64,000 bases of DNA from assembly GCF_004087835.1 (NCBI RefSeq), contig NZ_CP035119.1, forward strand, positions 1,426,001-1,490,000. The letters run 5' to 3'. Both the position numbers and the translations under genes were made by a program. The notes beneath the pieces were generated by a model. That model was not told where the DNA came from and searched no databases. It worked only from the letters and a program-made list of their open reading frames with translations. Below, in pieces: positions 1 through 64,000 of the stretch (position 1 is its first letter; every line of letters starts with the position of its first letter). Source of the stretch: Halorussus pelagicus. GTDB taxonomy: Archaea > Halobacteriota > Halobacteria > Halobacteriales > Haladaptataceae.

Positions 1-2
1 TC

Positions 3-542
3 CTCATCCCGAACGAGACCGACCCCGGTCAGTTCACCCTCCGCGAGCAGTTCAACCTGAGTGAGAACACCTCCACGGTCACCCAAGACGGAACGGAGTA
101 CGTCGTCCTCAACGGCAGCGACGGCAACCGCTCGCTCGTGCCGGTCTCCGAGTACAAGCGCCAGCAGTTCGGTGAACCCGAGACTCGGCAGTTCTCCGGG
201 GGCGACTCCGTCCAGTTCGAGGGCAACCAGACCACCGTCTCCAACATCACGGTAGACGAGGCGACGCTGGAGTGGACCGCTCCGCGAACGCTTCAGACCT
301 CGCTCGCCGAGGGCACTACCGTCACGCTCGGACCCGAAGACAACAACCAGACGTTCCTCGCGCACTTCCCCGAGGGACAGGACGGCGTGGTCCAACTGGC
401 GTCGAACCCCGACGCGTATCAGTCGCAGGTCGATGACATCGACACCTTCAACGAGCGCATGGCCGGTCTCTGGGGAATCGTCATCCTCAGCGGCCTGACG
501 GTCATCCTGCTGTTCGGACTCGCCTTCCTGCCGAACAAGTAG
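3..542 (+). CDS. C-terminal part of a membrane-anchored protein (partial)
   Basis: The reading frame is open from the first bases of the window and ends at a TAG, so the 5' end lies outside. About 179 residues are visible. They are polar and acidic, with several N-x-S/T sequons, followed by one hydrophobic segment (from GLWGIVILSG to LLFGLAFLP) and a short NK tail. This is a large outside domain anchored by one C-terminal helix, typical of haloarchaeal surface proteins. No enzyme motif is visible and I do not recognise the family. Confidence 0.7.
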   Translation, partial: LIPNETDPGQFTLREQFNLSENTSTVTQDGTEYVVLNGSDGNRSLVPVSEYKRQQFGEPETRQFSGGDSVQFEGNQTTVSNITVDEATLEWTAPRTLQTSLAEGTTVTLGPEDNNQTFLAHFPEGQDGVVQLASNPDAYQSQVDDIDTFNERMAGLWGIVILSGLTVILLFGLAFLPNK

Positions 543-631
543 TCTGCCTGCGATTCACTTTTCCGCCGCGTTTCGCCGCTTGCCGAGTAACCTCGTCAAT
601 CAGCACCGAGCGTGTCGTCTCCGAAAAAGAG

Positions 632-832
632 CTACTGTCGCACGACCCACGCCAGTCCCACACCGATTGCGATTGCGGCGACCGCACCGAGCGACTGGCC
701 GACCATCAGGAGGGCACCGCCGGACTTGTGCGCCCACGGCGTGCCGACGATGGTCGCCAGTCCGACGAGGACCAGCAGGACGCCGAAACCGGTTCCGAGC
801 GGTACGAGTCTATCCGCGTTCGCTGTAGCCAT
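632..832 (-). CDS. Small two-helix membrane protein, unknown function
   Basis: 66 residues with two hydrophobic segments (about residues 12-29 and 40-62) separated by a short polar loop (PWAHKSGG). It begins ATG and lies 51 bp downstream of trpS on the same strand, so the two may be co-transcribed. The segments are rich in G, A, V and L, as in haloarchaeal inner membrane micro-proteins. No catalytic or binding residues are evident. Confidence 0.6.
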   Translation of the reverse strand: MATANADRLVPLGTGFGVLLVLVGLATIVGTPWAHKSGGALLMVGQSLGAVAAIAIGVGLAWVVRQ

Positions 833-883
833 GGTTGGTCTGTCCGGGCGCGCCGGGTTAACTGTTGTTGAAAGAGACTGCGG

Positions 884-2554
884 TCAGTCGCGCTTGCGCG
901 GACTGTCCAACTCGATGTCGGCCGCCTCCAGCAGGTCTTCGACCTCCTCGCGCTTCTCTTGGTGGTCTTCCAAGAACTCACGCATCAACTGGGCGGCCTG
1001 CTCTTTACAGTCGCCACAGAGGCGCTCGCCACCGACGCACTCGTCGTAGACTTCCTTGGCGAACTCGTCGTCGTCGCCCGCCAGCAGGTAGGCGTACAGT
1101 TCGTAGACCGGACACTCGTCGGCCTTCCCGCCGAGTTCGCGCTGTTTCTCGGCGGTTTCCCGGCCGCCCGTGGTCGCGGCCTTCACCTTGTCGTAGCCGT
1201 CTTCGGGGTCGTCGAGCAGGCTGATGTGACTTGCCGGAACTGACGAGGACATTTTTCCGCCCGTCAGGCCGGTCATGAATCGGTGGTAGATGGACGACGG
1301 AGCCGTGAATCCGTAGCCGCCGTGGTCGAGTTCGACCTCGCGGGCCAACTGCTCGGCCGCCTCGCGCGACAGGTCGAACGAGTCGATGTGTTCGTCGAAC
1401 ACGCGCTTGTCCCCTTCGACGGCGTCGATGAGCGCCTCGAAGGCCTCCTCGGTCGCGTTCCGGTCGAGGAACCGGGTGCGGGGCCGGAGCGGTTCCATTC
1501 CGGCATTTTCGAGTTTTCTCAGGACGGTCTTGAGTGCCTTGTCGCCGCCCCCGACGTTCGCTCGCCCCTCTTCTAACCACTCGGCGGCCTCCTCACAACG
1601 CGGTTGGTCCGGGTTTTCGGCATATTCTGCGCGCCCCTCGTAAGCTAGCTGTAAATACTGGTGTTCGTCTTCGTCGGCCTCGAAACTCGCGTAGGCTTTC
1701 GTGACGCCGAAGTAGCCCATCCGGGCCGCGAGGTCCCGCACCAGTCGCATGTGGGGGTCTTGGTCCGGGCCGACCGGAATCACGGTCGGCTTGGGTTCGT
1801 CCAGTTGCGGATAAAGGATGTCGGCCATCTGCGTGACGACCGACTGCATGTGCGACACGTCGGTCTCGCCGTCGAAGTCGTAGATGGCCTGCAACTCCGA
1901 GAAGTTCGTCTGGGAACCCAACTCGAAGGCCAAGTCCTGCACCTCGCGGTCGCCCGACTGCCGATAGAGGGTTCCCTCCTCGGGGTCGAACCCGAGCGCA
2001 AGCAGACTCAGCAGGTAGTCGCGGGCGTGTTCGTCTATCTCGTCCCACGTCATCCCGCGGGCGCTGTGGGCTTCGAGGTCGGCGATGAGCGCGTAGGCGT
2101 CCCCGCCCTGCTGTTGGTGCCAGATTATCTCGTCGAAGACCAACTTGTGCCCGATGTGTGGGTCGCCGGTCGGCATGAACCCCGAGAGCGCCGCGAAGGG
2201 GTCGTCGTTCACCATCGCATCGACCACTCGGCGGTAGTCGCGGTGGCCGAAGATGACGCCCCGGCGCATCAGGTAGTGAGGGTCGGGCACCTCCGGCAGC
2301 ACCTCGTCGAACTCCTCGATACCGAACTCCTCGAAGAGTTTCCGGTAGTCGGCGACGGTCGCCGACCCCCACGGGTCGAGGGTCGTCTCGCCGCCGTCCG
2401 CTGCATCCGTACCGCCGTCGGTGCGAAGGGGTTCGGCGACGCGGTCGCCGTCGCTCGACTCGTCGCCGTCGGCCACACGCCAGTCCTCGCCCGACGCGTG
2501 GCTGTGTCTGTCGGGCGATACCTCGGTCTCGTCCGCGGGGTCGTTACCGGTCAT
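884..2554 (-). CDS. trpS: Tryptophan--tRNA ligase
   Basis: Charges tRNA-Trp with tryptophan in the cytoplasm. Class I aminoacyl-tRNA synthetase signatures are intact: the HIGH motif is HIGH itself at residues 133-136 (GDPHIGHK) and the KMSSS loop is KMSSS at 434-438, with the expected spacing of about 300 residues. The core resembles the archaeal/eukaryotic TrpRS type. At 556 residues it is long because of an acidic, low-complexity N-terminal stretch (about residues 1-60), common in haloarchaea. The true start could lie further in. A small membrane gene follows downstream on the same strand. Confidence 0.95.
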   Translation of the reverse strand: MTGNDPADETEVSPDRHSHASGEDWRVADGDESSDGDRVAEPLRTDGGTDAADGGETTLDPWGSATVADYRKLFEEFGIEEFDEVLPEVPDPHYLMRRGVIFGHRDYRRVVDAMVNDDPFAALSGFMPTGDPHIGHKLVFDEIIWHQQQGGDAYALIADLEAHSARGMTWDEIDEHARDYLLSLLALGFDPEEGTLYRQSGDREVQDLAFELGSQTNFSELQAIYDFDGETDVSHMQSVVTQMADILYPQLDEPKPTVIPVGPDQDPHMRLVRDLAARMGYFGVTKAYASFEADEDEHQYLQLAYEGRAEYAENPDQPRCEEAAEWLEEGRANVGGGDKALKTVLRKLENAGMEPLRPRTRFLDRNATEEAFEALIDAVEGDKRVFDEHIDSFDLSREAAEQLAREVELDHGGYGFTAPSSIYHRFMTGLTGGKMSSSVPASHISLLDDPEDGYDKVKAATTGGRETAEKQRELGGKADECPVYELYAYLLAGDDDEFAKEVYDECVGGERLCGDCKEQAAQLMREFLEDHQEKREEVEDLLEAADIELDSPRKRD

Positions 2555-2673
2555 AGCGTAACCGACTGGCGGTGAGCCAATCTACTCGGTTGTAGGCACT
2601 TGTTGGCGCAAAAAGGGTTCGTTTCCGAGTGCGGTCCACCGTTTCCACGCGCGTCGTCACGACCGCTCGCCGG

Positions 2674-3750
2674 TCAGGGCGTCAAGCGCCCGACCGACGC
2701 CCACGAGATACTGTTCCCGTCCGCCAGCGCGAACACCATCCGCTTTCGGACTCCGTGGGCGAGTCGCACGTCGAGCGCGAGGTCCCGCGGCGAGAAGACG
2801 TGGTCTGCCGGAAGCACTCGGACCAGACATTCTGAGTGGCCCAAGTCGTCCACCGACTCCACGTCGGCGTACGTTCGGAAATCCGACCCGAACTTGAACC
2901 CGGTCTTGGGGACGATTCCACGCTCGCGGAGCGCCCGATACACCCGGAGTCGGCGGTCGAACCGCTCGCCCTCGGCGTCGCGGCCCTGCGCTCGCAGGAG
3001 TTCGCCGTCACCGCCGCGCGTCTCCTCGCCGCCTGTCTCTTGGTCGCGCGCCGCGCCGAGCGAGAGGACGCCCTCGTCGGCGAGATAGGCCGCCTCGACC
3101 AGCGACAACTGGAGGACACCCGGCCTGTTTTCGTTTCCGTCGCGGTCGTCCAGCGGTTGCCCGTAGAACCCTCGCTGGTGAAGCACCTCCGGCGGGTCCC
3201 AGACCAGCACGCGGTCGCCGAGCAGGTCCGCGGGCACGCTCGCGGGGAGGTCGGTCGCCGAACTCCCTCGGAGGTCCGCCCGGTCGGTTTCGAGGTAGGT
3301 AATCTCGCTCTCCTCGTCCACGACCGCCAACACCACGTCGCCCAACTGGTCGGCGGGCACGTCCGCGCGCTCGCCGACGACGCGGACGCGGTAGAGAACG
3401 GCGTCGTCCCACGGTCCCTTGCCGCGGGGGTAGACCACGAAGTCGGTGTTCGACCGGGGTGACTCGACCCATCCCTCGCGGGCGGGCGAGAGGTAGAACC
3501 CCCGGTCGCGCAGATTGGCGTAGACCAGAAACCGCGTCGCTATCTCGTCGCCCGCGTTGGCGAGAAACTCCCGAAAGCCCATGCCATCCACGGCGTCGAT
3601 GTCGCCCTTGAACAGCAGATAGGCCGCTTCGACGCGCGAGAGTGCGATCCGGTTCTCCGCCAAGGGGCGACCGTACCCGCTGGAGTCGTAGTAGCGCTGG
3701 CGGGCGTCGCCGCCGACCACCACCTCGTCGTCTCGCAGGCGTCCATCCAT
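2674..3750 (-). CDS. endA: tRNA-intron endonuclease, two-domain type
   Basis: Cuts bulge-helix-bulge introns out of pre-tRNA. The protein has 358 residues and is an internal duplication: an N-terminal half beginning MDGRLRDDEV that repeats the fold (VEAAYLLFKGD) and a C-terminal half (LVEAAYLADEG) holding the catalytic triad Tyr (DFRTYADV), His (GHSECLV) and Lys (GVRKRMVF). This is the double-length form of Euryarchaeota, working as a homodimer. The start chosen is ATG at 3750. An upstream in-frame extension would run into the neighbouring gene. It follows the zinc-ribbon gene with a 23-bp gap, so the two are probably one transcript. Confidence 0.92.
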   Translation of the reverse strand: MDGRLRDDEVVVGGDARQRYYDSSGYGRPLAENRIALSRVEAAYLLFKGDIDAVDGMGFREFLANAGDEIATRFLVYANLRDRGFYLSPAREGWVESPRSNTDFVVYPRGKGPWDDAVLYRVRVVGERADVPADQLGDVVLAVVDEESEITYLETDRADLRGSSATDLPASVPADLLGDRVLVWDPPEVLHQRGFYGQPLDDRDGNENRPGVLQLSLVEAAYLADEGVLSLGAARDQETGGEETRGGDGELLRAQGRDAEGERFDRRLRVYRALRERGIVPKTGFKFGSDFRTYADVESVDDLGHSECLVRVLPADHVFSPRDLALDVRLAHGVRKRMVFALADGNSISWASVGRLTP

Positions 3751-3773
3751 GCTCGTCGTTCCGGTTCGGGGCG

Positions 3774-4571
3774 TCAAACGGTTTCCGGTGTCTCGGCGCA
3801 CTCGGAGTCGAGACAGCGCGGGTCGGTCGCCCGCGCCGACGAGTCGGCGCGGGCCGCGTCGTCCGTGCAGGAGGAGTCGGCGCGCCGGACCTGCGGAAGT
3901 CCACACTCGCAGGTCCCGACTACCTCTCGGTCAGGGAGTGCGAACGTCGTCTCGCAGTCGGGGTACCCCTCACAGCGGAAAAAGAGGGTGCGTTCGCGCA
4001 GGACCCGCAGGTCGCTTTCGCAGTCTGGACACGACCACTCGCGGTCGAAGCGCTCGCGGATCGCCTCGTCCAGTTGTTCGCAGTCGCGGTCCACGCAAAC
4101 TTCGAATCGCGCGCCGCGCTCGACCGCCATCCGGGGCAGTCCGCAGTCGCAAGTCGAGTCGAGCATCGCGGCGTCCCGCGGCAGGCCGTACTCGGCCGGG
4201 CAGTCGAGGCAGATGACTGCTCCACGAGCGCGGACCAGCGTCCCGTCGCAGTCCGGGCAGGTGCCCACCTCGGTTCCCGCCGCGGTCGCGCCGTGACTCG
4301 CGCGGTCGGCGTCGTCACGGCTCTCGACCCGCAGGCGCTCGCCGTCCTTGACCGCGACCAGGGCGAATCCGCCGTCGCCGTCGGTCTCGCGGTGGACCGC
4401 GTTCGCGCGGGTCAGCCACTCGACGGGTTGGTACCCCTCGGCGTCGTGGACGAGAACGGTGTCGTCGGGCTTGTGAACGACGACGACTCGGCCGCGTTGG
4501 CGGCGCGAATCGCCGTCGGCGCTGTACGAAGTCGCGCAGTCTCCGGCGTAGACGTGGACGGGTTCGGTCAC
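3774..4571 (-). CDS. NucS-like N-terminal domain with multiple C4 zinc ribbons
   Basis: 265 residues. Residues about 1-85 (VVVVHKPDDTVLVHD then GYQPVEWL) resemble the N-terminal DNA-binding half of NucS/EndoMS (DUF91). The C-terminal half lacks a recognisable RecB-type nuclease core. It carries cysteine knots of the topoisomerase-I C4 type: CPDC at 105 with CLDC at 121, CDCG at 141 with cysteines at 159 and 164, CPDC at 181 with cysteines at 200 and 206, and CECG at 221. It is probably a nucleic-acid binding protein. It lies directly upstream of endA on the same strand. The nuclease activity of NucS cannot be assumed. Confidence 0.8.
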   Translation of the reverse strand: MTEPVHVYAGDCATSYSADGDSRRQRGRVVVVHKPDDTVLVHDAEGYQPVEWLTRANAVHRETDGDGGFALVAVKDGERLRVESRDDADRASHGATAAGTEVGTCPDCDGTLVRARGAVICLDCPAEYGLPRDAAMLDSTCDCGLPRMAVERGARFEVCVDRDCEQLDEAIRERFDREWSCPDCESDLRVLRERTLFFRCEGYPDCETTFALPDREVVGTCECGLPQVRRADSSCTDDAARADSSARATDPRCLDSECAETPETV

Positions 4572-4689
4572 GGGCAGGGTTCGTCCCGTTTTCGGACTTA
4601 AACTCTCGGTCGTCGTCTCACCGTTTCCGACGGTTGTCTCTCCGTCGCCCTCGGCCGCGGTCTCGCCGTCTTCGGTCGCGGTCGTCCGA

Positions 4690-5550
4690 CTACCCTGCGG
4701 TTCCGCCCTCGGGCACGACGAGGACCTGAATCGACTCGGAGACGCTCGGGTACTCGTAGCCGTCGTCTACCTCCCCGATAGGTCGAACCGGCGCGTCCTC
4801 CTCGGGACCGGTGTCCGGTCCGGACTGGCGCGGGGCCTGATTCGGCCCGCTTCCCGGTTCCTCGTTCTGCTCAGTGCCAGCGTCCCAGAGTCCGACCTGC
4901 GCGGTCACGCCGCCAGCGACCGGTTCGCCCTCCCGGAAGAGTTCGATTCCCGAAGGTCCCGGCGCGAAGAACAGGTCGTTCGACGGCACGAACATCGTGG
5001 CGAACGAGAGGCGGTCGCCCGGCGCGGCCTCGACTTCGAAGCCGTAGCCCGCGCCCGGACCGATGGGACCGGGGTCGCCGCCAGCGACCGGCGCGTCGAA
5101 CGTACCGCTGGCGAAGACGCCGTTCGCGCCTGCAATCTCCTCGCCGAGTCCCGAGGGGTCGCCGTCCTCGGCGAGCGCCTCCAGTCCCGCGCTGGCGGAC
5201 TCGCGCGGCGCGAACAGTTGCACGTCCGGCGAGTGGACCGTGTACGCGCCGGGCGAGAGGATGACCGGTCCCGACTCGCCTCCTTCGGGCGTCAGCGCGT
5301 CGGGTTCCGAGACGTTCAGGACGCGGACCTGAAACCGCACGGTCTCGACGCGTTCGGTCGTCGTCTGCTCGCCTTCGGTGGTCTCTTCGCCTGCGGTCGT
5401 CTGTCCGTCCTCGGTCGTAGTCTCCTGCGCGCCGACGACGCCTGCGGTCGCCAGCACACCCGCGACGCCTGTGAGAACCGTCCGCCGAGTCGCGCTCGTT
5501 CCGCGAGTTGTCCCAGTCTTACGAGTCGTCGGTGTCGAGTCGTCAGTCAT
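4690..5550 (-). CDS. Tat-exported spondin-domain protein
   Basis: 286 residues with the start at ATG 5550 (MTDDSTPTTR). A twin-arginine signal (SATRRTVLTGVAGVLATAG) near residues 20-40 ends at VGAQE, after which comes a Thr/Glu-rich linker. The mature part matches the spondin_N fold: FQVRVLNVSEP, LSPGAYTVHS, then a late acidic Asn/Pro-rich metal-site-like segment (GTEQNEEPGSGPNQAP) before PVRPI. Such proteins are extracellular in haloarchaea and their role is not established. Two TatC translocase genes occur later in this window (50.2-53.4 kb). Confidence 0.82.
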   Translation of the reverse strand: MTDDSTPTTRKTGTTRGTSATRRTVLTGVAGVLATAGVVGAQETTTEDGQTTAGEETTEGEQTTTERVETVRFQVRVLNVSEPDALTPEGGESGPVILSPGAYTVHSPDVQLFAPRESASAGLEALAEDGDPSGLGEEIAGANGVFASGTFDAPVAGGDPGPIGPGAGYGFEVEAAPGDRLSFATMFVPSNDLFFAPGPSGIELFREGEPVAGGVTAQVGLWDAGTEQNEEPGSGPNQAPRQSGPDTGPEEDAPVRPIGEVDDGYEYPSVSESIQVLVVPEGGTAG

Positions 5551-5735
5551 GTCTCGGCCGAGAGTCGGCGACCGTCCGAATAAACCGCGCCAGTCGTTCA
5601 CGTTCGCAGGCCCTCCTTCCGCCTCGGCAACGAAGATTACTGTCGAGAAACGACCGCTCACGCCGGAAAACGCTCGATTGATACTCCGCTCTCACCACCG
5701 GAGCAACTATTTTTCCGGCGGTCGTCGCTTCGCCC

Positions 5736-6383
5736 GTGCAACCGACGGCTGTGCTGTTCGACATGGACGGCGTCATCGTGAACTCCGAACGCTACTGGGT
5801 CGAGACCGAGCACGAGGAAATTCTCCCCGCGGCGGTGGACGGGTCGCCCGACACCACCGAGACGACCGGGATGAACTTCCGGGAAATCTACGACTACCTC
5901 GAAGCGCGCCACGAGATGACCGAGAGCAAAGACGAGTTTGTCGCCCGCTACGAGACGGCCGCCCGCGACATCTACGGCGAGAAGGTCGAGTTGCAGGCGG
6001 GGTTCCGCGACCTCGTGGCCGCCCTCCGCGAGGACGGCCGGACCGTCGCGCTGGTCTCGTCGTCGCCTCACGACTGGATAGACCGGATGCTCGACCGGTT
6101 CGACCTCCGCGAGGAGTTCGACCAAATTATTAGCGCCGAAGAAATCGACGGCAAGAGCAAGCCCGAACCCGATGTGTACGAGTACGCCGCCGAGCAGGTC
6201 GGCGTCGCGTCCGAGGAGTGTATCGCGGTCGAGGATTCGGAGAACGGGGTCGAGTCTGCGAAGCGCGCCGGGATGCAGGTCGTGGGGTACCGCAACCAGT
6301 CCGACGAGGAGTTGGACCTATCGGCGGCCAACGACGTGGCGGCGTCGCCCGAGGAGCTGTGGGGAATTTTGTGCGATGAGTAA
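5736..6383 (+). CDS. HAD-superfamily phosphatase (beta-phosphoglucomutase-like)
   Basis: 215 residues beginning with GTG. Motif I is FDMDGVIV (Asp nucleophile near residue 9), motif II SSSPHDW, motif III Lys in GKSKPEPD, and motif IV EDSENGV. An alpha-helical cap follows motif I. This is the small-molecule phosphatase/phosphoglucomutase-like subgroup. The substrate cannot be read from sequence. An ATG at 5764 would remove motif I, which supports the GTG start. It stands alone, upstream of an AT-rich patch. Confidence 0.88.
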   Translation: MQPTAVLFDMDGVIVNSERYWVETEHEEILPAAVDGSPDTTETTGMNFREIYDYLEARHEMTESKDEFVARYETAARDIYGEKVELQAGFRDLVAALREDGRTVALVSSSPHDWIDRMLDRFDLREEFDQIISAEEIDGKSKPEPDVYEYAAEQVGVASEECIAVEDSENGVESAKRAGMQVVGYRNQSDEELDLSAANDVAASPEELWGILCDE

Positions 6384-6416
6384 AGTATTATATTTTAAGT
6401 TGTACTGAAATTTAGT

Positions 6417-6734
6417 ATGAATGTGGGTTCACTGCGTGCCGAAGGGTGGCAAGACGCTATTGCGTTTCTCTTGATGACCGTAGTGACGTTGTTCTTTTGG
6501 TATATAAATGACATGCATTTTGACTGGCTGGTATTCCTCACTGGCATTGGTGCAGGTGTAATAGCGTATTTTGCTTATGCTTTTGCAGAAGGCCGTCCTC
6601 TGGCCGGTTTTCCGATTGCGATGGTATTTGTCTTCACCATGATTACGGCGGTTATGGTAAAAACGTTAGTTGTTGGGGCCGTCGCTGCATTAATAGTTGT
6701 AACTACATTTAAAATATATAAAACATATTTCTAG
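6417..6734 (+). CDS. AT-rich four-helix membrane protein, unknown
   Basis: 105 residues with about four hydrophobic segments (AIAFLLMTVVTLFFWYI, WLVFLTGIGAGVIAYFAYAF, FPIAMVFVFTMITAVMV, LVVGAVAALIVVTTF) and a basic C-terminus (KIYKTYF). Codon use is AT-rich (TTT, ATA, AAA) compared with both neighbours, and the flanks are richer still in A/T. This suggests recent acquisition or an island remnant. I do not recognise a family. Confidence 0.65.
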   Translation: MNVGSLRAEGWQDAIAFLLMTVVTLFFWYINDMHFDWLVFLTGIGAGVIAYFAYAFAEGRPLAGFPIAMVFVFTMITAVMVKTLVVGAVAALIVVTTFKIYKTYF

Positions 6735-6970
6735 TATGGGGTGCGACACTACTGTCCGTGAAGAAAAACATTCTTGTTAAGGCATCTGATATATTATTAA
6801 TAATATTAATAAAAATTAGCAAATTTTTCTAAAACAACTTTTAACCACACCTATAAAATATTATAAATTATATTGTTGTTCTCGTGGTGTGGGCCAAAGA
6901 TTCGTTCTCGACCATCCCGCTCGTTCCAATAGAGAAACGCCTTTGGAACCCGGTCCCTGTGAGTCGTACG
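6735..6970. other. AT-rich intergenic stretch before the helicase gene
   Basis: About 120 bases here are almost pure A/T with runs such as ATATTATTAATAATATT. No coding frame is convincing. It may serve as promoter DNA for the helicase gene or be part of the same foreign patch as the preceding membrane gene. Confidence 0.5.
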
Positions 6971-9331
6971 ATGGAAGTCGCCGAGGCAGTCCCCGACCCC
7001 GAGTTCGCCGAGGTGTTCCCGTTCGAGGAGTTCAACGACATGCAGCGAGAGGTGGTCGATGCCCTCCTCGAAACCGACGAGAACGTGGTGGCGAGCGCGC
7101 CGACCGCCAGCGGGAAGACCGCACTGGCGGAACTCGCCATCTGTCGGACCCTCGAAGACGGGGGCACTGCCCTCTTCATCGCGCCGATGCGCGCGCTGAC
7201 CAACGAGAAAGAGAGCGAGTGGGAGCGCTTCGAGGAGTTGGGCTACTCCGTCTACGTCGTCACGGGCGAGCGCGACCTCAACCCCCGGCGGGCCGAGCGC
7301 GCCGACATCCTCGTGATGACCCCCGAGAAGACCGACTCGGCGACCCGGAAACACGACTCGCGGCGCTACGCCTTCATCCGGCAGGTGGACTGTTGCGTCA
7401 TCGACGAGGTCCACCTGCTCGATTCGGAAAAGCGCGGGAGCGTCCTCGAAGTCACGGTGTCTCGGCTCCGGCGACTCACCGACCCGCGCGTCGTCGCGCT
7501 CTCGGCGACGATGCCCAACGTCGGCGACGTGGCCGAGTGGCTCGACGCGCCGCCTGAGACGACCTTTGAGTTCGGCGACGACTACCGGCCGGTGGACCTC
7601 AACTCCGGGGTGAAGACCTACACTCACGGCGACAACTCCTTCGCGGACAAGTACCGGCGGCTCTACCGCGCGCTGGACCTCGCGGAACCGCACATCCGCG
7701 ACGACGGGCAGGCGCTCGTTTTCGTCTCCTCCCGGCAGGACACCGTGCAGGCCGCCAAGAAGGCCCGCGACGAAATCGGCGAGCGCGACGTTCCGATGGG
7801 CGCGCGCGGCGACTACGACTTCCACAACGAGGCCGACGACCTCCAGAACGACACGCTCCGGAAGTCGGTGCTGGACGGCGTGGCCTTCCACCACGCTGGC
7901 CTCTCGAAGGGGGACAAAGACAAGGTAGAGGAGTGGTTCAAGCAGGGCAAGATTCAGCTTCTGTTCTCGACCTCGACGCTCGCGTGGGGCGTCAACCTCC
8001 CCGCCAGATGCGTCGTCCTGCGGGACACGAAGATTCACGACCCCCTCGAAGGCGAAGTGGATATGAGTCCCCTCGACATCCTCCAGATGCTCGGGCGGGC
8101 GGGCCGTCCCGAGTACGACGACGTGGGTTACGGATGGGTCGTCTGCGACCACTCGGAGGCCGACAAGTACCGGAGACTACTCCGTGAGGGCAAGGAAATC
8201 GAGTCCCAACTCGCCGCGGACCTCGACGCTCACCTCAACGCCGAGATAGCGATGGGCACCATCCGGGACCTCGGCGACGTGATGGACTGGCTCGAAACCA
8301 CTTTCTACTACGTCCGGGCCAACTCCAACCCCGACGCCTACGGACTCGACGACTTGGAGGCGGACCTCCGGAGTCGCGTCCGCGAGGCGCTCGACCGACT
8401 CGACGGGCGCGGATTCGTAGACATCGGCGACGACCTCGGCGTCTCGGCGACGCCGCTGGGACGACTCGCCTCGAAGTTCTACCTCCGACTCGATACCGCG
8501 GGCGAGTTCCACGACCTCGTCGAGCGCGAGGAGGTCGGGACCGACGATATCCTCCGGACCGTCGCGGACGCCGCGGAGTTCGACAGCGTGAGCGCCCGCC
8601 AGTCCGAGCGCGAGGCGGTCGATTCTGTCCTCGTAGGGCAGAACGCGGGCGAGTTGGACTCCGGCGCGCGCAAGATTCTCGCCATCCTGCGCTCGACGAT
8701 GACGGGGACGACCCCCGGCGAACTCCGGAGCGACGCGTGGGTCATCACCCAGAACGCGCTCCGCCTGTTCGCGGCGCTCCGGGCGTTCCTCGAACGCTTC
8801 GACCGGCCGCGCGCCGCCAACCTCGCGCGCCGCGTCGAGGCCCGCATCGAACACGGCGTCAGTTCTGACGCGGTCGGCCTGACCGCCCTCGATGGCGTCG
8901 GGTCGGGGCGTGCGAGCAAACTGGCCAAAGAAGGCATCGCCACGCCAGCGGACGTGCGCGAGGCCGGTGAGGACGGACTCGTGGACGCTGGCCTCTCGGC
9001 GGGCGTCGCCGAGGCGGTCCTCGAAAGCGCCGGGGACCTCCCGCAGATATCGGTCGCGTGGGGGTCGTTCCCCGACTCGATTCCGACCGGCGAGAACGAC
9101 ATGCGCGAGGTGACGGTTCGGAACGCTGGCGACGGGACGCAGGTCGGGATTCGCGTGACGGTCAACGGCGTCGAGATGACCGAGACGACGACCTACCTCG
9201 ACGGGTCGGCGACCGTTCCGGTCGGCGTCTTCGGCGGGACCGACGACGAGATGGAGTACGTCGTGAGAGTCTCATTTCCGGACCTGCCGCTCCTGCCCGT
9301 CACCGACTCGCGGACCGTGCGGGTAGAGTGA
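6971..9331 (+). CDS. Ski2-like DEAD/DEAH-box helicase (Hel308/Brr2 group)
   Basis: 786 residues. Superfamily 2 motifs in order: Walker A PTASGKT at 44-50, DEVH (IDEVHLLDS), SAT (LSATMPN), motif IV region VFVSSRQDT, motif V TSTLAWGVNLPA, and motif VI LGRAGRPEYD. After the RecA domains come a winged-helix/ratchet region, a helix-hairpin-helix (LDGVGSGRASKLAKEG) and a Sec63-like beta-sandwich tail. Likely role is remodelling of stalled replication forks or structured nucleic acid. It differs from the canonical archaeal Hel308 at the N-terminus, so it may be a second paralogue. The start at MEVAEAV was chosen because upstream codons lie in AT-rich DNA. Confidence 0.88.
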   Translation: MEVAEAVPDPEFAEVFPFEEFNDMQREVVDALLETDENVVASAPTASGKTALAELAICRTLEDGGTALFIAPMRALTNEKESEWERFEELGYSVYVVTGERDLNPRRAERADILVMTPEKTDSATRKHDSRRYAFIRQVDCCVIDEVHLLDSEKRGSVLEVTVSRLRRLTDPRVVALSATMPNVGDVAEWLDAPPETTFEFGDDYRPVDLNSGVKTYTHGDNSFADKYRRLYRALDLAEPHIRDDGQALVFVSSRQDTVQAAKKARDEIGERDVPMGARGDYDFHNEADDLQNDTLRKSVLDGVAFHHAGLSKGDKDKVEEWFKQGKIQLLFSTSTLAWGVNLPARCVVLRDTKIHDPLEGEVDMSPLDILQMLGRAGRPEYDDVGYGWVVCDHSEADKYRRLLREGKEIESQLAADLDAHLNAEIAMGTIRDLGDVMDWLETTFYYVRANSNPDAYGLDDLEADLRSRVREALDRLDGRGFVDIGDDLGVSATPLGRLASKFYLRLDTAGEFHDLVEREEVGTDDILRTVADAAEFDSVSARQSEREAVDSVLVGQNAGELDSGARKILAILRSTMTGTTPGELRSDAWVITQNALRLFAALRAFLERFDRPRAANLARRVEARIEHGVSSDAVGLTALDGVGSGRASKLAKEGIATPADVREAGEDGLVDAGLSAGVAEAVLESAGDLPQISVAWGSFPDSIPTGENDMREVTVRNAGDGTQVGIRVTVNGVEMTETTTYLDGSATVPVGVFGGTDDEMEYVVRVSFPDLPLLPVTDSRTVRVE

Positions 9332-9347
9332 GAGAGGGAGAAGACGC

Positions 9348-10745
9348 TCAGTCGGCGGTCGCAGTCGCTTTCTCCGCGGCGCGTTCGAGCATCCCGTTGT
9401 TCGTCGTGTAGTAGTAGTAACACCCCGCACCGACCGCGCCGACGACGTTCGAAATCGTGACGCCCCAGAACACCGCGTAGACGCCGAAGTCGAACCAGAA
9501 CGCGCCGACAGCGGCGATGGGAAGCCGGACAGCCCAGTATTTCAGCAGGCCCACAACCATGCTGACTTTGGTCCGGCGAGCACCGTTGAATCCGGCGTTG
9601 AAGGCGAACGTCACGCCGATGGCCCAGTAGCCGAGAACGAGGATTTTGAGGTACTCGACGGTCATCGAGAGCGCTTCCGGACTCATGTCCACGACGAAGA
9701 AGTTGACCAGCGGTTCGGGCGCGACCCACTGGACGACGCCAGCGAGCGTGAGTCCGACCGCGGCGATTGTCGCGCTGACCCACGTCGTTCGCCGGGCGCG
9801 AGCGGGGTTGTCTGCGCCGAGGTTCTGGCCGATGATGCTCTGGGCCGCGCCTGAGAGGCCCTGTGCCGGGATGAATGCCACGCTGGCGATTCGCGCGCCG
9901 ACGGTGTAGGCCGCGAGACCCGCCGCGCCGCCGACCGTCGAGACGAGCGCGATGAGGAGGACGCGGACGAGCTGGCTCACCGCACGTTGGGTGCCGGTCG
10001 GCACGCCGATTTCGAGGATTTCGCGGTACTCCTCGATGTCGAAACTGATCGACCTGTTCGTGAACGTGAGTCCGTCACGGCCGCGCAGAATCATCCCGAG
10101 CGCGAGCAGGAGACCGGCGGCGTAGCCGATGCCGGTCGCCAGCGCCGCGCCCTGAACGCCCATCTCGGCGAACGGACCCCACCCGAGGATGAGAACTGGG
10201 TCGAGACCGATGTTGACGCCGACGGCGGTGAGGTTGATGTAAAGCGCGGCCCGCGAGTCGCCCCATCCGATGAACGAGTATTCGAGCGCGTCGCTCGTCA
10301 TCGCAAACGGGAACCCGAACATGTAGGTCGAGAGGTACGTAGCGGCGAGCGTCGTCACGCCGCCCTCGTTCACCAACAGTTCGACGACGGTCCCTGCGCT
10401 GGCGAAGACGACGATGGCACACGCGATGCCCCCGAAGAGCGCGAGCGTCGCGCCGTGGAACGCCGCCCGGCGTCCTCCCGACGCGTCGTCGCCGCCCACG
10501 CGCTGAGAGACGACGACCTGTGTCCCCGTGTTCACGACGACGGCCAGACTGAAGATGAGTCCGATAGTGGGGAAGTTCACGCCGACGGCGGCGACTGCGT
10601 TCTCTCCGAGTCGCCCGACCCAGAACGTGTCGATGACCTGTTGGGCAACCTGCACGAGGTTCTGGAGGACTAGCGGAGCTGCAAGGAGCAGTAGAGAGCG
10701 GACGAGCGAGCCGTCAGTGATTTCTTCCCGCGATACGTTTACCAT
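9348..10745 (-). CDS. MATE-family multidrug/cation exporter
   Basis: 465 residues with about twelve membrane segments arranged as two homologous halves. Typical MATE features include SLLLLAAPLVLQNL at the start, DTFWVGRLGENAVAAVG in helix 2, GTQVVVSQRVGG, and the second-half APLLILG-like segment. It exports organic compounds in exchange for Na+ or H+ across the cytoplasmic membrane. The substrate is unknown. The gene converges with the helicase gene (16-bp gap) and is divergent from the aldolase gene. Confidence 0.9.
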   Translation of the reverse strand: MVNVSREEITDGSLVRSLLLLAAPLVLQNLVQVAQQVIDTFWVGRLGENAVAAVGVNFPTIGLIFSLAVVVNTGTQVVVSQRVGGDDASGGRRAAFHGATLALFGGIACAIVVFASAGTVVELLVNEGGVTTLAATYLSTYMFGFPFAMTSDALEYSFIGWGDSRAALYINLTAVGVNIGLDPVLILGWGPFAEMGVQGAALATGIGYAAGLLLALGMILRGRDGLTFTNRSISFDIEEYREILEIGVPTGTQRAVSQLVRVLLIALVSTVGGAAGLAAYTVGARIASVAFIPAQGLSGAAQSIIGQNLGADNPARARRTTWVSATIAAVGLTLAGVVQWVAPEPLVNFFVVDMSPEALSMTVEYLKILVLGYWAIGVTFAFNAGFNGARRTKVSMVVGLLKYWAVRLPIAAVGAFWFDFGVYAVFWGVTISNVVGAVGAGCYYYYTTNNGMLERAAEKATATAD

Positions 10746-10870
10746 CGTTTTCTACTTGTTATCAGTAATTAAATCTCGCACTCGATGATAAATTTTCCGA
10801 AGTGTTGGCGGACTGTGATTCGAATAGCTATGTCAACTCGAAGAACGTTGAAAAACGTTCTGTCCGGGGA

Positions 10871-10880
10871 GAATATATAG
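10871..10880 (+). promoter_or_regulatory. TATA box of the class II aldolase gene
   Basis: GAATATATAG centred about 30 bp before the ATG at 10907. This spacing predicts transcription starting at or next to the start codon, the leaderless pattern usual in haloarchaea. It supports ATG 10907 over longer in-frame starts. Confidence 0.6.
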
Positions 10881-10906
10881 CTACTCCTCCACGGTCCGAA
10901 CGAACT

Positions 10907-11542
10907 ATGCTCGGAGCAGAACGTCGCGCAGTCGCTACTCGCGCGCCCGACCTCGCAAGTCTCACGCCCGGCCGGACCGGCAACCTGAGCGTCCGGCGCG
11001 ACGATAATTTCGCTGTCACGCCGACGGGGGTCGCCTACGACCGCATCGCCGCCGCCGACGTGCCGGTGGTCTCGCTGGAGGGTGAACAGGTCGCGGGCGA
11101 CAGCGCACCGTCGAGCGAGACGCCGATGCACAGCGCGGTTTACCGGGAGTTCGACGCTGGTGCAATCGTCCACACCCACTCGCCGTGGGCCTCGACGCTG
11201 GCGATTCTCCACGAACCGATTCCGCCGGTCCACTACATGCTCGCGCTCGCCGGGACCACGGTTCCGGTCGCGGACTACGCCACCTACGGCACGGCCGAAC
11301 TCGCCGCAAACGCCGTCGAAGCGATGGAGACCGCTGACGCCGAGGCGTGCCTGCTGGCCAATCACGGCCTGCTCGCCACCGGCGAAGACGCCGATTCCGC
11401 GCTCGAAACCGCCATCAACGTCGAATACACCGCTCGCATCTACTGTCAGGCGAAGGCCTTTGGCGACCCCGTGGAACTGAGCCACGAGGAGATGGCCGCC
11501 GTCGCCGAGAAGTTCGAGGGGTACGGACAGGACGAGGAGTAG
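10907..11542 (+). CDS. fucA: Class II aldolase (fuculose-phosphate aldolase-like)
   Basis: 211 residues. Zn-dependent aldolase cleaving or forming sugar phosphates. The metal ligands are the two histidines in IVHTHSPW and the later His in ANHGLLA, and the catalytic Glu sits in SSETPMHS, in the same order as FucA. The phosphate-binding TGNLSVR loop is near residue 25. Substrate (fuculose, ribulose or 5-deoxy sugar phosphate) cannot be decided. Translation from 10802 would add a non-homologous tail preceding the TATA box, so the internal ATG was chosen. Confidence 0.85.
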   Translation: MLGAERRAVATRAPDLASLTPGRTGNLSVRRDDNFAVTPTGVAYDRIAAADVPVVSLEGEQVAGDSAPSSETPMHSAVYREFDAGAIVHTHSPWASTLAILHEPIPPVHYMLALAGTTVPVADYATYGTAELAANAVEAMETADAEACLLANHGLLATGEDADSALETAINVEYTARIYCQAKAFGDPVELSHEEMAAVAEKFEGYGQDEE

Positions 11543-11654
11543 CGGTTTTGGGTCGCTCGAAGTTACGAAACATTTCGCTCCTCTTCGCTTTCCCGCCCTG
11601 TTTCGCTCGGTGGATTATTCGATTTGGCGCATGCTGGCGTCTGCGCGAACGGTA

Positions 11655-11673
11655 CGCGGCGCGGAGCGCCGCG
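11655..11673. repeat. GC-rich perfect hairpin
   Basis: CGCGGCGC and GCGCCGCG flank the 3-nt loop GGA. It lies about 110 bp after the aldolase stop codon. It could end transcription or be a remnant of a small repeat element. Confidence 0.45.
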
Positions 11674-11716
11674 ACAAGCGAGCGGTGGAACCGCGAGCAG
11701 ACGTGAGCGCATGGCT

Positions 11717-11739
11717 CGGAAGACGCAGGTTGTCTTCCG
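11717..11739. repeat. Perfect 8-bp stem hairpin
   Basis: CGGAAGAC and GTCTTCCG are separated by GCAGGTT. It lies between convergent genes, where bidirectional terminators are expected, although there is no T-run directly after it. Confidence 0.4.
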
Positions 11740-11916
11740 GTAGATGACCGAACGAAGTGAGGGAAGCGGTTGGGGAGGCGTGAGGCTGCTGCCGTGCTGT
11801 GCAGTCGTGCTAGGCGTCGGCAGTAGCTAGCTTCGACTCGACTTACCACTCCACCCGCCGAGCCGACGAAACTCACGAAGTCGATGAAACGACACGAAGA
11901 CGAACACGGCAAAGAA

Positions 11917-12255
11917 TCAGGATTCGGTGTTCGTGTTGTCGGTGTCCGACTCGGAGTAGTCGGCGGACTCGGTCCGGGTCGTCGCGTCGCGCTTGCGGCG
12001 CGCGCGAGCGGCCCGCCGACTCGCGCGTCCCATCTTGTAGGCGGTGTAGAACAGGTAGATACCCGCAACGCCGACGAGGGCGTAGATGAGGTACTCGACG
12101 GTCTCGGCCGGACCGGGCTGGAAAATCGGCTCCAGCGCGAGGCTGACGATGTTGACGGCGTCGCCGGTCAGCCCCGTCACGCCGAGGATGCCCCACGTTA
12201 TCGCACCGACGGCGACGAGCAGGATGGCAAGCCAGTCGAACACGTTGGTCTTCAT
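11917..12255 (-). CDS. DUF378-family membrane protein
   Basis: 112 residues. N-terminal MKTNVFDWLAILLVAVGAI then TWGILGVTG gives the DUF378 signature (W/G-rich first helix). A second helix (TVEYLIYALVGVAGIYLFYTAY) is followed by an Arg-rich stretch and an acidic Ser/Thr/Asp tail. Members are small two-helix proteins of unknown role found in bacteria and haloarchaea. The charged cytoplasmic tail is a local addition. Confidence 0.8.
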   Translation of the reverse strand: MKTNVFDWLAILLVAVGAITWGILGVTGLTGDAVNIVSLALEPIFQPGPAETVEYLIYALVGVAGIYLFYTAYKMGRASRRAARARRKRDATTRTESADYSESDTDNTNTES

Positions 12256-12487
12256 AAATTGATGTAGGGATTTGATGTGCTTTGTTATTTTGGCCTTATT
12301 AGTCTCGGTGGCGCGTCGTACTCTGGTTCCGGTTCGTCTCGCTCGGTTTCGACGCCGGGGTTTCCGTTTCGACTTCGAGGGTCAGTGTGAGCAGGGATGT
12401 CTGCCCTTCGACCGCAAAACCGACCGAACGCCCACCTCGCCCGCGAATACCCTACCCTTTTCACCACCCGCGACCAACACCCGACCA

Positions 12488-13426
12488 ATGAGTCGCCGCC
12501 GGAAACCTGACTGGCTCAAGATGCAACCGCCATCCGGCCAAGAGTTCACGGGCATCAAGCAGACGTTGCGCGACCACGACCTTCACACGGTTTGCGAGGA
12601 GGCCAATTGCCCGAACCTCGGCGAGTGTTGGAGCGGGAAAAACTCCGAGTCCGGAGGCACCGCGACGTTCATGCTGATGGGCGACCAGTGTACCCGCAAC
12701 TGCGGGTTCTGCGACGTGGACACCGGCGGCGGTCAACCCTTGGACCCCGACGAACCCGCGAACGTGGCGAGCGCCGTCGCCGAAATCGGTCTCGACTACG
12801 TGGTCCTCACGTCGGTGGACCGCGACGACTTGGAGGGACAGGGCGCGGCCCACTTCGCCCAGACCATCCGGGAAATCAAAGAGCGCGACCCCTCGATTCT
12901 CGTGGAAGTCCTCATCCCCGACTTCCGGGGCGAAGAGGACCTCATTCAAAAGATTATCGACGCCGAACCGGACGTTATCGCGCACAACGTCGAGACGGTC
13001 GAGCGCCTTCAGCAACCCGTCAGGGACCCCCGCGCGGGGTACGAACAGAGCCTGAGCGTCCTCGAACAGGTCGAGCGCGAGTCCGACATCTACACGAAGA
13101 CCTCCATCATGCTCGGCGTCGGCGAGTACGACCACGAGGTCTACCAGACCCTCTCGGACTTGCGAGAGACCGACGTGGACGTGGTGACGCTCGGCCAGTA
13201 CCTCCAACCGTCGCGCACCCACCTCGACGTGGAGACGTACGTCCACCCGGCGAAGTTCGAGACGTGGCGTCGGGTCGCCGAGGAGGAACTGGACTTCCTC
13301 TACTGCGCCAGCGGTCCGATGGTCCGGTCGTCGTACAAGGCGGGCGAACTGTTCGTTGACGCCGTGTTACGCGACGGCAAGACCGTCGAGCAGGCGCGGC
13401 GGGAAGCCCGAAGGGCTTCCGTTTGA
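12488..13426 (+). CDS. lipA: Lipoyl synthase (radical SAM)
   Basis: Inserts two sulfurs into octanoyl groups on lipoyl domains. 312 residues from ATG 12488. The auxiliary cluster motif CEEANCPNLGEC is followed by the radical-SAM motif CTRNCGFC, and the C-terminal RSSYKAGE supplies the serine ligand, so all functional residues are present. Its position just upstream of the E1/E2 genes of an oxo-acid dehydrogenase fits its job of modifying the E2 lipoyl lysine (residue 43 of the E2 at 15887). The longer upstream frame shows no homology. Confidence 0.95.
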   Translation: MSRRRKPDWLKMQPPSGQEFTGIKQTLRDHDLHTVCEEANCPNLGECWSGKNSESGGTATFMLMGDQCTRNCGFCDVDTGGGQPLDPDEPANVASAVAEIGLDYVVLTSVDRDDLEGQGAAHFAQTIREIKERDPSILVEVLIPDFRGEEDLIQKIIDAEPDVIAHNVETVERLQQPVRDPRAGYEQSLSVLEQVERESDIYTKTSIMLGVGEYDHEVYQTLSDLRETDVDVVTLGQYLQPSRTHLDVETYVHPAKFETWRRVAEEELDFLYCASGPMVRSSYKAGELFVDAVLRDGKTVEQARREARRASV

Positions 13427-13758
13427 GCGAACGGCGAAGCCGTGAGCCGCGATGCTCGCAGGGCCTCGGTGTGAGCGAGCGGCGAAATCGCGCGCTGCGA
13501 GGCTCACGACGGCGTCGCGGCGTCGGTGTGCATCGTCGTATATTTTGCCGCAATAATTGCCGTTCGTCCACCAGACTTCCCGTATACACCAACTCCGCCA
13601 GACGAACGTCTATCTTTCTGAAGAAAAGTTTAGAAAGCGCCGATTTCTTCGGGGGAAAATGTCTGTTCGCGTGAGGAACCCCCGTGATAATCGTACCTCC
13701 GGAAAGTTAGTTACGAAAACCCTATTACGCCAGCGGGAGACCGTTTCGATATGTCAGG
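13427..13758. other. Gap between lipA and the E1alpha gene
   Basis: The first 100 bases hold imperfect repeats of the GAGCGA(A/G)CGGCGAA type also seen in other spacers of this window. The last 200 bases are lower in GC. No ORF with haloarchaeal composition and a proper end was found. The dehydrogenase promoter should lie near its 3' end. Confidence 0.4.
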
Positions 13759-14880
13759 ATGGGTTCGACCGTGAGCATCGTACACCAAGACCCGCAGGAC
13801 CGCGTTCAGGTCCTCGACGAGGACGGTAACGTGGTAGAAGGCGCGGACGTGCCCGACATCTCCGACGAGGAGATGGTGGCCATGTACCGCGAGATGAAAC
13901 TGACCCGCCACTTCGACGAGCGAGCGGTCTCGCTCAACCGACAGGGACGGATGGGGACGTACCCGCCGCTCTCGGGCCAAGAGGGTGCCCAAATCGGAAG
14001 CGCCCACGCGCTGGCCGACGACGACTGGCTGTTTCCGAGTTATCGGGAACACGGCGCGGCGCTGGTCCGTGGTCTCTCGCTGAAACAGACCCTGCTGTAC
14101 TGGATGGGCCACGAGCAGGGCAACGCCATCCCCGACGACACCAACATCTTCACCGTCGCGGTGCCCATCGCCACCCAGATTCCCCACGCGACCGGCGCGT
14201 CGTGGGCGTCGAAACTCAAAGGCGAGGAGAAGGCCTTCGTTTGTTACTTCGGCGACGGCGCGACCAGTGAGGGCGACTTCCACGAGGGTCTGAACTTCGC
14301 GGGCGTCTTCGACACGCCGACGGTCTTCTTCTGCAACAACAACCAGTGGGCGATTTCGGTGCCGCGCGAGCGCCAGACCGCGTCCGCGACCATCGCCCAG
14401 AAGGCCCAAGCGTACGGCTTCGAGGGCGTGCAGGTTGACGGGATGGACCCCCTCGCGGTGTACAAGGTGACCAAGGAGGCCGTCGAGAAGGCCAAAGACC
14501 CCGGCGAGGACGACCTCCGGCCGACGCTCATCGAGGCGGTGCAGTACCGCTACGGTGCCCACACGACGGCCGACGACCCGTCGGTCTACCGCGAGGACGA
14601 GGAAGTCGAGGAGTGGAAACAGAAGGACCCGATTCCGCGGCTGGAGGCGTTCCTCCGAGACCGCGGCGTCTTAGACGACGAGACGGTCGAAGCCATCGAA
14701 CAGGAAGTCAAAGAGACGGTCGCGGACGCCATCGATGCCGCGGAAGCGGTCGAGCGCCCCGACCCCGACGAAATCTTCGCGCACGTCTACGCCGACATGC
14801 CTAAGCACCTCCGCGAACAACGCGACTGGTTCGAGGGCATCCAAGAGCAGTACGGCGACGACGCGCTTCTGGAGGACTAA
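13759..14880 (+). CDS. pdhA: 2-oxoacid dehydrogenase E1 component, alpha subunit
   Basis: 373 residues. The thiamine-diphosphate motif starts [13 protein letters not shown] and ends in [15 protein letters not shown] and the phosphorylation-loop-like [13 protein letters not shown] match the E1-alpha family. With E1-beta it decarboxylates a 2-oxoacid and acylates lipoyl-E2. It is labelled pyruvate dehydrogenase by similarity. Haloarchaeal complexes have been linked to branched-chain 2-oxoacids, so the substrate is open. It begins an operon with E1-beta (3-bp gap) and E2. Confidence 0.92.
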
Positions 14881-14883
14881 CCA

Positions 14884-15885
14884 ATGAGTCAACAAGAACA
14901 ACAACAAGAGACTGAGAACCTCACGCTAGTACAGGCGGTTCGAGATGGACTGTACACCGAGATGCAGCAGGACGACGACGTACTGGTCATGGGCGAGGAC
15001 GTGGGCAAGAACGGCGGCGTGTTCCGCGCCACCGAGGGCCTCTACGACGAGTTCGGCGAGGACCGCGTCATCGACACCCCGCTGGCCGAGTCGGGTATCA
15101 TCGGTACCGCCGTCGGCATGGCGGCCTACGGCCTGAAGCCGATTCCCGAGATTCAGTTCATGGGGTTCATCTACCCCGGTTTCGACCAAATCGTGAGCCA
15201 CGCCGCGCGCATACGCACTCGTAGCCGCGGCCGGTTCACCTGTCCGATGGTCATCCGCGCGCCCTACGGCGGCGGCATTCGCGCGCCGGAACACCACTCC
15301 GAGTCCACGGAGGCCTTTTTCGCCCACCAGCCCGGACTCAAGGTGGTCGTCCCCAGCACGCCCTACGACACCAAGGGCCTGCTGACCGCGGCCATCCGGG
15401 ACCCCGACCCGGTGATGTTCCTCGAACCGAAACTCATCTATCGGGCGTTCCGCGGCGACGTGCCGACCGAATCCTACGAGGTGCCTCTCGGCGAGGCCGC
15501 CGTCCGCACGGAAGGGTCGGACATCTCCGTGTTTACGTGGGGTGCGATGACCCGACCGACCGTCGAGGCCGCCGAGCAGTTGGAGGGCGAAATCGACGTG
15601 GAGGTCGTGGACCTGCGGACCGTCTCGCCGCTCGACGAGGAGACCATCGTCGAGTCGTTCAAGAAGACGGGCCGCGCGGCGGTCGTCCACGAAGCGCCCA
15701 AGAGCGGCGGTCTCGGCGGGGAAATCTCCTCCATCATTCAGGAGGAGGCCCTGCTCTATCAGGAGGCCCCGGTCGAGCGTATTACCGGCTTCGACACGCC
15801 GTTCCCGCTGTACGCGCTCGAAGACTACTACCTGCCGGAACCGGCCCGCATCAAGGAAGGCATCCGGGACGCCGTGGGATTCTAA
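14884..15885 (+). CDS. pdhB: 2-oxoacid dehydrogenase E1 component, beta subunit
   Basis: 333 residues, transketolase-like. Recognisable blocks are VLVMGEDVGKNGGVFRAT, DTPLAESGIIGTAVGMA, RAPYGGGIRAPEHHSES and the C-terminal transketolase domain (VEVVDLRTVSPLDEETI). It completes the thiamine-binding site with the alpha subunit. Starts three bases after the E1-alpha stop and ends one base before E2, indicating translational coupling. Confidence 0.93.
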   Translation: MSQQEQQQETENLTLVQAVRDGLYTEMQQDDDVLVMGEDVGKNGGVFRATEGLYDEFGEDRVIDTPLAESGIIGTAVGMAAYGLKPIPEIQFMGFIYPGFDQIVSHAARIRTRSRGRFTCPMVIRAPYGGGIRAPEHHSESTEAFFAHQPGLKVVVPSTPYDTKGLLTAAIRDPDPVMFLEPKLIYRAFRGDVPTESYEVPLGEAAVRTEGSDISVFTWGAMTRPTVEAAEQLEGEIDVEVVDLRTVSPLDEETIVESFKKTGRAAVVHEAPKSGGLGGEISSIIQEEALLYQEAPVERITGFDTPFPLYALEDYYLPEPARIKEGIRDAVGF

Positions 15886-15886
15886 C

Positions 15887-17425
15887 ATGGTACGAGAATT
15901 CAAACTGCCCGACGTCGGCGAGGGCGTCGCCGAGGGCGAAATTGTCAGTTGGCTGGTCGAGGAGGGCGACGAGGTCACCGAGGACAAAGCGGTCGCCGAA
16001 GTCGAGACCGACAAGGCCATCGTGGAAGTCCCGTCGCCAGTCGATGGCACGGTACGGGAAATCATCCCCGAGGAAGGCGAAGTCGTGGAAGTCGGGTCGG
16101 TCATCATCACCTTCGACGTGGAGGGCGAACCCGTCGAAGAGGGCCAGACGGAGGGCGAAGCCGAGCGCGCCGCGGAGTCCGAAGCGTCCGGCGAGGCCGA
16201 GCAGGCGACGGCGCAGGGCGAGGCGACCGAGGAGACGGTCTCCGAGGAAGTCTCGACTGGCGAGGGCCGCGTGTTCGCCGCCCCGAGCGCGCGCCGCGTC
16301 GCCCGCGAACTCGGCGTCGATATCGCCGCCGTCGAGGGAACCGGCCCGAGCGGTCGCGTGACCGAGCAGGACGTGCGCCAAGCCGCCGAATCGTCCGGCG
16401 CGGACGAGACGAACGCGGGCGACGCGCCCGCCGATTCCGACGATGTGGCCGACCCCCTCGGCGACTCCGACGATACGGCGACGGGCGGCGGCACGAGCGG
16501 TCCGTCACCCGCCTCCATGGAGTCCGCCGACCGCGACCGGACGCTGGCCGCGCCTGCGACCCGGCGCATCGCCGACGAGCAGGGCGTGGACCTGAATGCG
16601 GTCCCGGCGAGCGAACAGCGCGACGGCGAGGCGTTCGTCACCAGCGAGGCCGTGATGCAGTACGCCGAGACCCAACAGCAGGCCCAGCAGTCCCAAGCCG
16701 CGACGGCCGCCGCGACGACCGAGGGCGAGCGCGTCGAGCGCATCCAGTACAAGGGCGTCCGCAAGACCATCGGCGACGCGATGTCCGAGTCGAAGTACAC
16801 CGCGCCCCACGTCACCCACCACGACACCGCCGTGGTCGAGGACCTCGTGAACACCCGCGAACGGCTCAAGCCGGAGGCCGAAGACCGAGGCATCCGACTA
16901 ACCTACATGCCGTTCGTCATGAAGGCCGTGGTCGCCTCGCTCAAGCAACACCCCAAGCTGAACGCCGAGTTGGACGAGGAGGCCGGTGAAATCCTCCGGA
17001 AGAACTACTACAACGTCGGCATAGCGACCGCGACCGACGCCGGACTGATGGTGCCCGTCGTGGACGACGTTGACTCGAAGGGCCTGCTCCAGATTTCCAG
17101 CGAGGTCAACGAAGTGGTCCAGAAGGCCCGCGACCGCTCCATCTCGCGGGACGAGTTGCAAGGCTCGACGTTCAGCGTCACCAACTTCGGCGCTATCGGC
17201 GGCGAGTACGCCACGCCCATCCTCAACTACCCCGAGGTGGGCATTCTCGGTATCGGCGAACTGAAACAGCGCCCGGTCGTCGAAGACGGCGAGGTCGTGG
17301 CTAAACACACCCTGCCGATTTCGCTGTCCATCGACCACCGCATCGTGGACGGTGCCGACGCCGCGGCGTTCGCCAACACGTTCATCGACTACGTCGAGAA
17401 CCCCGAACTGCTCCTGTTGGAGTAG
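15887..17425 (+). CDS. pdhC: Dihydrolipoamide acyltransferase (E2) with two subunit-binding-like domains
   Basis: 512 residues. Lipoyl domain 1-80 with lipoyl Lys43 in VETDKAIVEV; acidic linker; peripheral subunit-binding domain at about 130-167 (AAPSARRVARELGVD); second linker; a second, more degenerate copy at about 220-262 (AAPATRRIADEQGVD); catalytic chloramphenicol-acetyltransferase-like domain from about 285 with the active-site motif HRIVDG at 484-489. It forms the core of the complex and passes acyl groups to CoA. The doubled binding domain is unusual against the one-copy textbook layout. The linkers are strongly acidic, as expected in a high-salt cytoplasm. Confidence 0.94.
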   Translation: MVREFKLPDVGEGVAEGEIVSWLVEEGDEVTEDKAVAEVETDKAIVEVPSPVDGTVREIIPEEGEVVEVGSVIITFDVEGEPVEEGQTEGEAERAAESEASGEAEQATAQGEATEETVSEEVSTGEGRVFAAPSARRVARELGVDIAAVEGTGPSGRVTEQDVRQAAESSGADETNAGDAPADSDDVADPLGDSDDTATGGGTSGPSPASMESADRDRTLAAPATRRIADEQGVDLNAVPASEQRDGEAFVTSEAVMQYAETQQQAQQSQAATAAATTEGERVERIQYKGVRKTIGDAMSESKYTAPHVTHHDTAVVEDLVNTRERLKPEAEDRGIRLTYMPFVMKAVVASLKQHPKLNAELDEEAGEILRKNYYNVGIATATDAGLMVPVVDDVDSKGLLQISSEVNEVVQKARDRSISRDELQGSTFSVTNFGAIGGEYATPILNYPEVGILGIGELKQRPVVEDGEVVAKHTLPISLSIDHRIVDGADAAAFANTFIDYVENPELLLLE

Positions 17426-17523
17426 CACTCTTCGCGCTCCGATTCGTTCCTTTTTCGCCCGGACAGATTCGGACCGTCAGCGACTGTTCGGAGAGTAGCG
17501 ATGGTCTCGGTCGTCCGTCGGCG

Positions 17524-18498
17524 TCAGTCACTTCGGTCGTCCGGGGGCGACGAGTCTCCCGCACCCGCGGTACGTAACTCCGCGAACGCTCGTCGCATGG
17601 TTCGCCGACTGACGAGGGTGAACCCGCCAGCGACAGCGACGAAGCCGACGACGGTCGTGGTCCCGACGGTCTGGCCGAGCAACAGCACCGAGACGAGCGT
17701 CGCCGCGACCGGTTCCAGATACGCCACGAGCGTCGTCTCTGTCGCGCCGACCCGGCGCACGAGCCGAAAGTACAGCAGGTAGCCGCCCGCCCCGGCGACC
17801 AGCGTGACGTACACCAGCGCCCACACCGCGACTGGAGAGAGCGACCGGAGCGGCGGCATCGATTCGCCCCGAAGGACGGTCCCGAAAAACAGCAGTGTCG
17901 CCCCGAGGAGCATCGCCCACCCCTGTAGGGCCTCCGTCGGCAGGTTCTCGTCGAACAACTGGACCGCGACCGACCCGACCGCGAACAGCGTCGTTCCGAG
18001 GAACACGAGTCCGACTCCGGTCGCCGTCGCCGAGAACGTCGCCGCTCCGACCGTGGGCTGTGAGAGGACGACGACTCCGGCGAGTCCGAGACAGAACCCG
18101 GCCACGTCCACGAACCCGCGAGATTCCCCGAGCATCGGCACGGCGACGAGCGCCGCCACGACCGGCGACATCGTCGTCACGACCGACGCGACTGCTCCGG
18201 AGACGTACTGCGTTCCCAGATACAGCCCCGCCTGATACCCGCCGAACATAAACCCGCCGACGACGGCGATACCGGCGAGTTCGCGCCGAGTTCGGGGCAG
18301 GAACCGATCCGACTTGAACGTCGCGTACGCGAGGACGATACAACCCGAAACGGCGTAGCGGATTCCGGCGGCGGCCAGTGGCGGAAGTTGTGCGACGACG
18401 ACCTCGATAGCCGGGAAGCCCGCTCCCCAGAGGAGACCGAGACCGACGATAGCAAGCCCTGCGGGAACATGGAGTCGAGTTCGGAGTTTCTCGAACAT
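17524..18498 (-). CDS. DMT-family transporter (EamA type)
   Basis: 324 residues with ten hydrophobic segments in two EamA halves. The first half ends around LAGVVVLSQP. The second contains GYLLYFRLVRRVGATETTLVAYLEPV, the typical conserved patch. It probably exports amino acids or metabolites. It is transcribed divergently from an Lrp-type regulator, and the space between holds an inverted repeat (18568-18593), so that regulator is a good candidate to control it. Confidence 0.88.
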   Translation of the reverse strand: MFEKLRTRLHVPAGLAIVGLGLLWGAGFPAIEVVVAQLPPLAAAGIRYAVSGCIVLAYATFKSDRFLPRTRRELAGIAVVGGFMFGGYQAGLYLGTQYVSGAVASVVTTMSPVVAALVAVPMLGESRGFVDVAGFCLGLAGVVVLSQPTVGAATFSATATGVGLVFLGTTLFAVGSVAVQLFDENLPTEALQGWAMLLGATLLFFGTVLRGESMPPLRSLSPVAVWALVYVTLVAGAGGYLLYFRLVRRVGATETTLVAYLEPVAATLVSVLLLGQTVGTTTVVGFVAVAGGFTLVSRRTMRRAFAELRTAGAGDSSPPDDRSD

Positions 18499-18567
18499 CG
18501 CGTGTCGTGCGTCGGTTCTCTCCCGATTGCCAATAATCGGACTCTCCCGGCAACCACTCGATTGGAA

Positions 18568-18626
18568 TTCGAAGTTTACGAAGTAACTTCGAAATAGAAC
18601 TGCTTTGGCGACTCTAATTCGAAGTT
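18568..18626. promoter_or_regulatory. Inverted repeat plus third half-site between transporter and Lrp regulator
   Basis: TTCGAAGTT (18568-18576) and its exact complement AACTTCGAA (18585-18593) flank an 8-bp spacer that itself contains CGAAGT. A third TTCGAAGTT lies at 18618-18626, fifty bases from the first, about five DNA turns. This is the kind of phased array bound by Lrp/AsnC octamers, so autoregulation and control of the exporter are inferred. Confidence 0.6.
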
Positions 18627-18655
18627 ATTACAGGAATATGGAGTTACCACGAGCC

Positions 18656-19138
18656 ATGGACGAGAAAGACGTTCGGATACTGAAATCGCTGGCCGACCTC
18701 GAAACGACGAGTACCGAGTCGGTCAGCGAGGCGACCGGTATCCCTCTCTCGACGGTCCACTACCGCATCAACAACCTGCGCGAGGCGGGCGTTATCGACA
18801 ACGAACGACTCGACATCGACCTCGACGAGTTCGGTCTCGGCGTGACGATTCTGGTGGAGGTCTTCACGAAGGACGACCAGTATCACACCGAGAGCGGTCG
18901 CACGATTGCCGAGGTCGAGGGCGTGACGAAGGTCTTTTTTACGATGGGCGGAACCGACTTCATCGCACTCGCACGACTCCCCGACAGCGACAGCGTCGAA
19001 CGACTCGTCTCGGACTTCGAGGAACTCGACGCCGTCGCTCGGACCGACTCCACGTTCGTCATCGAGCGCGAACTCGACAGTCATCACCCGCTTCAGAGCT
19101 ACTCCGAAGAGACGCTGGTCGAGACGTTCGCCGAGTAG
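18656..19138 (+). CDS. Lrp/AsnC-family transcriptional regulator
   Basis: 160 residues from ATG 18656 (MDEKDVRILKSLADLE). Starts at 18638 or 18605 are possible but add residues outside the fold. An N-terminal winged helix-turn-helix (VSEATGIPLSTVHYRINNL) is followed by a RAM ligand-binding domain (VTILVEVF, VTKVFFTMGGTDFIALARL). Such proteins sense amino acids. It is divergent from a DMT exporter and 52 bp upstream of threonine deaminase, consistent with amino acid homeostasis. Operator-like repeats lie just upstream. Confidence 0.86.
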   Translation: MDEKDVRILKSLADLETTSTESVSEATGIPLSTVHYRINNLREAGVIDNERLDIDLDEFGLGVTILVEVFTKDDQYHTESGRTIAEVEGVTKVFFTMGGTDFIALARLPDSDSVERLVSDFEELDAVARTDSTFVIERELDSHHPLQSYSEETLVETFAE

Positions 19139-19162
19139 TCTCCTCGTTCCACGCAGAAACCC

Positions 19163-19170
19163 ATATATAG
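19163..19170 (+). promoter_or_regulatory. TATA box of the threonine deaminase gene
   Basis: ATATATAG ends 20 bp before the ATG at 19191, the spacing of a leaderless haloarchaeal transcript. It shows that ilvA has its own promoter and need not be read with the regulator gene. Confidence 0.6.
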
Positions 19171-19190
19171 CGTCTCCCGTACTGCCAAAT

Positions 19191-20408
19191 ATGGCCGAAG
19201 TCACCCTGCGCGATGTCGAGGCCGCGCGCGAGCGGTTCGACGAGTCCGTCGTTCAGCAGACCGAAATCGACCGGAGTCGGTCGCTGAGCGAGATGACCGG
19301 CGCGGCGGTCCACCTGAAGATGGAACATCTCCAGCGCACCGGGTCGTTCAAGACGCGGGGCGCGTACAACAAGCTCCAACAGGTCGCCGAGCGGGGCGGT
19401 ATCGAGCGCGTCGTCGCCGCGAGCGCGGGCAACCACGCCCAGGGCGTCGCGCTGGCGGCGACCAAGACCGGCATCGACTCGACCATCGTGATGCCCGAGA
19501 ACGCACCCCAAGCGAAGGTCGAGGCGACGCGGAGCTACGGCGCGGAGGTGGAGTTGCGCGGCGAGGACTTCCAAGCCGCGATGGCGTACGCCCAGTCGCT
19601 GACCGAGGCCGAGGACACCGAGTTCGTCCACGCCTACGACGACCCGGCCATCGTCGCGGGGCAGGGCACCATCGGTCTCGAAATCCACGAGCAGTTGCCC
19701 GACGCCGACACCGTGGTCGTTCCCATCGGTGGCGGCGGATTGATCGGCGGTGCCAGCGCGGCACTCTCGGAACTCGACCCCGAGGTCCGCGTCGTCGGCG
19801 TGCAGGCCGAGGAGGCCGCGACGGTGCCCGAGAGCCTCGACAAGGGGATTCCGGCGTCCATCGACTCGCCCAAGACCATCGCCGACGGCATCGCCACGGG
19901 CGGCATCTCGGAGTTGACGCTCGGTCTGATGCAAGAGTACGTAGACGAGATAGTCACCGTCTCGGACGACGAAATCGCCCGCGCGGAACTGATTTTGCTC
20001 GAACGCGCCAAGCAGTTGGTCGAGGCGGCGGGGGCGTCCTCGGTCGCCGCGGTCCTCTCCGACGATTTGGACGTGACGGGCGAGACGGTCGTCCCCGTCC
20101 TTTCGGGGGGCAACATCGACATCTCGATGCTCCAGACGGTTCTCACGCAGGCGCTCACCGAGCGCAGTCAATTGCTCCGTCTCCGTGCCCGCATCGAGGA
20201 CGAACCCGGCGAGATGACCCACCTCTCGGGCATCATCGCCGACACCGGCGCGAACATCCGGACGGTCCGCCACGACCGCGCGGTTGACGACCTGCGCGTC
20301 GGCGAGGCGTACCTCGTCTTTCAGGTGGTCACGAACGGGAGCGGCCACGCCGAGAAGATTATCGAGAAGGTCCGAGACTCGGGGTACGAGGTCGAACGGG
20401 TGGCGTGA
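19191..20408 (+). CDS. ilvA: Threonine ammonia-lyase
   Basis: 405 residues. Converts threonine to 2-oxobutyrate, feeding isoleucine synthesis. The pyridoxal-phosphate lysine lies in GSFKTRGAYN, the substrate loop is SAGNHAQG, and the phosphate-binding glycine loop is GGGGLIGG. A C-terminal ACT domain (about 330-403, LRARIEDEPGEMTHLSGII) suggests feedback control, as in the catabolic/biosynthetic fused forms. Neighbouring genes for an amino acid-type exporter and an Lrp regulator fit this role. Confidence 0.92.
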   Translation: MAEVTLRDVEAARERFDESVVQQTEIDRSRSLSEMTGAAVHLKMEHLQRTGSFKTRGAYNKLQQVAERGGIERVVAASAGNHAQGVALAATKTGIDSTIVMPENAPQAKVEATRSYGAEVELRGEDFQAAMAYAQSLTEAEDTEFVHAYDDPAIVAGQGTIGLEIHEQLPDADTVVVPIGGGGLIGGASAALSELDPEVRVVGVQAEEAATVPESLDKGIPASIDSPKTIADGIATGGISELTLGLMQEYVDEIVTVSDDEIARAELILLERAKQLVEAAGASSVAAVLSDDLDVTGETVVPVLSGGNIDISMLQTVLTQALTERSQLLRLRARIEDEPGEMTHLSGIIADTGANIRTVRHDRAVDDLRVGEAYLVFQVVTNGSGHAEKIIEKVRDSGYEVERVA

Positions 20409-20465
20409 GGCGTACGCTTCGGCCACAAGTTAATAAATGAAGCCGCCACAGTTTCAGGTGGACAG

Positions 20466-20693
20466 ATGGCTTCGAACCGCAAGAGCGCCGATACCGGCGA
20501 AACGAACGACCTCGCCGAGACCATCGGTCTCTACGCCCTCGGCAAAATCAGCCTCGGCAAAGCCGCCGAACGTGCAGACGTGTCTCGGTGGGAGATGCAG
20601 GAGACGCTTCGGGAGGCGGGCGTCGAGTTGCGCCTCGGTCCACAGAGCGAAGCGGAGTTGGAAGACGATGTGGTGGTTGCTCTCCAGGTTTAA
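20466..20693 (+). CDS. UPF0175-family small protein (antitoxin-like), orphan
   Basis: 75 residues. The central pattern AETIGLYALGKISLGKAAERADVSRWEMQE is that of UPF0175, a helix-turn-helix type family often paired with PIN-domain toxins. No PIN gene follows: the next gene is on the opposite strand and encodes a membrane protein. It may be an orphan antitoxin or a stand-alone regulator. It sits at the edge of a low-GC patch. Confidence 0.8.
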   Translation: MASNRKSADTGETNDLAETIGLYALGKISLGKAAERADVSRWEMQETLREAGVELRLGPQSEAELEDDVVVALQV

Positions 20694-20697
20694 GATT

Positions 20698-21474
20698 TCA
20701 TCTCTCGAAAACCCTCCTCATAGATGCTCTTACCTTTCTAAACTGACTACCTGCGCCTTTTCCAATCCAAAACAAGCTTTCTTCTATGATGTCGTAGAGT
20801 AAACTATTTAGATTCAAAAAGCCGATAACGAGTGGAACAACTGGAATCCAAACGAGAAATAAATTCCCTACTAGGGTTACAGAATTCATATCTGCTGTGA
20901 AGGGTACACCGAACTGCTGAATCGGAGCCGAAAGTACGAATGAAATACTCCCTAGAAGAATATCAGCTGGCAGCCGCCGCAGTAATTCCGCGATGGATTC
21001 GGAGTTCCATTGTAACCAGCGAACGTGAAAGATATCGATTGAGACCATCAGTACGAGCGCCAAACCAAATGCCCGTATAAAATTACGAAACTTCTTCTGG
21101 ATTGGTTCCTGTGCTTCTCTCCAAGCGACTGGCAACTCTTTATCGGGTAGTTGATGGACAGGATACGGAGGTATGAGATAACCCTGAGCGAACTGGAAAT
21201 ATTCTCGAGTTACTAGCAGTATTCGTGCACCTATTGCAATATAAAAAGACACTCGGACTGGTATTTGGAAATAAAAGAAAGTGAACACGTAGGGGTTCAC
21301 TGTTTGAGAATGACCATCACCAGGATTAAGATACCAAATGTACGCGAACTGGGGTACTCTTACAAATATCCACCAGACGAAAACCACTACCAAAGCAAAT
21401 GCAAGTCCACGAGACAGGACTACTGCTCCCTTTTGGAGAGCAGTTCGTGAATAAATCATGATTGCTCTATCCAA
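20698..21474 (-). CDS. Low-GC membrane protein, unknown
   Basis: 258 residues with about five hydrophobic segments (RGLAFALVVVFVWWIFV, YFQIPVRVSFYIAIGARILL, FIRAFGLALVLMVSIDIF, ILLGSISFVLSAPI, VGNLFLVWIPVVPLVIGFL) and aromatic-rich loops. Base composition is clearly more AT than the dehydrogenase genes on either side. A start at the second methionine (21459) is equally possible. No family recognised. Probably horizontally acquired. Confidence 0.65.
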   Translation of the reverse strand: MDRAIMIYSRTALQKGAVVLSRGLAFALVVVFVWWIFVRVPQFAYIWYLNPGDGHSQTVNPYVFTFFYFQIPVRVSFYIAIGARILLVTREYFQFAQGYLIPPYPVHQLPDKELPVAWREAQEPIQKKFRNFIRAFGLALVLMVSIDIFHVRWLQWNSESIAELLRRLPADILLGSISFVLSAPIQQFGVPFTADMNSVTLVGNLFLVWIPVVPLVIGFLNLNSLLYDIIEESLFWIGKGAGSQFRKVRASMRRVFER

Positions 21475-21608
21475 CCAGAAAAATATAAGCTATTCCTAAT
21501 CTGTTGCCGTATGCTACTTACCCATCCCTATCGAGTGATACGTTACCGCGCCAACCTCGCCGCAAAATCCACCTGATTTTTCACCACCAAGCGCGAGGCT
21601 TCGAACAT

Positions 21609-23033
21609 ATGGTCGTCGGAGACATCTCGACGGGAACAGACGTGTTGGTAATCGGCGCGGGACCGGGCGGCTACGTCGCCGCGATTCGCGCGGGCCAGTT
21701 GGACCTCGACGTGACGCTCGTGGAGAAAGACGCCTACGGCGGGACCTGCCTGAACTACGGGTGTATCCCCTCGAAGGCGATGATTACGGCCTCGGACCTC
21801 GCTCACGAGGCGGGCAACGCCGAGGAGATGGGTATCTACGCCGATCCCGAGGTGGAGATGGACGAGATGGTCGGCTGGAAGAACGGCGTCGTGGACCAAC
21901 TCACCGGCGGCGTCGAGAAACTGGCCAAGGCCAACGGCGTCGAACTGATGGAGGGTCGCGCGGAGTTCGCCAGCGAGGACAAGGCCCGAATCGTCCACAG
22001 CGGCGGCGGACAGGGTTCCGAGACCGTCGATTTCGAACACGCCATCGTTTCGACTGGAAGCCGCCCTATCGAGGTGCCCGGATTCGACTTCGGCGACGAC
22101 CCGGTATTGGACTCCCGGCAGGCGCTCGCGCTGGAGGACGTGCCCGAGAGCCTCGTCATCGTCGGCGCGGGCTACATCGGCATGGAACTCGCGGGCGTCT
22201 TCGCCAAGTTGGGCACCGACGTGACCGTCGTGGAGATGCTCGACTCGGTGCTGCCGGGCTACGAGGACGACCTCGCGCGCCCAGTCAAGAAGCGCGCCGA
22301 GGAACTCGGCATCGACTTCTACTTCGGCGAGGCCGCCAGCGGGTGGGAGGAGTCGGGCGACGGCATCACGGTCACGACCGAAAACGAGGACGGCGAAATC
22401 TCGGAGTTCGGCGCGGAGAAGGTGCTGGTCGCGGTCGGCCGCTCGCCGGTTACGGACACCCTCGAACTCGACAATGCGGGCGTCGAGACCGACGAAGACG
22501 GCTTTATCCCGACCGACGACCGCGCGCGGACGAACGTTGACCACATTCACGCCATCGGCGACGTGGCGGGCGAACCCATGCTCGCGCACGTCGCCAGCAA
22601 GGAGGGACAGGTCGCCGCGGAGGTCATCGCGGGCGAACCCTCGGCGCTGGACTATCAGGCGGTCCCCGCCGCGGTGTTCACCGACCCCGAAATCGGCACG
22701 GTCGGCATGACCGAGACCGAAGCCGAGGAGCAGGGCTTCGAGCCGGTCGTCGGTAAGTTCCCGTTCAACGCCTCGGGCCGCGCGCTCACGACGGGCCACG
22801 CAGACGGCTTCGTGCGCATCGTCGCCGACGAACCGAGCGGATTCCTGCTCGGTGCCCAAATCGTGGGACCGGAGGCCTCGGAACTGATAGCGGAGATGGG
22901 GCTTGCCATCGAGATGGGCGCGACGCTGGAAGACGTGGCTGCGACGATTCACACCCACCCGACGCTTAGCGAGGCCGTAATGGAGGCCGCCGAGAACGCG
23001 CTCGGGCACGCCATTCACACGCTGAACCGCTGA
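21609..23033 (+). CDS. lpdA: Dihydrolipoyl dehydrogenase (E3)
   Basis: 474 residues from ATG 21609 (MVVGDISTG). FAD site VIGAGPGGYVAAIRAGQL; redox disulfide in GGTCLNYGCIPSK; NAD site VIVGAGYIGMELAG; dimer-interface catalytic His in IHTHPTLSE. It reoxidises dihydrolipoamide of the E2. It lies 4.2 kb after the E2 gene, separated by five unrelated genes, so it has its own promoter. The longer upstream frame (from 21504) is not conserved in character. Confidence 0.94.
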   Translation: MVVGDISTGTDVLVIGAGPGGYVAAIRAGQLDLDVTLVEKDAYGGTCLNYGCIPSKAMITASDLAHEAGNAEEMGIYADPEVEMDEMVGWKNGVVDQLTGGVEKLAKANGVELMEGRAEFASEDKARIVHSGGGQGSETVDFEHAIVSTGSRPIEVPGFDFGDDPVLDSRQALALEDVPESLVIVGAGYIGMELAGVFAKLGTDVTVVEMLDSVLPGYEDDLARPVKKRAEELGIDFYFGEAASGWEESGDGITVTTENEDGEISEFGAEKVLVAVGRSPVTDTLELDNAGVETDEDGFIPTDDRARTNVDHIHAIGDVAGEPMLAHVASKEGQVAAEVIAGEPSALDYQAVPAAVFTDPEIGTVGMTETEAEEQGFEPVVGKFPFNASGRALTTGHADGFVRIVADEPSGFLLGAQIVGPEASELIAEMGLAIEMGATLEDVAATIHTHPTLSEAVMEAAENALGHAIHTLNR

Positions 23034-23108
23034 ACTTCCCTAGGTAACGCTTCCCATCAGTTCCTCACTCTCCGTGTTTCGCCGAGACGGTAGAAAGATT
23101 CGACAGCG

Positions 23109-23310
23109 TCACTTCCCGAGGTAGGCGTCCTGGACCCTTTCGCTACGAGGGGTTCGTTCGCCGATTCCTCGTAGCGGTTCTCGCCCACGTCGAGGACATA
23201 GCCTCGTTCGGCGATGTGGAGTCCGGCCTTAACGTTCTGCTCGACCATCAACACCACAGTCCCGTCTTGGCGCACCGCGTTGACGAGTTCGACGGCGCGG
23301 TCGCCAGCGG
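23109..23310 (-). pseudogene. livF: Remnant of a branched-chain amino acid ABC transporter ATPase (livF), frameshifted
   Basis: The strand reads VELVNAVRQDGTVVLMVEQN, then KAGLHIAERGYVLDVGENRYEE, the last part of LivF after the Walker B region. In that frame translation then runs on into unrelated sequence. In another frame, the downstream bases read RVQDAYLGK followed by TGA at 23109-23111, exactly the expected LivF C-terminus. An indel near 23140 therefore broke the gene, and the ATP-binding N-terminal half is absent. The 5' edge is approximate. Confidence 0.75.
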
Positions 23311-23492
23311 CGCGTTCCCCGACTCCGAGGCTACCGAGTCGATGGACGACGGGGAGGATGTGGGTACTGGGGCGGTAGCGGTGTTGATTGACTCAAGGAT
23401 CGGAGCGGTCGCGGGTACTGTTACGGATGCAGTTGTGACAACAGCTCTCACTGCTGAAGCGCTAGCGGTAGCCCCGACACATCCCGGTCGCG

Positions 23493-23503
23493 TTTTATAT
23501 ATG
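23493..23503 (+). promoter_or_regulatory. TATA box of the LolA-like gene
   Basis: TTTTATATATG lies about 35-45 bp before ATG 23538. It marks an active-looking promoter within an otherwise decayed stretch. Confidence 0.5.
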
Positions 23504-23537
23504 TATGCCTACTTACTTGTAGGACGATAGAGAAGCC

Positions 23538-24266
23538 ATGACCACGAATGACGATACGCCTTCAGTCAAGGAAATTCTCGACGAACTCCAGTCCACGGAC
23601 AATTTGCCGGACACCATTCACGGGACGAAACGAAAAACCGAAAAATACGGTGGCGGCCTGAGAACGGTCCGACTTGAAGTGTGGGAGGATCTTCCGAACA
23701 GAACTCGCAACGAACAACTGTCCGTGGAAACCGCCGACGAGTTCGATTTCGACCTTGGCGTCATGCACGACCCGACGCCTGAATTCGAGGGCGTAGATCT
23801 CATGATACAGAATCGAGATGGAGTAATAATGTATGACCGTGAAGCGAAAAAGTATCATAGTCTTGACTTCAACCCGGCCGAGGATCAACCTAATCCTAAC
23901 ACGGACGCGACGTTAATTGGGTCCTCTCCCAAATCGAACTTCGACGTGACGTACGATGGGAGAGAGACCGTCGCAGGTCGAGAGACGCACGTCCTGTCGT
24001 TTCGACCGACAGCGGACGCGGATTCCCTCTACCGAGGATATGAGTACATAAATATGTGGATAGACGACGAATACTGGTTCCCCATCAAGGAGGAGGCACA
24101 GGCCAATATCCAAAAGATGCCGTTGTTGCAGACAGATTCATTCGAAGATATTCCGGACGGGGTGTACTTCCTCAAGAAAACGTTTGAGGAGGTTGAATTT
24201 GACATCGAGATCGATCGCTCTCTCTTCGAGTTTACTCCTCCCGAAAACGCAAAAGAGGTTAAGTAG
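23538..24266 (+). CDS. LolA-like protein lacking a signal peptide
   Basis: 242 residues. The layout of short beta strands with VTYDGRETVAGRETHVLSFRPT, MWIDDEYWFPIKEEA and the end FEFTPPENAKEVK matches haloarchaeal LolA/LolB-fold proteins that bind lipids or prenyl chains. Those relatives usually start with a lipoprotein signal. Here the N-terminus is polar (MTTNDDTPSVKE), so the protein looks cytoplasmic or 5'-truncated. GC is lower than that of surrounding genes, and a livF remnant lies upstream. Confidence 0.7.
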   Translation: MTTNDDTPSVKEILDELQSTDNLPDTIHGTKRKTEKYGGGLRTVRLEVWEDLPNRTRNEQLSVETADEFDFDLGVMHDPTPEFEGVDLMIQNRDGVIMYDREAKKYHSLDFNPAEDQPNPNTDATLIGSSPKSNFDVTYDGRETVAGRETHVLSFRPTADADSLYRGYEYINMWIDDEYWFPIKEEAQANIQKMPLLQTDSFEDIPDGVYFLKKTFEEVEFDIEIDRSLFEFTPPENAKEVK

Positions 24267-24529
24267 AAAGCGTTTATCGAATAGATTCTGGCAGGCTATC
24301 GATGCATTTTGCGCAGGCTTTTAGATCTAAACCCATGCAGTGTTGGGCAATACGTTCACCGCAATGCAGGGGATCGCCATTTCCAATGACAAAAGCACAA
24401 GCGCTGAATCGGTAGAGCGACTACGCGCTTTACTTTCTGTATTTCCTCATTGTGAGTCCTAAAACGGTCGTTCGTCGTCGGCCCTATCTCTAGCGAACAA
24501 TTATGTTATTTGGTGCCGTAGCTCACGGT

Positions 24530-24739
24530 ATGGCCAACAACAACCCCGGCGGCCTCTCTCCCTTCGAGCGACTTCGGTCGCGCTTCGAGGACGAGGACCT
24601 CGTCTGTCCGAAGTGCGGGTACGACGACGAGGACGGGAAGTGGCTCGCGGAGACCGGCGGCGACCGGATTCAGTACCGCCACCTCTGTCCCAGCTGCGGC
24701 TACGTTCGACGCCGGACGTTCCGACTCGGCGCGGAGTGA
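24530..24739 (+). CDS. Small zinc-ribbon protein (HVO_0649-like)
   Basis: 69 residues from ATG 24530. One zinc ribbon with CPKCGY and CPSCGY knuckles, preceded by SPFERLRSRFEDEDL and ending RRRTFRLG. It resembles a small haloarchaeal zinc-finger family that I remember as HVO_0649-like. Its function is unknown. An in-frame ATG at 24503 would add nine residues not fitting the fold. Confidence 0.8.
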   Translation: MANNNPGGLSPFERLRSRFEDEDLVCPKCGYDDEDGKWLAETGGDRIQYRHLCPSCGYVRRRTFRLGAE

Positions 24740-25090
24740 GGGTCGGAGACGGAGTGGCGTTGTTCGAAGTCGGCGGTGATTGAGTCGGTGTAGTTGGAAA
24801 CTGTGTTGTTGTGAAGTAGAACGGACGCGAGGGGCTAGCTTCAGGCTTGAGCAAATCATACCGCAGCCGCACGGCACCGCGCCGCCCCGCAACCGCAGGC
24901 CTCACACCTCCCCAACCTCCTCCGTCACTCCCTCCGGTCGTTCAGTCGTCCCTCGCGCGGATGGGCGCGGCACGAGGCCGCGCCCCCGCGCGCCGACCGC
25001 TGTAGAAAGTACCGTCTCGCGCCGGGTCGCTCGCCGAGAAAATCTGTCACACCCGACGCCCTTTTAGCCCCTACCGCGAAACACGGGCGT
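24740..25090. other. Gene-free stretch before pheA with one GC hairpin
   Basis: No credible ORF. A perfect hairpin at 24963-24985 (GGGCGCGGC, 5-nt loop, GCCGCGCCC) is the only structure noted. Stop-rich frames and C-rich runs surround it. Confidence 0.4.
24963..24985. repeat. GC-rich hairpin, 9-bp stem
   Basis: Perfect 9-bp stem with loop ACGAG, about 105 bp before the pheA start codon. It could be a terminator for the upstream zinc-ribbon gene or a regulatory structure. Confidence 0.4.
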
Positions 25091-25903
25091 ATGCAAGCAG
25101 TCACGCTCGGTCCCGAGGGGACCTACTCGCATCGCGCCGCCAGCGCAGTCGCCGACGAGGTGGAGTTCCGCGAGTCAGTCACCGCCATCGTGGAGACCGT
25201 CGCGGACGGCGAGTACGACCGCGGCGTCGTCCCCATCGAGAACAGCATCGAGGGGAGTGTCACCGAGACGCTGGACGCGCTGACCGACCGCGAGGTCGCC
25301 GCCGTCCGGGAAATCGTCACGCCGATTCGCCACGCGCTGCTCGCCCAGCGCGAGGACTTCTCTGTCGTCGCCAGCCACTCCCAAGCGCTGGCGCAGTGTC
25401 GAAGCTACCTTGAAGCCGAGTACCCCGACGCAGACCTCGAAGCGGTCGCCAGTACCGCCCGCGGCGTCGAGTACGCTCGCGAGAACCCCGACGTGGCGGC
25501 CATCGGCCATCCGGACAACGCGGGCGGCGACGACGACCTTCGCGTCGTCGCCGAGGGGATTCAGGACCGCAACTCGAACGCGACCCGGTTCTTCGTCATC
25601 GCGCCCGCGAGCGAGCGCTCGGAGGCGGGCGGCAAGTCCTCGCTGGTGGTCTACCCGAACGCGAACTACCCCGGACTCCTGCTCGAACTGCTCGAACCGT
25701 TCGCCGAGCGCGACATCAACCTGACGCGAGTCGAGTCGCGCCCGAGCGGCGAGCGACTGGGCGACTACGTCTTCCACGTCGATTTCGAGGCGGGTCTCTA
25801 CGAGGAGCGCGCTGAGGAGGCCATCGGCGACATCGAGGACCTCGCAGAGAACGGGTGGGTCCGGAGACTGGGGTCCTACGACGCTGAACACGTCGTCTAC
25901 TGA
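25091..25903 (+). CDS. pheA: Prephenate dehydratase
   Basis: 270 residues. Converts prephenate to phenylpyruvate in phenylalanine synthesis. The catalytic periplasmic-binding-like domain covers 1 to about 170 (GPEGTYSHRAA; IENSIEGSV; the TRF motif in NSNATRFFVI). A C-terminal ACT domain (about 185-265) has the ESRPSGERLGDYVFHVD element of phenylalanine feedback sites. No chorismate mutase domain is fused. It is a single-gene unit. Confidence 0.93.
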   Translation: MQAVTLGPEGTYSHRAASAVADEVEFRESVTAIVETVADGEYDRGVVPIENSIEGSVTETLDALTDREVAAVREIVTPIRHALLAQREDFSVVASHSQALAQCRSYLEAEYPDADLEAVASTARGVEYARENPDVAAIGHPDNAGGDDDLRVVAEGIQDRNSNATRFFVIAPASERSEAGGKSSLVVYPNANYPGLLLELLEPFAERDINLTRVESRPSGERLGDYVFHVDFEAGLYEERAEEAIGDIEDLAENGWVRRLGSYDAEHVVY

Positions 25904-26040
25904 CCGACCCTCGACTGAGTGACCGACCCGCTTTTGACCCACTGACTCACTCTCGACCGACCGCCGACGGATTTCCCGGACTGAATTTTTAAGACGAAAC
26001 ACGTCGGAGTTCCAACGGGCGACCGACGCCCGGAGCAACT

Positions 26041-26484
26041 ATGTCAGGACGAAAGAACCCCTTCGAGGACTTAGAAGAGATGATAGACCGCATGAGCCGT
26101 CAGTTCGAGGAGTCGATGGGCGGCGGAGCGATGGAGAAACTTGGCGGCGGCGGGGCGTCTATCGACGTGGCCGACCGCGGCGAGGCGTTCGTCGTCACCG
26201 CCGACTTACCCGGCTACCGCAAGGAGGACATCGACGTGACGCTCCGGGGCGACCACCTCCAGATTCGCGCCGAGACCGAGCAGGAGACCGAAGAGAGCGA
26301 CGACGAGGACGGCCAGTACATCCGCAAGGAGCGTAGCCATCGGGCGGTGAACCGCACGGTGACGTTCCCCGAGGACGTTGACGAAGAGAACGTCGCCGCC
26401 GAGTACCGCAACGGCGTGTTGACGGTGACGCTTCAGAAACTGGTCGCGGGCGACGAGGACTCTCACAGTATCGACATCGAGTGA
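26041..26484 (+). CDS. Hsp20/alpha-crystallin small heat shock protein
   Basis: 147 residues. A short N-terminal arm (FEDLEEMIDRMSRQFEES) precedes an alpha-crystallin domain (VTADLPGYRKEDIDVTLRGDHLQIRAE; ERSHRAVNRTVTFPEDVDEENVAAEYRNGVLTVTL in pieces). It holds unfolding proteins in the cytoplasm. The usual IxI tail is weak (SHSIDIE). It is followed 94 bp later by a peroxiredoxin gene, giving a stress-related pair. Confidence 0.9.
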   Translation: MSGRKNPFEDLEEMIDRMSRQFEESMGGGAMEKLGGGGASIDVADRGEAFVVTADLPGYRKEDIDVTLRGDHLQIRAETEQETEESDDEDGQYIRKERSHRAVNRTVTFPEDVDEENVAAEYRNGVLTVTLQKLVAGDEDSHSIDIE

Positions 26485-26578
26485 GTCCGCGTCCGTGAAC
26501 GCGAGCGCAAGCGTTTCGAACGACGCCCAGACGCCAGCAAGCGCAAACGCCTTGCCGCTTCGTCGGTAATCTGGGGCC

Positions 26579-27031
26579 ATGACGCTCGAAACAGGTGCGG
26601 ACGCGCCGACGGTCGAAGCGACGAACCAGCGCGGCGAGACCATCGAACTCGACTTCTCGGAACCGACGGTGCTGTACTTCTATCCCCGCGACGACACACC
26701 GGGGTGTACCACCGAGGCCGAGCAGTTCGACGCCGAACTGGAGAGCTACCACGACGCGGGCGTCTCGGTCTTCGGCGTCTCGACCGACGACGCCGAGAGC
26801 CACGAGGAGTTCGCCGAGAAGTACGAACTTCGGTTCGACCTGCTGGCCGACCCCGAGACCGGCATCGCCGACGCCTTCGGCGTGGACACCTCCCGCGGCG
26901 CGACCGCGCGCACCACCTTCGTCCTCGCAGACGGCGAGGTCAAAGCGGTCTACGAGGGCGTGGACCCCGACGGGCACGCCCGAGAGGTGCTGGGTGATAT
27001 GCTCGACGACGAACTGGTCGCGCTGGAGTAG
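26579..27031 (+). CDS. Peroxiredoxin, Bcp type with a single cysteine
   Basis: 150 residues. The thioredoxin-fold core has the peroxidatic motif FYPRDDTPGCTTEAEQF with Cys43. No other cysteine exists in the protein, so the resolving Cys of two-cysteine Bcp enzymes is missing and an outside thiol must reduce it. It reduces peroxides in the cytoplasm. Lies between Hsp20 and a membrane protein gene on the same strand. Confidence 0.9.
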   Translation: MTLETGADAPTVEATNQRGETIELDFSEPTVLYFYPRDDTPGCTTEAEQFDAELESYHDAGVSVFGVSTDDAESHEEFAEKYELRFDLLADPETGIADAFGVDTSRGATARTTFVLADGEVKAVYEGVDPDGHAREVLGDMLDDELVALE

Positions 27032-27122
27032 CCGACTGCGTCCGACGCCGACCACTGGAAACTGGCGCAAAACAGCGAAGCGTCGCCGACACCGTTTTTC
27101 GCCGGGCCGCCGAGCGGTCCGT

Positions 27123-27590
27123 ATGGTCTCGCTCGTCGCCAAGTTGGTCGGCGGCTTCCAGTGGGCGATAACCGCCGCCTACGTCTTTCTGCTCGGGTTT
27201 CTGGCTACGGGCTGGTATCTCCGCGCTACTCGGACTCCCGCCTCGCTCGACCTCTCGCGGGCGTTCGCCGCCGTCGCCGTCGCGGCGTTTCTCGGTGGCT
27301 ACCTCTGGGTCCGGTCGCGGTCGCCCGCGCCCGGCGCTCACGACCGGCGAATCGAGGTGGTCCTCTCGATGCTCGTCCTCGGATTCGTTCTCCCATTCGG
27401 CGTGCCGCCCGCCCTCGACCTGCTCGGCGTCGAACTCGGCGCTCCGCTCGCCGGGTTTGGGGTGGCCTACGCGCTGACGCTCGCGCTCTCGTACGGTGTG
27501 GTGTACGGTCTCGGCATCCGGCTCTTCCTCGGGCCGACCGCGCCCGAGCGCCGCGGAACCGACAGTGACGACGCGAACTCAGAGCAGTGA
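27123..27590 (+). CDS. Four-helix membrane protein, unknown
   Basis: 155 residues from ATG 27123. About four hydrophobic segments (WAITAAYVFLLGFLATGWYL, AFAAVAVAAFLGGYLWV, VVLSMLVLGFVLPFGV, LAGFGVAYALTLALSYGVVYGLGI) and a polar C-terminal tail. Its end overlaps the convergent downstream gene by 12 bases. No family assigned. Confidence 0.65.
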   Translation: MVSLVAKLVGGFQWAITAAYVFLLGFLATGWYLRATRTPASLDLSRAFAAVAVAAFLGGYLWVRSRSPAPGAHDRRIEVVLSMLVLGFVLPFGVPPALDLLGVELGAPLAGFGVAYALTLALSYGVVYGLGIRLFLGPTAPERRGTDSDDANSEQ

Positions 27591-28046
27591 CGCGATTTCG
27601 GTGGCCGTCTCGTCAGTCCGCGCGCGCCACCCTTCGGGTCGCTCCCCGCCGCGCTTCGGCGGGTCGATGGGGAGTTCGAGCGGATGGAACACGACGCGCT
27701 CGACGGACTCGGCGGCGGTCTCGCCCACGAACTCGGCGACCTCGCGTTTCGAGGACACGCCGCCCGAAGCGAGGTCGTAGTACCCTGTAAAAAGTTGGCA
27801 GACGACTACCTCGTCGTACTCAGAGAAGTCGCCCTCATCGGCGTAGTAGAACAGTTTCGCGGTGTTGTTCGCGGGGTCGGCTCTGCGCCACTCCAGTTCG
27901 ACCGCGACGAGTCGGTCGTCGTTTGTGCCCACCACGTCCACCGGAGTCCGTCGGACGCGGTACTCGGTCTGCCAGTCGAGATTCGGCCGTCGCTCTCCGA
28001 GAGCGTCCCGGAGTCGGTCGCGCACTGCCTCGGCGAACTTGCCCAC
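27579..28046 (-). CDS. Predicted PD-(D/E)xK-fold protein
   Basis: 155 residues. VDVVGTNDDRLVAVELEW contains the Asp...Glu-x-Glu spacing of the restriction-endonuclease-like core, preceded by a helical N-terminus (FAEAVRDRLRDALGERR). The C-terminal part has FTGYYDL and VVFHPLELPIDPPKR. It might be a nuclease or an inactive relative. No methylase or helicase partner is adjacent. Function unproven. Confidence 0.6.
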   Translation of the reverse strand: MGKFAEAVRDRLRDALGERRPNLDWQTEYRVRRTPVDVVGTNDDRLVAVELEWRRADPANNTAKLFYYADEGDFSEYDEVVVCQLFTGYYDLASGGVSSKREVAEFVGETAAESVERVVFHPLELPIDPPKRGGERPEGWRARTDETATEIASLL

Positions 28047-28277
28047 GAGCTGGCCCGACTCGCTGGCGGTACTTCGACGTTTCGAGACCGGGACAGTTTC
28101 GCCGATTCGATAGGTCCGACACGGGATGAGTCGCCGACCTGTCGCTCGCCGACCGCTCGCCGGGAGCGCGCCACTCGCGGACGTGTCATTGTTCGCGGCG
28201 CGGGCGCGAGAGCGTTACCGGAGAAGCCACAAACATAATGAAAAATAGTTAAGTTCTGGTTCGGTGTAGCCTCACAC

Positions 28278-28883
28278 ATGGCTTCAGAGACCATCAAGCA
28301 CGGCGTAAACACCGAAGAGTACGGCGCGTTCGTCGAGAACATGGCCGAGAACCCCGAGGACGCGATGCTCGGACTCGGCGCGAGAGGTATCGCGGAAGGC
28401 CGGGCGATGCACACGTTGGCGAAACTCGACGCGTACAGTTTCGGCGGTGAGGAAATACGGCGCGAGACCCGCGAGTACACGTTCCCGCTCGGCGCGCACA
28501 AGGAGGTAGAGGACGAGGCGGGGTTCGTGGACCCCGCCGACCGGCCGGAACCCGTGGAAGTCGCGCTGGCCGGACTCACCGGGTGCATCAACGCCACTGT
28601 CGGCATCGTGGCGATGGAGAACGACATTGACCTCGACGGCCTCGAAACCACGGTCGGACTCGACCTCGACCCGCGGGTCCTCTTCGGCGTCCACGGCGTC
28701 GAGCGGTCCGACGAGACGTACGACGACTTCACCATCGACATCGAGGTCAGCGGTCCGAATCTCACCGACGAGGACGCGGAACTGCTTCGGGAGGGCGCGC
28801 GGCGCTCGCCGGTGTTGAACCTCATGTCGCAGGCCCACGAGGCGTCGCCCGAAGTGCGCGTTCGGGACGCGCCGACGACGTAG
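28278..28883 (+). CDS. OsmC-family protein
   Basis: 201 residues. The Ohr/OsmC fold is shown by a FPLGAHKEVEDE strand region and the helix GLTGCINATVGIVAMENDIDLDGLET in pieces, with the conserved Cys in TGCIN. A second cysteine, which true peroxide-reducing OsmC proteins use as a partner, is not visible, so hydroperoxide reductase activity is uncertain. N-terminal addition of about 60 residues before the core is longer than usual. Confidence 0.85.
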   Translation: MASETIKHGVNTEEYGAFVENMAENPEDAMLGLGARGIAEGRAMHTLAKLDAYSFGGEEIRRETREYTFPLGAHKEVEDEAGFVDPADRPEPVEVALAGLTGCINATVGIVAMENDIDLDGLETTVGLDLDPRVLFGVHGVERSDETYDDFTIDIEVSGPNLTDEDAELLREGARRSPVLNLMSQAHEASPEVRVRDAPTT

Positions 28884-29001
28884 TTCGATTCGCGTCCATT
28901 TTTCCGCAGTTCACCCTCCGTATGCTACTAAGTGTCGCAACTCACCGCTCATCGCCGACCGCCCGGAAAAAGTAATCCGCGTCGATTCGACTGGACGACG
29001 G

Positions 29002-29184
29002 TCAGTCGTCGGCCGGGGACCGCGCGCCCTCTGACCCCGAGGTCGGCGCGTCCGACCGGGTACTGATAGGCTCAGCGCCACATCCCACGCAGGCGTAGCT
29101 TCCTTCGACCGTCTCGACGACGGGCGCGTTGCACTCGATACATTTCAAGCGCGCGTCCCGTGCCGTTCGCGGATAGCGTCCCAT
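29002..29184 (-). CDS. Small zinc-ribbon protein
   Basis: 60 residues from ATG 29184. CIEC and CVGC knuckles separated by 16 residues form one zinc ribbon, followed by an acidic Ser-rich tail. It lies downstream of rfcA on the same strand with a 152-bp gap. A longer frame continuing upstream has no homology-like character. Function unknown. Confidence 0.65.
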   Translation of the reverse strand: MGRYPRTARDARLKCIECNAPVVETVEGSYACVGCGAEPISTRSDAPTSGSEGARSPADD

Positions 29185-29336
29185 GTGTACTCGGTCGTCG
29201 CTACACGGGGTCGAGTGATAAGAGAGGTGGCCGTTTCCGAGCGTTCGCTCGAACAACGCCGGGTTTCTCGCCCGGAACGCGCGTGGCCCGCGCCGAGCGT
29301 TCCGGAAACGAACGATTGGGTCGCGGTCAGCCGACG

Positions 29337-30437
29337 CTACTCTCGTTCGAGCGACAGCGAGGCCAACAGCGCCTCCAACTGGACGCGCTCGTTCGCGCCC
29401 TCGGTGATGCGGTAATCGACCTCGCCGACTCGGTCCATCAGTCTGACCGTCTCCTCGTCGCTCAGGTCGAACTCCCAGACCGAGCGGTGGAGTTGGTCGA
29501 TAACGTCGCCGCCCGCCATCCCCTTGTTCGTCAGGAGGTCGTCGAGCGTCGAGCGCGCCGTGCCGAAATTCCCCTCGATGGCGTCCGTGACCATCTCCTC
29601 GATTTCCTCGGGACGCGCCGTGCTGGTGATGGTGAACACGGCCTCTTCGTCCACGACTTCGCCCATCACGGCCGCGGCCTGAAGCGCGTTGATGGCCTTT
29701 CGCATGTCGCCGTCGGCGGCGTAGACCAGCGCTTCCACGCCCTCCTCGGTGGTCTCGATGTCCTCTTGCTCGGCGACCTTCAGAATCTGCTCGGTGACGC
29801 CCTCCTCGGAGATAGGTCCGAACCGAAACGTCGCGCACCGCGACTGAATCGGGTCGATGATTTTCGAGGAGTAGTTACACGAGAGGATGAACCGGGTGTT
29901 GTTCGAGAACTGCTCCATCGTCCGGCGCAAGGCCGACTGAGCGTCAGAAGTGAGCGAGTCGGCCTCGTCCAGAAAGATGATGCGGTAGTTGTGGCCGCCG
30001 AACGACGACCGCGCGAAGTTCTTGATGCGGTCCCGGACCACGTCGATGCCGCGCTGGTCGGAGGCGTTGAGTTCGAGGAAGTTGCTCTCCCAGTCGTCGC
30101 CGTACAGTTCCTTGGCGATGGCGACGGCGGAAGTGGTCTTCCCGACGCCTGCAGGCCCTGAGAAAAGCAAATTCGGCAGGTCGTCGCGCTCGACGTACCT
30201 GCTCAGGCGCTCGGTGATGTCCTCGTGGCCCGCCACCTCGTCCAACCGCTGAGGTCGGTACTTCTCGATCCAGATCTGGTCGCGCCCGGCGTCGGCCGCC
30301 TCGTCCGGTGCGTTCGCTCCGTCGGACTCGGCGGGGTCCTCGGTCTCGGCCGTCGCTTTCTCTTCGGCGACCGCCTCGGTCTCGGCCACCTCGTCCGATT
30401 CGGCCGCCTCGTCGGCGTCGCTCTCGGCCTCGCTCAT
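29337..30437 (-). CDS. rfcA: Replication factor C small subunit
   Basis: 366 residues from ATG 30437. The clamp loader subunit that, with RFC-L, places PCNA (encoded here at 57353) on DNA. Walker A GPAGVGKT at 94-101, Walker B FLDEADSL, the SRC arginine finger QSRCATF, and the C-terminal collar domain are intact. The first about 52 residues form a very acidic Glu/Asp/Ala tail ([14 protein letters not shown]) not part of the AAA+ fold. The start was chosen where this acidic composition begins. Confidence 0.94.
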
Positions 30438-30615
30438 GCAAGAGACGAGGTGCTTGCCGGTCTTAAACTCCCCGAGGTTCGGCGCGGTCGGGACCCGAGA
30501 GTCTTTGAGGGAAACCGCGATTCTCTCCCGAGTTCTCATCCGTAAGACCGGCTTAACTATCGGTTTTGACGATAACCGGGAAAGGACTATTTTGCGTCCC
30601 GCCGACAGGTTCTCC

Positions 30616-31653
30616 ATGAACAAGCGATTCGCAGTTCTCCTCGCGCTACTGGTCGCCCTCGCCGCGGTGCCCGCTCCGGTCGCGGCCGACGAGACCCGGA
30701 GCGGCGGCACCGTCGTCGTCGAGGAGGGCGAGACCGTCAGCGACGACTTGAACGCGTTCGGTGGGACGGTCATCATCCGGGGTACCGTCGAGGGCGACGT
30801 GACGGCGTTCGCTGGCAACGTGTTCGTGAACGGTGAGGTGACCGGCGACCTCGAAGCCTTCGCGGGGAACGTCCGCGTCAACGGAACCGTCACCGGCGAC
30901 GCCAGCGTCGCGGGCGGGAACGTCGCGCTCGAAGAGGGCGGTCGAATCGGCGGCGAGTTGGAGGCCGCTGGCGGCAACGTCGCGGTTGACGGCGAAATAG
31001 GCCGGAGCGCGCGCGTCGGCGCGGGGTCCATCACGCTCGGGCCGACCGCAGTCGTCGGCGGCGATTTCCTCTACGACGGCGACGTAGACCGGGCAGAGGG
31101 TGCCCGAATCGACGGGGCGGTCCGCGAAGAACCCGACCTCGGTCTCGACGTGGGCGTCACCGGCCCGCTGGTTCCGAATTGGGTCGGCGCGGTGTACGGG
31201 TTCCTCGTCAACTTCGCGCTCGGCGCGGTCGCTCTGCTGGTCTTCCCGCGGTTCTCCGCGGGCGTCACCGACCGGGCGGTCTCGGACCCGTTCCGGTCGG
31301 CCGGGGTCGGACTCCTGCTGTTCGTCGAGGGTCCGATACTAATCGCGCTCCTGTTCGTCTCGCTCGTCGGGATTCCGCTCGGCCTGCTCGGGATACTGCT
31401 CTACGGCATCGTGCTGTGGGTCGGCTACGTCTACGGCGCGTTCGCGCTCGGCAGTTGGCTGGCCGGACTCGCCGACGACGCCAGCAAGTGGGTCGCGCTC
31501 GTGGTCGGTCTCGTGGTGGTCTCGCTGGTCGGGTTCGTGCCGATTCTCGGCGGTCTGGCCCAGTTCGTCGTTCTCCTGCTCGGTCTCGGCGCGCTCGCGT
31601 TCGGGGGCCGGAAGCGGTACGGCGGGCGTGGTGAGACCGAATCGACGATGTAA
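30616..31653 (+). CDS. Bactofilin-like polymer-forming membrane protein
   Basis: 345 residues. Signal peptide 1-24 ([18 protein letters not shown]), then a beta-helical stretch of short Gly/Val repeats ([31 protein letters not shown]) like bactofilins, then about four membrane segments ([21 protein letters not shown] and following). The repeat part would lie outside the cell. It may shape the envelope or carry out another surface role. It is divergent from rfcA and upstream of the SAMP2-fusion gene. Confidence 0.82.
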
Positions 31654-31749
31654 CGCGCCAGAGGTTCGGGGTTGGGTTCTCTCGCCGATCAATTCTCGCC
31701 CACTCCATAGCCCGACACGCTTACGACGCGCGCCCCGGAAAGTAACGCC

Positions 31750-32484
31750 ATGAACGTGACCGTCGAGGTCGTCGGCGAGGGGAGCCACGACTTCGAAGTC
31801 GAGGACGCGACCTACGCCGACCTGCTGGCCGAGGTGGGTCTCAGCCCCCACGAGGTGTCGGTGATGGTGGACGGCCGCCCGGTCCCGGAAGACCAACCGG
31901 TCGAGGCGGACCACGTCAAAGTGCTTCGGCTCATCAAGGGGGGAAGCGGAGACTCCGAGGCGTCGGCGCGGACGCACGACGACCTCGGCGTCTCGGAACT
32001 CGACTTCGAGTTGCCCAACGCTGGCGCGGGTCCCGACCCGCTCGCGCTCTCGGCGTTCGCGGCCGACAACGACGCGATAGTCCTTCTCTTTCAACGGGAC
32101 TACCACTGCCGGAACTGTCGCCAGCAGGTGCGGGACGTGGCCGACCGCTACGGCGAGTTCCGCGAGCGCGACGCCGCCGTGGTCTCGGTCCTGCCCGAAT
32201 CAGCGGCGCGCGCCCGGAAGTGGCAGACGAACGTCCACCTCCCGTTCCCGCTGGTCGCCGACGAGGAGAAGGCGGTCGCCGAGCAGTACGGCCAGCCCAC
32301 CCGATTCGGCAAGTTGGGCGGTCTCCACGACCTCGTGGGCCGGATGCCGGAGGTGGCGATTCTCGACGCGCGCGGCGACGACCTGCGACTCTTCGGCGTC
32401 CACCGCGGCGACAAGCCCGCCGACCGGCCCTCGGTAGACGACGTGCTGGCGATGCTCGATCGGATGCTCGCCGACGAGGAATGA
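31750..32484 (+). CDS. samp2: SAMP2 ubiquitin-like domain fused to a peroxiredoxin-like domain
   Basis: 244 residues in one frame. Residues 1-65 match the archaeal ubiquitin-like modifier SAMP2: MNVTVEVVGE start, LSPHEVSVMVDGRPVPEDQ, Lys57 in DHVKVLRLIK, and the diglycine at 64-65. Stand-alone SAMP2 stops after this GG. Here SGDSEASART continues into an AhpC/TSA-like domain (about 84-240) with the CxxC site QRDYHCRNCRQQ and LGGLHDLVGRMPEVA. No stop or good internal ATG separates them. A single-base indel in the G6 run at 31938-31943 would not create an immediate stop. It overlaps the next gene by ATGA. Confidence 0.88.
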   Translation: MNVTVEVVGEGSHDFEVEDATYADLLAEVGLSPHEVSVMVDGRPVPEDQPVEADHVKVLRLIKGGSGDSEASARTHDDLGVSELDFELPNAGAGPDPLALSAFAADNDAIVLLFQRDYHCRNCRQQVRDVADRYGEFRERDAAVVSVLPESAARARKWQTNVHLPFPLVADEEKAVAEQYGQPTRFGKLGGLHDLVGRMPEVAILDARGDDLRLFGVHRGDKPADRPSVDDVLAMLDRMLADEE

Positions 32485-32960
32485 GCGGGAGCCATGGTGT
32501 GGACTGCCCGGAGGGTATCGCGGTCCGTGAAGCTACCGCGAGCGACCGCCTCGGCGTCCGGCGCGTCCTCGACGCCGCGATGCTCGAAGTCCGCGACGAC
32601 CTCGACCAGCGAATCGACGGCGGGGACGTGCTGGTGGCCAACGAGGAGCGCGACGCCGACAGCGCCGCGGACGAAACGCCGATTCTGGGCGCGCTGGTTC
32701 TGGTCTCGGAAGGCGAAACTTCCCGAGACGCCGCGAATAGCGATGCCGCGCACATCGACGCCGTGGCGGTCCGACGCGCGCGCCGCGGGCGGGGCGTCGG
32801 GACCGCGCTGCTCCGCGCTGCGGCCCAGCGCCACGACCGACTGACCGCCGAGTTTAACCCCGGCGTCCGACCGTTCTACGAGTCGCTCGACTTCCATATT
32901 TTGCCCGTTGAGGGCGACACCGACCGACTTCGCGGGCGTTACGACGCGGACGGAGAGTGA
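32481..32960 (+). CDS. GNAT-family N-acetyltransferase
   Basis: 159 residues. ATG 32481 overlaps the stop of the SAMP2-fusion gene (ATGA), implying coupled translation. The acetyl-CoA loop is RRARRGRGVGTALLRAA, followed by FYESLDFHILPVEG at the end. The acceptor is unknown. Coupling raises the question whether the two proteins act on common targets, but this is inference. Confidence 0.85.
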   Translation: MSGSHGVDCPEGIAVREATASDRLGVRRVLDAAMLEVRDDLDQRIDGGDVLVANEERDADSAADETPILGALVLVSEGETSRDAANSDAAHIDAVAVRRARRGRGVGTALLRAAAQRHDRLTAEFNPGVRPFYESLDFHILPVEGDTDRLRGRYDADGE

Positions 32961-33036
32961 CGCGAGCGGTCGGATTTTCGCGTGCCCGCGAACGAACTTC
33001 AACAGACCCAACTCCCTCGCCGCCGCTCTCACGGGT

Positions 33037-33237
33037 ATGGACGAGCAACGCCGCCGACGGGTCGCCGTAATCTGGGTCGCGTTCGCCGCCGCGATGGCCT
33101 ACGTCACGCTCTTGGACGGGTTCACCGCCGACGCCGGGGACCTGCTCGGAGCGCTCGCGGTGCTGTTGGGTCTCGGACTCGCCTACGTCTACTACGCGAA
33201 CCCCAACGGGATGTTGGACTTTGGGGAAGGCGAGTAG
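33037..33237 (+). CDS. Small two-helix membrane protein
   Basis: 66 residues from ATG 33037. A basic start (MDEQRRRRVAVIW) puts the N-terminus inside. Two hydrophobic segments (VAFAAAMAYVTLL; LLGALAVLLGLGLAYVYYA) and an acidic end follow. Composition is typical of the host. Unknown function. Confidence 0.6.
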   Translation: MDEQRRRRVAVIWVAFAAAMAYVTLLDGFTADAGDLLGALAVLLGLGLAYVYYANPNGMLDFGEGE

Positions 33238-33294
33238 AGGTCCCGGACTCAGTAGGAAATTTTATCTAACGAGACTAATTTACGGTACATATCT

Positions 33295-33912
33295 GTGAGT
33301 GACGACGAAGAACAGTTGACGGCGGATGATTCGCTGTACGCCTTACGGTTGAGCCATCGGAAACTCAACGAGACTCTCGCTGACCAAGTGAGTGAAGCAG
33401 AACACATTGATAAGAAGGCTATGTCGTTGCTCCGTGCGTCTTTCACGTTCTCTGGAGTTGCTGCCGCAATCGCGTACTACATCTCTCGCCAACATGACCC
33501 CGCTACCGTTGGCAGTATTGATAACCCACTCACGTATGCTGGGATTTTGTTCGGCGTGCTGAGTATTTTCACGGCGTTCGCCACCGTCTATCACACGAAA
33601 CTCGAAACGGAAATTGGCGTTTCGGACCTCAACAAACAGGCAACGTTCGGACGAAAAGAGATGCTCGCTACGTTCGCTCAGACGTATCCGAACTACATCG
33701 ATAGAAACGATAAGAGATTAAACAAAGACAAAGCACTTCTCTCTATTTCGCAGGCACTATTGGCGTTTGCAGCGGTATCCGTAACTGTTAGCGGAATCAC
33801 TTACGTTAGCAACCGTACTTTCGAGTTCTACAGCATCATTGTAACGACGTTTGTCGTCGGCTGTATCGCTGGCGTCGCGCTCTCGCTGTCGGTCGTTCTT
33901 CTCAAGTATTGA
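33295..33912 (+). CDS. Four-helix membrane protein resembling Pycsar/SLATT effectors
   Basis: 205 residues with GTG start. A charged N-terminal helix (LSHRKLNETLADQVSEAEHI) leads into IDKKAMSLLRASFTFSGVAA, which resembles the D-x-K-A-x-x-L-L motif at the first membrane helix of Pycsar effectors. Two helices form a hairpin, a cytoplasmic helical region (FGRKEMLATFAQTYPNYI) follows, then two more membrane helices. GC is lower than in neighbours. No cyclase gene is adjacent. The assignment rests on layout and one motif. Confidence 0.55.
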   Translation: MSDDEEQLTADDSLYALRLSHRKLNETLADQVSEAEHIDKKAMSLLRASFTFSGVAAAIAYYISRQHDPATVGSIDNPLTYAGILFGVLSIFTAFATVYHTKLETEIGVSDLNKQATFGRKEMLATFAQTYPNYIDRNDKRLNKDKALLSISQALLAFAAVSVTVSGITYVSNRTFEFYSIIVTTFVVGCIAGVALSLSVVLLKY

Positions 33913-33967
33913 TTCTCCTTCCATCACTAACGGTCGTGTAAACGTAGTTTGCTCTACAAAACCCGAA

Positions 33968-33976
33968 CGTATATCT
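33968..33976 (+). promoter_or_regulatory. TATA box before a 35-residue ORF
   Basis: CGTATATCT lies about 25-30 bp before ATG 34000, the spacing of haloarchaeal leaderless promoters. This supports the short ORF that follows. Confidence 0.4.
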
Positions 33977-33999
33977 GGGTCGGCTTTCAATATGTATGT

Positions 34000-34107
34000 A
34001 TGTCCGAAGCCGAACGACACCGCGAAAAAGTGAAAGAGTCTGAAGGTCGAGTCCGGACGAACCGTCCTGACTGGTCCGCTCTGTTCGCGCGCGTTTTCGA
34101 CCGATAG
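34000..34107 (+). CDS. Micro-protein of 35 residues
   Basis: ATG 34000 to TAG. It reads MSEAERHREKVKESEGR, then VRTNRPDWSALFARVFDR: a charged helix followed by a short amphipathic end with Trp and Phe. It has haloarchaeal composition, a proper TATA box and lies in an otherwise empty 311-base gap (33913-34223). Function unknown. The existence is inferred from promoter spacing and composition. Confidence 0.5.
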   Translation: MSEAERHREKVKESEGRVRTNRPDWSALFARVFDR

Positions 34108-34223
34108 TCTCTATTCTTTCCGTTCGGCCTCGATATCGACTGTTCCGTCTTCCTGCGTCTTTCGGTTCTTGATGCCGTCGATTGGGACCGCCTTGAACGA
34201 AAACTATCCGCTTGCACGGACCG

Positions 34224-35681
34224 CTACACTAACGGTTCGACCAACTCGCGCCCGGCGTCCAACAGCGCCTCCACGCGCGCCTCGCTCGCGGCCTCCGCGT
34301 AGACGCGCATCTTCGGTTCCGTCCCGCTCGGGCGCACGAGCAACCACGACCCGTCTTCGAGCAGAATCTTGAAGCCGTCGGTGTCGTTGACTCGCTCGAC
34401 GCGCTCGCCCGCTACTTCCTCGGGGAGTTCGGCTTCGAGGGCCGCGAGTACGTCCTGCTTGCGCTCGTCCGGGCAGTCCACGCTGACCTTCGACTGGTGA
34501 ATCTCGCCGAACTCCGCCAGTAGGTCGTCCACGCGCTCGTCGTAAGAGCGGTCGCTCTCGACCGCTCCGGCGAGGAGCGCCATCAGGACCCCGTCTTTCT
34601 CACGGACGTGGCCCCGAATCGAGAATCCGCCGGACTCCTCGCCGCCGATGAGCGCGTCAGACTCCTTCATCGCCTCGGCGACCCACTTGTAGCCCACCGC
34701 GGTCTCCACGACTTCTTCGCCGTGGGCCTCGGCCACGCGGTCCACGAGGAACGTGGTCGAGACGGTTCGGACCGCGGGTCCGGATTCCCCGTCGGACTCG
34801 CTTCGCTCGCCCGACGAGACCCCACTCGTGTCGCTCGCGTGACCGCCTTCGAGCAGGTAGTCGTAGGTCGCCGCGAAAAAGAGGTTCTCGTCCAGAAAGC
34901 CCCTGTCGGGCGTCACGACGGCGATTCGGTCCGAATCGCCGTCGTTGGCGATGCCGAGGTCGGCGTCTTTCTCGCGGACCTCCTCGACCAGTCCTTGCAG
35001 ATTCTCGGCGCTCGGTTCCGGGTTCGTGCCGCCGAATTCGGCGTCTTGCTCGCAGCGCCGCCGGTGGACCGTCGCCCCGGCGCGTTCGAGCAGTTCGTCG
35101 GTGAACCCGCGGCCCGACCCGTGCATCGCGTCGTAGACCACGGTCAGGCCGTCGAGGTCCGCCTCCTCGTCGGGACCGACGCCCACCACGTCGAAGGCGT
35201 GGTCGGCGTATGGTTCCAGCAGGTCCTCCTCGCGGACGCTCCCCTGCTCGTCGTCGGGGAGCGTGCGCGGCTCGGCGATGCGGGCCATGATTTCGTCCGT
35301 CACTTCGGGCAGGGCGGGCGCGGCGTCGTGGGGGAAGAACTTCACGCCGTTGTAGTTCGGCGGGTTGTGGCTGGCCGAGACGACCAGCGCGCCCGCCAAC
35401 TCCCGGTCCGCGACGGTCCACACGGCGAGGGGCGTCGGGCAGTCCCGCGGCGGAATTAGCGCGTCGAAGCCGTTGGCCGCCAGCACACGGCATAGCTCTT
35501 CGGCGAACCCGCGCGAGGTGTCGCGGGCGTCGTAGCCGACCGCGACCGTTCCGCCGTCGCGTTCCTCGACCTCGCGGAGGTAGTCGGCGACCGCCTGCCC
35601 GACCATCCGGACGCGCGGTGCGGTGAACTCGTCGAGCGTCGCTCGCCAGCCGTCGGTTCCGAACGAAATCGGCGTCTCCAT
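34224..35681 (-). CDS. Phosphoglucomutase/phosphomannomutase
   Basis: 485 residues from ATG 35681 (METPISFGTDGWR). Interconverts hexose 1- and 6-phosphates for sugar nucleotide synthesis. Phosphoserine loop SASHNPPNYNG, metal loop DGDSDRIA, sugar loop GGEESGGFS and phosphate-binding loop RPSGTEPKMR are all intact. Haloarchaeal genomes carry several paralogues, so glucose versus mannose versus glucosamine cannot be decided. Upstream in-frame codons give a non-homologous leader. Confidence 0.92.
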   Translation of the reverse strand: METPISFGTDGWRATLDEFTAPRVRMVGQAVADYLREVEERDGGTVAVGYDARDTSRGFAEELCRVLAANGFDALIPPRDCPTPLAVWTVADRELAGALVVSASHNPPNYNGVKFFPHDAAPALPEVTDEIMARIAEPRTLPDDEQGSVREEDLLEPYADHAFDVVGVGPDEEADLDGLTVVYDAMHGSGRGFTDELLERAGATVHRRRCEQDAEFGGTNPEPSAENLQGLVEEVREKDADLGIANDGDSDRIAVVTPDRGFLDENLFFAATYDYLLEGGHASDTSGVSSGERSESDGESGPAVRTVSTTFLVDRVAEAHGEEVVETAVGYKWVAEAMKESDALIGGEESGGFSIRGHVREKDGVLMALLAGAVESDRSYDERVDDLLAEFGEIHQSKVSVDCPDERKQDVLAALEAELPEEVAGERVERVNDTDGFKILLEDGSWLLVRPSGTEPKMRVYAEAASEARVEALLDAGRELVEPLV

Positions 35682-35872
35682 ACCCAACACGTCGCTACCC
35701 CCGCCGAAAAAACCACCGCGTGGCTCCGTCCCATCCCGACCACACGGCTCCGTTTCACCCCGACGGAGTGGCTCGCTTGCGCCTCGACAACTTCCTGCCG
35801 ACATTTCCGAATCGTTACAGAAATCCGGTTCCGGAAACTGTTTTCCCACTCAGCCCCGTAGAATCGGTCAAT

Positions 35873-36499
35873 ATGAACGGAACTCCTGTCGTCGTCGCGC
35901 TGTCGGGAAGCATGCGCAACGGAAGCTACACCCGGACCGCGCTGAGCCACGCGCTCGACGCGGCGGCCGAGCGCGGTGCCGAGACCGAACTGCTGGACGT
36001 GCGCGAGTACGACCTCCCCGTTTTCGACCCCGACGACGACGAACCCGAGGCCGCGACCGAACTCAAGCGCAAGATTCGGGAGGCAGATACGGTTCTGTGG
36101 GGAAGTCCCGTCTATCACGGGTCGTACTCCGCGGCGTTCCGGAACGTCCACGACTACTGCGGGTTCGACGAGTACGAGAACACCACGGTCGGCCTGCTGG
36201 CGTCGGCCGGGGGCGGGTCGTTCGCTAGCACGCTCGACCACATGCGCGTGACTGCCCGCGGCGTCCACGCGTGGGTCCTGCCCCATCAGGTCGGTATCCG
36301 GAGCGCCCGAGACAAGATCGAGGACGGCGAAATCACCGACGCCGATATCGCCGAGCGCGTCCGGAAATTCGGCGAGCAGGCCGTCGAGTACGCCTTCATC
36401 CACCCGGACGTGACCGCGCCCGACGCCGGTGTGGACGAGATAGGTGACACAGACGAGGAGGCCGAGGGCACGCAGGCCGAGGCCGACGCCGACGACTGA
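35873..36499 (+). CDS. NADPH-dependent FMN reductase
   Basis: 208 residues from ATG 35873. Flavodoxin-like fold with the FMN phosphate loop LSGSMRNGSYTRTAL and the flavin contact GSPVYHGSYSAAFRN. The C-terminal about 30 residues are an acidic tail. Reduces flavin or quinone-type substrates using NAD(P)H. The SDR gene follows after 6 bp, so the two are likely an operon of oxidoreductases. Confidence 0.9.
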   Translation: MNGTPVVVALSGSMRNGSYTRTALSHALDAAAERGAETELLDVREYDLPVFDPDDDEPEAATELKRKIREADTVLWGSPVYHGSYSAAFRNVHDYCGFDEYENTTVGLLASAGGGSFASTLDHMRVTARGVHAWVLPHQVGIRSARDKIEDGEITDADIAERVRKFGEQAVEYAFIHPDVTAPDAGVDEIGDTDEEAEGTQAEADADD

Positions 36500-36505
36500 A
36501 TCGCC

Positions 36506-37402
36506 GTGTCCCGAATCGTTCTCCTGACCGGAGCCACGAGCGGCATCGGCCGGGTTGCCGCCCGAAAGCTCGCCGAGCAGGGCCTGACGGTCCTCTTCAC
36601 CGGCCGAGACCGCGAGGCCGGACGCGAAGTCCGCTCCGAGGTTCGGCGCGCCCATCCCGAGAGCGACGGCGAGTTCTACCGGGTCGATTTCGCGGATTTC
36701 GACGCGGTCCGGGAACTGGCCCGCGAGGTCCGGGCCGACTACGACCGCCTCGACGCGCTGGTGAACAACGCCGGAACCTCTCGGAGCGAGCGCCGGACGA
36801 CCGAGGACGGCGTCGAGTTTACCTTCGCGGTCAACCACCTCGCGCCGTTCCTGCTCACGAACCTGCTTGCGCCGCGCCTCCGCGACAGCGCACCCGCGCG
36901 AGTCGTCACCATGACCAGCGCGCTCCACGAGAACGGGTCGTTGGCCGACCTCGAATCGGTCGTCCGCGGCGAGAACTTCGATGGACTCGACGCCTACGCC
37001 GACTCGAAACTGGCGAACATCCTGTTCACCCGCGAGTTGGCCGCCCGACTCGACGGCACGGGGGTCACAGCTAACTGTGTACATCCGGGGTGGATTCCTC
37101 ACACTGACCTCGTGCGGAACGCGACCGGGTTCTCGAAACTGTTCACGAGCGCGGCCGCCCTCGTCGCTAGCGTCGCACCCATCGGTCCCTTCGAGAGTGT
37201 CGAGGGGGCCGCCGACGCGCTGGTTTACCTCGCCACGAGCGACGCGGCGGCCAACGTATCGGGCGCGTACTTCGACCGGAGAGAGCGGTCGTCGGCCGCG
37301 TCTGTGGCCGACGACCCGGAACTCAGGCGACGACTCTGGGAGCGGAGCGCGAAACTGGTCGGTCTTCCGGCGTCGGTACCCGAGGGCGACCCGATGGCGT
37401 GA
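36506..37402 (+). CDS. SDR-family oxidoreductase (retinol dehydrogenase-like)
   Basis: 298 residues with GTG start. Rossmann motif TGATSGIG, NNAG, catalytic Tyr and Lys in YADSKLAN, and the VHPGWIPHTDL segment typical of the long retinol-dehydrogenase group. Arg after the glycine motif (TGRDREAG) favours NADP. Substrate unknown. Starts six bases after the FMN reductase gene. Confidence 0.9.
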   Translation: MSRIVLLTGATSGIGRVAARKLAEQGLTVLFTGRDREAGREVRSEVRRAHPESDGEFYRVDFADFDAVRELAREVRADYDRLDALVNNAGTSRSERRTTEDGVEFTFAVNHLAPFLLTNLLAPRLRDSAPARVVTMTSALHENGSLADLESVVRGENFDGLDAYADSKLANILFTRELAARLDGTGVTANCVHPGWIPHTDLVRNATGFSKLFTSAAALVASVAPIGPFESVEGAADALVYLATSDAAANVSGAYFDRRERSSAASVADDPELRRRLWERSAKLVGLPASVPEGDPMA

Positions 37403-37666
37403 CTACAGGTCCTCTCCGTCTCTTTCGACCAACCGCTCTTTCTGCCGACGGGACAACTGCTTGATTTCGTACTCGCGGGACATCGCCCCCGATTTCGACT
37501 CGAAGCGCTCGCTGTGGACTAACTCGACCGGGGTTCGCCCGCGGGTGTACTTCGCGCCCTCGCCGCGGTCGTGTTCGCGGACGCGACGCTCCACGTCGGT
37601 GGTGTATCCCGTGTAAAAACTGCCGTCAGCGCATTCGATGACGTAGACCCAGTGGTGGACCGGCAC
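37403..37666 (-). CDS. GIY-YIG domain protein
   Basis: 87 residues. The GIY-YIG core appears as VYVIECADGSFYTGYT, with Arg in DVERRVREH and the metal Glu further on (SREYEIKQLSRRQK). This single-domain type (UPF0213) is widespread, with unclear nuclease targets. It converges with the SDR gene without a gap. Confidence 0.88.
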   Translation of the reverse strand: MPVHHWVYVIECADGSFYTGYTTDVERRVREHDRGEGAKYTRGRTPVELVHSERFESKSGAMSREYEIKQLSRRQKERLVERDGEDL

Positions 37667-37723
37667 GCCTTACAGGCTTCGCGTGGTGGTTCTTATCCGT
37701 TTGGTTCCCGCCCGTTCGGCGGG

Positions 37724-37879
37724 CTATGCTTTTGCCTCTCTGGCGCGTTGGCGCGCAACTTCTGCGATTCCGGCGTTCGCCGAACACGAGACGCACGCTC
37801 GGACTTCACCGTCCTCGTCGGCGAACACTCGGACGAACTGTTCGGAGATGTGCGCGCCACAGTGGTCACACTTTGGCAT
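37724..37879 (-). CDS. Small zinc-finger protein (DUF7563-like)
   Basis: 51 residues from ATG 37879. MPKCDHCGAHISEQFVRVF starts the protein, and CVSCSANAGIAEVARQRARE ends it: two C-x-x-C knuckles with a helical tail, a pattern that recurs in haloarchaeal genomes (a family I recall as DUF7563). It is short and easily missed. Function unknown. Confidence 0.78.
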   Translation of the reverse strand: MPKCDHCGAHISEQFVRVFADEDGEVRACVSCSANAGIAEVARQRAREAKA

Positions 37880-38075
37880 TGGGTTTCATCTGGCAGGGTC
37901 ACTACCAGCACTTACTCCTTCGCACCCCACTATCAAAAATCCTTCCCAAGCGCGAATCTCTTTTTAGGAAATACAAAGAACGTTTCCGGTGTTCGGGTTT
38001 CAATTTCGAGCGCGTAACTGAAATACTCAGATTGTACTAACGTGTTGCCTCGAAGTACGGTTCGGCGGACCGAGA

Positions 38076-38867
38076 TTATCGGGCGTCGGTTTCGTCGCCG
38101 CCGACCGCGCCACCGCTGTCAACCGCTCTGGCTATGAGTCCGGCCTGCGCGCCCGCGACGAATCCGGCGTCGATGTTGACGACCGACAGGACCGAACAGG
38201 ACTGGAGCATCCCGGAGAGCGCGGCCTCGCCCTCGCCGCCGTAGCCGTATCCGGTTGAGACCGGCAGGCCGATGACGGGCGTATCGACCAGTCCCGCGAC
38301 CACGGTCGGGAGCGCGCCCTCGCGGCCCGCGGCGACGACCAGCACGTCGGCGTCTCGGAGTCGGTCGAGCTGGTCCACGATGCGGGTCAGCGCCGCAACG
38401 CCGACATCCTCGATTCGCTCGACGGTCGCGCCCATCTCCTCGGCGAGGACCGCGGCCTCGCCCGCAGGAATCGCGTCGCTCGTGCCCGCGGTGACGACGC
38501 CGACGGTCGCCGCCAGTTCCGGCGGGTCGAAGTCGGCGGCGTGGGCGACTACCACGTCGGACCGCTCGTGGACCGTCACCTCGGCCGCAGGATGCTCGTC
38601 GGCGAGTCGCTGTCGAATCGCACGTCGCTGGTCGCGGTTGGTCCGGGTCACGATGGCCCGTCCGGTGGTCTCGACCGCCGTCGCGGCGAGCGACGCGGTC
38701 TCTTCGGGCGTCTTGCCGTCGCCCAGAATCGCCTCGGGGACGCCTCGTCGGGTCTCTCGGGCGGCGTCGAACCGACCCGCCTCACCGGTCGCGTAGCCTG
38801 CGAGTTGCGCCTCGGCGTCGGCCGGACTCACTTCGCCCGCTGCAACTGCGTCGAGTAGTTCGCGCAT
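38076..38867 (-). CDS. larB: LarB, pyridinium-3,5-biscarboxylic acid mononucleotide synthase
   Basis: 263 residues. LarB carboxylates nicotinic acid adenine dinucleotide in the first step of nickel-pincer cofactor synthesis. The AIR-carboxylase-like C-terminal domain shows VVTAGTSDAIPAGEAAVLAEEM, VVAAGREGALPTVVAGLV and GLPVSTGYGYGGEGEAAL. The N-terminal helical part (RELLDAVAAGEVSPADAE) is typical. No larC or larA lies beside it. larE occurs 11 kb away at 49036. Confidence 0.92.
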   Translation of the reverse strand: MRELLDAVAAGEVSPADAEAQLAGYATGEAGRFDAARETRRGVPEAILGDGKTPEETASLAATAVETTGRAIVTRTNRDQRRAIRQRLADEHPAAEVTVHERSDVVVAHAADFDPPELAATVGVVTAGTSDAIPAGEAAVLAEEMGATVERIEDVGVAALTRIVDQLDRLRDADVLVVAAGREGALPTVVAGLVDTPVIGLPVSTGYGYGGEGEAALSGMLQSCSVLSVVNIDAGFVAGAQAGLIARAVDSGGAVGGDETDAR

Positions 38868-39048
38868 GTCCGACTCTGGGCACTCTACGTACTCCTATCC
38901 TCCGACCCCGGCGAGCGGGAGCCACACAACTCACTAGTATTTATTCTTTTTGGCTTTCTTGATAGATGACCGGGAATTGAACGACAGAGCGCCGCTCGCC
39001 CGCAGATTTGAGAAGCTTTATTAGGGGCGGCAGGAAAGAAAAACGCGT

Positions 39049-39216
39049 ATGGCAGACCTCATCGTCAAAGCAGCTGTCAAGGACGCACTGGACGACAAGA
39101 ACGTGGCGTCGGACTTCTACGACGCCCTCGACGACCGCGTCGAAGAGCTTCTCGACGAGGCCGCCCGCCGCGCCGAAGCCAACGACCGAAAGACCGTCCA
39201 GCCGCGCGACCTTTAA
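39049..39216 (+). CDS. DUF1931 histone-fold-like small protein
   Basis: 55 residues: MADLIVKAAVKDALDDKNVA then SDFYDALDDRVEELLDEA, ending RKTVQPRDL. This helix-strand-helix pattern with the final RKTVQPRD matches the single-domain DUF1931 histone-fold family of haloarchaea. It may bind DNA or act as a chromatin-like protein. It ends in TTTAAATAG, AT-rich after the stop. Confidence 0.85.
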   Translation: MADLIVKAAVKDALDDKNVASDFYDALDDRVEELLDEAARRAEANDRKTVQPRDL

Positions 39217-39310
39217 ATAGGGATTCCGTTACGTTTCTTTTATCGCGCCCGATACTCCGTAGCCCTCGGCTCGTCTCTCGTCCGGATGGAACGACGCCGA
39301 AAAACGCCGC

Positions 39311-39997
39311 TCAGAACGTTTCTACGTCCACGCCGTCCTCGCGGCCGACGTGAACCTCGTCGGCCATCCCAACAAACAGGCCGTGTTCGACCGCGCCGGG
39401 GAGTTGCGAGAGGTCTGCCGCGAGTTTGGCCGGAGCCTCGATTTTCCCGAACTCACAGTCCACCACGAGATTTCCGTTGTCGGTCACGACCGGGCCGTCC
39501 TTGCGCTCGGCGCTCCGAAGCGTCGGCGACCCGCCGAGTGCCCGTACTTTCTCGGCCACCGTCGTTCTGGCGTCCGGAAGGACCTCGACGGGGACCGGGT
39601 GATCGAGTCGCTTGGCGGCCTTGCTCGGGTCGGCGACCACCAGCAGGCGGTCGGCGGCCGCGTCCACGATTTTCTCGCGGGCGTGGGCCGCGCCGCCGCC
39701 CTTCACGAGATGCGGCCCGGAGAACTGATCGGCACCGTCGATGGCGAGGTCCACGGTATCGGCCTCGTCGAGCGTCGTGAGCGGCACTCCGGTCTCCTTC
39801 GCCAACTCCCGCGACTGGAACGAGGTCGGGATTCCGCGCACGTCGAGACCGCTATCGACCTTCCGGCCGATAGCCCGAATCGCGTGGGCCGCGGTCGAAC
39901 CCGTACCGAGACCGACGACCGCACCGTCTTCGACCGCCTCGGCCGCGCTCTCGCCCGCCGCGCGCTTCTGTGCGTCGCTTCCGCCGGTCGATTTCAT
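39311..39997 (-). CDS. rpiA: Ribose-5-phosphate isomerase A
   Basis: 228 residues from ATG 39997 ([11 protein letters not shown]). Interconverts ribose 5-phosphate and ribulose 5-phosphate. Substrate loop [17 protein letters not shown], catalytic Asp and Glu region in DLAIDGADQ, Lys in [13 protein letters not shown]. Complete. It is divergent from the ABC transporter genes, and a 26-bp tandem repeat lies in the intervening DNA. Confidence 0.93.
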
Positions 39998-40085
39998 GCT
40001 TGCACGTCGGTCGCCGCGGGTGAAAAGTCTGGTCGAAGTCGGACGAGAGCGTCGCCAAGGAGCGACGCTCTCGCCGTCGAAGAGC

Positions 40086-40190
40086 GGAATGGTTCGGTCG
40101 CCGTGGACAACGGAATGGTTCGGTCGCCGTGGACAACGGAATGGTTCGGTCGCCGTGGACAACGGAATGGTTCGGTCGCCGCCGGACAAC
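40086..40190. repeat. Tandem repeat, four copies of a 26-bp unit
   Basis: Units start at 40086, 40112, 40138 and 40164, each reading GGAATGGTTCGGTCGCCGTG then GACAAC. The first three are identical; the fourth has CGCCGCCG in place of CGCCGTG (27 bp). A partial GGAAC follows. The array lies between the divergent rpiA and ABC transporter genes, 58 bp before the latter's start. Multiple regulator sites or slippage-prone DNA are both possible. Confidence 0.9.
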
Positions 40191-40247
40191 GGAACCTTTC
40201 GCGCCCCAACGGGCGCTACTGTTTTGACAACGTCGCGCGTACTAGGC

Positions 40248-41095
<848 letters not shown>

Positions 41096-41096
<1 letters not shown>

Positions 41097-42340
41097 TGGA
41101 GTTGATACAGAGTCTCCGCCTGAGTTGGCGGGCCATCAGGAGTCACAAACTCCGCTCGACGCTGACGATGCTGGGTGTCATCATTGGCGTCGCCGCGGTC
41201 ATCACCTTCGTCACGCTCGGCACCAGTCTGCGCGCCGACGTTCTCGGACAGGTCGGGGCCGACCAAACCCCGAACGTCTACGTCTGGGCCGGACCCGAAG
41301 GCCAAGAGGGCGGGCCGGGCGCTGGCGCGCAACCCGTCTTCACGAGCGGCGACGTGGACGCGCTCGGAAACGTCTCGGGGGTCGAATCGGTGATTCCGAG
41401 GGGCGTGGTACCCACCGCGGCGCTCTCGGCGGGCGGCGAGACGGTCGCCCAGCGACAGGTAATCGCCACGTCGCCGAGCTATTTCGACGGCGGCGGGGTC
41501 GCGCAAGGACGGAGCTTCCGCGAGGGGTCGCGCGAGGTCGTCCTGAACGAGCAGGCCGCCGACCTCTTCGACCCCTCGGTCGGCGTCGGTCAGAACGTCA
41601 CGCTGCGACTCGCTTCGGGCGACTCCATCGAGGCGGAGGTCGTCGGCCTACTCAACGGTTCGTCGGGCGGCGGAGCCTTCGAGGGGTTGGGCGGCTCTCA
41701 ACCGCTCGTGTTCGTGCCGACCGACCCGTTCTATCGGACGACCATCGAGAGTCCCACGACCGGCGAGAGCCAGCGGGTCTACCCCACGCTCACGGTCGTC
41801 GCCGAGGACTTCGCGGCGGTCCCCGAGGCGAAGGCAGGCGTGCAGGCGTACTTGGACGACGACTCGGCCGCGGCCCAACTCGTCCCCGGCAACTACGCCT
41901 TCTCCGTCGAGACCGACCAAGACCTCGTGGACCAACTCGAAGAGTTGCTCACGACGCTCACGAACTTCGTGACGGGCATCGCGGTCATCTCGCTCGTCGT
42001 CGGCTCAATCGGCATCGCCAACATCATGCTCGTGTCGGTCACCGAGCGCACCAAGGAAATCGGCATCATGAAATCGGTTGGCGCGCAGAACCGCGATATC
42101 CTCCAACTGTTCCTGCTGGAGGCGGTCCTGCTCGGTCTCTCCGGCGCGCTTCTCGGCATCCCGACCGGCGTCGTCGGGGCCTACGCCGCCGCGGAATACA
42201 TCGGCCTGCGCCTCGTCCTGCCCTACGAGTGGTTCGCCATCGCGGTCGCGGTCGGAGTGGGGGTCGGCGTCGTCGCGGGTCTCTACCCGGCGTGGAGCGC
42301 CGCGAAGACCGACCCCATCGACGCGCTCCGCTACGAGTGA
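41096..42340 (+). CDS. ABC exporter permease (MacB/FtsX type)
   Basis: 414 residues. One N-terminal membrane helix (RSTLTMLGVIIGVAAVITFV), a large extracellular MacB_PCD domain (about 45-275), then three C-terminal helices (VTGIAVISLVVGSIGIANIML; LFLLEAVLLGLSGALLGI; WFAIAVAVGVGVGVVAGLY) with the conserved VTERTKEIGIMKSVGA loop and the PAWSAAKTDPIDALRYE ending. Works with the ATPase gene overlapping upstream. Transported substrate unknown. Confidence 0.92.
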
Positions 42341-42445
42341 CCGGTGGCTCCCTTCGACTGGAGGACGCTCCCGGCCGAGAAAACGGACGTTTCACGCTCC
42401 GTTACGACCGTTCTAACGATTTCCCTAACGACAAATCTATTACTG

Positions 42446-42458
42446 TAACAAGTTGTTA
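42446..42458. promoter_or_regulatory. Small palindrome upstream of the secreted protein gene
   Basis: TAACAAGTTGTTA is a perfect 13-bp palindrome (central G) in an AT-rich part of the spacer between the ABC permease and the secreted protein. It may be an operator. Evidence is symmetry only. Confidence 0.3.
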
Positions 42459-42618
42459 TCGACGGAACACACCCGACCGACTTTCCGGCGAGTCGGCGGC
42501 GTTGGCGGCCGAGTGTTCCGAAGTATCGAGGCGGAAAACCCGGCTTATCTCCGTGAACGGTTCGAACGGTATCTCCGATTTATTCCAATGTCCGGAGTAG
42601 CACTGCGGCGTGAGAAGC

Positions 42619-43884
42619 ATGAAACGGCGTCAGTTCGGCGCGATGCTCGCAACCGCAACGTTCTCGCTCGGCGGCGTATCGAGCGCGGCGGCGGACGCAT
42701 CCGCACAGGAGACCGACCCGTTGGAGATCGAAGACGTGTCGATGGAACTCGGAGAGGCGACTGTGTCGGTTGGCCGCGCGACGTTCCGATACCGAGACGG
42801 CGCGATGCGGTTGCAGTTGGACGACTGGTCCGTCGAGAGCGACAACGCGTCGCTTTCGGTGGGTCGCAAGCGCGTCAACGTGAGCGATGTCACCCCCGAG
42901 ACCTACGCCGCGGTTCGAGCGGCGATGGTCGAGACCTACGAGGGACAGTCGCTGTCGCCGTTGCTCTCCGCACTCGTGGAGTCCGACCTCGACCCGGACA
43001 GCCACCTGCAGGTGTCTCTGAGTTCGGTCGAGAGCGACGGCCGACTTCTCGCCGACGAGGTCGTTGCCACCGGCACGGTCGGCAGCGTCGTCCCCGACGG
43101 CACCCGCGATTTCCTCTCCGGGGGCGCGTCGCTGTCGGCGCTCGCGTCACTCGGTGCCGCGGAGTGGAGCGAACTCCGCATCGAGCGCGGCGACGCCACG
43201 CTCGTCGCCGACGGCGTGACGATGGAACTCGACGGCACGACGTTCGCCATCGCCTCGCCCGGCGGGACCGCCGAGGTCTCGGGGCGGTCGTTCGAGTTCA
43301 GCGAGATGACGCTGGACATCCTGCCGCCCGAGACCCTCCCCGCCCCGCACGTCGAGTTCGCCTCACAGGTTCGCCAGCTTGGTTCTGAGGGGTCTCTGAC
43401 GCTCTCGGCAGTCAAGTCGGCCGCCGCCGACTCCGGTGTCACGGTCGCCAACACGCTCGACGCGCTCGGGAGCGCCCGCTTCGAACTCTCCTTGGCCGAG
43501 GTCACGGCGGACGGCGAGGCGGTCGTCTCCGACTTCCGGACCAGCGGGACGCTCGCCGACCTGTCCCAGATGTTGCGCGACCAGACCAGCATGGACGACG
43601 ACGAGGAAGACGACGCGGAAGGTGGAGAACTGCCCTACGAGGTCATCGTCTCCACCACCGGCACCGCTGGGCGGATGAACTACGTTATCGAGGTGACCGG
43701 CGACCTCGAAAAACTCGAACCGGACGAGGACAGCGGTGCGGCGGTGGACCTCGTAGAGGAAGTAGACGGCCGAGTTCGGGTCAACGGCACCGTCGGGTCC
43801 GGCGACGACCGATTCGCCTTCTCCGGAGAACTCATGGAAACCGACGTGCCGGACGGGGTTCAGGTCGAAGTCATCGAGCGATAG
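42619..43884 (+). CDS. Secreted protein with Tat-like signal, unknown
   Basis: 421 residues. MKRRQFGAMLATATFSLGGV resembles a twin-arginine signal (RRQF then a hydrophobic stretch) ending near SAAADASAQE. The mature protein is made of repetitive beta-type segments (MELGEATVSVGRATFRYRDG, LRIERGDATLVADGVTM) and an acidic patch (DDDEEDDAEG). No membrane anchor follows. It lies 278 bp after an ABC exporter permease on the same strand, so it may be linked to that system or separate. Confidence 0.7.
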   Translation: MKRRQFGAMLATATFSLGGVSSAAADASAQETDPLEIEDVSMELGEATVSVGRATFRYRDGAMRLQLDDWSVESDNASLSVGRKRVNVSDVTPETYAAVRAAMVETYEGQSLSPLLSALVESDLDPDSHLQVSLSSVESDGRLLADEVVATGTVGSVVPDGTRDFLSGGASLSALASLGAAEWSELRIERGDATLVADGVTMELDGTTFAIASPGGTAEVSGRSFEFSEMTLDILPPETLPAPHVEFASQVRQLGSEGSLTLSAVKSAAADSGVTVANTLDALGSARFELSLAEVTADGEAVVSDFRTSGTLADLSQMLRDQTSMDDDEEDDAEGGELPYEVIVSTTGTAGRMNYVIEVTGDLEKLEPDEDSGAAVDLVEEVDGRVRVNGTVGSGDDRFAFSGELMETDVPDGVQVEVIER

Positions 43885-43924
43885 GTCGGTCGCGGGCCAT
43901 TCGCGTCTTTTCTTCGTGATTGCG

Positions 43925-44572
43925 CTACGGATTTCCGTTTAACCAGTCGATACAATCCTGTGTGAACCCGACGAAGTAATTTTGGTGAAAGTCGGCGACG
44001 TATTGGAGGGGTTTCGCCATCTCCTTCGCGTTTCTGTACTGAACGAAGCTTTTCGGGTAGTTGACTGTCCCGCCCTCGAACTTCTGTCTATTGAAAGTCA
44101 CTTCCCAGAACTCGAACCCATTCGTTGTCTCGACTGGTCGGAAGTCGAGCGACCGGTAGTCCCCGTGTTGCATGCTGTGACGAAGGCCGCGAAGAAACGC
44201 GAGTTTCTCGACGTAATCTGTTGCCGGGGATTCTCCTTTTCGAGGTGAGAAGTCACGCTTCTCGATTGCCGCTCCCGATGTCTTGTTGTTTACTAGCTCT
44301 CGAATCTGCTCGTTGAACGAATACAGGGAGGCGAGGTAGTTGTGTACGTGTTGAAAGAGCGTTCGTGCGATAGATTGTGGTTGTTGAGAATCGTGAATTA
44401 CTATCCACGCATCGTTCTCTATCTCGCCGTCTACGAACGCTTTGAGGTCCGCAAAGTTCTCCAAAACGATGGTGCGGGACATCTCGAACCGGGCAGACTC
44501 GTCTTTCGTTACTGGCGTCTTCTCGGTCGGCCCGCCGGTTTCCTCCCCAAGTAGCGATTCCACTGCGTTCAC
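43925..44572 (-). CDS. HEPN-like protein, orphan
   Basis: 215 residues with GTG 44572 (a TTG at 44599 would add nine). All-helical prediction, with the signature FLRGLRHSMQHGDY, an R-x4-H motif as in HEPN RNases (R followed by a polar residue). Helix-rich N-terminus (TLFQHVHNYLASLYSFNEQI) also fits. No nucleotidyltransferase partner. A 39-residue acidic ORF lies 57 bp upstream on the same strand. Composition is less GC-rich than neighbours. RNase activity is only a suggestion. Confidence 0.55.
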   Translation of the reverse strand: MNAVESLLGEETGGPTEKTPVTKDESARFEMSRTIVLENFADLKAFVDGEIENDAWIVIHDSQQPQSIARTLFQHVHNYLASLYSFNEQIRELVNNKTSGAAIEKRDFSPRKGESPATDYVEKLAFLRGLRHSMQHGDYRSLDFRPVETTNGFEFWEVTFNRQKFEGGTVNYPKSFVQYRNAKEMAKPLQYVADFHQNYFVGFTQDCIDWLNGNP

Positions 44573-44629
44573 GACGAAGACGACTACCGAGAGCCTCAAC
44601 GTAAACTTTCTGGAATGTAGTCTAGATAG

Positions 44630-44749
44630 TCACTCCGTTTCCGGTGTGATCTCGGCGAAGTACGCGGCCGCCTCGTCCCCGGACTCGACAACTTCAACGT
44701 CTACGCCTGCCGCCTCGGCGAGTTCTTCCGCGGATCTCACTTCAGGCAT
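44630..44749 (-). CDS. Short acidic ORF upstream of the HEPN-like gene
   Basis: 39 residues from ATG 44749 (MPEVRSAEELAEAAGVDVE, then VVESGDEAAAYFAEITPETE). Strongly acidic with one helix-prone stretch. It has proper start and stop and lies in the same direction as the HEPN-like gene. It could be an antitoxin-sized partner or chance. No family recognised. Confidence 0.4.
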   Translation of the reverse strand: MPEVRSAEELAEAAGVDVEVVESGDEAAAYFAEITPETE

Positions 44750-44807
44750 GGTCTCTGTGAAAACGTATCGGCTGAATCACCTAAAAGTTCGGGTCCGCAA
44801 CCGGTCT

Positions 44808-45941
44808 CTAACTCCCTTCCAGTCGATTCAACACGGCTTCGGGTTCGTAACGCAGGGAGAGTTGCCGCGAGCGTCCGCGGCCCTCGACGTTGGTGTAGGT
44901 CGCGTCGATGATGTCGAGTTGGTCGAGTTTGTTGATTATCTCCGAGTAGCGCGTGTAGCCGAGACCGGTCTGGTCGTGGAAGGCGTCGTACACGTCGCCA
45001 GCGCGCTCGCCGTCGTGTTCCGCGACGACTTCGAGTAGTTCCGTCTCGCTTTCGGAAAGCGCCTGTAGACTGTGGCTCAGGTGGACGTACTTCGACTTCT
45101 CGTAGGCTTCTTCCACGTCTTCGAGGTTGACGGTCCGACTCGCGCGCATCTCGGCGTTCAGGCCCGCGCGCCGGAGCAGGTCGATGCCGACTCGGAGGTC
45201 GCCGCTCTCGGCGGTGAGTTCGGCCACTTCGTCCAGCACCTCGGTGGAGACGACGCCCTCGTGGAACCCTCGCTCGACGCGCTCCCGAAGGATATCCACG
45301 ATTTCCTCGTTGTCGTAGACCGGGAAGTACACTTCCTCGGGCCGGAAGACGCTCTGGACGCGCCCGTCCAAGTCCTCGATAACGTCTAAGTTCAGGTCCG
45401 AGGAGACCACGACGACGCCGATTTTCGCGCCGCTGTGGGCCTCGTGAGCGCGCAACAGCGAGTAGAGGGTGTCGGAGGCCTCGTCCTCGTAGAAGAGGTA
45501 GTTCACGTCGTCCAGCGCGACCACCAGCACCTCGTCTTCTTCGACCAGTTTCTCGGTAATCTGGCGGAAGAGCTTCTTGAACGAGATGCCCGACGACGGC
45601 GGCTCGTACTCGAAGATGCCCTCAAAGACGCGCGAGAACACCGAGTAGCGCGTCGAATCGACCTGACAGTTCACGCGGACGGTCCGCACGTCGGTCTGGA
45701 CCCCGAGTTCGCCGAACACTTTCTGGACCGCGGTGGTCTTGCCGGTGCCGGGCGGGCCGCGGGCGATAACGTTGAGGGGTCGGGACCCACGCGCGGCGGG
45801 GCGGAGCGCGTATTTCAGGTTCCGCATCTCGCTTTTGCGGTGGGCGAACGTCTCGGGAACGTAGTCGATCTCGAAGACGTGTTCGTCCCGGAACACGGAC
45901 TCGCCCCACGAGAGCATCCCCTCCTCGGGGTCGTCAGCCAT
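44808..45941 (-). CDS. cdc6: Orc1/Cdc6-type replication initiator
   Basis: 377 residues from MADDPEEGM (three codons after an alternative start at 45950). AAA+ ATPase: Walker A GPPGTGKTT, Walker B VVALDDVNYLF, sensor motifs, then a C-terminal winged helix (about 300-377, GLGYTRYSEIINKLDQL). It binds origin recognition boxes and loads MCM. Haloarchaea have many paralogues. An ORB-like element lies 145-167 bp upstream of the start (46087-46108). Whether this copy serves an active origin is not decided. Confidence 0.92.
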   Translation of the reverse strand: MADDPEEGMLSWGESVFRDEHVFEIDYVPETFAHRKSEMRNLKYALRPAARGSRPLNVIARGPPGTGKTTAVQKVFGELGVQTDVRTVRVNCQVDSTRYSVFSRVFEGIFEYEPPSSGISFKKLFRQITEKLVEEDEVLVVALDDVNYLFYEDEASDTLYSLLRAHEAHSGAKIGVVVVSSDLNLDVIEDLDGRVQSVFRPEEVYFPVYDNEEIVDILRERVERGFHEGVVSTEVLDEVAELTAESGDLRVGIDLLRRAGLNAEMRASRTVNLEDVEEAYEKSKYVHLSHSLQALSESETELLEVVAEHDGERAGDVYDAFHDQTGLGYTRYSEIINKLDQLDIIDATYTNVEGRGRSRQLSLRYEPEAVLNRLEGS

Positions 45942-46086
45942 CACTTTCACCTCGCTTTCCCAGCTACTTAACCTTTCGGCAGACGAGAATAATACGTCTG
46001 AGAGCGGTTCAGGGCGTCGATTTACCCGTTTCCGGAGAGACGGCGTTCGTCGCGCGTTACCGTCGGCTTTCTCGCTTTCTCTTTGG

Positions 46087-46108
46087 CCCTTCGTTTCCAG
46101 TGGAAATT
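46087..46108 (-). promoter_or_regulatory. ORB-like origin recognition box
   Basis: On the minus strand this reads AATTTCCACTGGAAACGAAG then GG: a TTTCCACTGGAAA dyad followed by CGAAGGG, which closely resembles the haloarchaeal origin recognition box. It overlaps the stop codon of the MutS-like gene. A weaker partial match (TCTCCGGAAACGG on the minus strand) lies around 46037-46052. It could be an origin element or an autoregulatory Cdc6 site. Confidence 0.6.
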
Positions 46109-48125
46109 AGAACTTCTCCAGCAACTTGTCGTAGAACTCCCCGTCGGAGTCCCCCGCCAGTTTCTCCACGATGAGTTCCGGCGTCGAGCGCGCCAGATGA
46201 TTCTTCACCGGCGAGCGGTTCACCACCAACTCGCCGTCCTCCAACCCCTTCGCCTCGATGCCGTCCACGGGCACGTCGTAGTCGGCCATCTCCCGAATCT
46301 CGGCGGCGAGATGCGAGACGAACACGCCAGTCACATCCCGGCCGCGCAACTCTTCGAGGATTCCGGCGATAATCTTGGCGCTCGCGCCGGGTTCGGTGAT
46401 GCTCTCCAGTTCGTCCACCAGCACCAGTCGGTCCGCGCCGTCCGACTCGCTCCCGCCGTTCGGCAAGGTCCTGCCCGACTGCTCGCCGCCCGTCGCTAGC
46501 CCCGCGAACTCTCGGAGCGTGGACTCGAAGGCCCCGGCGTCGAGGGTGCCCTGCGTCTTGGCATGGTAATGGAGTTCGCCGAATCGCTCGATGCGGACGC
46601 GCTCGGCGGGCACCGGCAGGCCCATGTGGGCCAAAATTGCGACGAGCGCGACCAGATCGAGCGTCGAGGTCTTCCCACCGCTGTTGACACCCGAGAGGAG
46701 CGCGACGCCCGACACGTCGTAGTTCACCGGCTCAACCGCCTCGAAGGACACGTCCAGCAGGGGCGAGCGCCCGCCCTCGATGGTGAACCCCCCGTCGCCG
46801 AACTCCGGCATCGTGCAGTCGAAGTCCTCGGCGAATCGGGCGACGGCCAACTCCACGTCCAACTCCAGCGCGGTCCTGACCAACTGCTCGGCGTCCTCGC
46901 GGCGGTCCGCGAGGTCCGCGGCGAGTTCGCGCTTCCGCCCGGCGGCCCGGCGGTCCTTCGCGGCCTGCAAGTCGTCGCGGAGGCGCGAGACTACCTCCTC
47001 GTCGCGTTCGACCGGGAAGGTCGGTTCCTCGGGGAACGCCCGGCGCGCGACCTCGGCCTCGCCCGAGTTCAAGTCCAACGAGTCGATTAGCTCCTCGCGG
47101 GCCTGCTCGACTGCTGCGGCGTGTTCGTCGCTCAACTCCCGCGAGAGCAGGGAATCGACACCCGCGCCCTGCTCGACCAGCGAGAGCAGGTCCGACCCCT
47201 CGACGGTCACGTCCTGCTCCTCGATGGTCTCCCGGAGCGCGTCGTTGGCGACGCTCTCGGCGGTCGAGACCGTGGCATCGAGGTCATCGACGGCCCGCGA
47301 GAGGCGGTTTAATTCGTCGTCGCCGACCACGGTCCCCTCCGAATCGACGCGGGCCAGCGTCTCTTCCAAGATATCCACGTCCAGCGGCGGGTCGATGCCC
47401 GCGGCCCGGTGGACCCGCGCGGCGGCCTGCAAGCACTCGCGGTTTGCCGCGTAGAAGGCCAGCACGCGCTCGGGGACGACCTCTGCGGGGCGCTCCAAGG
47501 CGTCGGGTTCGACGCGCACATCGCCCTCGACGGCCACGCCCGCGAACTCCTCGTCGAGCGCGACCACCGTCGAGTAGCCCCGCGCGAGGTCCGCGAGGTC
47601 GCGGGCGTCCTCCACGACTTCGACGCTCAACTCCGGAATCGCCTCCTTGGCCTCGGTGTAGCGTTCGGCGTCGGTCGTCGCCAGACAGCGGTCGCGGACC
47701 GACACGTCCCGCGGCGCGGAGAGCGGTTCCACGTCCGCGAGCGCGTCCAGCACCTCCGGGTCGGGCGTTCGCTCCAACGCCGACGCGGCGAACGCTCGGG
47801 TCTCCTCGATGCGCGACTCGACGCCGCTCGGGTAGAGCGTTTCGAGGCGCTTCTCGCCGTAGCTCGTCACGGTCCGGTCTTTGAGCAGGCCGAGCGCGTC
47901 CCGGTATATCTCCTTCGCGCGGTCGGTCGCCAGAAAGTCACCGGGGTCGTCGTGGCGCTTCCGGACGGCACCGCGAGCGATGGCCGCGGCCCGGCCCTCG
48001 GTGATGCCCGGCGCGCTGGCGAGTTCGGCCACGTCGCCGTCCGCCAGCGCGCGCTCGGGGTCGTCCAACTCCGAGAGCGCCGCCGCGGTCTTGGACCCGA
48101 CGCCCGGTATCGCCTCCAACTCCAT
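46107..48125 (-). CDS. MutS-like ATPase (archaeal MutS5/MutS2-type)
   Basis: 672 residues. Helix-hairpin-helix pair at the N-terminus (IPGVGSKTAAALSEL; APGITEGRAAAIARG), long helical lever region, and a C-terminal MutS ATPase: Walker A GVNSGGKTSTLDL, Walker B VLVDELESITEPGA, His switch VFVSHLA. The mismatch-recognition domain I of MutS1 and the Smr nuclease domain of bacterial MutS2 are both absent. It probably acts on branched DNA. It lies upstream of cdc6 on the same strand. Confidence 0.85.
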   Translation of the reverse strand: MELEAIPGVGSKTAAALSELDDPERALADGDVAELASAPGITEGRAAAIARGAVRKRHDDPGDFLATDRAKEIYRDALGLLKDRTVTSYGEKRLETLYPSGVESRIEETRAFAASALERTPDPEVLDALADVEPLSAPRDVSVRDRCLATTDAERYTEAKEAIPELSVEVVEDARDLADLARGYSTVVALDEEFAGVAVEGDVRVEPDALERPAEVVPERVLAFYAANRECLQAAARVHRAAGIDPPLDVDILEETLARVDSEGTVVGDDELNRLSRAVDDLDATVSTAESVANDALRETIEEQDVTVEGSDLLSLVEQGAGVDSLLSRELSDEHAAAVEQAREELIDSLDLNSGEAEVARRAFPEEPTFPVERDEEVVSRLRDDLQAAKDRRAAGRKRELAADLADRREDAEQLVRTALELDVELAVARFAEDFDCTMPEFGDGGFTIEGGRSPLLDVSFEAVEPVNYDVSGVALLSGVNSGGKTSTLDLVALVAILAHMGLPVPAERVRIERFGELHYHAKTQGTLDAGAFESTLREFAGLATGGEQSGRTLPNGGSESDGADRLVLVDELESITEPGASAKIIAGILEELRGRDVTGVFVSHLAAEIREMADYDVPVDGIEAKGLEDGELVVNRSPVKNHLARSTPELIVEKLAGDSDGEFYDKLLEKF

Positions 48126-48213
48126 TCGGGCGAGAATACTGACGCCTCGGTTAAAAACGTTCGTGGGCCGGTTCGCGGCCGCCGACCGAACGCCGTCCGC
48201 GATTGTGCGAAAG

Positions 48214-48495
48214 TCAGTCGCGGAGTCCCCACGGCAGGTCGCCGCCGTGGGTCTCGATGTACGCCTTGGCGTCGTCGATGCCGGTCAGTCGAACGTTGTC
48301 CCGACTTCCGCCGTAGCCTTCGAGCGGCGCTTCCGGGTCCCGAATCATCTCGCGCACGAGGTCTTCCGCTCGGCCTTGGTCGCTTGTCGCACACCAGTTT
48401 TTCACCGTCTCTACCTGTTTCTTGTGTCCGCCGACGACCCGTTTTCGGACCATCTTTTTCACTATCTTGGTCCGGAGTTGCCCGTCGCTCGTCAT
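48214..48495 (-). CDS. Conserved-looking small protein, unknown
   Basis: 93 residues. A basic N-terminal helix (LRTKIVKKMVRKRVVGGHKK) is followed by KNWCATSDQGRAEDLVREMI and GIDDAKAYIETHGGDLPWGL. Basic charge is unusual for a haloarchaeon and hints at nucleic acid binding or ribosome contact. No family assigned. Confidence 0.65.
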   Translation of the reverse strand: MTSDGQLRTKIVKKMVRKRVVGGHKKQVETVKNWCATSDQGRAEDLVREMIRDPEAPLEGYGGSRDNVRLTGIDDAKAYIETHGGDLPWGLRD

Positions 48496-48623
48496 ACGTG
48501 AGAAAATGAAATAGCTATTACTTATATCTGTCCTATTTATTCAACACCTCCGAAGGTAGCTATCTCCGATAGAGATACTTTTAATCGGCATATTCAAGTG
48601 TGTAGCTCCAGACATAGCGTAAC

Positions 48624-48971
48624 ATGAGTACTCCACAGGCAGACGAGACCTCTTCCCAGTCCGCCACGGAAGCCGACGCCGAGAACACAGTCCTCACGGA
48701 CGTTCTCGGCCCGCACGCGAAAGTGAAAATCCTCGTCGCGCTGTTGGGTGAAAACGACCGCGACCTCAACCCCACCGACATCGCCCGACACGCGGGCATC
48801 GACCGAAGCACGTTCTACGAACACATCGACGACCTCGTGGCCTACGACGTGGTCGAGGAGACCCGAACCGTCGGCAACAGCCAGATGTACCAGATCAACC
48901 GCGACAACCCCGCCGCCGAGGACCTCGCGCAGTTGGAGTGGGACCTGCTGGACTGCATCCCCGAGGAGTAG
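48624..48971 (+). CDS. Winged helix-turn-helix regulator
   Basis: 115 residues. A disordered acidic lead (about 25 residues) precedes the domain AKVKILVALLGENDRDLNPT, with recognition helix GIDRSTFYEHIDDLVAYDVV and wing TVGNSQMYQIN. No ligand domain follows. It starts 64 bp before larE and may regulate it or distant genes. Confidence 0.85.
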   Translation: MSTPQADETSSQSATEADAENTVLTDVLGPHAKVKILVALLGENDRDLNPTDIARHAGIDRSTFYEHIDDLVAYDVVEETRTVGNSQMYQINRDNPAAEDLAQLEWDLLDCIPEE

Positions 48972-49035
48972 ATACCGCTCACACCGGTCGCCGCGTTCAA
49001 CGCACTTTTTGCTGGCAGTCACCAACCTCCGGGAT

Positions 49036-49941
49036 ATGGCTACTATCGAGGAGAAGGCGGAGGCGGTCCGGGAGGACCTCGCCGAGCGCGAGGGCGTGCT
49101 AGTCGCGTTCTCCGGTGGGGTGGACTCGTCGGTCGTCGCGGCGCTGGCCCGCGACGCGCTCGGCGACGACGCGGTGGCCTGCACCGCCAAGAGCGAGACC
49201 CTGCCGGAGGCGGAACTCGACGACGCCAAGCGCGTCGCCGACGAAATCGGCATCCGCCACGAACTCGCGGAGTTCTCGGAGTTGGACGACCCCGACTTCG
49301 TGGCCAACGACGGCGACCGGTGTTACCACTGCCGGACGATGCGCCTCGGCAAGATGTTCGAGACTGCCGAGGAACTCGACATCCCGGTGGTCTGCGACGG
49401 GACGAACGCCAGCGACGCCGACGGCGGCCACCGCCCCGGTCTACAGGCCGTCGATGAGTTGGACGCCTACTCGCCGCTGTTGGCTCACGACATCGACAAG
49501 GAGGAGGTCCGGGAACTGGCCGACGCCTACGACCTCTCGGTCGCCGACAAGCCATCGATGGCGTGTCTCTCGTCGCGGATTCCCACCGGTCTCGAAGTCA
49601 CCGAGGCGAAACTCTCGCGGGTCGAGCAGGCCGAGACTCTGCTCCGCCAGTGGGGCTTTTCGCAGTTCCGGGTCCGGGACCACGACGGTCTCGCCCGCAT
49701 CGAGGTCGGCCGCGACGAACTGGAGACCGCGCTGAACGAGGACTTCGTGGCTGCCGCCCGCGACCATCTGGCCGACCTCGGTTTCGACCATGTGACTCTC
49801 GACCTTCACGGCTATCAGACCGGGAGCGTCAGCCCCGAGGACGACGAAGAGCGCGCAGAGGACGCCGCCGAGACGACCGCGACGGACGACGAACCGCTGG
49901 TCGAAGACGTGTTCGCGTCGGAGTATCCGACCGCGGAGTAG
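49036..49941 (+). CDS. larE: LarE, sulfur-inserting enzyme of nickel-pincer cofactor synthesis
   Basis: 301 residues from ATG 49036. PP-loop ATPase motif FSGGVDSSVVAAL adenylates the substrate; then sulfur transfer. Cysteines CYHC (GDRCYHCRTM) and the later PSMACLSSR give three conserved cysteines, the set known from iron-sulfur-cluster LarE enzymes that can turn over repeatedly, unlike the one-cysteine sacrificial form. The C-terminal tail is acidic. larB is at 38076; larC and larA are not visible here. Confidence 0.9.
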   Translation: MATIEEKAEAVREDLAEREGVLVAFSGGVDSSVVAALARDALGDDAVACTAKSETLPEAELDDAKRVADEIGIRHELAEFSELDDPDFVANDGDRCYHCRTMRLGKMFETAEELDIPVVCDGTNASDADGGHRPGLQAVDELDAYSPLLAHDIDKEEVRELADAYDLSVADKPSMACLSSRIPTGLEVTEAKLSRVEQAETLLRQWGFSQFRVRDHDGLARIEVGRDELETALNEDFVAAARDHLADLGFDHVTLDLHGYQTGSVSPEDDEERAEDAAETTATDDEPLVEDVFASEYPTAE

Positions 49942-50014
49942 CGACTCGACGGTCGTCACTTGCCAGTCGAGTTCGAGAAAACGGCATGGGCGTTCGCACC
50001 TAAGGGTGGCAGTT

Positions 50015-50055
50015 TGCTGGCACGCGAACTGCGGTATGTAGCTGCTGGCACGCGA
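50015..50055. repeat. 13-bp direct repeat in the larE-tatC spacer
   Basis: TGCTGGCACGCGA occurs at 50015-50027 and again at 50043-50055, with 15 bp between. It lies between convergent genes and its meaning is unknown. Confidence 0.5.
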
Positions 50056-50169
50056 GCTATGTGGCAGGCGCGAACGCTACCGTACCGTTGGGAGCGGTTC
50101 TACTTAGTTATACGGTGAATACGCCGAGGGAAACGAATCGTTTCCGCCGTCGGAACGGAGCGTTGTCCG

Positions 50170-51006
50170 TCAGTTCCCGGTCCACTTGAGGAGGAACAGC
50201 GTCCCCTCGAAGAGCGTAATCATCGTCAGCGTGACGAGGATGGGTGCCATCCCGGTTGGGTCCGGCGTGAACAGGAACGAGATGCCGAGGAACGCGCCCC
50301 AGAACAGCAGGCGGCGGTCGGCGAGCCATCGCCGGGTCGTCAGCCCCATCATGATGGCGAGCATGATGAACAGCGGAATCTGGAACACGACCGCCAGATA
50401 GCCCATCAGCATCAGGATGAGGTTGAACGTCTTCGTCAGGCCGAACGCGAGTTCCGCCGCGCCCTCGGTGTACTGGATGAAGTAGGTGAACACCGCGGGG
50501 AGGATGAGGAAGAAGGCGAAACTGACGCCGATGACCGCCAGCACGAGACTGGTCGGGACTGCCGCGAGGTAGTAGCGACGTTCGTGGGGGTATAGACCGG
50601 GCCGCATGAAGAGGTACGTCTCGTAGACGAACACCGGAAGCGCGATGATGACGCCCGCGAGACTGGCGACTTTCAGATTGGTCAGCACCAGCGCGAGCGG
50701 GTGGTAGAGTCGGGGACGCGCCTGCTCGCCGAGTTGGTCGAACGGGATGGTGTTGTACCAGAGGAAGTTGATGACTTGCTCTGAAAACGGCAGTGCGACG
50801 GCAGTGACCATCCCCGCGACGGCGATGATGACTGCCAATCGTTTGACCATCTCCTCGATGTGGTCGGCCAGCGGCATCTCTTCGTCTTCCAGCGGCTCTT
50901 CCGGCCGCGGGGCCGGGTCGTTCACCGTCTCCGGCTCTCGCCTCGCGGGCCCGGTATCTTCCGCGGGCGTGAGATTGCTGGCCGTCGCCTCCGATTCGTC
51001 AGCCAT
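50170..51006 (-). CDS. tatC: Sec-independent translocase subunit TatC (single-domain type)
   Basis: 278 residues. A long acidic cytoplasmic N-terminus (about 50 residues) precedes six membrane helices. The conserved first-loop pattern is MPLADHIEEMVKRL, and LVFETYLFMRPGLYPHERR-like VFVYETYLFMRPGLYPHE matches the TatC signature. It recognises the twin-arginine signal of folded exported proteins, such as the spondin-domain protein at 4690. It is divergent from the double TatC gene, 93 bp apart. Confidence 0.93.
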   Translation of the reverse strand: MADESEATASNLTPAEDTGPARREPETVNDPAPRPEEPLEDEEMPLADHIEEMVKRLAVIIAVAGMVTAVALPFSEQVINFLWYNTIPFDQLGEQARPRLYHPLALVLTNLKVASLAGVIIALPVFVYETYLFMRPGLYPHERRYYLAAVPTSLVLAVIGVSFAFFLILPAVFTYFIQYTEGAAELAFGLTKTFNLILMLMGYLAVVFQIPLFIMLAIMMGLTTRRWLADRRLLFWGAFLGISFLFTPDPTGMAPILVTLTMITLFEGTLFLLKWTGN

Positions 51007-51099
51007 TCAGTGGCTCTACGTTCTGCCGTTCTTATAGGTCTTCTGTGACCGTCTGTACGAGAAGATTGATAACTACGACACGGCTACCCTTTCCAAAGA

Positions 51100-53361
51100 A
51101 TGTCCGGGACTGGAAGTAGCATCGTCGACGAGGACACCGCCAACGCCGTCAACAGCGGGCGAGAGACCATCGGAGCGATGCTCTCGACGGCGCAAGAGCA
51201 TCTCCAGAAGGTGTTTATCGTCTTCCTCGTCGGCTTCGTCGCGTCTTTCTACGCGCTTCGTTCCGTCGGGTGGCCCTTCCTCAAACAAGTGACCAAGGCT
51301 CAGATGCCGCCGTCGCTAGCCGACTCCGTCACGGTCATCGCCGTAACGCCGTTCGACGTTATCCTGTTACAGGCGAAAATCGGTGCCATCGCGGGTGGCA
51401 TCATCGCGCTTCCCGTCCTGCTGTACTACTCTCGGGACTCCCTTCGCCAACGCTCGTGGTATCCGGGCGTACCTATCGCTCGCTGGAAAATAGCGATTCT
51501 GGTCTTTCTCGCGCTGGCGCTGTTCCTCGGCGGGATGACCTACGGTTACGGCGTCTTCTTCCCCCTGATGTTCCAGTTCCTCGCGGACAACGCCATCAAC
51601 GCGGGCTTCGAGACGCGCTACTCTATCGTGAAGTGGACGGAGTTCATCGCGTTCCTCTCGCTGTCGTTCGGTCTCGCCGCGGAGCTTCCGCTGGCGATGA
51701 GCGGACTGGCCTACACCGGCATCGTCCAGTACGAGACGTTCCGCGACAAGTGGCGCTACGCCATTATGGGCATCTTCCTCTTCGGTGCCGTGGCGTCGCC
51801 GCCGGACCCGTTCACCCAGATCATGTGGGCGACGCCGCTCATCCTGCTGTACGCGTTTAGCCTCTATCTCACGAAGGTCGTCGTGACGCTCAAGCGCGGG
51901 AGCGAGCGCCTCAGCTTCGTCGATGTCGTTCGTGATAACGCGATTCGGATGCTCGGCGCTCCGGCGCTCGTGTTCCTGCTCGTCCGGTTCTTCTTCACGC
52001 GCGCTGGCGTCGAGACGCTGAACGCCGAACTCCCCGCGAAGTACGCGCTTCCGGCCGTCGAGTCGGTCGTGGGACTTCCCCGTTCGGAGTCAATTCTCGT
52101 CGCGTCTGGGTCCATCGCGCTGGTCGCGTTCGTCGTCGCGTTCCTCTACTATCTGACCAACGCCCTCGGCGAGGCAGCGACCGCCGCTGGCGCTTCCCCG
52201 CCCGCCGCTGGGTCGCCAGCAAACATCGACCTCGAAAATCTCGACGCGGGCGCGGTCCGGGCGGCCCCGCCGGAGGTCTTCGGCGACATGAGCGAGGAAG
52301 ACGCGGTCGGCTACGCCAGCGAGGCGATGGACGCCGATAACGCCGAGAAGGCCCAAGCCATCCTCGACCGCTACGACGAACTCAACCCCGACGACGAGGC
52401 CGAAGGCGAAGCGACCGAAGGCGAAGCGGCCGCGGAGGCCGCCGCCGGTGCGGAAGCGACCGACGCGTACGCCGAGGGAGAGACGGCCGAGGCGACCGCA
52501 CCGCCCGAGACCGAGGACTCGGGCAACGTCCTCGAAAGCACGGCGGCGGGCATGGCCGACGCCTTCACCGAGGAGGAGACAACCGAGGACGACATCGGCG
52601 GGTGGTTCTACGACCTCCGGTTCATCTTCGAGAGTCTTACCTCCAAGATGTTCCGCATCGTGGCAGTGTTCATGCTGGTCCTCGCGGGCGTGTTCACGTT
52701 CCTCTATCGGGGCGGTATCGGCGTCATCCGTAGGGACTTCCTCTCGCGGCTTCCCGCCGAGGTCCGCCCCGAGATGGGGTCGGGCGAGAACGTGCTGAAC
52801 ATCGTGACGCTCCACCCCGTCGAGGCGCTGGTGTTCGAGGTCAAGATAGCCACACTACTCGGGGCCGTGGCGGTCCTGCCGCTGGTCCTCTACTACGCGT
52901 GGCCCGCGATGAAAGAGCGTGGTCTCGCCGCCGGAAACCGGAACGTGTTCGGTCTCTGGTCGGTGACCATCGCGGTCGGTCTCATCGCCGGGAGCGCGCT
53001 CGGCTACGCCATCATCGCGCCGAGCATCATCTCGTGGCTGGTCGCCGACGCGATTCGCGCCGATATGATAATCTCCTACCGGGTCAACAACTTCTTCTGG
53101 CTCGTGTTCTTCACCACCGCGGGAATCGGCCTGCTGGCTGACGTACCTCTGACGATGTGGCTGTTTGAGCGCGGCGGCATCGTCTCGTTCGACGCGATGA
53201 AAGAGCGCTGGCGTGAGGTCACCATCGCCATCTTCGCCGTCGCGGGACTGGCAACGCCCGACAGCCTCTACACGATGTTCCTCATTGCGGTCCCGCTGTC
53301 GGTGGCGTACCTCATCGGACTCGGCGGTCTCTGGGTCGTGACGGTCGGCGGACGGCGGTAG
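51100..53361 (+). CDS. tatC: Double TatC protein (TatCt)
   Basis: 753 residues: two TatC units in one chain. Unit one covers about 25-300 (first helix IVFLVGFVASFYALRSV; FRDKWRYAIMGIFLFGAVASPPDPFTQ), then two extra hydrophobic segments, an acidic Ala/Glu linker (about 375-490), and unit two (about 505-750; ILPLVLYYAWPAMKERG-like; KERWREVTIAIFAVAGLATP). This fused form is known in haloarchaea and complements the short TatC encoded beside it. Both carry folded proteins out at high salt. Confidence 0.93.
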   Translation: MSGTGSSIVDEDTANAVNSGRETIGAMLSTAQEHLQKVFIVFLVGFVASFYALRSVGWPFLKQVTKAQMPPSLADSVTVIAVTPFDVILLQAKIGAIAGGIIALPVLLYYSRDSLRQRSWYPGVPIARWKIAILVFLALALFLGGMTYGYGVFFPLMFQFLADNAINAGFETRYSIVKWTEFIAFLSLSFGLAAELPLAMSGLAYTGIVQYETFRDKWRYAIMGIFLFGAVASPPDPFTQIMWATPLILLYAFSLYLTKVVVTLKRGSERLSFVDVVRDNAIRMLGAPALVFLLVRFFFTRAGVETLNAELPAKYALPAVESVVGLPRSESILVASGSIALVAFVVAFLYYLTNALGEAATAAGASPPAAGSPANIDLENLDAGAVRAAPPEVFGDMSEEDAVGYASEAMDADNAEKAQAILDRYDELNPDDEAEGEATEGEAAAEAAAGAEATDAYAEGETAEATAPPETEDSGNVLESTAAGMADAFTEEETTEDDIGGWFYDLRFIFESLTSKMFRIVAVFMLVLAGVFTFLYRGGIGVIRRDFLSRLPAEVRPEMGSGENVLNIVTLHPVEALVFEVKIATLLGAVAVLPLVLYYAWPAMKERGLAAGNRNVFGLWSVTIAVGLIAGSALGYAIIAPSIISWLVADAIRADMIISYRVNNFFWLVFFTTAGIGLLADVPLTMWLFERGGIVSFDAMKERWREVTIAIFAVAGLATPDSLYTMFLIAVPLSVAYLIGLGGLWVVTVGGRR

Positions 53362-53526
53362 CACGCTCGTTCGCGTTCTTTTGGCGTTTTTCTCGTTCGC
53401 GGTCGTCGTTGGTCGCTGTTCGTTCACGCTCGTCCTCGCTCCGAGATAGCGTCGGGGTTATTTACGTCGTCGGTGATCACCTCGAAATCTCGAACGGTTT
53501 AAACCTCGGAGCGATAATACTCCTGT

Positions 53527-53700
53527 ATGAGCAAGATAAGCGTCGAAGTGCCCGACGAACTCCTCGAAGACCTCGACGGCCACGTCGGAGACGACGGGAA
53601 GTTCGTCAACCGGAGTGAGGCCATTCGCGCGTCGGTCCGGAAGATGCTGGACGTACTGGACGAGATAGACGAGCGCCACGGCCGACTCGAAGACGACTGA
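53527..53700 (+). CDS. Ribbon-helix-helix (CopG/MetJ-type) regulator
   Basis: 57 residues: MSKISVEVPDELLEDLDGHV, then FVNRSEAIRASVRKMLDVL. The SVEVPDELL strand and the NRSEAIRASVRK helix form the ribbon-helix-helix DNA-binding fold. It starts 14 bp upstream of the transporter gene, so it may control it. Short enough to be missed by length filters. Confidence 0.85.
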   Translation: MSKISVEVPDELLEDLDGHVGDDGKFVNRSEAIRASVRKMLDVLDEIDERHGRLEDD

Positions 53701-53714
53701 GCGAGGACTCGAAG

Positions 53715-54443
53715 ATGACTGATTCTTACCGAGACACGACGCCGCTCCCGACCGGTCGCATCGCGCTCGTGGCGCTGTTCGTCACCGCGCTGGTGACTGC
53801 CCAGATGACCGCCTCGAAGCTACTGGGATTCTCCATCCCCTTCGAACTCCCGTTCACCGGAAGCCTCCTTGCGATGCCCGGCGCGGCGCTGGCCTACGCG
53901 GTGACGTTCTTCGCGTCGGACTGCTACTCTGAACTCTACGGTCCCGAGGAGGCCCACAAGATGGTCAACGTCGGCTTCGCCATGAACTTCGTCCTGTTGG
54001 CGCTGGTGTACTCGACCATCGCCGCGCCCGCCGCGCCGTTCAGTTCCGTTGACCCCGCGACGTTCGAGCAGGTCCTCGGCGCGAGCCTCAACATTGTCGT
54101 CGCAAGCCTGCTGGCGTACGTCGTGAGCCAGCACTGGGACGTGCGCGTCTTCCACGCGATTCGGGAGGCGACCGACGGCGACGCCCTCTGGGTCCGGAAC
54201 GTCGCCTCAACCGCGAGCAGTCAGCTCCTCGACACGCTCATCTTCGTGTTCGTCGGGTTCGCCGCGATGCCCGCGCTCCGCGGAGGCGACGCGATGACCC
54301 TGAACGCCCTGCTCGGTCTCGTGGTCGGCCAGTACGTCCTGAAACTGCTCATCGCGGTCGCGGACACGCCGTTCGTCTACGCCGTGGTCGGCTACCTCCG
54401 CTCGCGCGGGTCGGCCGCGCCTGCGGCGCGGACCGCCGACTGA
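53715..54443 (+). CDS. Queuosine-precursor-type transporter (YhhQ/VUT family)
   Basis: 242 residues with about six membrane helices. Recognisable are TAQMTASKLLGF, FASDCYSELYGPEEAHKMVNVGF and the YVVSQHWDVRVFHAIRE segment, all hallmarks of the YhhQ family (DUF165). Members take up deazaguanine precursors; in archaea these feed archaeosine in tRNA. Substrate is inferred. It forms a short operon with the RHH gene. Confidence 0.88.
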   Translation: MTDSYRDTTPLPTGRIALVALFVTALVTAQMTASKLLGFSIPFELPFTGSLLAMPGAALAYAVTFFASDCYSELYGPEEAHKMVNVGFAMNFVLLALVYSTIAAPAAPFSSVDPATFEQVLGASLNIVVASLLAYVVSQHWDVRVFHAIREATDGDALWVRNVASTASSQLLDTLIFVFVGFAAMPALRGGDAMTLNALLGLVVGQYVLKLLIAVADTPFVYAVVGYLRSRGSAAPAARTAD

Positions 54444-54533
54444 GCGGGTTTCGTGTCGGCAAACCGACGCAGACACCGAGTTTTCGGCCGACACCGACAC
54501 TTCTTTCGTGCCGCCCCGACACCGACGAGTCAC

Positions 54534-55295
54534 ATGCGACGCAAAGCCCTCCAGTTACTCGTTATCGGTTGCCTCGTCGCCCTCGCCGGATGCTCCGGCG
54601 CGCTCTCGGGCGGCGACGGCGCACAGACACTCGGCGACGTGACTTACCCTGCGGGCGTGTCGGACGATGGGACGAACGTGACGGCGCTCGCGGACGCCCA
54701 CGAGAGCCAGCTTCAAAACGAGAGTCTCTCGCTCGCAGTTGACTCCACCGTCAACAGCCCGGCGGGGAACCAGACGGTCAGCCTTGACGCCGCAGTCAGT
54801 GCCGACCGCGACCGGATTCGCGCCAACGGTTCTGCGATGGGCCAGCAGGTGTCGGTGTACGTGACCGCGGACCAGCGTTTCACCCGAATCAGCACTGGCG
54901 ACGCCGAACCGCGGTATCAGGTCGCCGAGCGCACGCCCGACTCGATGCAGCTCATTCCGGAGTCGTACACCGGTCGGACGTATATCGCCCAGTTCGCCGG
55001 TTCGGGCAACTTCACGCCGAGCGGCGTTCGTACGGTTGACGGGACGACGCTCATCGTGCTCGAAGCCGACGGCAGTAACGCCACCGAGAGCCAGCAGGTC
55101 AACATCACCGACTACAACGCGACCATGCTGGTTGACCAGCAGGGCGTCGTCCACTCGGTCTCGGTCGATATCTCGGCCACACGTCAGGGCCAGCAGGCCC
55201 AGACTCGGTTCTCGATGAACGTCTCGGACGTGGGCGAGACGACCGTCACGGAACCCTCGTGGCTCAACGAGGCCCGCAACTCGTCGGCCGCCTAA
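54534..55295 (+). CDS. Lipoprotein, haloarchaeal family of unknown function
   Basis: 253 residues. Signal MRRKALQLLVIGCLVALAGC ends with a lipobox (ALAGC), so the mature chain is lipid-anchored at Cys20. The outer part has LolA-like strands (RYQVAERTPDSMQLIPES; VLEADGSN; VHSVSVDISATRQGQ). Several haloarchaeal lipoproteins share this layout. A perfect palindrome follows immediately after the stop. Function unknown. Confidence 0.8.
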   Translation: MRRKALQLLVIGCLVALAGCSGALSGGDGAQTLGDVTYPAGVSDDGTNVTALADAHESQLQNESLSLAVDSTVNSPAGNQTVSLDAAVSADRDRIRANGSAMGQQVSVYVTADQRFTRISTGDAEPRYQVAERTPDSMQLIPESYTGRTYIAQFAGSGNFTPSGVRTVDGTTLIVLEADGSNATESQQVNITDYNATMLVDQQGVVHSVSVDISATRQGQQAQTRFSMNVSDVGETTVTEPSWLNEARNSSAA

Positions 55296-55321
55296 TCGTT
55301 CGAGAGAATTCTCTCGAACGA
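55296..55321. repeat. Perfect 26-bp palindrome after the lipoprotein stop codon
   Basis: Each strand reads TCGTTCGAGAGAATTCTCTC then GAACGA. It begins at the base after TAA. A transcript would fold into a long hairpin with no loop, which may stop transcription, or the DNA may bind a dimeric protein. No T-run follows directly. Confidence 0.85.
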
Positions 55322-55423
55322 CTCGGAGTTCGACGCCTAATCGCCTCAAAAAGAAACGCTTTTGCTCTATTCAAGTATCTTAGACGAACCGTTTTTCACG
55401 GCCCGTCGCTCGAATCGGTTCCG

Positions 55424-55513
55424 ATGGTCGCGGCCCTGACCGCGTTTCTGGTCGGCGTCGTCGTCTTCCTCCGCGGACTCGTCCGGTTGGCGGGCGTCGG
55501 CGCGCGAATCTGA
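55424..55513 (+). CDS. Possible hydrophobic micro-ORF
   Basis: 29 residues (MVAALTAFLVGVVVFLRGLV then RLAGVGARI): one membrane helix with a basic end. It lies in the spacer after the lipoprotein. No promoter element of note was seen, so this is a weak call. Confidence 0.25.
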   Translation: MVAALTAFLVGVVVFLRGLVRLAGVGARI

Positions 55514-55553
55514 CCGTACTGCTGGATTTCGCGTTGAAAAGGCTCCCGAAGGG

Positions 55554-56312
55554 TCAGACCGGTTCGGCGAACCCGAACCGGGGTTTGACCTCCGTGACCT
55601 CGATTTCGACAGTCTCACCCTCGCTGGTGCCGGAGACGAACAGCGTGTACTCCTCGACTTTGGCCACGCCGTCGCCCTCCGACCCTTCATCGACGATTTC
55701 GACCTCCATCACGTCGCCCTCCTCGACGGGTGCGGTCATCCGACCTTTCGCAACGAGGTAGACCTCCGAGGAGGAGTCTCGGGAGGCGTCGGGCCGGAGG
55801 ACGCGGACATACTGGAACTCCTCGTCCATCTCGTCGCGCAAGTCGTCCAAGTCTTGGCCCTCGAAGACCTTCACCGCGAAGTCGCCGCCGGTGTCCAACA
55901 CGTCGAGCGCGGTCTCGAACGCTTGGCGAGCGAGGTGGACTGACCGGGCGTGGTCTACGCTGTACTCGCCGGTCATGTTCGGTGCCATGTCGGAGACGAC
56001 CACGTCCACGTCGTCGCCCGCGATGTCCCGGACTTCCTCCTTCGTGGACTCCTCGGTCATGTCCCCGCGAACGGTCTCGACGCCGTCTACGTCCTTGACT
56101 CGCTGGAGGTCCACGCCGATTACGGTGCCCGTCTCGCCGACCTCCTCGGCAGCGACCTGTAGCCATCCGCCGGGCGCGGCCCCGAGGTCCACGACGGTCT
56201 TGCCCTCGTGGAGCAGGTTCTCCTCGCGGTCGAGTTGTTTCAGTTTGTAGGCCGCTCGGGAGCGGTAGCCCTCCTGCTTGGACTTGTTGTAGTAGTGGTC
56301 TTTGTGGCTCAT
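55554..56312 (-). CDS. rlmE: 23S rRNA (uridine-2'-O) methyltransferase with TRAM domain
   Basis: 252 residues. FtsJ/RrmJ fold: SAM-binding VVDLGAAPGGWLQVA, the K-D-K-E catalytic set with Lys in AAYKLKQL, Asp in VVSDMAPNMTG, Lys in FAVKVFEGQDL, Glu in SSSEVYLVAKG. A C-terminal TRAM domain (about 190-250, VEEGDVMEVEIVD) adds an RNA-binding module, normal for archaeal forms. Modifies ribosomal RNA in the cytoplasm. Confidence 0.93.
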   Translation of the reverse strand: MSHKDHYYNKSKQEGYRSRAAYKLKQLDREENLLHEGKTVVDLGAAPGGWLQVAAEEVGETGTVIGVDLQRVKDVDGVETVRGDMTEESTKEEVRDIAGDDVDVVVSDMAPNMTGEYSVDHARSVHLARQAFETALDVLDTGGDFAVKVFEGQDLDDLRDEMDEEFQYVRVLRPDASRDSSSEVYLVAKGRMTAPVEEGDVMEVEIVDEGSEGDGVAKVEEYTLFVSGTSEGETVEIEVTEVKPRFGFAEPV

Positions 56313-56406
56313 TCGATTACCGGTAGATAGTCGGGCGAGGGGGTTATGCGCTTCGTTTGTCGGGATTCGCTCGGCGGCTCGGTTCCACGGCCGAAGCGAC
56401 GAACTT

Positions 56407-57051
56407 ATGAGTCGAAATAGACTATTTTACTTCAAAGTGCCCAGAAATGGTGTCGCCCTCGCCGCACGACGACTGGTCGAGTTCGAGAGCATCCAGTCGA
56501 AACTCCACGAGGCACGCCGCGACGCGATAACCGACTTCGAGACGTCTATTCGCGCCTATCGACAGACGTACTCGGGCCAACACGAACTCCGCCGCGATTT
56601 GAACGAGTGCGAGTGGGCGACGTATCGGTACGCGAGTCTCCTGCACATGCTGGACGAACTCGTCCAGCGAACGACCGACGAGTTCGGTATTAGGCTGCGA
56701 AACTGCGACCCCGTTCGTCACGAGGTGCCGAAACTAATCGGGATTCGGCACTGTATCCATCATCGAGGACTCGTGGGCGTGAACATCGTCGAAACAGAAC
56801 TATCCACGAAACCCGCTGTCTGCATGTATCTCGAAAGTTTGCGAAAACACGGCAATTGGGGCGGTAACCAGCCGGGTTTCCAGACGTTTTTCCACGGGTC
56901 GAAGCGGGACGTACTCGCCCTTCGACCGGTAATCGAAAACAGCGAGTCTAAGTGTGACACGATAGTTACCGAGTTAATCGAACGATTAGAGGAGAAGTAC
57001 GGGGAAAACGAACTGCGGAAGAGAACGGCTAACGTCGAACTTTATCTCTAA
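56407..57051 (+). CDS. Second HEPN-like protein, orphan
   Basis: 214 residues from ATG 56407. Helical, with VEFESIQSKLHEARRDAITDF early on and the signature LIGIRHCIHHRGLVGV, an R-x4-H pattern like that at 43925. Other clues are ELVQRTTDEFGIRL and an acidic C-terminal helix. No adjacent nucleotidyltransferase or helicase. Its last codons overlap a convergent 48-residue ORF by four bases. HEPN membership is inferred from one motif and overall helical layout. Confidence 0.55.
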   Translation: MSRNRLFYFKVPRNGVALAARRLVEFESIQSKLHEARRDAITDFETSIRAYRQTYSGQHELRRDLNECEWATYRYASLLHMLDELVQRTTDEFGIRLRNCDPVRHEVPKLIGIRHCIHHRGLVGVNIVETELSTKPAVCMYLESLRKHGNWGGNQPGFQTFFHGSKRDVLALRPVIENSESKCDTIVTELIERLEEKYGENELRKRTANVELYL

Positions 57052-57194
57052 CTCGACGGGTCAGGCATCTCGATACCGTCACAGTCACTCACTCGCTCGT
57101 CATAAAGCGCGAGCTTGAGAGTCCCGTGTTCGTCCGGATTGAGCACTTCCGGCAAATCGGCGTTCGACTCGACGTTCTGCTCCGTGGAAGTCAT
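57048..57194 (-). CDS. Short acidic ORF convergent with the HEPN-like gene
   Basis: 48 residues from ATG 57194: [20 protein letters not shown], then [20 protein letters not shown]. Proper start and stop with haloarchaeal composition, overlapping the end of the preceding gene by four bases. No family recognised. Confidence 0.45.
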
Positions 57195-57318
57195 TTTCGA
57201 CTATTCGTACGTTCACCCGACTGAAAAAGCTACCGGCCAGCGAGCAGTCGAGAGCCGTCGGACGGATTTTCGGTCGCCGTTTCGTCACGCTCTCACGCGC
57301 ACGCGCCCGAACGGGTGA

Positions 57319-57327
57319 CTTTTTATG
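57319..57327 (+). promoter_or_regulatory. TATA-like element of pcn
   Basis: CTTTTTATG lies about 30 bp before ATG 57353, fitting a leaderless or short-leader transcript for the sliding clamp. Confidence 0.45.
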
Positions 57328-57352
57328 CCGGGGGTTCGTACCTTTTGCCAAG

Positions 57353-58096
57353 ATGTTTAAGGCTATCGTGAGCGCCGACACGCTCAAGAATACTATCGAT
57401 TCCGTGGGCGTGCTGGTGGACGAGTGCAAAATCCACCTCGAAGAGGACGGTCTCGCTATTCGTGCAGTAGACCCCGCCAACGTGGGGATGGTGGACCTCG
57501 AACTCGACGCGGCGGCTTTCGAATCCTACGAGGCCGACGGCGGTATCATCGGCGTGAATCTCGACCGACTCGAAGACATCGCTGGCATGGCCAGCGGCGA
57601 CCAGCCGGTTCACCTCGAACTCGACGAAGAGACCCGCAAGCTTCACATCCAGATCGACGGGCTGGAGTACACGCTCGCGCTCATCGACCCCGACTCCATC
57701 CGGCAGGAACCCGATATTCCGGACCTCGACCTCTCGGCGGAAATCGTCGTCGAGGGCAAGGACATCGACCGCTCGGTTACGGCCGCCGACATGGTCAGCG
57801 ACCACATCTCGCTGGCGGTTGACCCCGACGAGGAGACGTTCGTCGTGGAGGCCGAGGGCGACACCGACGACGTGCGCCTCGAACTCGACCGCGACGACCT
57901 CGTGGACCTGCAGGCCGGGGACGCCCGCTCGCTGTTCAGCCTCGACTATCTCAAGGACATGAACAAGGCCATCCCGAGCGACGCCGAGGTCACGGTCGAA
58001 CTCGGCGAGGAGTTCCCCGTCAAGCTTCACTTCGACATCGCGGAGGGACAGGGCAACGTCACCTTCATGCTCGCGCCGCGGATTCAGAGCGACTAA
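57353..58096 (+). CDS. pcn: DNA polymerase sliding clamp PCNA
   Basis: 247 residues. Homotrimeric clamp holding polymerases and ligases on DNA. Conserved segments are the N-terminal [37 protein letters not shown], the LARLI-like [16 protein letters not shown], and the C-terminal MLAPRIQSD end with the usual PIP-binding pocket strand. Acidic surface is extreme even for a clamp, as expected at high salt. RFC small subunit is at 29337. Confidence 0.95.
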
Positions 58097-58224
58097 CGCC
58101 GCCGTTCCGCTGACTTCGTTTTCTCTTTCGACTCTCGAAACTGACGGTGAGAAGCGACGGCGACGAAATTGGAAGTAATCGAAAATATTGATGACGACGA
58201 CCCGATTCGCAACGAGTCGGAGCG

Positions 58225-58815
58225 CTACAGACTCCGGTCGATGACTGCCTTCGCGGCCTCGGCCTTCTCCTTCCAGCCGTAGCTCGACTCGTAGACGTGG
58301 CGCTTCTTGTTCACGAGTTCTTGGGGCGAGGCCTCTTCGAACCCGCCGCGGGTCCACGTCCCCGTCTCGCGGAGCCAATCGACGACGCGCTCGCGGGTCT
58401 CGTTCCACGAGAGACCGACCATCTCGTACCACGCTATCATGGCGAAGACGGCGTTGTCGTGGGCACCCGGTACCGACCCCTTCCGGGCGACGGTCTTGAT
58501 GGGTTCGACGTTCGGGTCGGTGACGTGTTCCTTGTACTCGGCGGCGGTCAGCAGTTCGAGGTGGCCGTCCTCGGTCTCCATGACGCGCTGTTCGTGGACC
58601 AGTCGGTCCAGCGCGGCCTTGTGGAGGTTGCTCCACCGGCCGTGAATCGCCTCGTGAAGCGTCTCCTCGGGGAGTGCGTTGGCTGAGAGGACCGCCACGA
58701 GGTCGGTGTAGGCCTTCTCGATGTCGGACCACGACGCGCCCTCGAACTCGCAGTCGGGACCGTGGAGGTTGCTCGTCGTCCGGCAGTCGGGGCAGGGGTA
58801 GTCGAACCGCGGCAC
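58225..58815 (-). CDS. Haloarchaeal conserved protein with N-terminal zinc site
   Basis: 196 residues from GTG 58815 (MPRFDYPCPDC). The N-terminus has CPDC and a later Cys in LHGPDCEFEG, a likely zinc site. Further on are helical segments with TAAEYKEHVTDPNVEPIKTV, NAVFAMIAWYEMVGLSW and YGWKEKAEAAKAVID. This looks like a conserved haloarchaeal family placed near pcn, possibly linked to DNA replication, but no function is known to me. A longer upstream frame overlaps the aldo/keto reductase gene. Confidence 0.75.
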   Translation of the reverse strand: MPRFDYPCPDCRTTSNLHGPDCEFEGASWSDIEKAYTDLVAVLSANALPEETLHEAIHGRWSNLHKAALDRLVHEQRVMETEDGHLELLTAAEYKEHVTDPNVEPIKTVARKGSVPGAHDNAVFAMIAWYEMVGLSWNETRERVVDWLRETGTWTRGGFEEASPQELVNKKRHVYESSYGWKEKAEAAKAVIDRSL

Positions 58816-58871
58816 GACTCGGAGTGAATCGTTCCGAGTACAAAACGCGTCTGATTCGTCGGGAGCAGGAG

Positions 58872-59663
58872 TCAGTTCCACGCCGCGTCGTCGGGGTCTA
58901 TCAGTCGCTCGCGCTCCTCGATGGCGTCGATTCGTGCCACTTCCTCCGCGGAGAGAGTCGGAGTCTCGAAGTTGGCCCGGAGGTGGTCCTCGCCGGTGGC
59001 TTTCGGAATCGGGACCACGCCGTCGCGCTGGCGGAGCCACGCAAGACTGACAGCTTCCGGCGTGGTGTCGCGGTCATCGGCGATGTCGGCCAGCGCGTCC
59101 ATGTCGCCCGCCTCGCCCTGCATCAGCGGCGAGTACGCGACGACGGTGATGTCGCGCTCCCGGCAAAACGAAAGCAGGTCGTCTTGGGGAAGTAGCGGGT
59201 GCATCTCGACCTGATTGGCGACGACGGGGGCGTCCAGAATCTCTCGGGCTTCCGCCAGCAGGTCGGTCGTGAAGTTGCTGACCGCGACGTTCTCGGCTCT
59301 CCCCTCGTCGTACAACTCGTCGAACACTGGTAGGGTCGCTTCGGCGTCGTAGGCCTTCATCGGCCAGTGGACGTACAGCAGGTCCACGGTGTCCACGCCG
59401 AGGCGGTCGAGACTCGCTTCGGTCGTCTCGCGCACGTCCTCGGGCGCGAGGTTCGAGGGGAGGACCTTCGTGACGAGGAACACGTCCTCGCGGGGGACCT
59501 CGCTGGCGGCGACGCCGTCGCCGACCGCGGCCTCGTTGTCGTACATCTGGGCGGTGTCGAGGTGTCGGTAGCCGATTTCGAGCGCCGTCCGAACCGTCTC
59601 GGCGCACTGCTCGGCGTTGTCGTTGCCGGAGGTGCCAAGACCCGGACTCGGAATGGTCGTCAT
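58872..59663 (-). CDS. Aldo/keto reductase
   Basis: 263 residues. TIM-barrel NADPH oxidoreductase with catalytic set Asp and Tyr in HLDTAQMYDNEAAVG, Lys in LVTKVLPSN and His in LYVHWPM. The cofactor-binding end is VVPIPKATGEDHLRANF. It reduces small aldehydes or ketones; substrate unknown. The MFS gene lies 57 bp upstream on the same strand, so the two may be co-transcribed. Confidence 0.93.
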   Translation of the reverse strand: MTTIPSPGLGTSGNDNAEQCAETVRTALEIGYRHLDTAQMYDNEAAVGDGVAASEVPREDVFLVTKVLPSNLAPEDVRETTEASLDRLGVDTVDLLYVHWPMKAYDAEATLPVFDELYDEGRAENVAVSNFTTDLLAEAREILDAPVVANQVEMHPLLPQDDLLSFCRERDITVVAYSPLMQGEAGDMDALADIADDRDTTPEAVSLAWLRQRDGVVPIPKATGEDHLRANFETPTLSAEEVARIDAIEERERLIDPDDAAWN

Positions 59664-59720
59664 GGTCGTCCCGTCTCCGGCCGCGCGGAAAAATGTACGC
59701 GCGTCGGCAACCGCCTCGAT

Positions 59721-60953
59721 TCACCCGTCGCGCGCTCTCTCGACTGGCGAGGCGAGCGCCCGGACGACTGCGATTCCGGCGAGGAAGACGCCGCCGAGGA
59801 CGCCGACCGCGACCAGCGCGGAGGCGGTGTCGGCGACCGCACCGCCGAGGAGATACAGCGGGAGTTTGACCAGCGCGTAGGCCATCGACGCCGCGCTCAG
59901 GACCGTCGCGCGCCCGACGGACTCCACCTCGTCGTTGACGTGGTGGGTGACGATGGGGTGGAGGAGCGAGCGCGACCCTTTCAGGATGAAGAACGTCGGG
60001 AGCGCGAGCAGCGGCCACAACAGGGGCGCGACTAGCGCGACGCCGAGGACCAGCGGCACCGCGAGAACCGCCCCGTCCACGCCGAGGCGGTCCTGCACCG
60101 CCCCGGCGTAGTAGCTCGTCACCGCCGAGACGCCCGCGAAAGCCGCGTACAGCAGTCCCATCGAGGCGACTGGAACGCCGAGCGTGTCGGTGCTAATCGG
60201 CTGGACGTAGGTGTCGGCCGCCGCGACGACGCCGAAGAAGAGCGCGGCGTACGCGACGAACCACCGGAGCGACGGGCGCGTCAACTGCTCGCGGAGGACC
60301 GGGAGCGCGTCGAGAACGGCGAACGTCTCGCGGTCGCCTCGTCGCTCGCTGGCAAACTGGCGGTTCTTCGGGAGTGTGAGCAGTACCACCACGCCTGCGC
60401 CGTTAAGAATCCCCGAGGCGACGAAGGGGAGCGTCGGGCGAACGCTGTAGAGGACGCCGCCCGCGAGCATGGTGACGACGGTGACGGCCTGCCGGACCGA
60501 CTGCCCCCGGCCGCGGACGTGGGCGAAGCGGTCGGCGTCGCGCTCGGCGTCCAGCGCGTCGTAGAGCCACGCGTCGTCGGTCCCCGACCGAAAGACAGTC
60601 GAGAGCGTCCAGAGGACGTAGAGGGCCGCGAGACCGGCGTACGACCGGACGACCGCGAACCCGAGAATCGAGAGGGTCATGAACGCCGAACTCAGCAGGA
60701 GACTGGCCCGCCTGCCGAGTCGGTCGCCGACGTAGCCCGTCGGTATCTCCCCGACAACGGTCAGCACGGCGTACAGCACGCTCAGCGACGCGATAGCGGT
60801 GTAGTCGAGACCCCGGTCAAGCAGGAACAGGGTGAAGATTGGCGAGAAGAACCCGAACGAGACCGTCGCCTGATAGCAGTAATACTTCAGAACTGGCGAG
60901 GACGGGAGTCGGTCGGACGCGAGCGACGAGGGCCAGCGAGCGCGGTCGGTCAC
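59721..60953 (-). CDS. MFS transporter
   Basis: 410 residues with about twelve membrane segments. The loop-2/3 motif is present as VGEIPTGYVGDRLGRRASLLLS, a classical MFS pattern. The second half repeats it weakly. It probably exports a small molecule using the proton or sodium gradient. Substrate unknown. First of two genes in one direction with the aldo/keto reductase. Confidence 0.9.
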   Translation of the reverse strand: MTDRARWPSSLASDRLPSSPVLKYYCYQATVSFGFFSPIFTLFLLDRGLDYTAIASLSVLYAVLTVVGEIPTGYVGDRLGRRASLLLSSAFMTLSILGFAVVRSYAGLAALYVLWTLSTVFRSGTDDAWLYDALDAERDADRFAHVRGRGQSVRQAVTVVTMLAGGVLYSVRPTLPFVASGILNGAGVVVLLTLPKNRQFASERRGDRETFAVLDALPVLREQLTRPSLRWFVAYAALFFGVVAAADTYVQPISTDTLGVPVASMGLLYAAFAGVSAVTSYYAGAVQDRLGVDGAVLAVPLVLGVALVAPLLWPLLALPTFFILKGSRSLLHPIVTHHVNDEVESVGRATVLSAASMAYALVKLPLYLLGGAVADTASALVAVGVLGGVFLAGIAVVRALASPVERARDG

Positions 60954-61059
60954 GGAACGGTCGAACGTCGTTCCCGATTCGATAAAAACGCTCGCTGAAG
61001 AGAGTTAATGTAGGAGAAGGGACAAAAGAGCGAAACGGCACGAGCGCGAACCCTCGGAT

Positions 61060-61284
61060 ATGGCCGGTGACGACCCGCCGTGGCGACTACTCGGAATCGG
61101 CGGACTGGCGAGTCTCTGTTGTGTCGGCACCTCGGCGGTCGGCGGGGCCGCGCTAGCGAGCGGTGCGGTCGCTGGCGGCGTCGGTGCGAACGTCGCGCAG
61201 GTGCTGGTGACGGTGCTGACCGTCGGGATTCTCGGCGTGGCGTGGATGCGATTCGGCCCGGACCCGAAATGCGAACGCGAGTAA
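61060..61284 (+). CDS. Small membrane protein with a Cys-Cys pair
   Basis: 74 residues. Two hydrophobic segments. The first carries SLCCVGTSAVGGAAL, resembling the vicinal cysteines of small mercury/metal transport helpers; the second is VLVTVLTVGILGVAWM. One cysteine near the C-terminus (KCERE). A metal-related role is only a suggestion. Confidence 0.6.
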   Translation: MAGDDPPWRLLGIGGLASLCCVGTSAVGGAALASGAVAGGVGANVAQVLVTVLTVGILGVAWMRFGPDPKCERE

Positions 61285-61428
61285 TCGCCGTTCTCTGCAC
61301 TCGGTCAGTGACCCCGGATAGTATTTAAAATCTTGCCTCTCTACAGCACGACCTGTTCGTACGAACCCGCTCCGTACGGGGGTTTTAGCCCGGCCTAAAC
61401 CCGATACGCTTCCGTGGAGGGGGTTGTT

Positions 61429-61436
61429 TTAAGTAC
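61429..61436 (+). promoter_or_regulatory. TATA-like element of the ferredoxin gene
   Basis: TTTTAAGT lies about 35-40 bp before ATG 61470. Confidence 0.4.
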
Positions 61437-61463
61437 CTGCTCGCCCTGTGTGCGAACAGGTGA

Positions 61464-61790
<327 letters not shown>

Positions 61791-61830
61791 TTCGGAACTC
61801 GATTTTTCGATGCCCACGACGGGAGAGTCG

Positions 61831-61995
61831 CTACTCTGCTCGGTCTACGTCTAACTCTTTGCGGAGGGAGGCCAACGCGTCGGTGTCCGCGAGATACTCG
61901 AACTGCTCGCGGAAGTGCGTGTCGCAGAGACCGACTCGGACGCCGTTCAACTCGGGCGCGAACGCCGCGTCCCGGTCGCAGTAGTGACACCGCAT
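61831..61995 (-). CDS. Small zinc-binding protein (DUF6757-like)
   Basis: 54 residues from ATG 61995: MRCHYCDRDAAFAPELNGVR, then VGLCDTHFREQFEYL. The C-x2-C plus C-x2-H set would bind one zinc, and the remainder is a charged helix ending DRAE. The pattern is one I recall from a haloarchaeal family (DUF6757). Missed by length filters. Confidence 0.8.
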   Translation of the reverse strand: MRCHYCDRDAAFAPELNGVRVGLCDTHFREQFEYLADTDALASLRKELDVDRAE

Positions 61996-62020
61996 ATCAC
62001 CAGTTAGTCCGCGCCGGAAG

Positions 62021-62830
62021 TTAACCTCTGCGCTCGGGGGATAGATTCACCGACGACCGGAAGTGGCGATATTCGGGCTTCGAGAGACCCGCCTCGCCGA
62101 GTTCGTGACCGTGGGCGTCGGTCCCACCGGTGGGAATCAGGTCGTGTTCGGCGATGGCGCGCTCGACCGGCCGCGGGTCTACCTCCTCGTCGTAGGGGTA
62201 GTATCGCTCGACGGCGTCGAGGTCGGCGGTCAGTTCGAGCGCCGCTTCGGGGTCGTCGTAGCGGTACGGGTGCGCGAGACCGACCAGTCCGCAGGCCGCC
62301 GAGAGCAGTTCGACGCCGCGCTCGAACGAGGTCACGTCGCGCGCGACGAAGCAGGGTCCGTCGTTGCCGATGAGGTCGTCGAACACGGCGCTCATCTCGT
62401 CGTACCCGCTTTCGGGGTGGTCCACGACGGCGCGGGCGACGTGGGGTCGCCCGAGTCCTTCGCGCGGTTCGAGACCGAGTTCGATGCCAAGGTGGTCCTC
62501 GACGTTCTGGATAATCTTCCGGCCGCGCTCCTTTCGGTCGGTCTGGATGCGGTCGAGTTCGGCCGTGAGTTCGTCGGTCGGGGAGACGCCGTAGCCCAAC
62601 AGGTCCACGCGCTCGCCCGATTCGGGTTCGACGCGCAGTTCGACGCCGTGGACCACCGTCACGCCCTCGAAGGCCGTGACCGGCGTCGGCAGTTCGGGAT
62701 GCAGGCGGTCGTGGTCGGTGACGGCCACGACGGAGACGCCCGCCTCGCGGGCGGCCTCGGGCACCTCCGACAGGCGCATCTCGCCGTCGGAGTTGGTCGT
62801 GTGGACGTGTAGGTCCGCGAAGACGCTCAT
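62021..62830 (-). CDS. PHP-domain phosphoesterase
   Basis: 269 residues from ATG 62830 (MSVFADLHVHT). Metal ligands of the PHP fold: DLHVHTTNSDG, VTDHDRL, HGVELRVEP, later LAHPYRYDD and the final TGGTDAHGHE. These build a trinuclear metal site that hydrolyses phosphate esters, such as 3',5'-nucleotide diphosphates or histidinol phosphate. Substrate unknown. Upstream in-frame leader is not homologous. Confidence 0.9.
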   Translation of the reverse strand: MSVFADLHVHTTNSDGEMRLSEVPEAAREAGVSVVAVTDHDRLHPELPTPVTAFEGVTVVHGVELRVEPESGERVDLLGYGVSPTDELTAELDRIQTDRKERGRKIIQNVEDHLGIELGLEPREGLGRPHVARAVVDHPESGYDEMSAVFDDLIGNDGPCFVARDVTSFERGVELLSAACGLVGLAHPYRYDDPEAALELTADLDAVERYYPYDEEVDPRPVERAIAEHDLIPTGGTDAHGHELGEAGLSKPEYRHFRSSVNLSPERRG

Positions 62831-62979
62831 ACCCGCAGAAGGGGTGGCCACCCCGAAAACGCTTCGCTCCGCTCTCACAGTTCGTCTCTGTGGCATCTAT
62901 TCTCAACCTTATATTCCTTAAATTCCTCAATGTCCTACCGCAGGAAGGTTTATCATTATCTTTGATGTAGGTGTGATCG

Positions 62980-63264
62980 ATGACACTGCAACAGGCGACC
63001 GAACTGCTCCGCGACCACGAGTACCCCGCGACGACCGACCAACTCACCGACTCCTACGGCGACTTCGAACTCGATCTCCCGAACGGGAGCGAGACGCTGG
63101 GCGACGTGTTCGGCCGCGTCGAGTCCGAAACGTTCGGCACCCCAGGCGAGGCCGAGGAGACCCTCTACTCGGCGGTCAGCGGCAAGGCAATCGGTCGGAA
63201 GGGGTACAGCGACCGTGACCCGACGACGCTCGGGACGACGGGTCCGGCCCAAGTTTCGTTCTAA
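62980..63264 (+). CDS. DUF5789-family protein
   Basis: 94 residues: LRDHEYPATTDQLTDSYGDF, then LDLPNGSETLGDVFGRV, ending in GRKGYSDRDPTTLG. This arrangement matches the haloarchaeal DUF5789 family (DUF2795-like helical fold). Function not known. AT-rich promoter DNA precedes it. Confidence 0.85.
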   Translation: MTLQQATELLRDHEYPATTDQLTDSYGDFELDLPNGSETLGDVFGRVESETFGTPGEAEETLYSAVSGKAIGRKGYSDRDPTTLGTTGPAQVSF

Positions 63265-63287
63265 ACAACCTTTTGCTGCACTCGGTC

Positions 63288-63312
63288 GCGTCTGAGCCGC
63301 AGGCTCAGACGC
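63288..63312. terminator. Strong hairpin after the DUF5789 gene
   Basis: GCGTCTGAGCC and GGCTCAGACGC form a perfect 11-bp stem with loop GCA, 24 bases after the stop codon. A T-rich tract (CCTTTTGC) lies before the stem, not after, so terminator use is a guess. Confidence 0.5.
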
Positions 63313-63501
63313 TCCCTCGCTGGCAAAACGTTGATGAAAAACACGGCGTCACCCCCTCAGCCGCGCCTCGCTTCGCTCGGCGAGGCTTCGAGGCTTTCCT
63401 TGGTCCGCTCGCTCACGTTCGTTCGCTCGCGGTAGAATTGCTGGTCGATTTCCGCACAGCGACCGCACGGCGACCGAGTCCACCCCGTAATTTCCGATTT
63501 C

Positions 63502-64000
63502 CTACACCCACTTCACGGCACCGCCGAGGTCCAGCGGGACCGACCCCTTGCTGTAGGCCTCGACCTTGCCGGAGGGTCGCGCCCGGAAGACCACCGCGGG
63601 GCGATGGCGCACCGCGGGTTGCTCGCCGCGGACCGCGTTCCACTCGTCGTCGCGGAACCCCGAGCAGTCCACGAACAGCACCGCGCCGCCGCCGTGCTTT
63701 TCGAGTTGGCCCGAGGTCTTCGTCTCGGCCGTCTCGCGCACCGCGGCAATCGGCGTGTCGGCGTGGCGGCGCGTCGGCGGTCGTGGTCGCGTCACTTCGA
63801 CCAATGGCGATTCGTGACCGTTACCGGGCGACTCCGCCCGGAAGTCCAACGAGTGGCCTGTCGTCACCTCGATTTCGGGCGTCACGTCGTACCCGGCGTC
63901 GGTCAGCACCTTCGCCGCGGTAAACTCGCTCATCGCGGAGGCCATCCGCACCGGGTCTACCTGCGGACTGGTGCCGAGTTTCGACGCCATCTCGTAGCGA
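63502..64000 (-). CDS. C-terminal part of a DUF5784-like haloarchaeal protein (partial)
   Basis: About 166 residues are visible. The frame is open past the first internal ATG at 63990 (RYE precedes MASKLGTSP), so the gene likely continues beyond the window. Contains MSEFTAAKVLTDAGYDVTPEIE, then HSLDFRA and VLFVDCSGF, ending ALGGAVKWV-like LDLGGAVKWV. It has the look of a restriction-endonuclease-like fold (GHSLDFRAE) but this is not firm. I recall a similar family as DUF5784. Confidence 0.6.
   Translation of the reverse strand, partial: RYEMASKLGTSPQVDPVRMASAMSEFTAAKVLTDAGYDVTPEIEVTTGHSLDFRAESPGNGHESPLVEVTRPRPPTRRHADTPIAAVRETAETKTSGQLEKHGGGAVLFVDCSGFRDDEWNAVRGEQPAVRHRPAVVFRARPSGKVEAYSKGSVPLDLGGAVKWV

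Follow-up and report, generated by a model that had tools for sequence, protein, structure and literature searches.

The sole SAMP2 of a Halorussus genome is fused in frame to a peroxiredoxin-like domain and is probably a precursor

The window analyzed here, a 64,000-nucleotide stretch of a 3.49-Mb genome of the genus Halorussus (G000), contains a forward-strand open reading frame at 31750–32484 that, read directly from the sequence, spans 244 amino acids between its ATG and TGA, uninterrupted by any stop. From N to C terminus, it encodes a complete SAMP2 (residues 1–65, ending in LIKGG), a linker, and an AhpC/TSA-type redoxin. The features of this locus are as follows.

29337..30437, reverse strand: rfcA, replication factor C small subunit, from its open reading frame and sequence
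30616..31653, forward strand: upstream co-directional gene for a repeat-rich membrane protein, with a counterpart in the same position in Haladaptatus and at many Halorussus loci
31720..31749, forward strand: upstream stretch with a CTTAC(C/G) motif ~25–30 nt before the ATG, recurrent in most Halorussus species
31750..31944, forward strand: SAMP2 beta-grasp domain, codons 1–65
31924..31944, forward strand: LRLIKGG tail, codons 59–65, the expected site of E1 activation and cleavage
31945..32001, forward strand: linker, codons 66–84, predicted to be disordered, variable in length and sequence
32002..32484, forward strand: peroxiredoxin-like domain (AhpC/TSA, SelL-related), codons 85–244 plus stop
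32107..32118, forward strand: CxxC, codons 120–123, located from alignments
32481..32960, forward strand: GNAT acetyltransferase gene (Pfam Acetyltransf_7, Acetyltransf_1), its ATG overlapping the TGA of the fusion (ATGA)

To assign the two domains, we compared the translation with family models and solved structures. Residues 1–65 matched the Pfam SAMP2 model (PF21965) with an E value of 3.5e-31 and 107.8 bits (cut-off 27) and the NCBIfam SAMP2 equivalog (NF041919) with 115 bits (cut-off 70), while residues 85–183 matched Pfam AhpC-TSA with 64.2 bits (cut-off 26) and residues 85–233 matched Redoxin. With phmmer, the fusion matched the solved Haloferax volcanii SAMP2 structures 2l32/2lji and 4hrs and, weakly, peroxiredoxins. 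AlphaFold2, supplied with an alignment of 19 fused proteins, predicted a beta-grasp domain, a low-confidence stretch at 62–84, and a thioredoxin-type domain (mean pLDDT 75). The SAMP2 part was predicted as E-E-H-E-E (E2–7, E11–16, H22–28, E36–40, and E55–60) with a pLDDT of ~85; residues 62–84, GG included, fell below 50, which predicts disorder. In a fold comparison with the PDB, the predicted redoxin domain matched peroxiredoxins best. These matches, together with the stop-free frame, bear out the initial annotation, made from the DNA letters, which had described the gene as an in-frame fusion of SAMP2 and a redoxin.

We then considered whether a shorter product could be made. The redoxin had been held to lack a plausible start of its own, and we found no in-frame ATG, GTG, or TTG within the linker of the G000 fusion; since the start codons present in some relatives share no position, a separate redoxin start was rejected. 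Across the fused sequences compared, there is also no shared stop near the GG in the +1 or −1 frame, which argues against a short SAMP2 produced by programmed frameshifting. The CTTAC(C/G) motif upstream of the ATG is consistent with a putative leaderless promoter. As described initially, rfcA lies 1.3 kb away with one intervening gene, whose product looks polymer-forming or bactofilin-like by eye. In many haloarchaeal families, rfcA adjoins samp2, often diverging upstream of it. The view that this is the samp2 locus itself stands, and the fusion holds the genome's sole SAMP2 over the family cut-off. Beyond rfcA, 3 kb upstream of the fusion, lies a gene for an OsmC-family protein (28278–28883), which belongs to a different peroxide-defence family.

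Within the genus, each of the 18 Halorussus species genomes contained exactly one SAMP2 over the cut-off, always at the same locus. A search for a second, stand-alone SAMP2, proposed in the initial annotation, found none over the family cut-off in these 18 genomes and none in G000 at E ≤ 10. The fused ORF is complete in 16 of the 18, G000 included, and 17 are open across the junction, counting G011 (a 62% complete genome), where the junction is fused and a frameshift occurs later, inside the redoxin. A sequencing error in the window was rejected, as the junction is uninterrupted in 16 other Halorussus genomes. In G017 (L012, near 1540), SAMP2 reads LIKGGAV-stop and the redoxin lies in another frame, its GTG overlapping the stop. 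Since a single base in the G run after AAG (AAGGGGGGAGC in G017, AAGGGGGGAAGC in G000) separates the split from the fused form, this is either a real secondary split or an assembly or homopolymer error.

As encoded, the GG at residues 64–65 is internal and would be free only after putative processing, so that the object is a SAMP2 domain in a precursor and not a canonical SAMP2. Because the sole SAMP2 is made as the N-terminal part of a longer chain, cleavage is probably needed before the modifier can be used. We consider it likely that a desampylase cuts this precursor into active SAMP2 and a peroxiredoxin-like partner; the cleavage, its site, the protease, and a functional link between the two products are what we infer.

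The initial annotation had proposed looking for the same fusion elsewhere. We searched first 243 and later 392 genomes belonging to this order and found it in frame in three further genera and five genomes: g38 (G095, G152, and G211), g82 (G265), and g89 (G324). Linkers measure 10 aa in g38 and 10–56 aa among relatives as a whole, and in all three g38 genomes, the fused copy is the only SAMP2 over the cut-off. Two near-identical MAG contigs (L049 and L111) were not counted; SAMP2 there runs in frame into the redoxin, but its tail is scrambled beyond residue 41, which looks more like the effect of a frameshift than a genuine fusion. In many other haloarchaea, samp2 and the redoxin gene are not fused but lie side by side; wherever this was seen, samp2 came first, followed by the redoxin gene and usually a GNAT gene. 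Such separate genes may abut (LIKGG-TAG-ATG in G358 and G281; L113 and L115) or overlap (ATGA in G250; L125). In Haladaptatus (L069), which has the same family code, f1, as Halorussus, the redoxin is absent at the locus, and samp2 directly overlaps the GNAT gene. Among 91 distinct redoxin relatives, 21 were fused, 22 were adjacent to samp2 (G017 included), and 48 were non-adjacent within the flanks read.

Two observations concern the other members of this neighbourhood. Many haloarchaeal families have a GNAT gene after samp2 or after the redoxin gene, frequently overlapping it by ATGA; a functional tie between SAMP2 and acetylation is possible. In G176 (L082, ~1744–2900), the redoxin is fused in frame to GNAT via a long acidic linker, with samp2 upstream and separate; the same gene trio has thus undergone different fusions in different lineages. 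Separately, in Natronococcus pandeyae (L058, 4001–6348), a 2.4-kb stretch contains at least two redoxin relatives, one of which seems to be split over broken reading frames.

To estimate how often the fusion arose, we examined the redoxin tree. Halorussus stands beside separate genes of genus g8 (support 99/98), g38 groups with g89 elsewhere, and G265 occupies a third place. The fused label undergoes four changes on this tree, at least three of which are forced by starred branches and one of which is the G017 split. A single origin of all fusions was rejected by the AU test (p = 0.014); when G265 was excluded, it was not rejected (p = 0.11), and a smaller tree gave p = 0.08. These results support the notion that the fusion arose more than once, whereas three origins represent only the best tree and our best estimate. 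Neither the separate samp2–redoxin–GNAT order nor the repeated origin of the fusion, nor the loss of the first Cys of CxxC in some members, had been foreseen by the initial annotation.

A neutral collapse of the operon is a possible explanation, although we would not call it probable. According to this account, the stop between two co-transcribed neighbours was lost, nothing but equal dosage was gained, and the fusion is processed or tolerated. Separate genes that abut or overlap, as in L113 and L125, are indeed a single step away from fusion, the linker is under almost no constraint, and the G176 redoxin is fused to GNAT instead. However, the fusion has been kept in 17 of the 18 Halorussus genomes and gained more than once, and the adjacency of samp2 and redoxin itself recurs over several families.

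Returning to the reading of the fusion as a SAMP2 precursor, we examined selection along the protein. The LRLIKGG tail is identical in 21 fused proteins (19 aligned plus L109 and L112), those of g38, g82, and g89 included, and in Halorussus, its seven codons show synonymous changes only (pN 0, pS 0.29). Across the genus, dN/dS was 0.12 for SAMP2, 0.37 for the redoxin, and 0.67 for the linker, which thus appears nearly unconstrained. Since we know of no role for an internal GG, the constancy of the tail is best explained by its use after cleavage. The chain-forming lysine noted in the initial annotation is present, as K57, but it is not the K of KGG; it corresponds to the chain lysine of H. volcanii SAMP2, K58. 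The lysine gives way to R in G008, to T in g38 and g89, and to Q in G265, so chain formation through this lysine is not a feature shared by the fusions.

We next asked which processing enzymes are encoded alongside the fusion. A UbaA-type E1 is present in the G000, G010, G017, and g38 genomes; that of G000 (G000:C1:1919507-1920229; ThiF E 4.3e-81) scored 438 bits against the UbaA model on a partial piece, just below the cut-off of 450. An NcsA-type enzyme is encoded in G000, G017, G095, and G152, and JAMM proteins are encoded in all 18 Halorussus genomes and in the three g38 genomes. JAMM genes occur widely among haloarchaea, however, so finding them here is not a specific sign. Both JAMM proteins of G000 carry the HSHP...SxxD motif: the first, which scored 173.6 bits against the NCBIfam desampylase model (cut-off 130), keeps HSHP and SATD, and the second keeps HSHP and SKED. 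With a GG at the junction, an accessible linker, and a protease encoded in the genome, the fusion has the features expected of a JAMM-processed Ubl precursor. The second JAMM gene (L104, G000:C1:2615209; 1441–2445) is followed by a cytidylyltransferase-like gene, a pairing noted by Makarova and Koonin 2010 (PMC2948915).

Studies of H. volcanii provide a framework for this reading. There, HvJAMM1 cuts a linear SAMP1–MoaE fusion exactly after the final Gly, both in vitro and in vivo, with function restored and the GG required (PMC4443979); SAMP2 and UbaA are required for tRNA thiouridine formation (PMC3980101), and JAMM2 has been proposed to recycle SAMP2 (PMC4895103). In our model, translation yields SAMP2 tethered by a flexible linker to the redoxin, which many other haloarchaea encode next to samp2 as a gene of its own, and a JAMM/MPN+ desampylase (the orthologue of HvJAMM1 or else the second JAMM) probably cleaves behind Gly65. 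This cut would free the C terminus of SAMP2 for adenylation by UbaA, and free SAMP2 would then act in thiolation of the tRNA wobble uridine with NcsA and in protein modification, while the redoxin would be released as a separate 1:1 partner, or a minor uncut pool might persist. Three points count against the precursor: the JAMM genes are not a specific sign, the cited cleavage of a linear fusion concerns SAMP1, not SAMP2, and H. volcanii survives without samp2 (PMC12625751), so that a cell might cope with losing free SAMP2.

The initial annotation had offered release by a JAMM protease as one of two alternatives, and this one is favoured by the unchanged LRLIKGG, by the retention of the UbaA, NcsA, and desampylase genes, and by the cleavage of SAMP1–MoaE by HvJAMM1. 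The other alternative, that conjugation has been lost and the domain works in cis, appears improbable. The SAMP2 of such an uncut chimera would no longer conjugate but would serve the redoxin as a permanent tag or docking domain, a form of constitutive sampylation, and its GG would be free to drift. Instead, the tail is constant in 21 fusions of more than one origin, though we know of no cis role for an internal GG, and the E1, NcsA, and desampylase genes have been kept in the genomes searched. What speaks for the chimera is that SAMP/Urm1-type modification of peroxiredoxins is documented (Ahp1, PMC7016264; Saccharolobus, PMC12625751), that the linker is long and predicted to be flexible, and that H. 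volcanii can dispense with samp2 (PMC12625751).

The likely fate of SAMP2 as a processed product leaves the contribution of its partner to be considered. In the alignments, C123 pairs with the peroxidatic Cys of 5epf; of the 19 fused proteins aligned, 18 have it. The CxxC reported initially does occur in G000 but is not conserved: C120 is replaced by Ser in seven of the Halorussus sequences examined, the non-fused G017 included, and L004, another Halorussus sequence, reads CRKS, with Ser at the peroxidatic position. R198 is invariant among the 19 aligned fused proteins and, judged by motif, would occupy the place of the peroxiredoxin active-site Arg. Instead of the peroxidatic motif PxxxTxxC, however, the domain reads RDYHCRNC, with Arg at the Pro position and Cys or Ser at the Thr position, so peroxidase activity is not to be assumed. 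All curated NCBIfam peroxiredoxin and SelL models scored below their own cut-offs for the redoxin of the fusion.

In yeast, conjugation of Urm1 to the peroxiredoxin Ahp1 requires the peroxidatic Cys (PMC7016264), archaeal Urm1 has been attached to yeast Ahp1 (PMC12645042), and Urm1-type modification of peroxiredoxins occurs in Saccharolobus (PMC12625751). The fusion is thus an encoded counterpart of a known Urm1–peroxiredoxin conjugate. The tie of protein modification or tRNA thiolation to redox state that was raised initially is plausible, with joint action of SAMP2 and the redoxin as a candidate link only. One could speculate further, though we regard this as rather unlikely, that an Urm1-type modifier and its peroxiredoxin-like partner form one unit that has been repeatedly hard-wired, a genome-encoded counterpart of Urm1–Ahp1 in which the partner, through its redox state, governs release of SAMP2 by the desampylase, and tRNA thiolation and protein modification follow oxidant stress. 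Very unlikely is the redox-gated form of the precursor, in which the Cys state of the redoxin sets the rate of SAMP2 release and thiolation and sampylation track oxidant: repeated fusion, the conserved samp2–redoxin neighbourhood, and the Cys requirement of Urm1–Ahp1 conjugation (PMC7016264) would suit it, but the CxxC is not constant, Ser replaces the peroxidatic Cys in L004, and linker length varies widely.

The closest known relative of the SAMP2 domain is H. volcanii SAMP2 (2l32, 4hrs), presumably HVO_0202, which belongs to the same family, has the identical tail VKVLRLIKGG, and is encoded by a gene that, across haloarchaea, lies beside rfcA. Whereas that protein stops at GG, the Halorussus fusion continues for 179 more residues. 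To our knowledge, archaeal SAMPs have been regarded as ubiquitin relatives that can do without processing, given their terminal GG. If the only SAMP2 of a whole genus is a precursor, this would represent natural, obligatory maturation in the style of ubiquitin in archaea and a native job for a desampylase. Ubiquitin–ribosomal protein precursors likewise have an N-terminal Ubl domain, a junction GG, and release by a protease; in Halorussus, by comparison, the partner is a redox protein, the fusion is the sole gene for its Ubl, and release is what we infer. A Ubl precursor fusion is therefore of a known kind, while within the literature searched the SAMP2–redoxin pair is undescribed: we found no published report of this fusion, or of Halorussus with SAMP2, in the open-licence literature, and no mention of the fusion in the accessible part of PMC2948915.

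Among archaeal systems, SAMP1/MoaD–MoaE fusions also join a Ubl sulfur carrier by its GG to a downstream enzyme, and an artificial one is cut by HvJAMM1 in H. volcanii (PMC4443979), but both the Ubl family and the partner, MoaE, differ from those of SAMP2–redoxin; natural archaeal Ubl–MoaE fusions are reported as restricted to Crenarchaeota (PMC4443979). According to PMC2948915, Ubl genes adjoin OsmC-type peroxiredoxin genes in Thermococcales, and Thaumarchaea have a Ubl–Cgi121 fusion, so that these cases share with ours a Ubl link to peroxide defence or a fusion to another protein, though the OsmC fold differs from the AhpC/TSA fold of the Halorussus fusion. In yeast, finally, Ahp1 is the best-known target of Urm1, of which SAMPs are described as homologues (PMC7016264, PMC12625751, PMC12645042). 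The Urm1–Ahp1 bond is a post-translational isopeptide bond to Lys, whereas that of Halorussus is encoded head to tail; given a peroxiredoxin-like partner in both, the repeated fusion and gene adjacency suggest that this family of modifiers is tied to peroxide defence.
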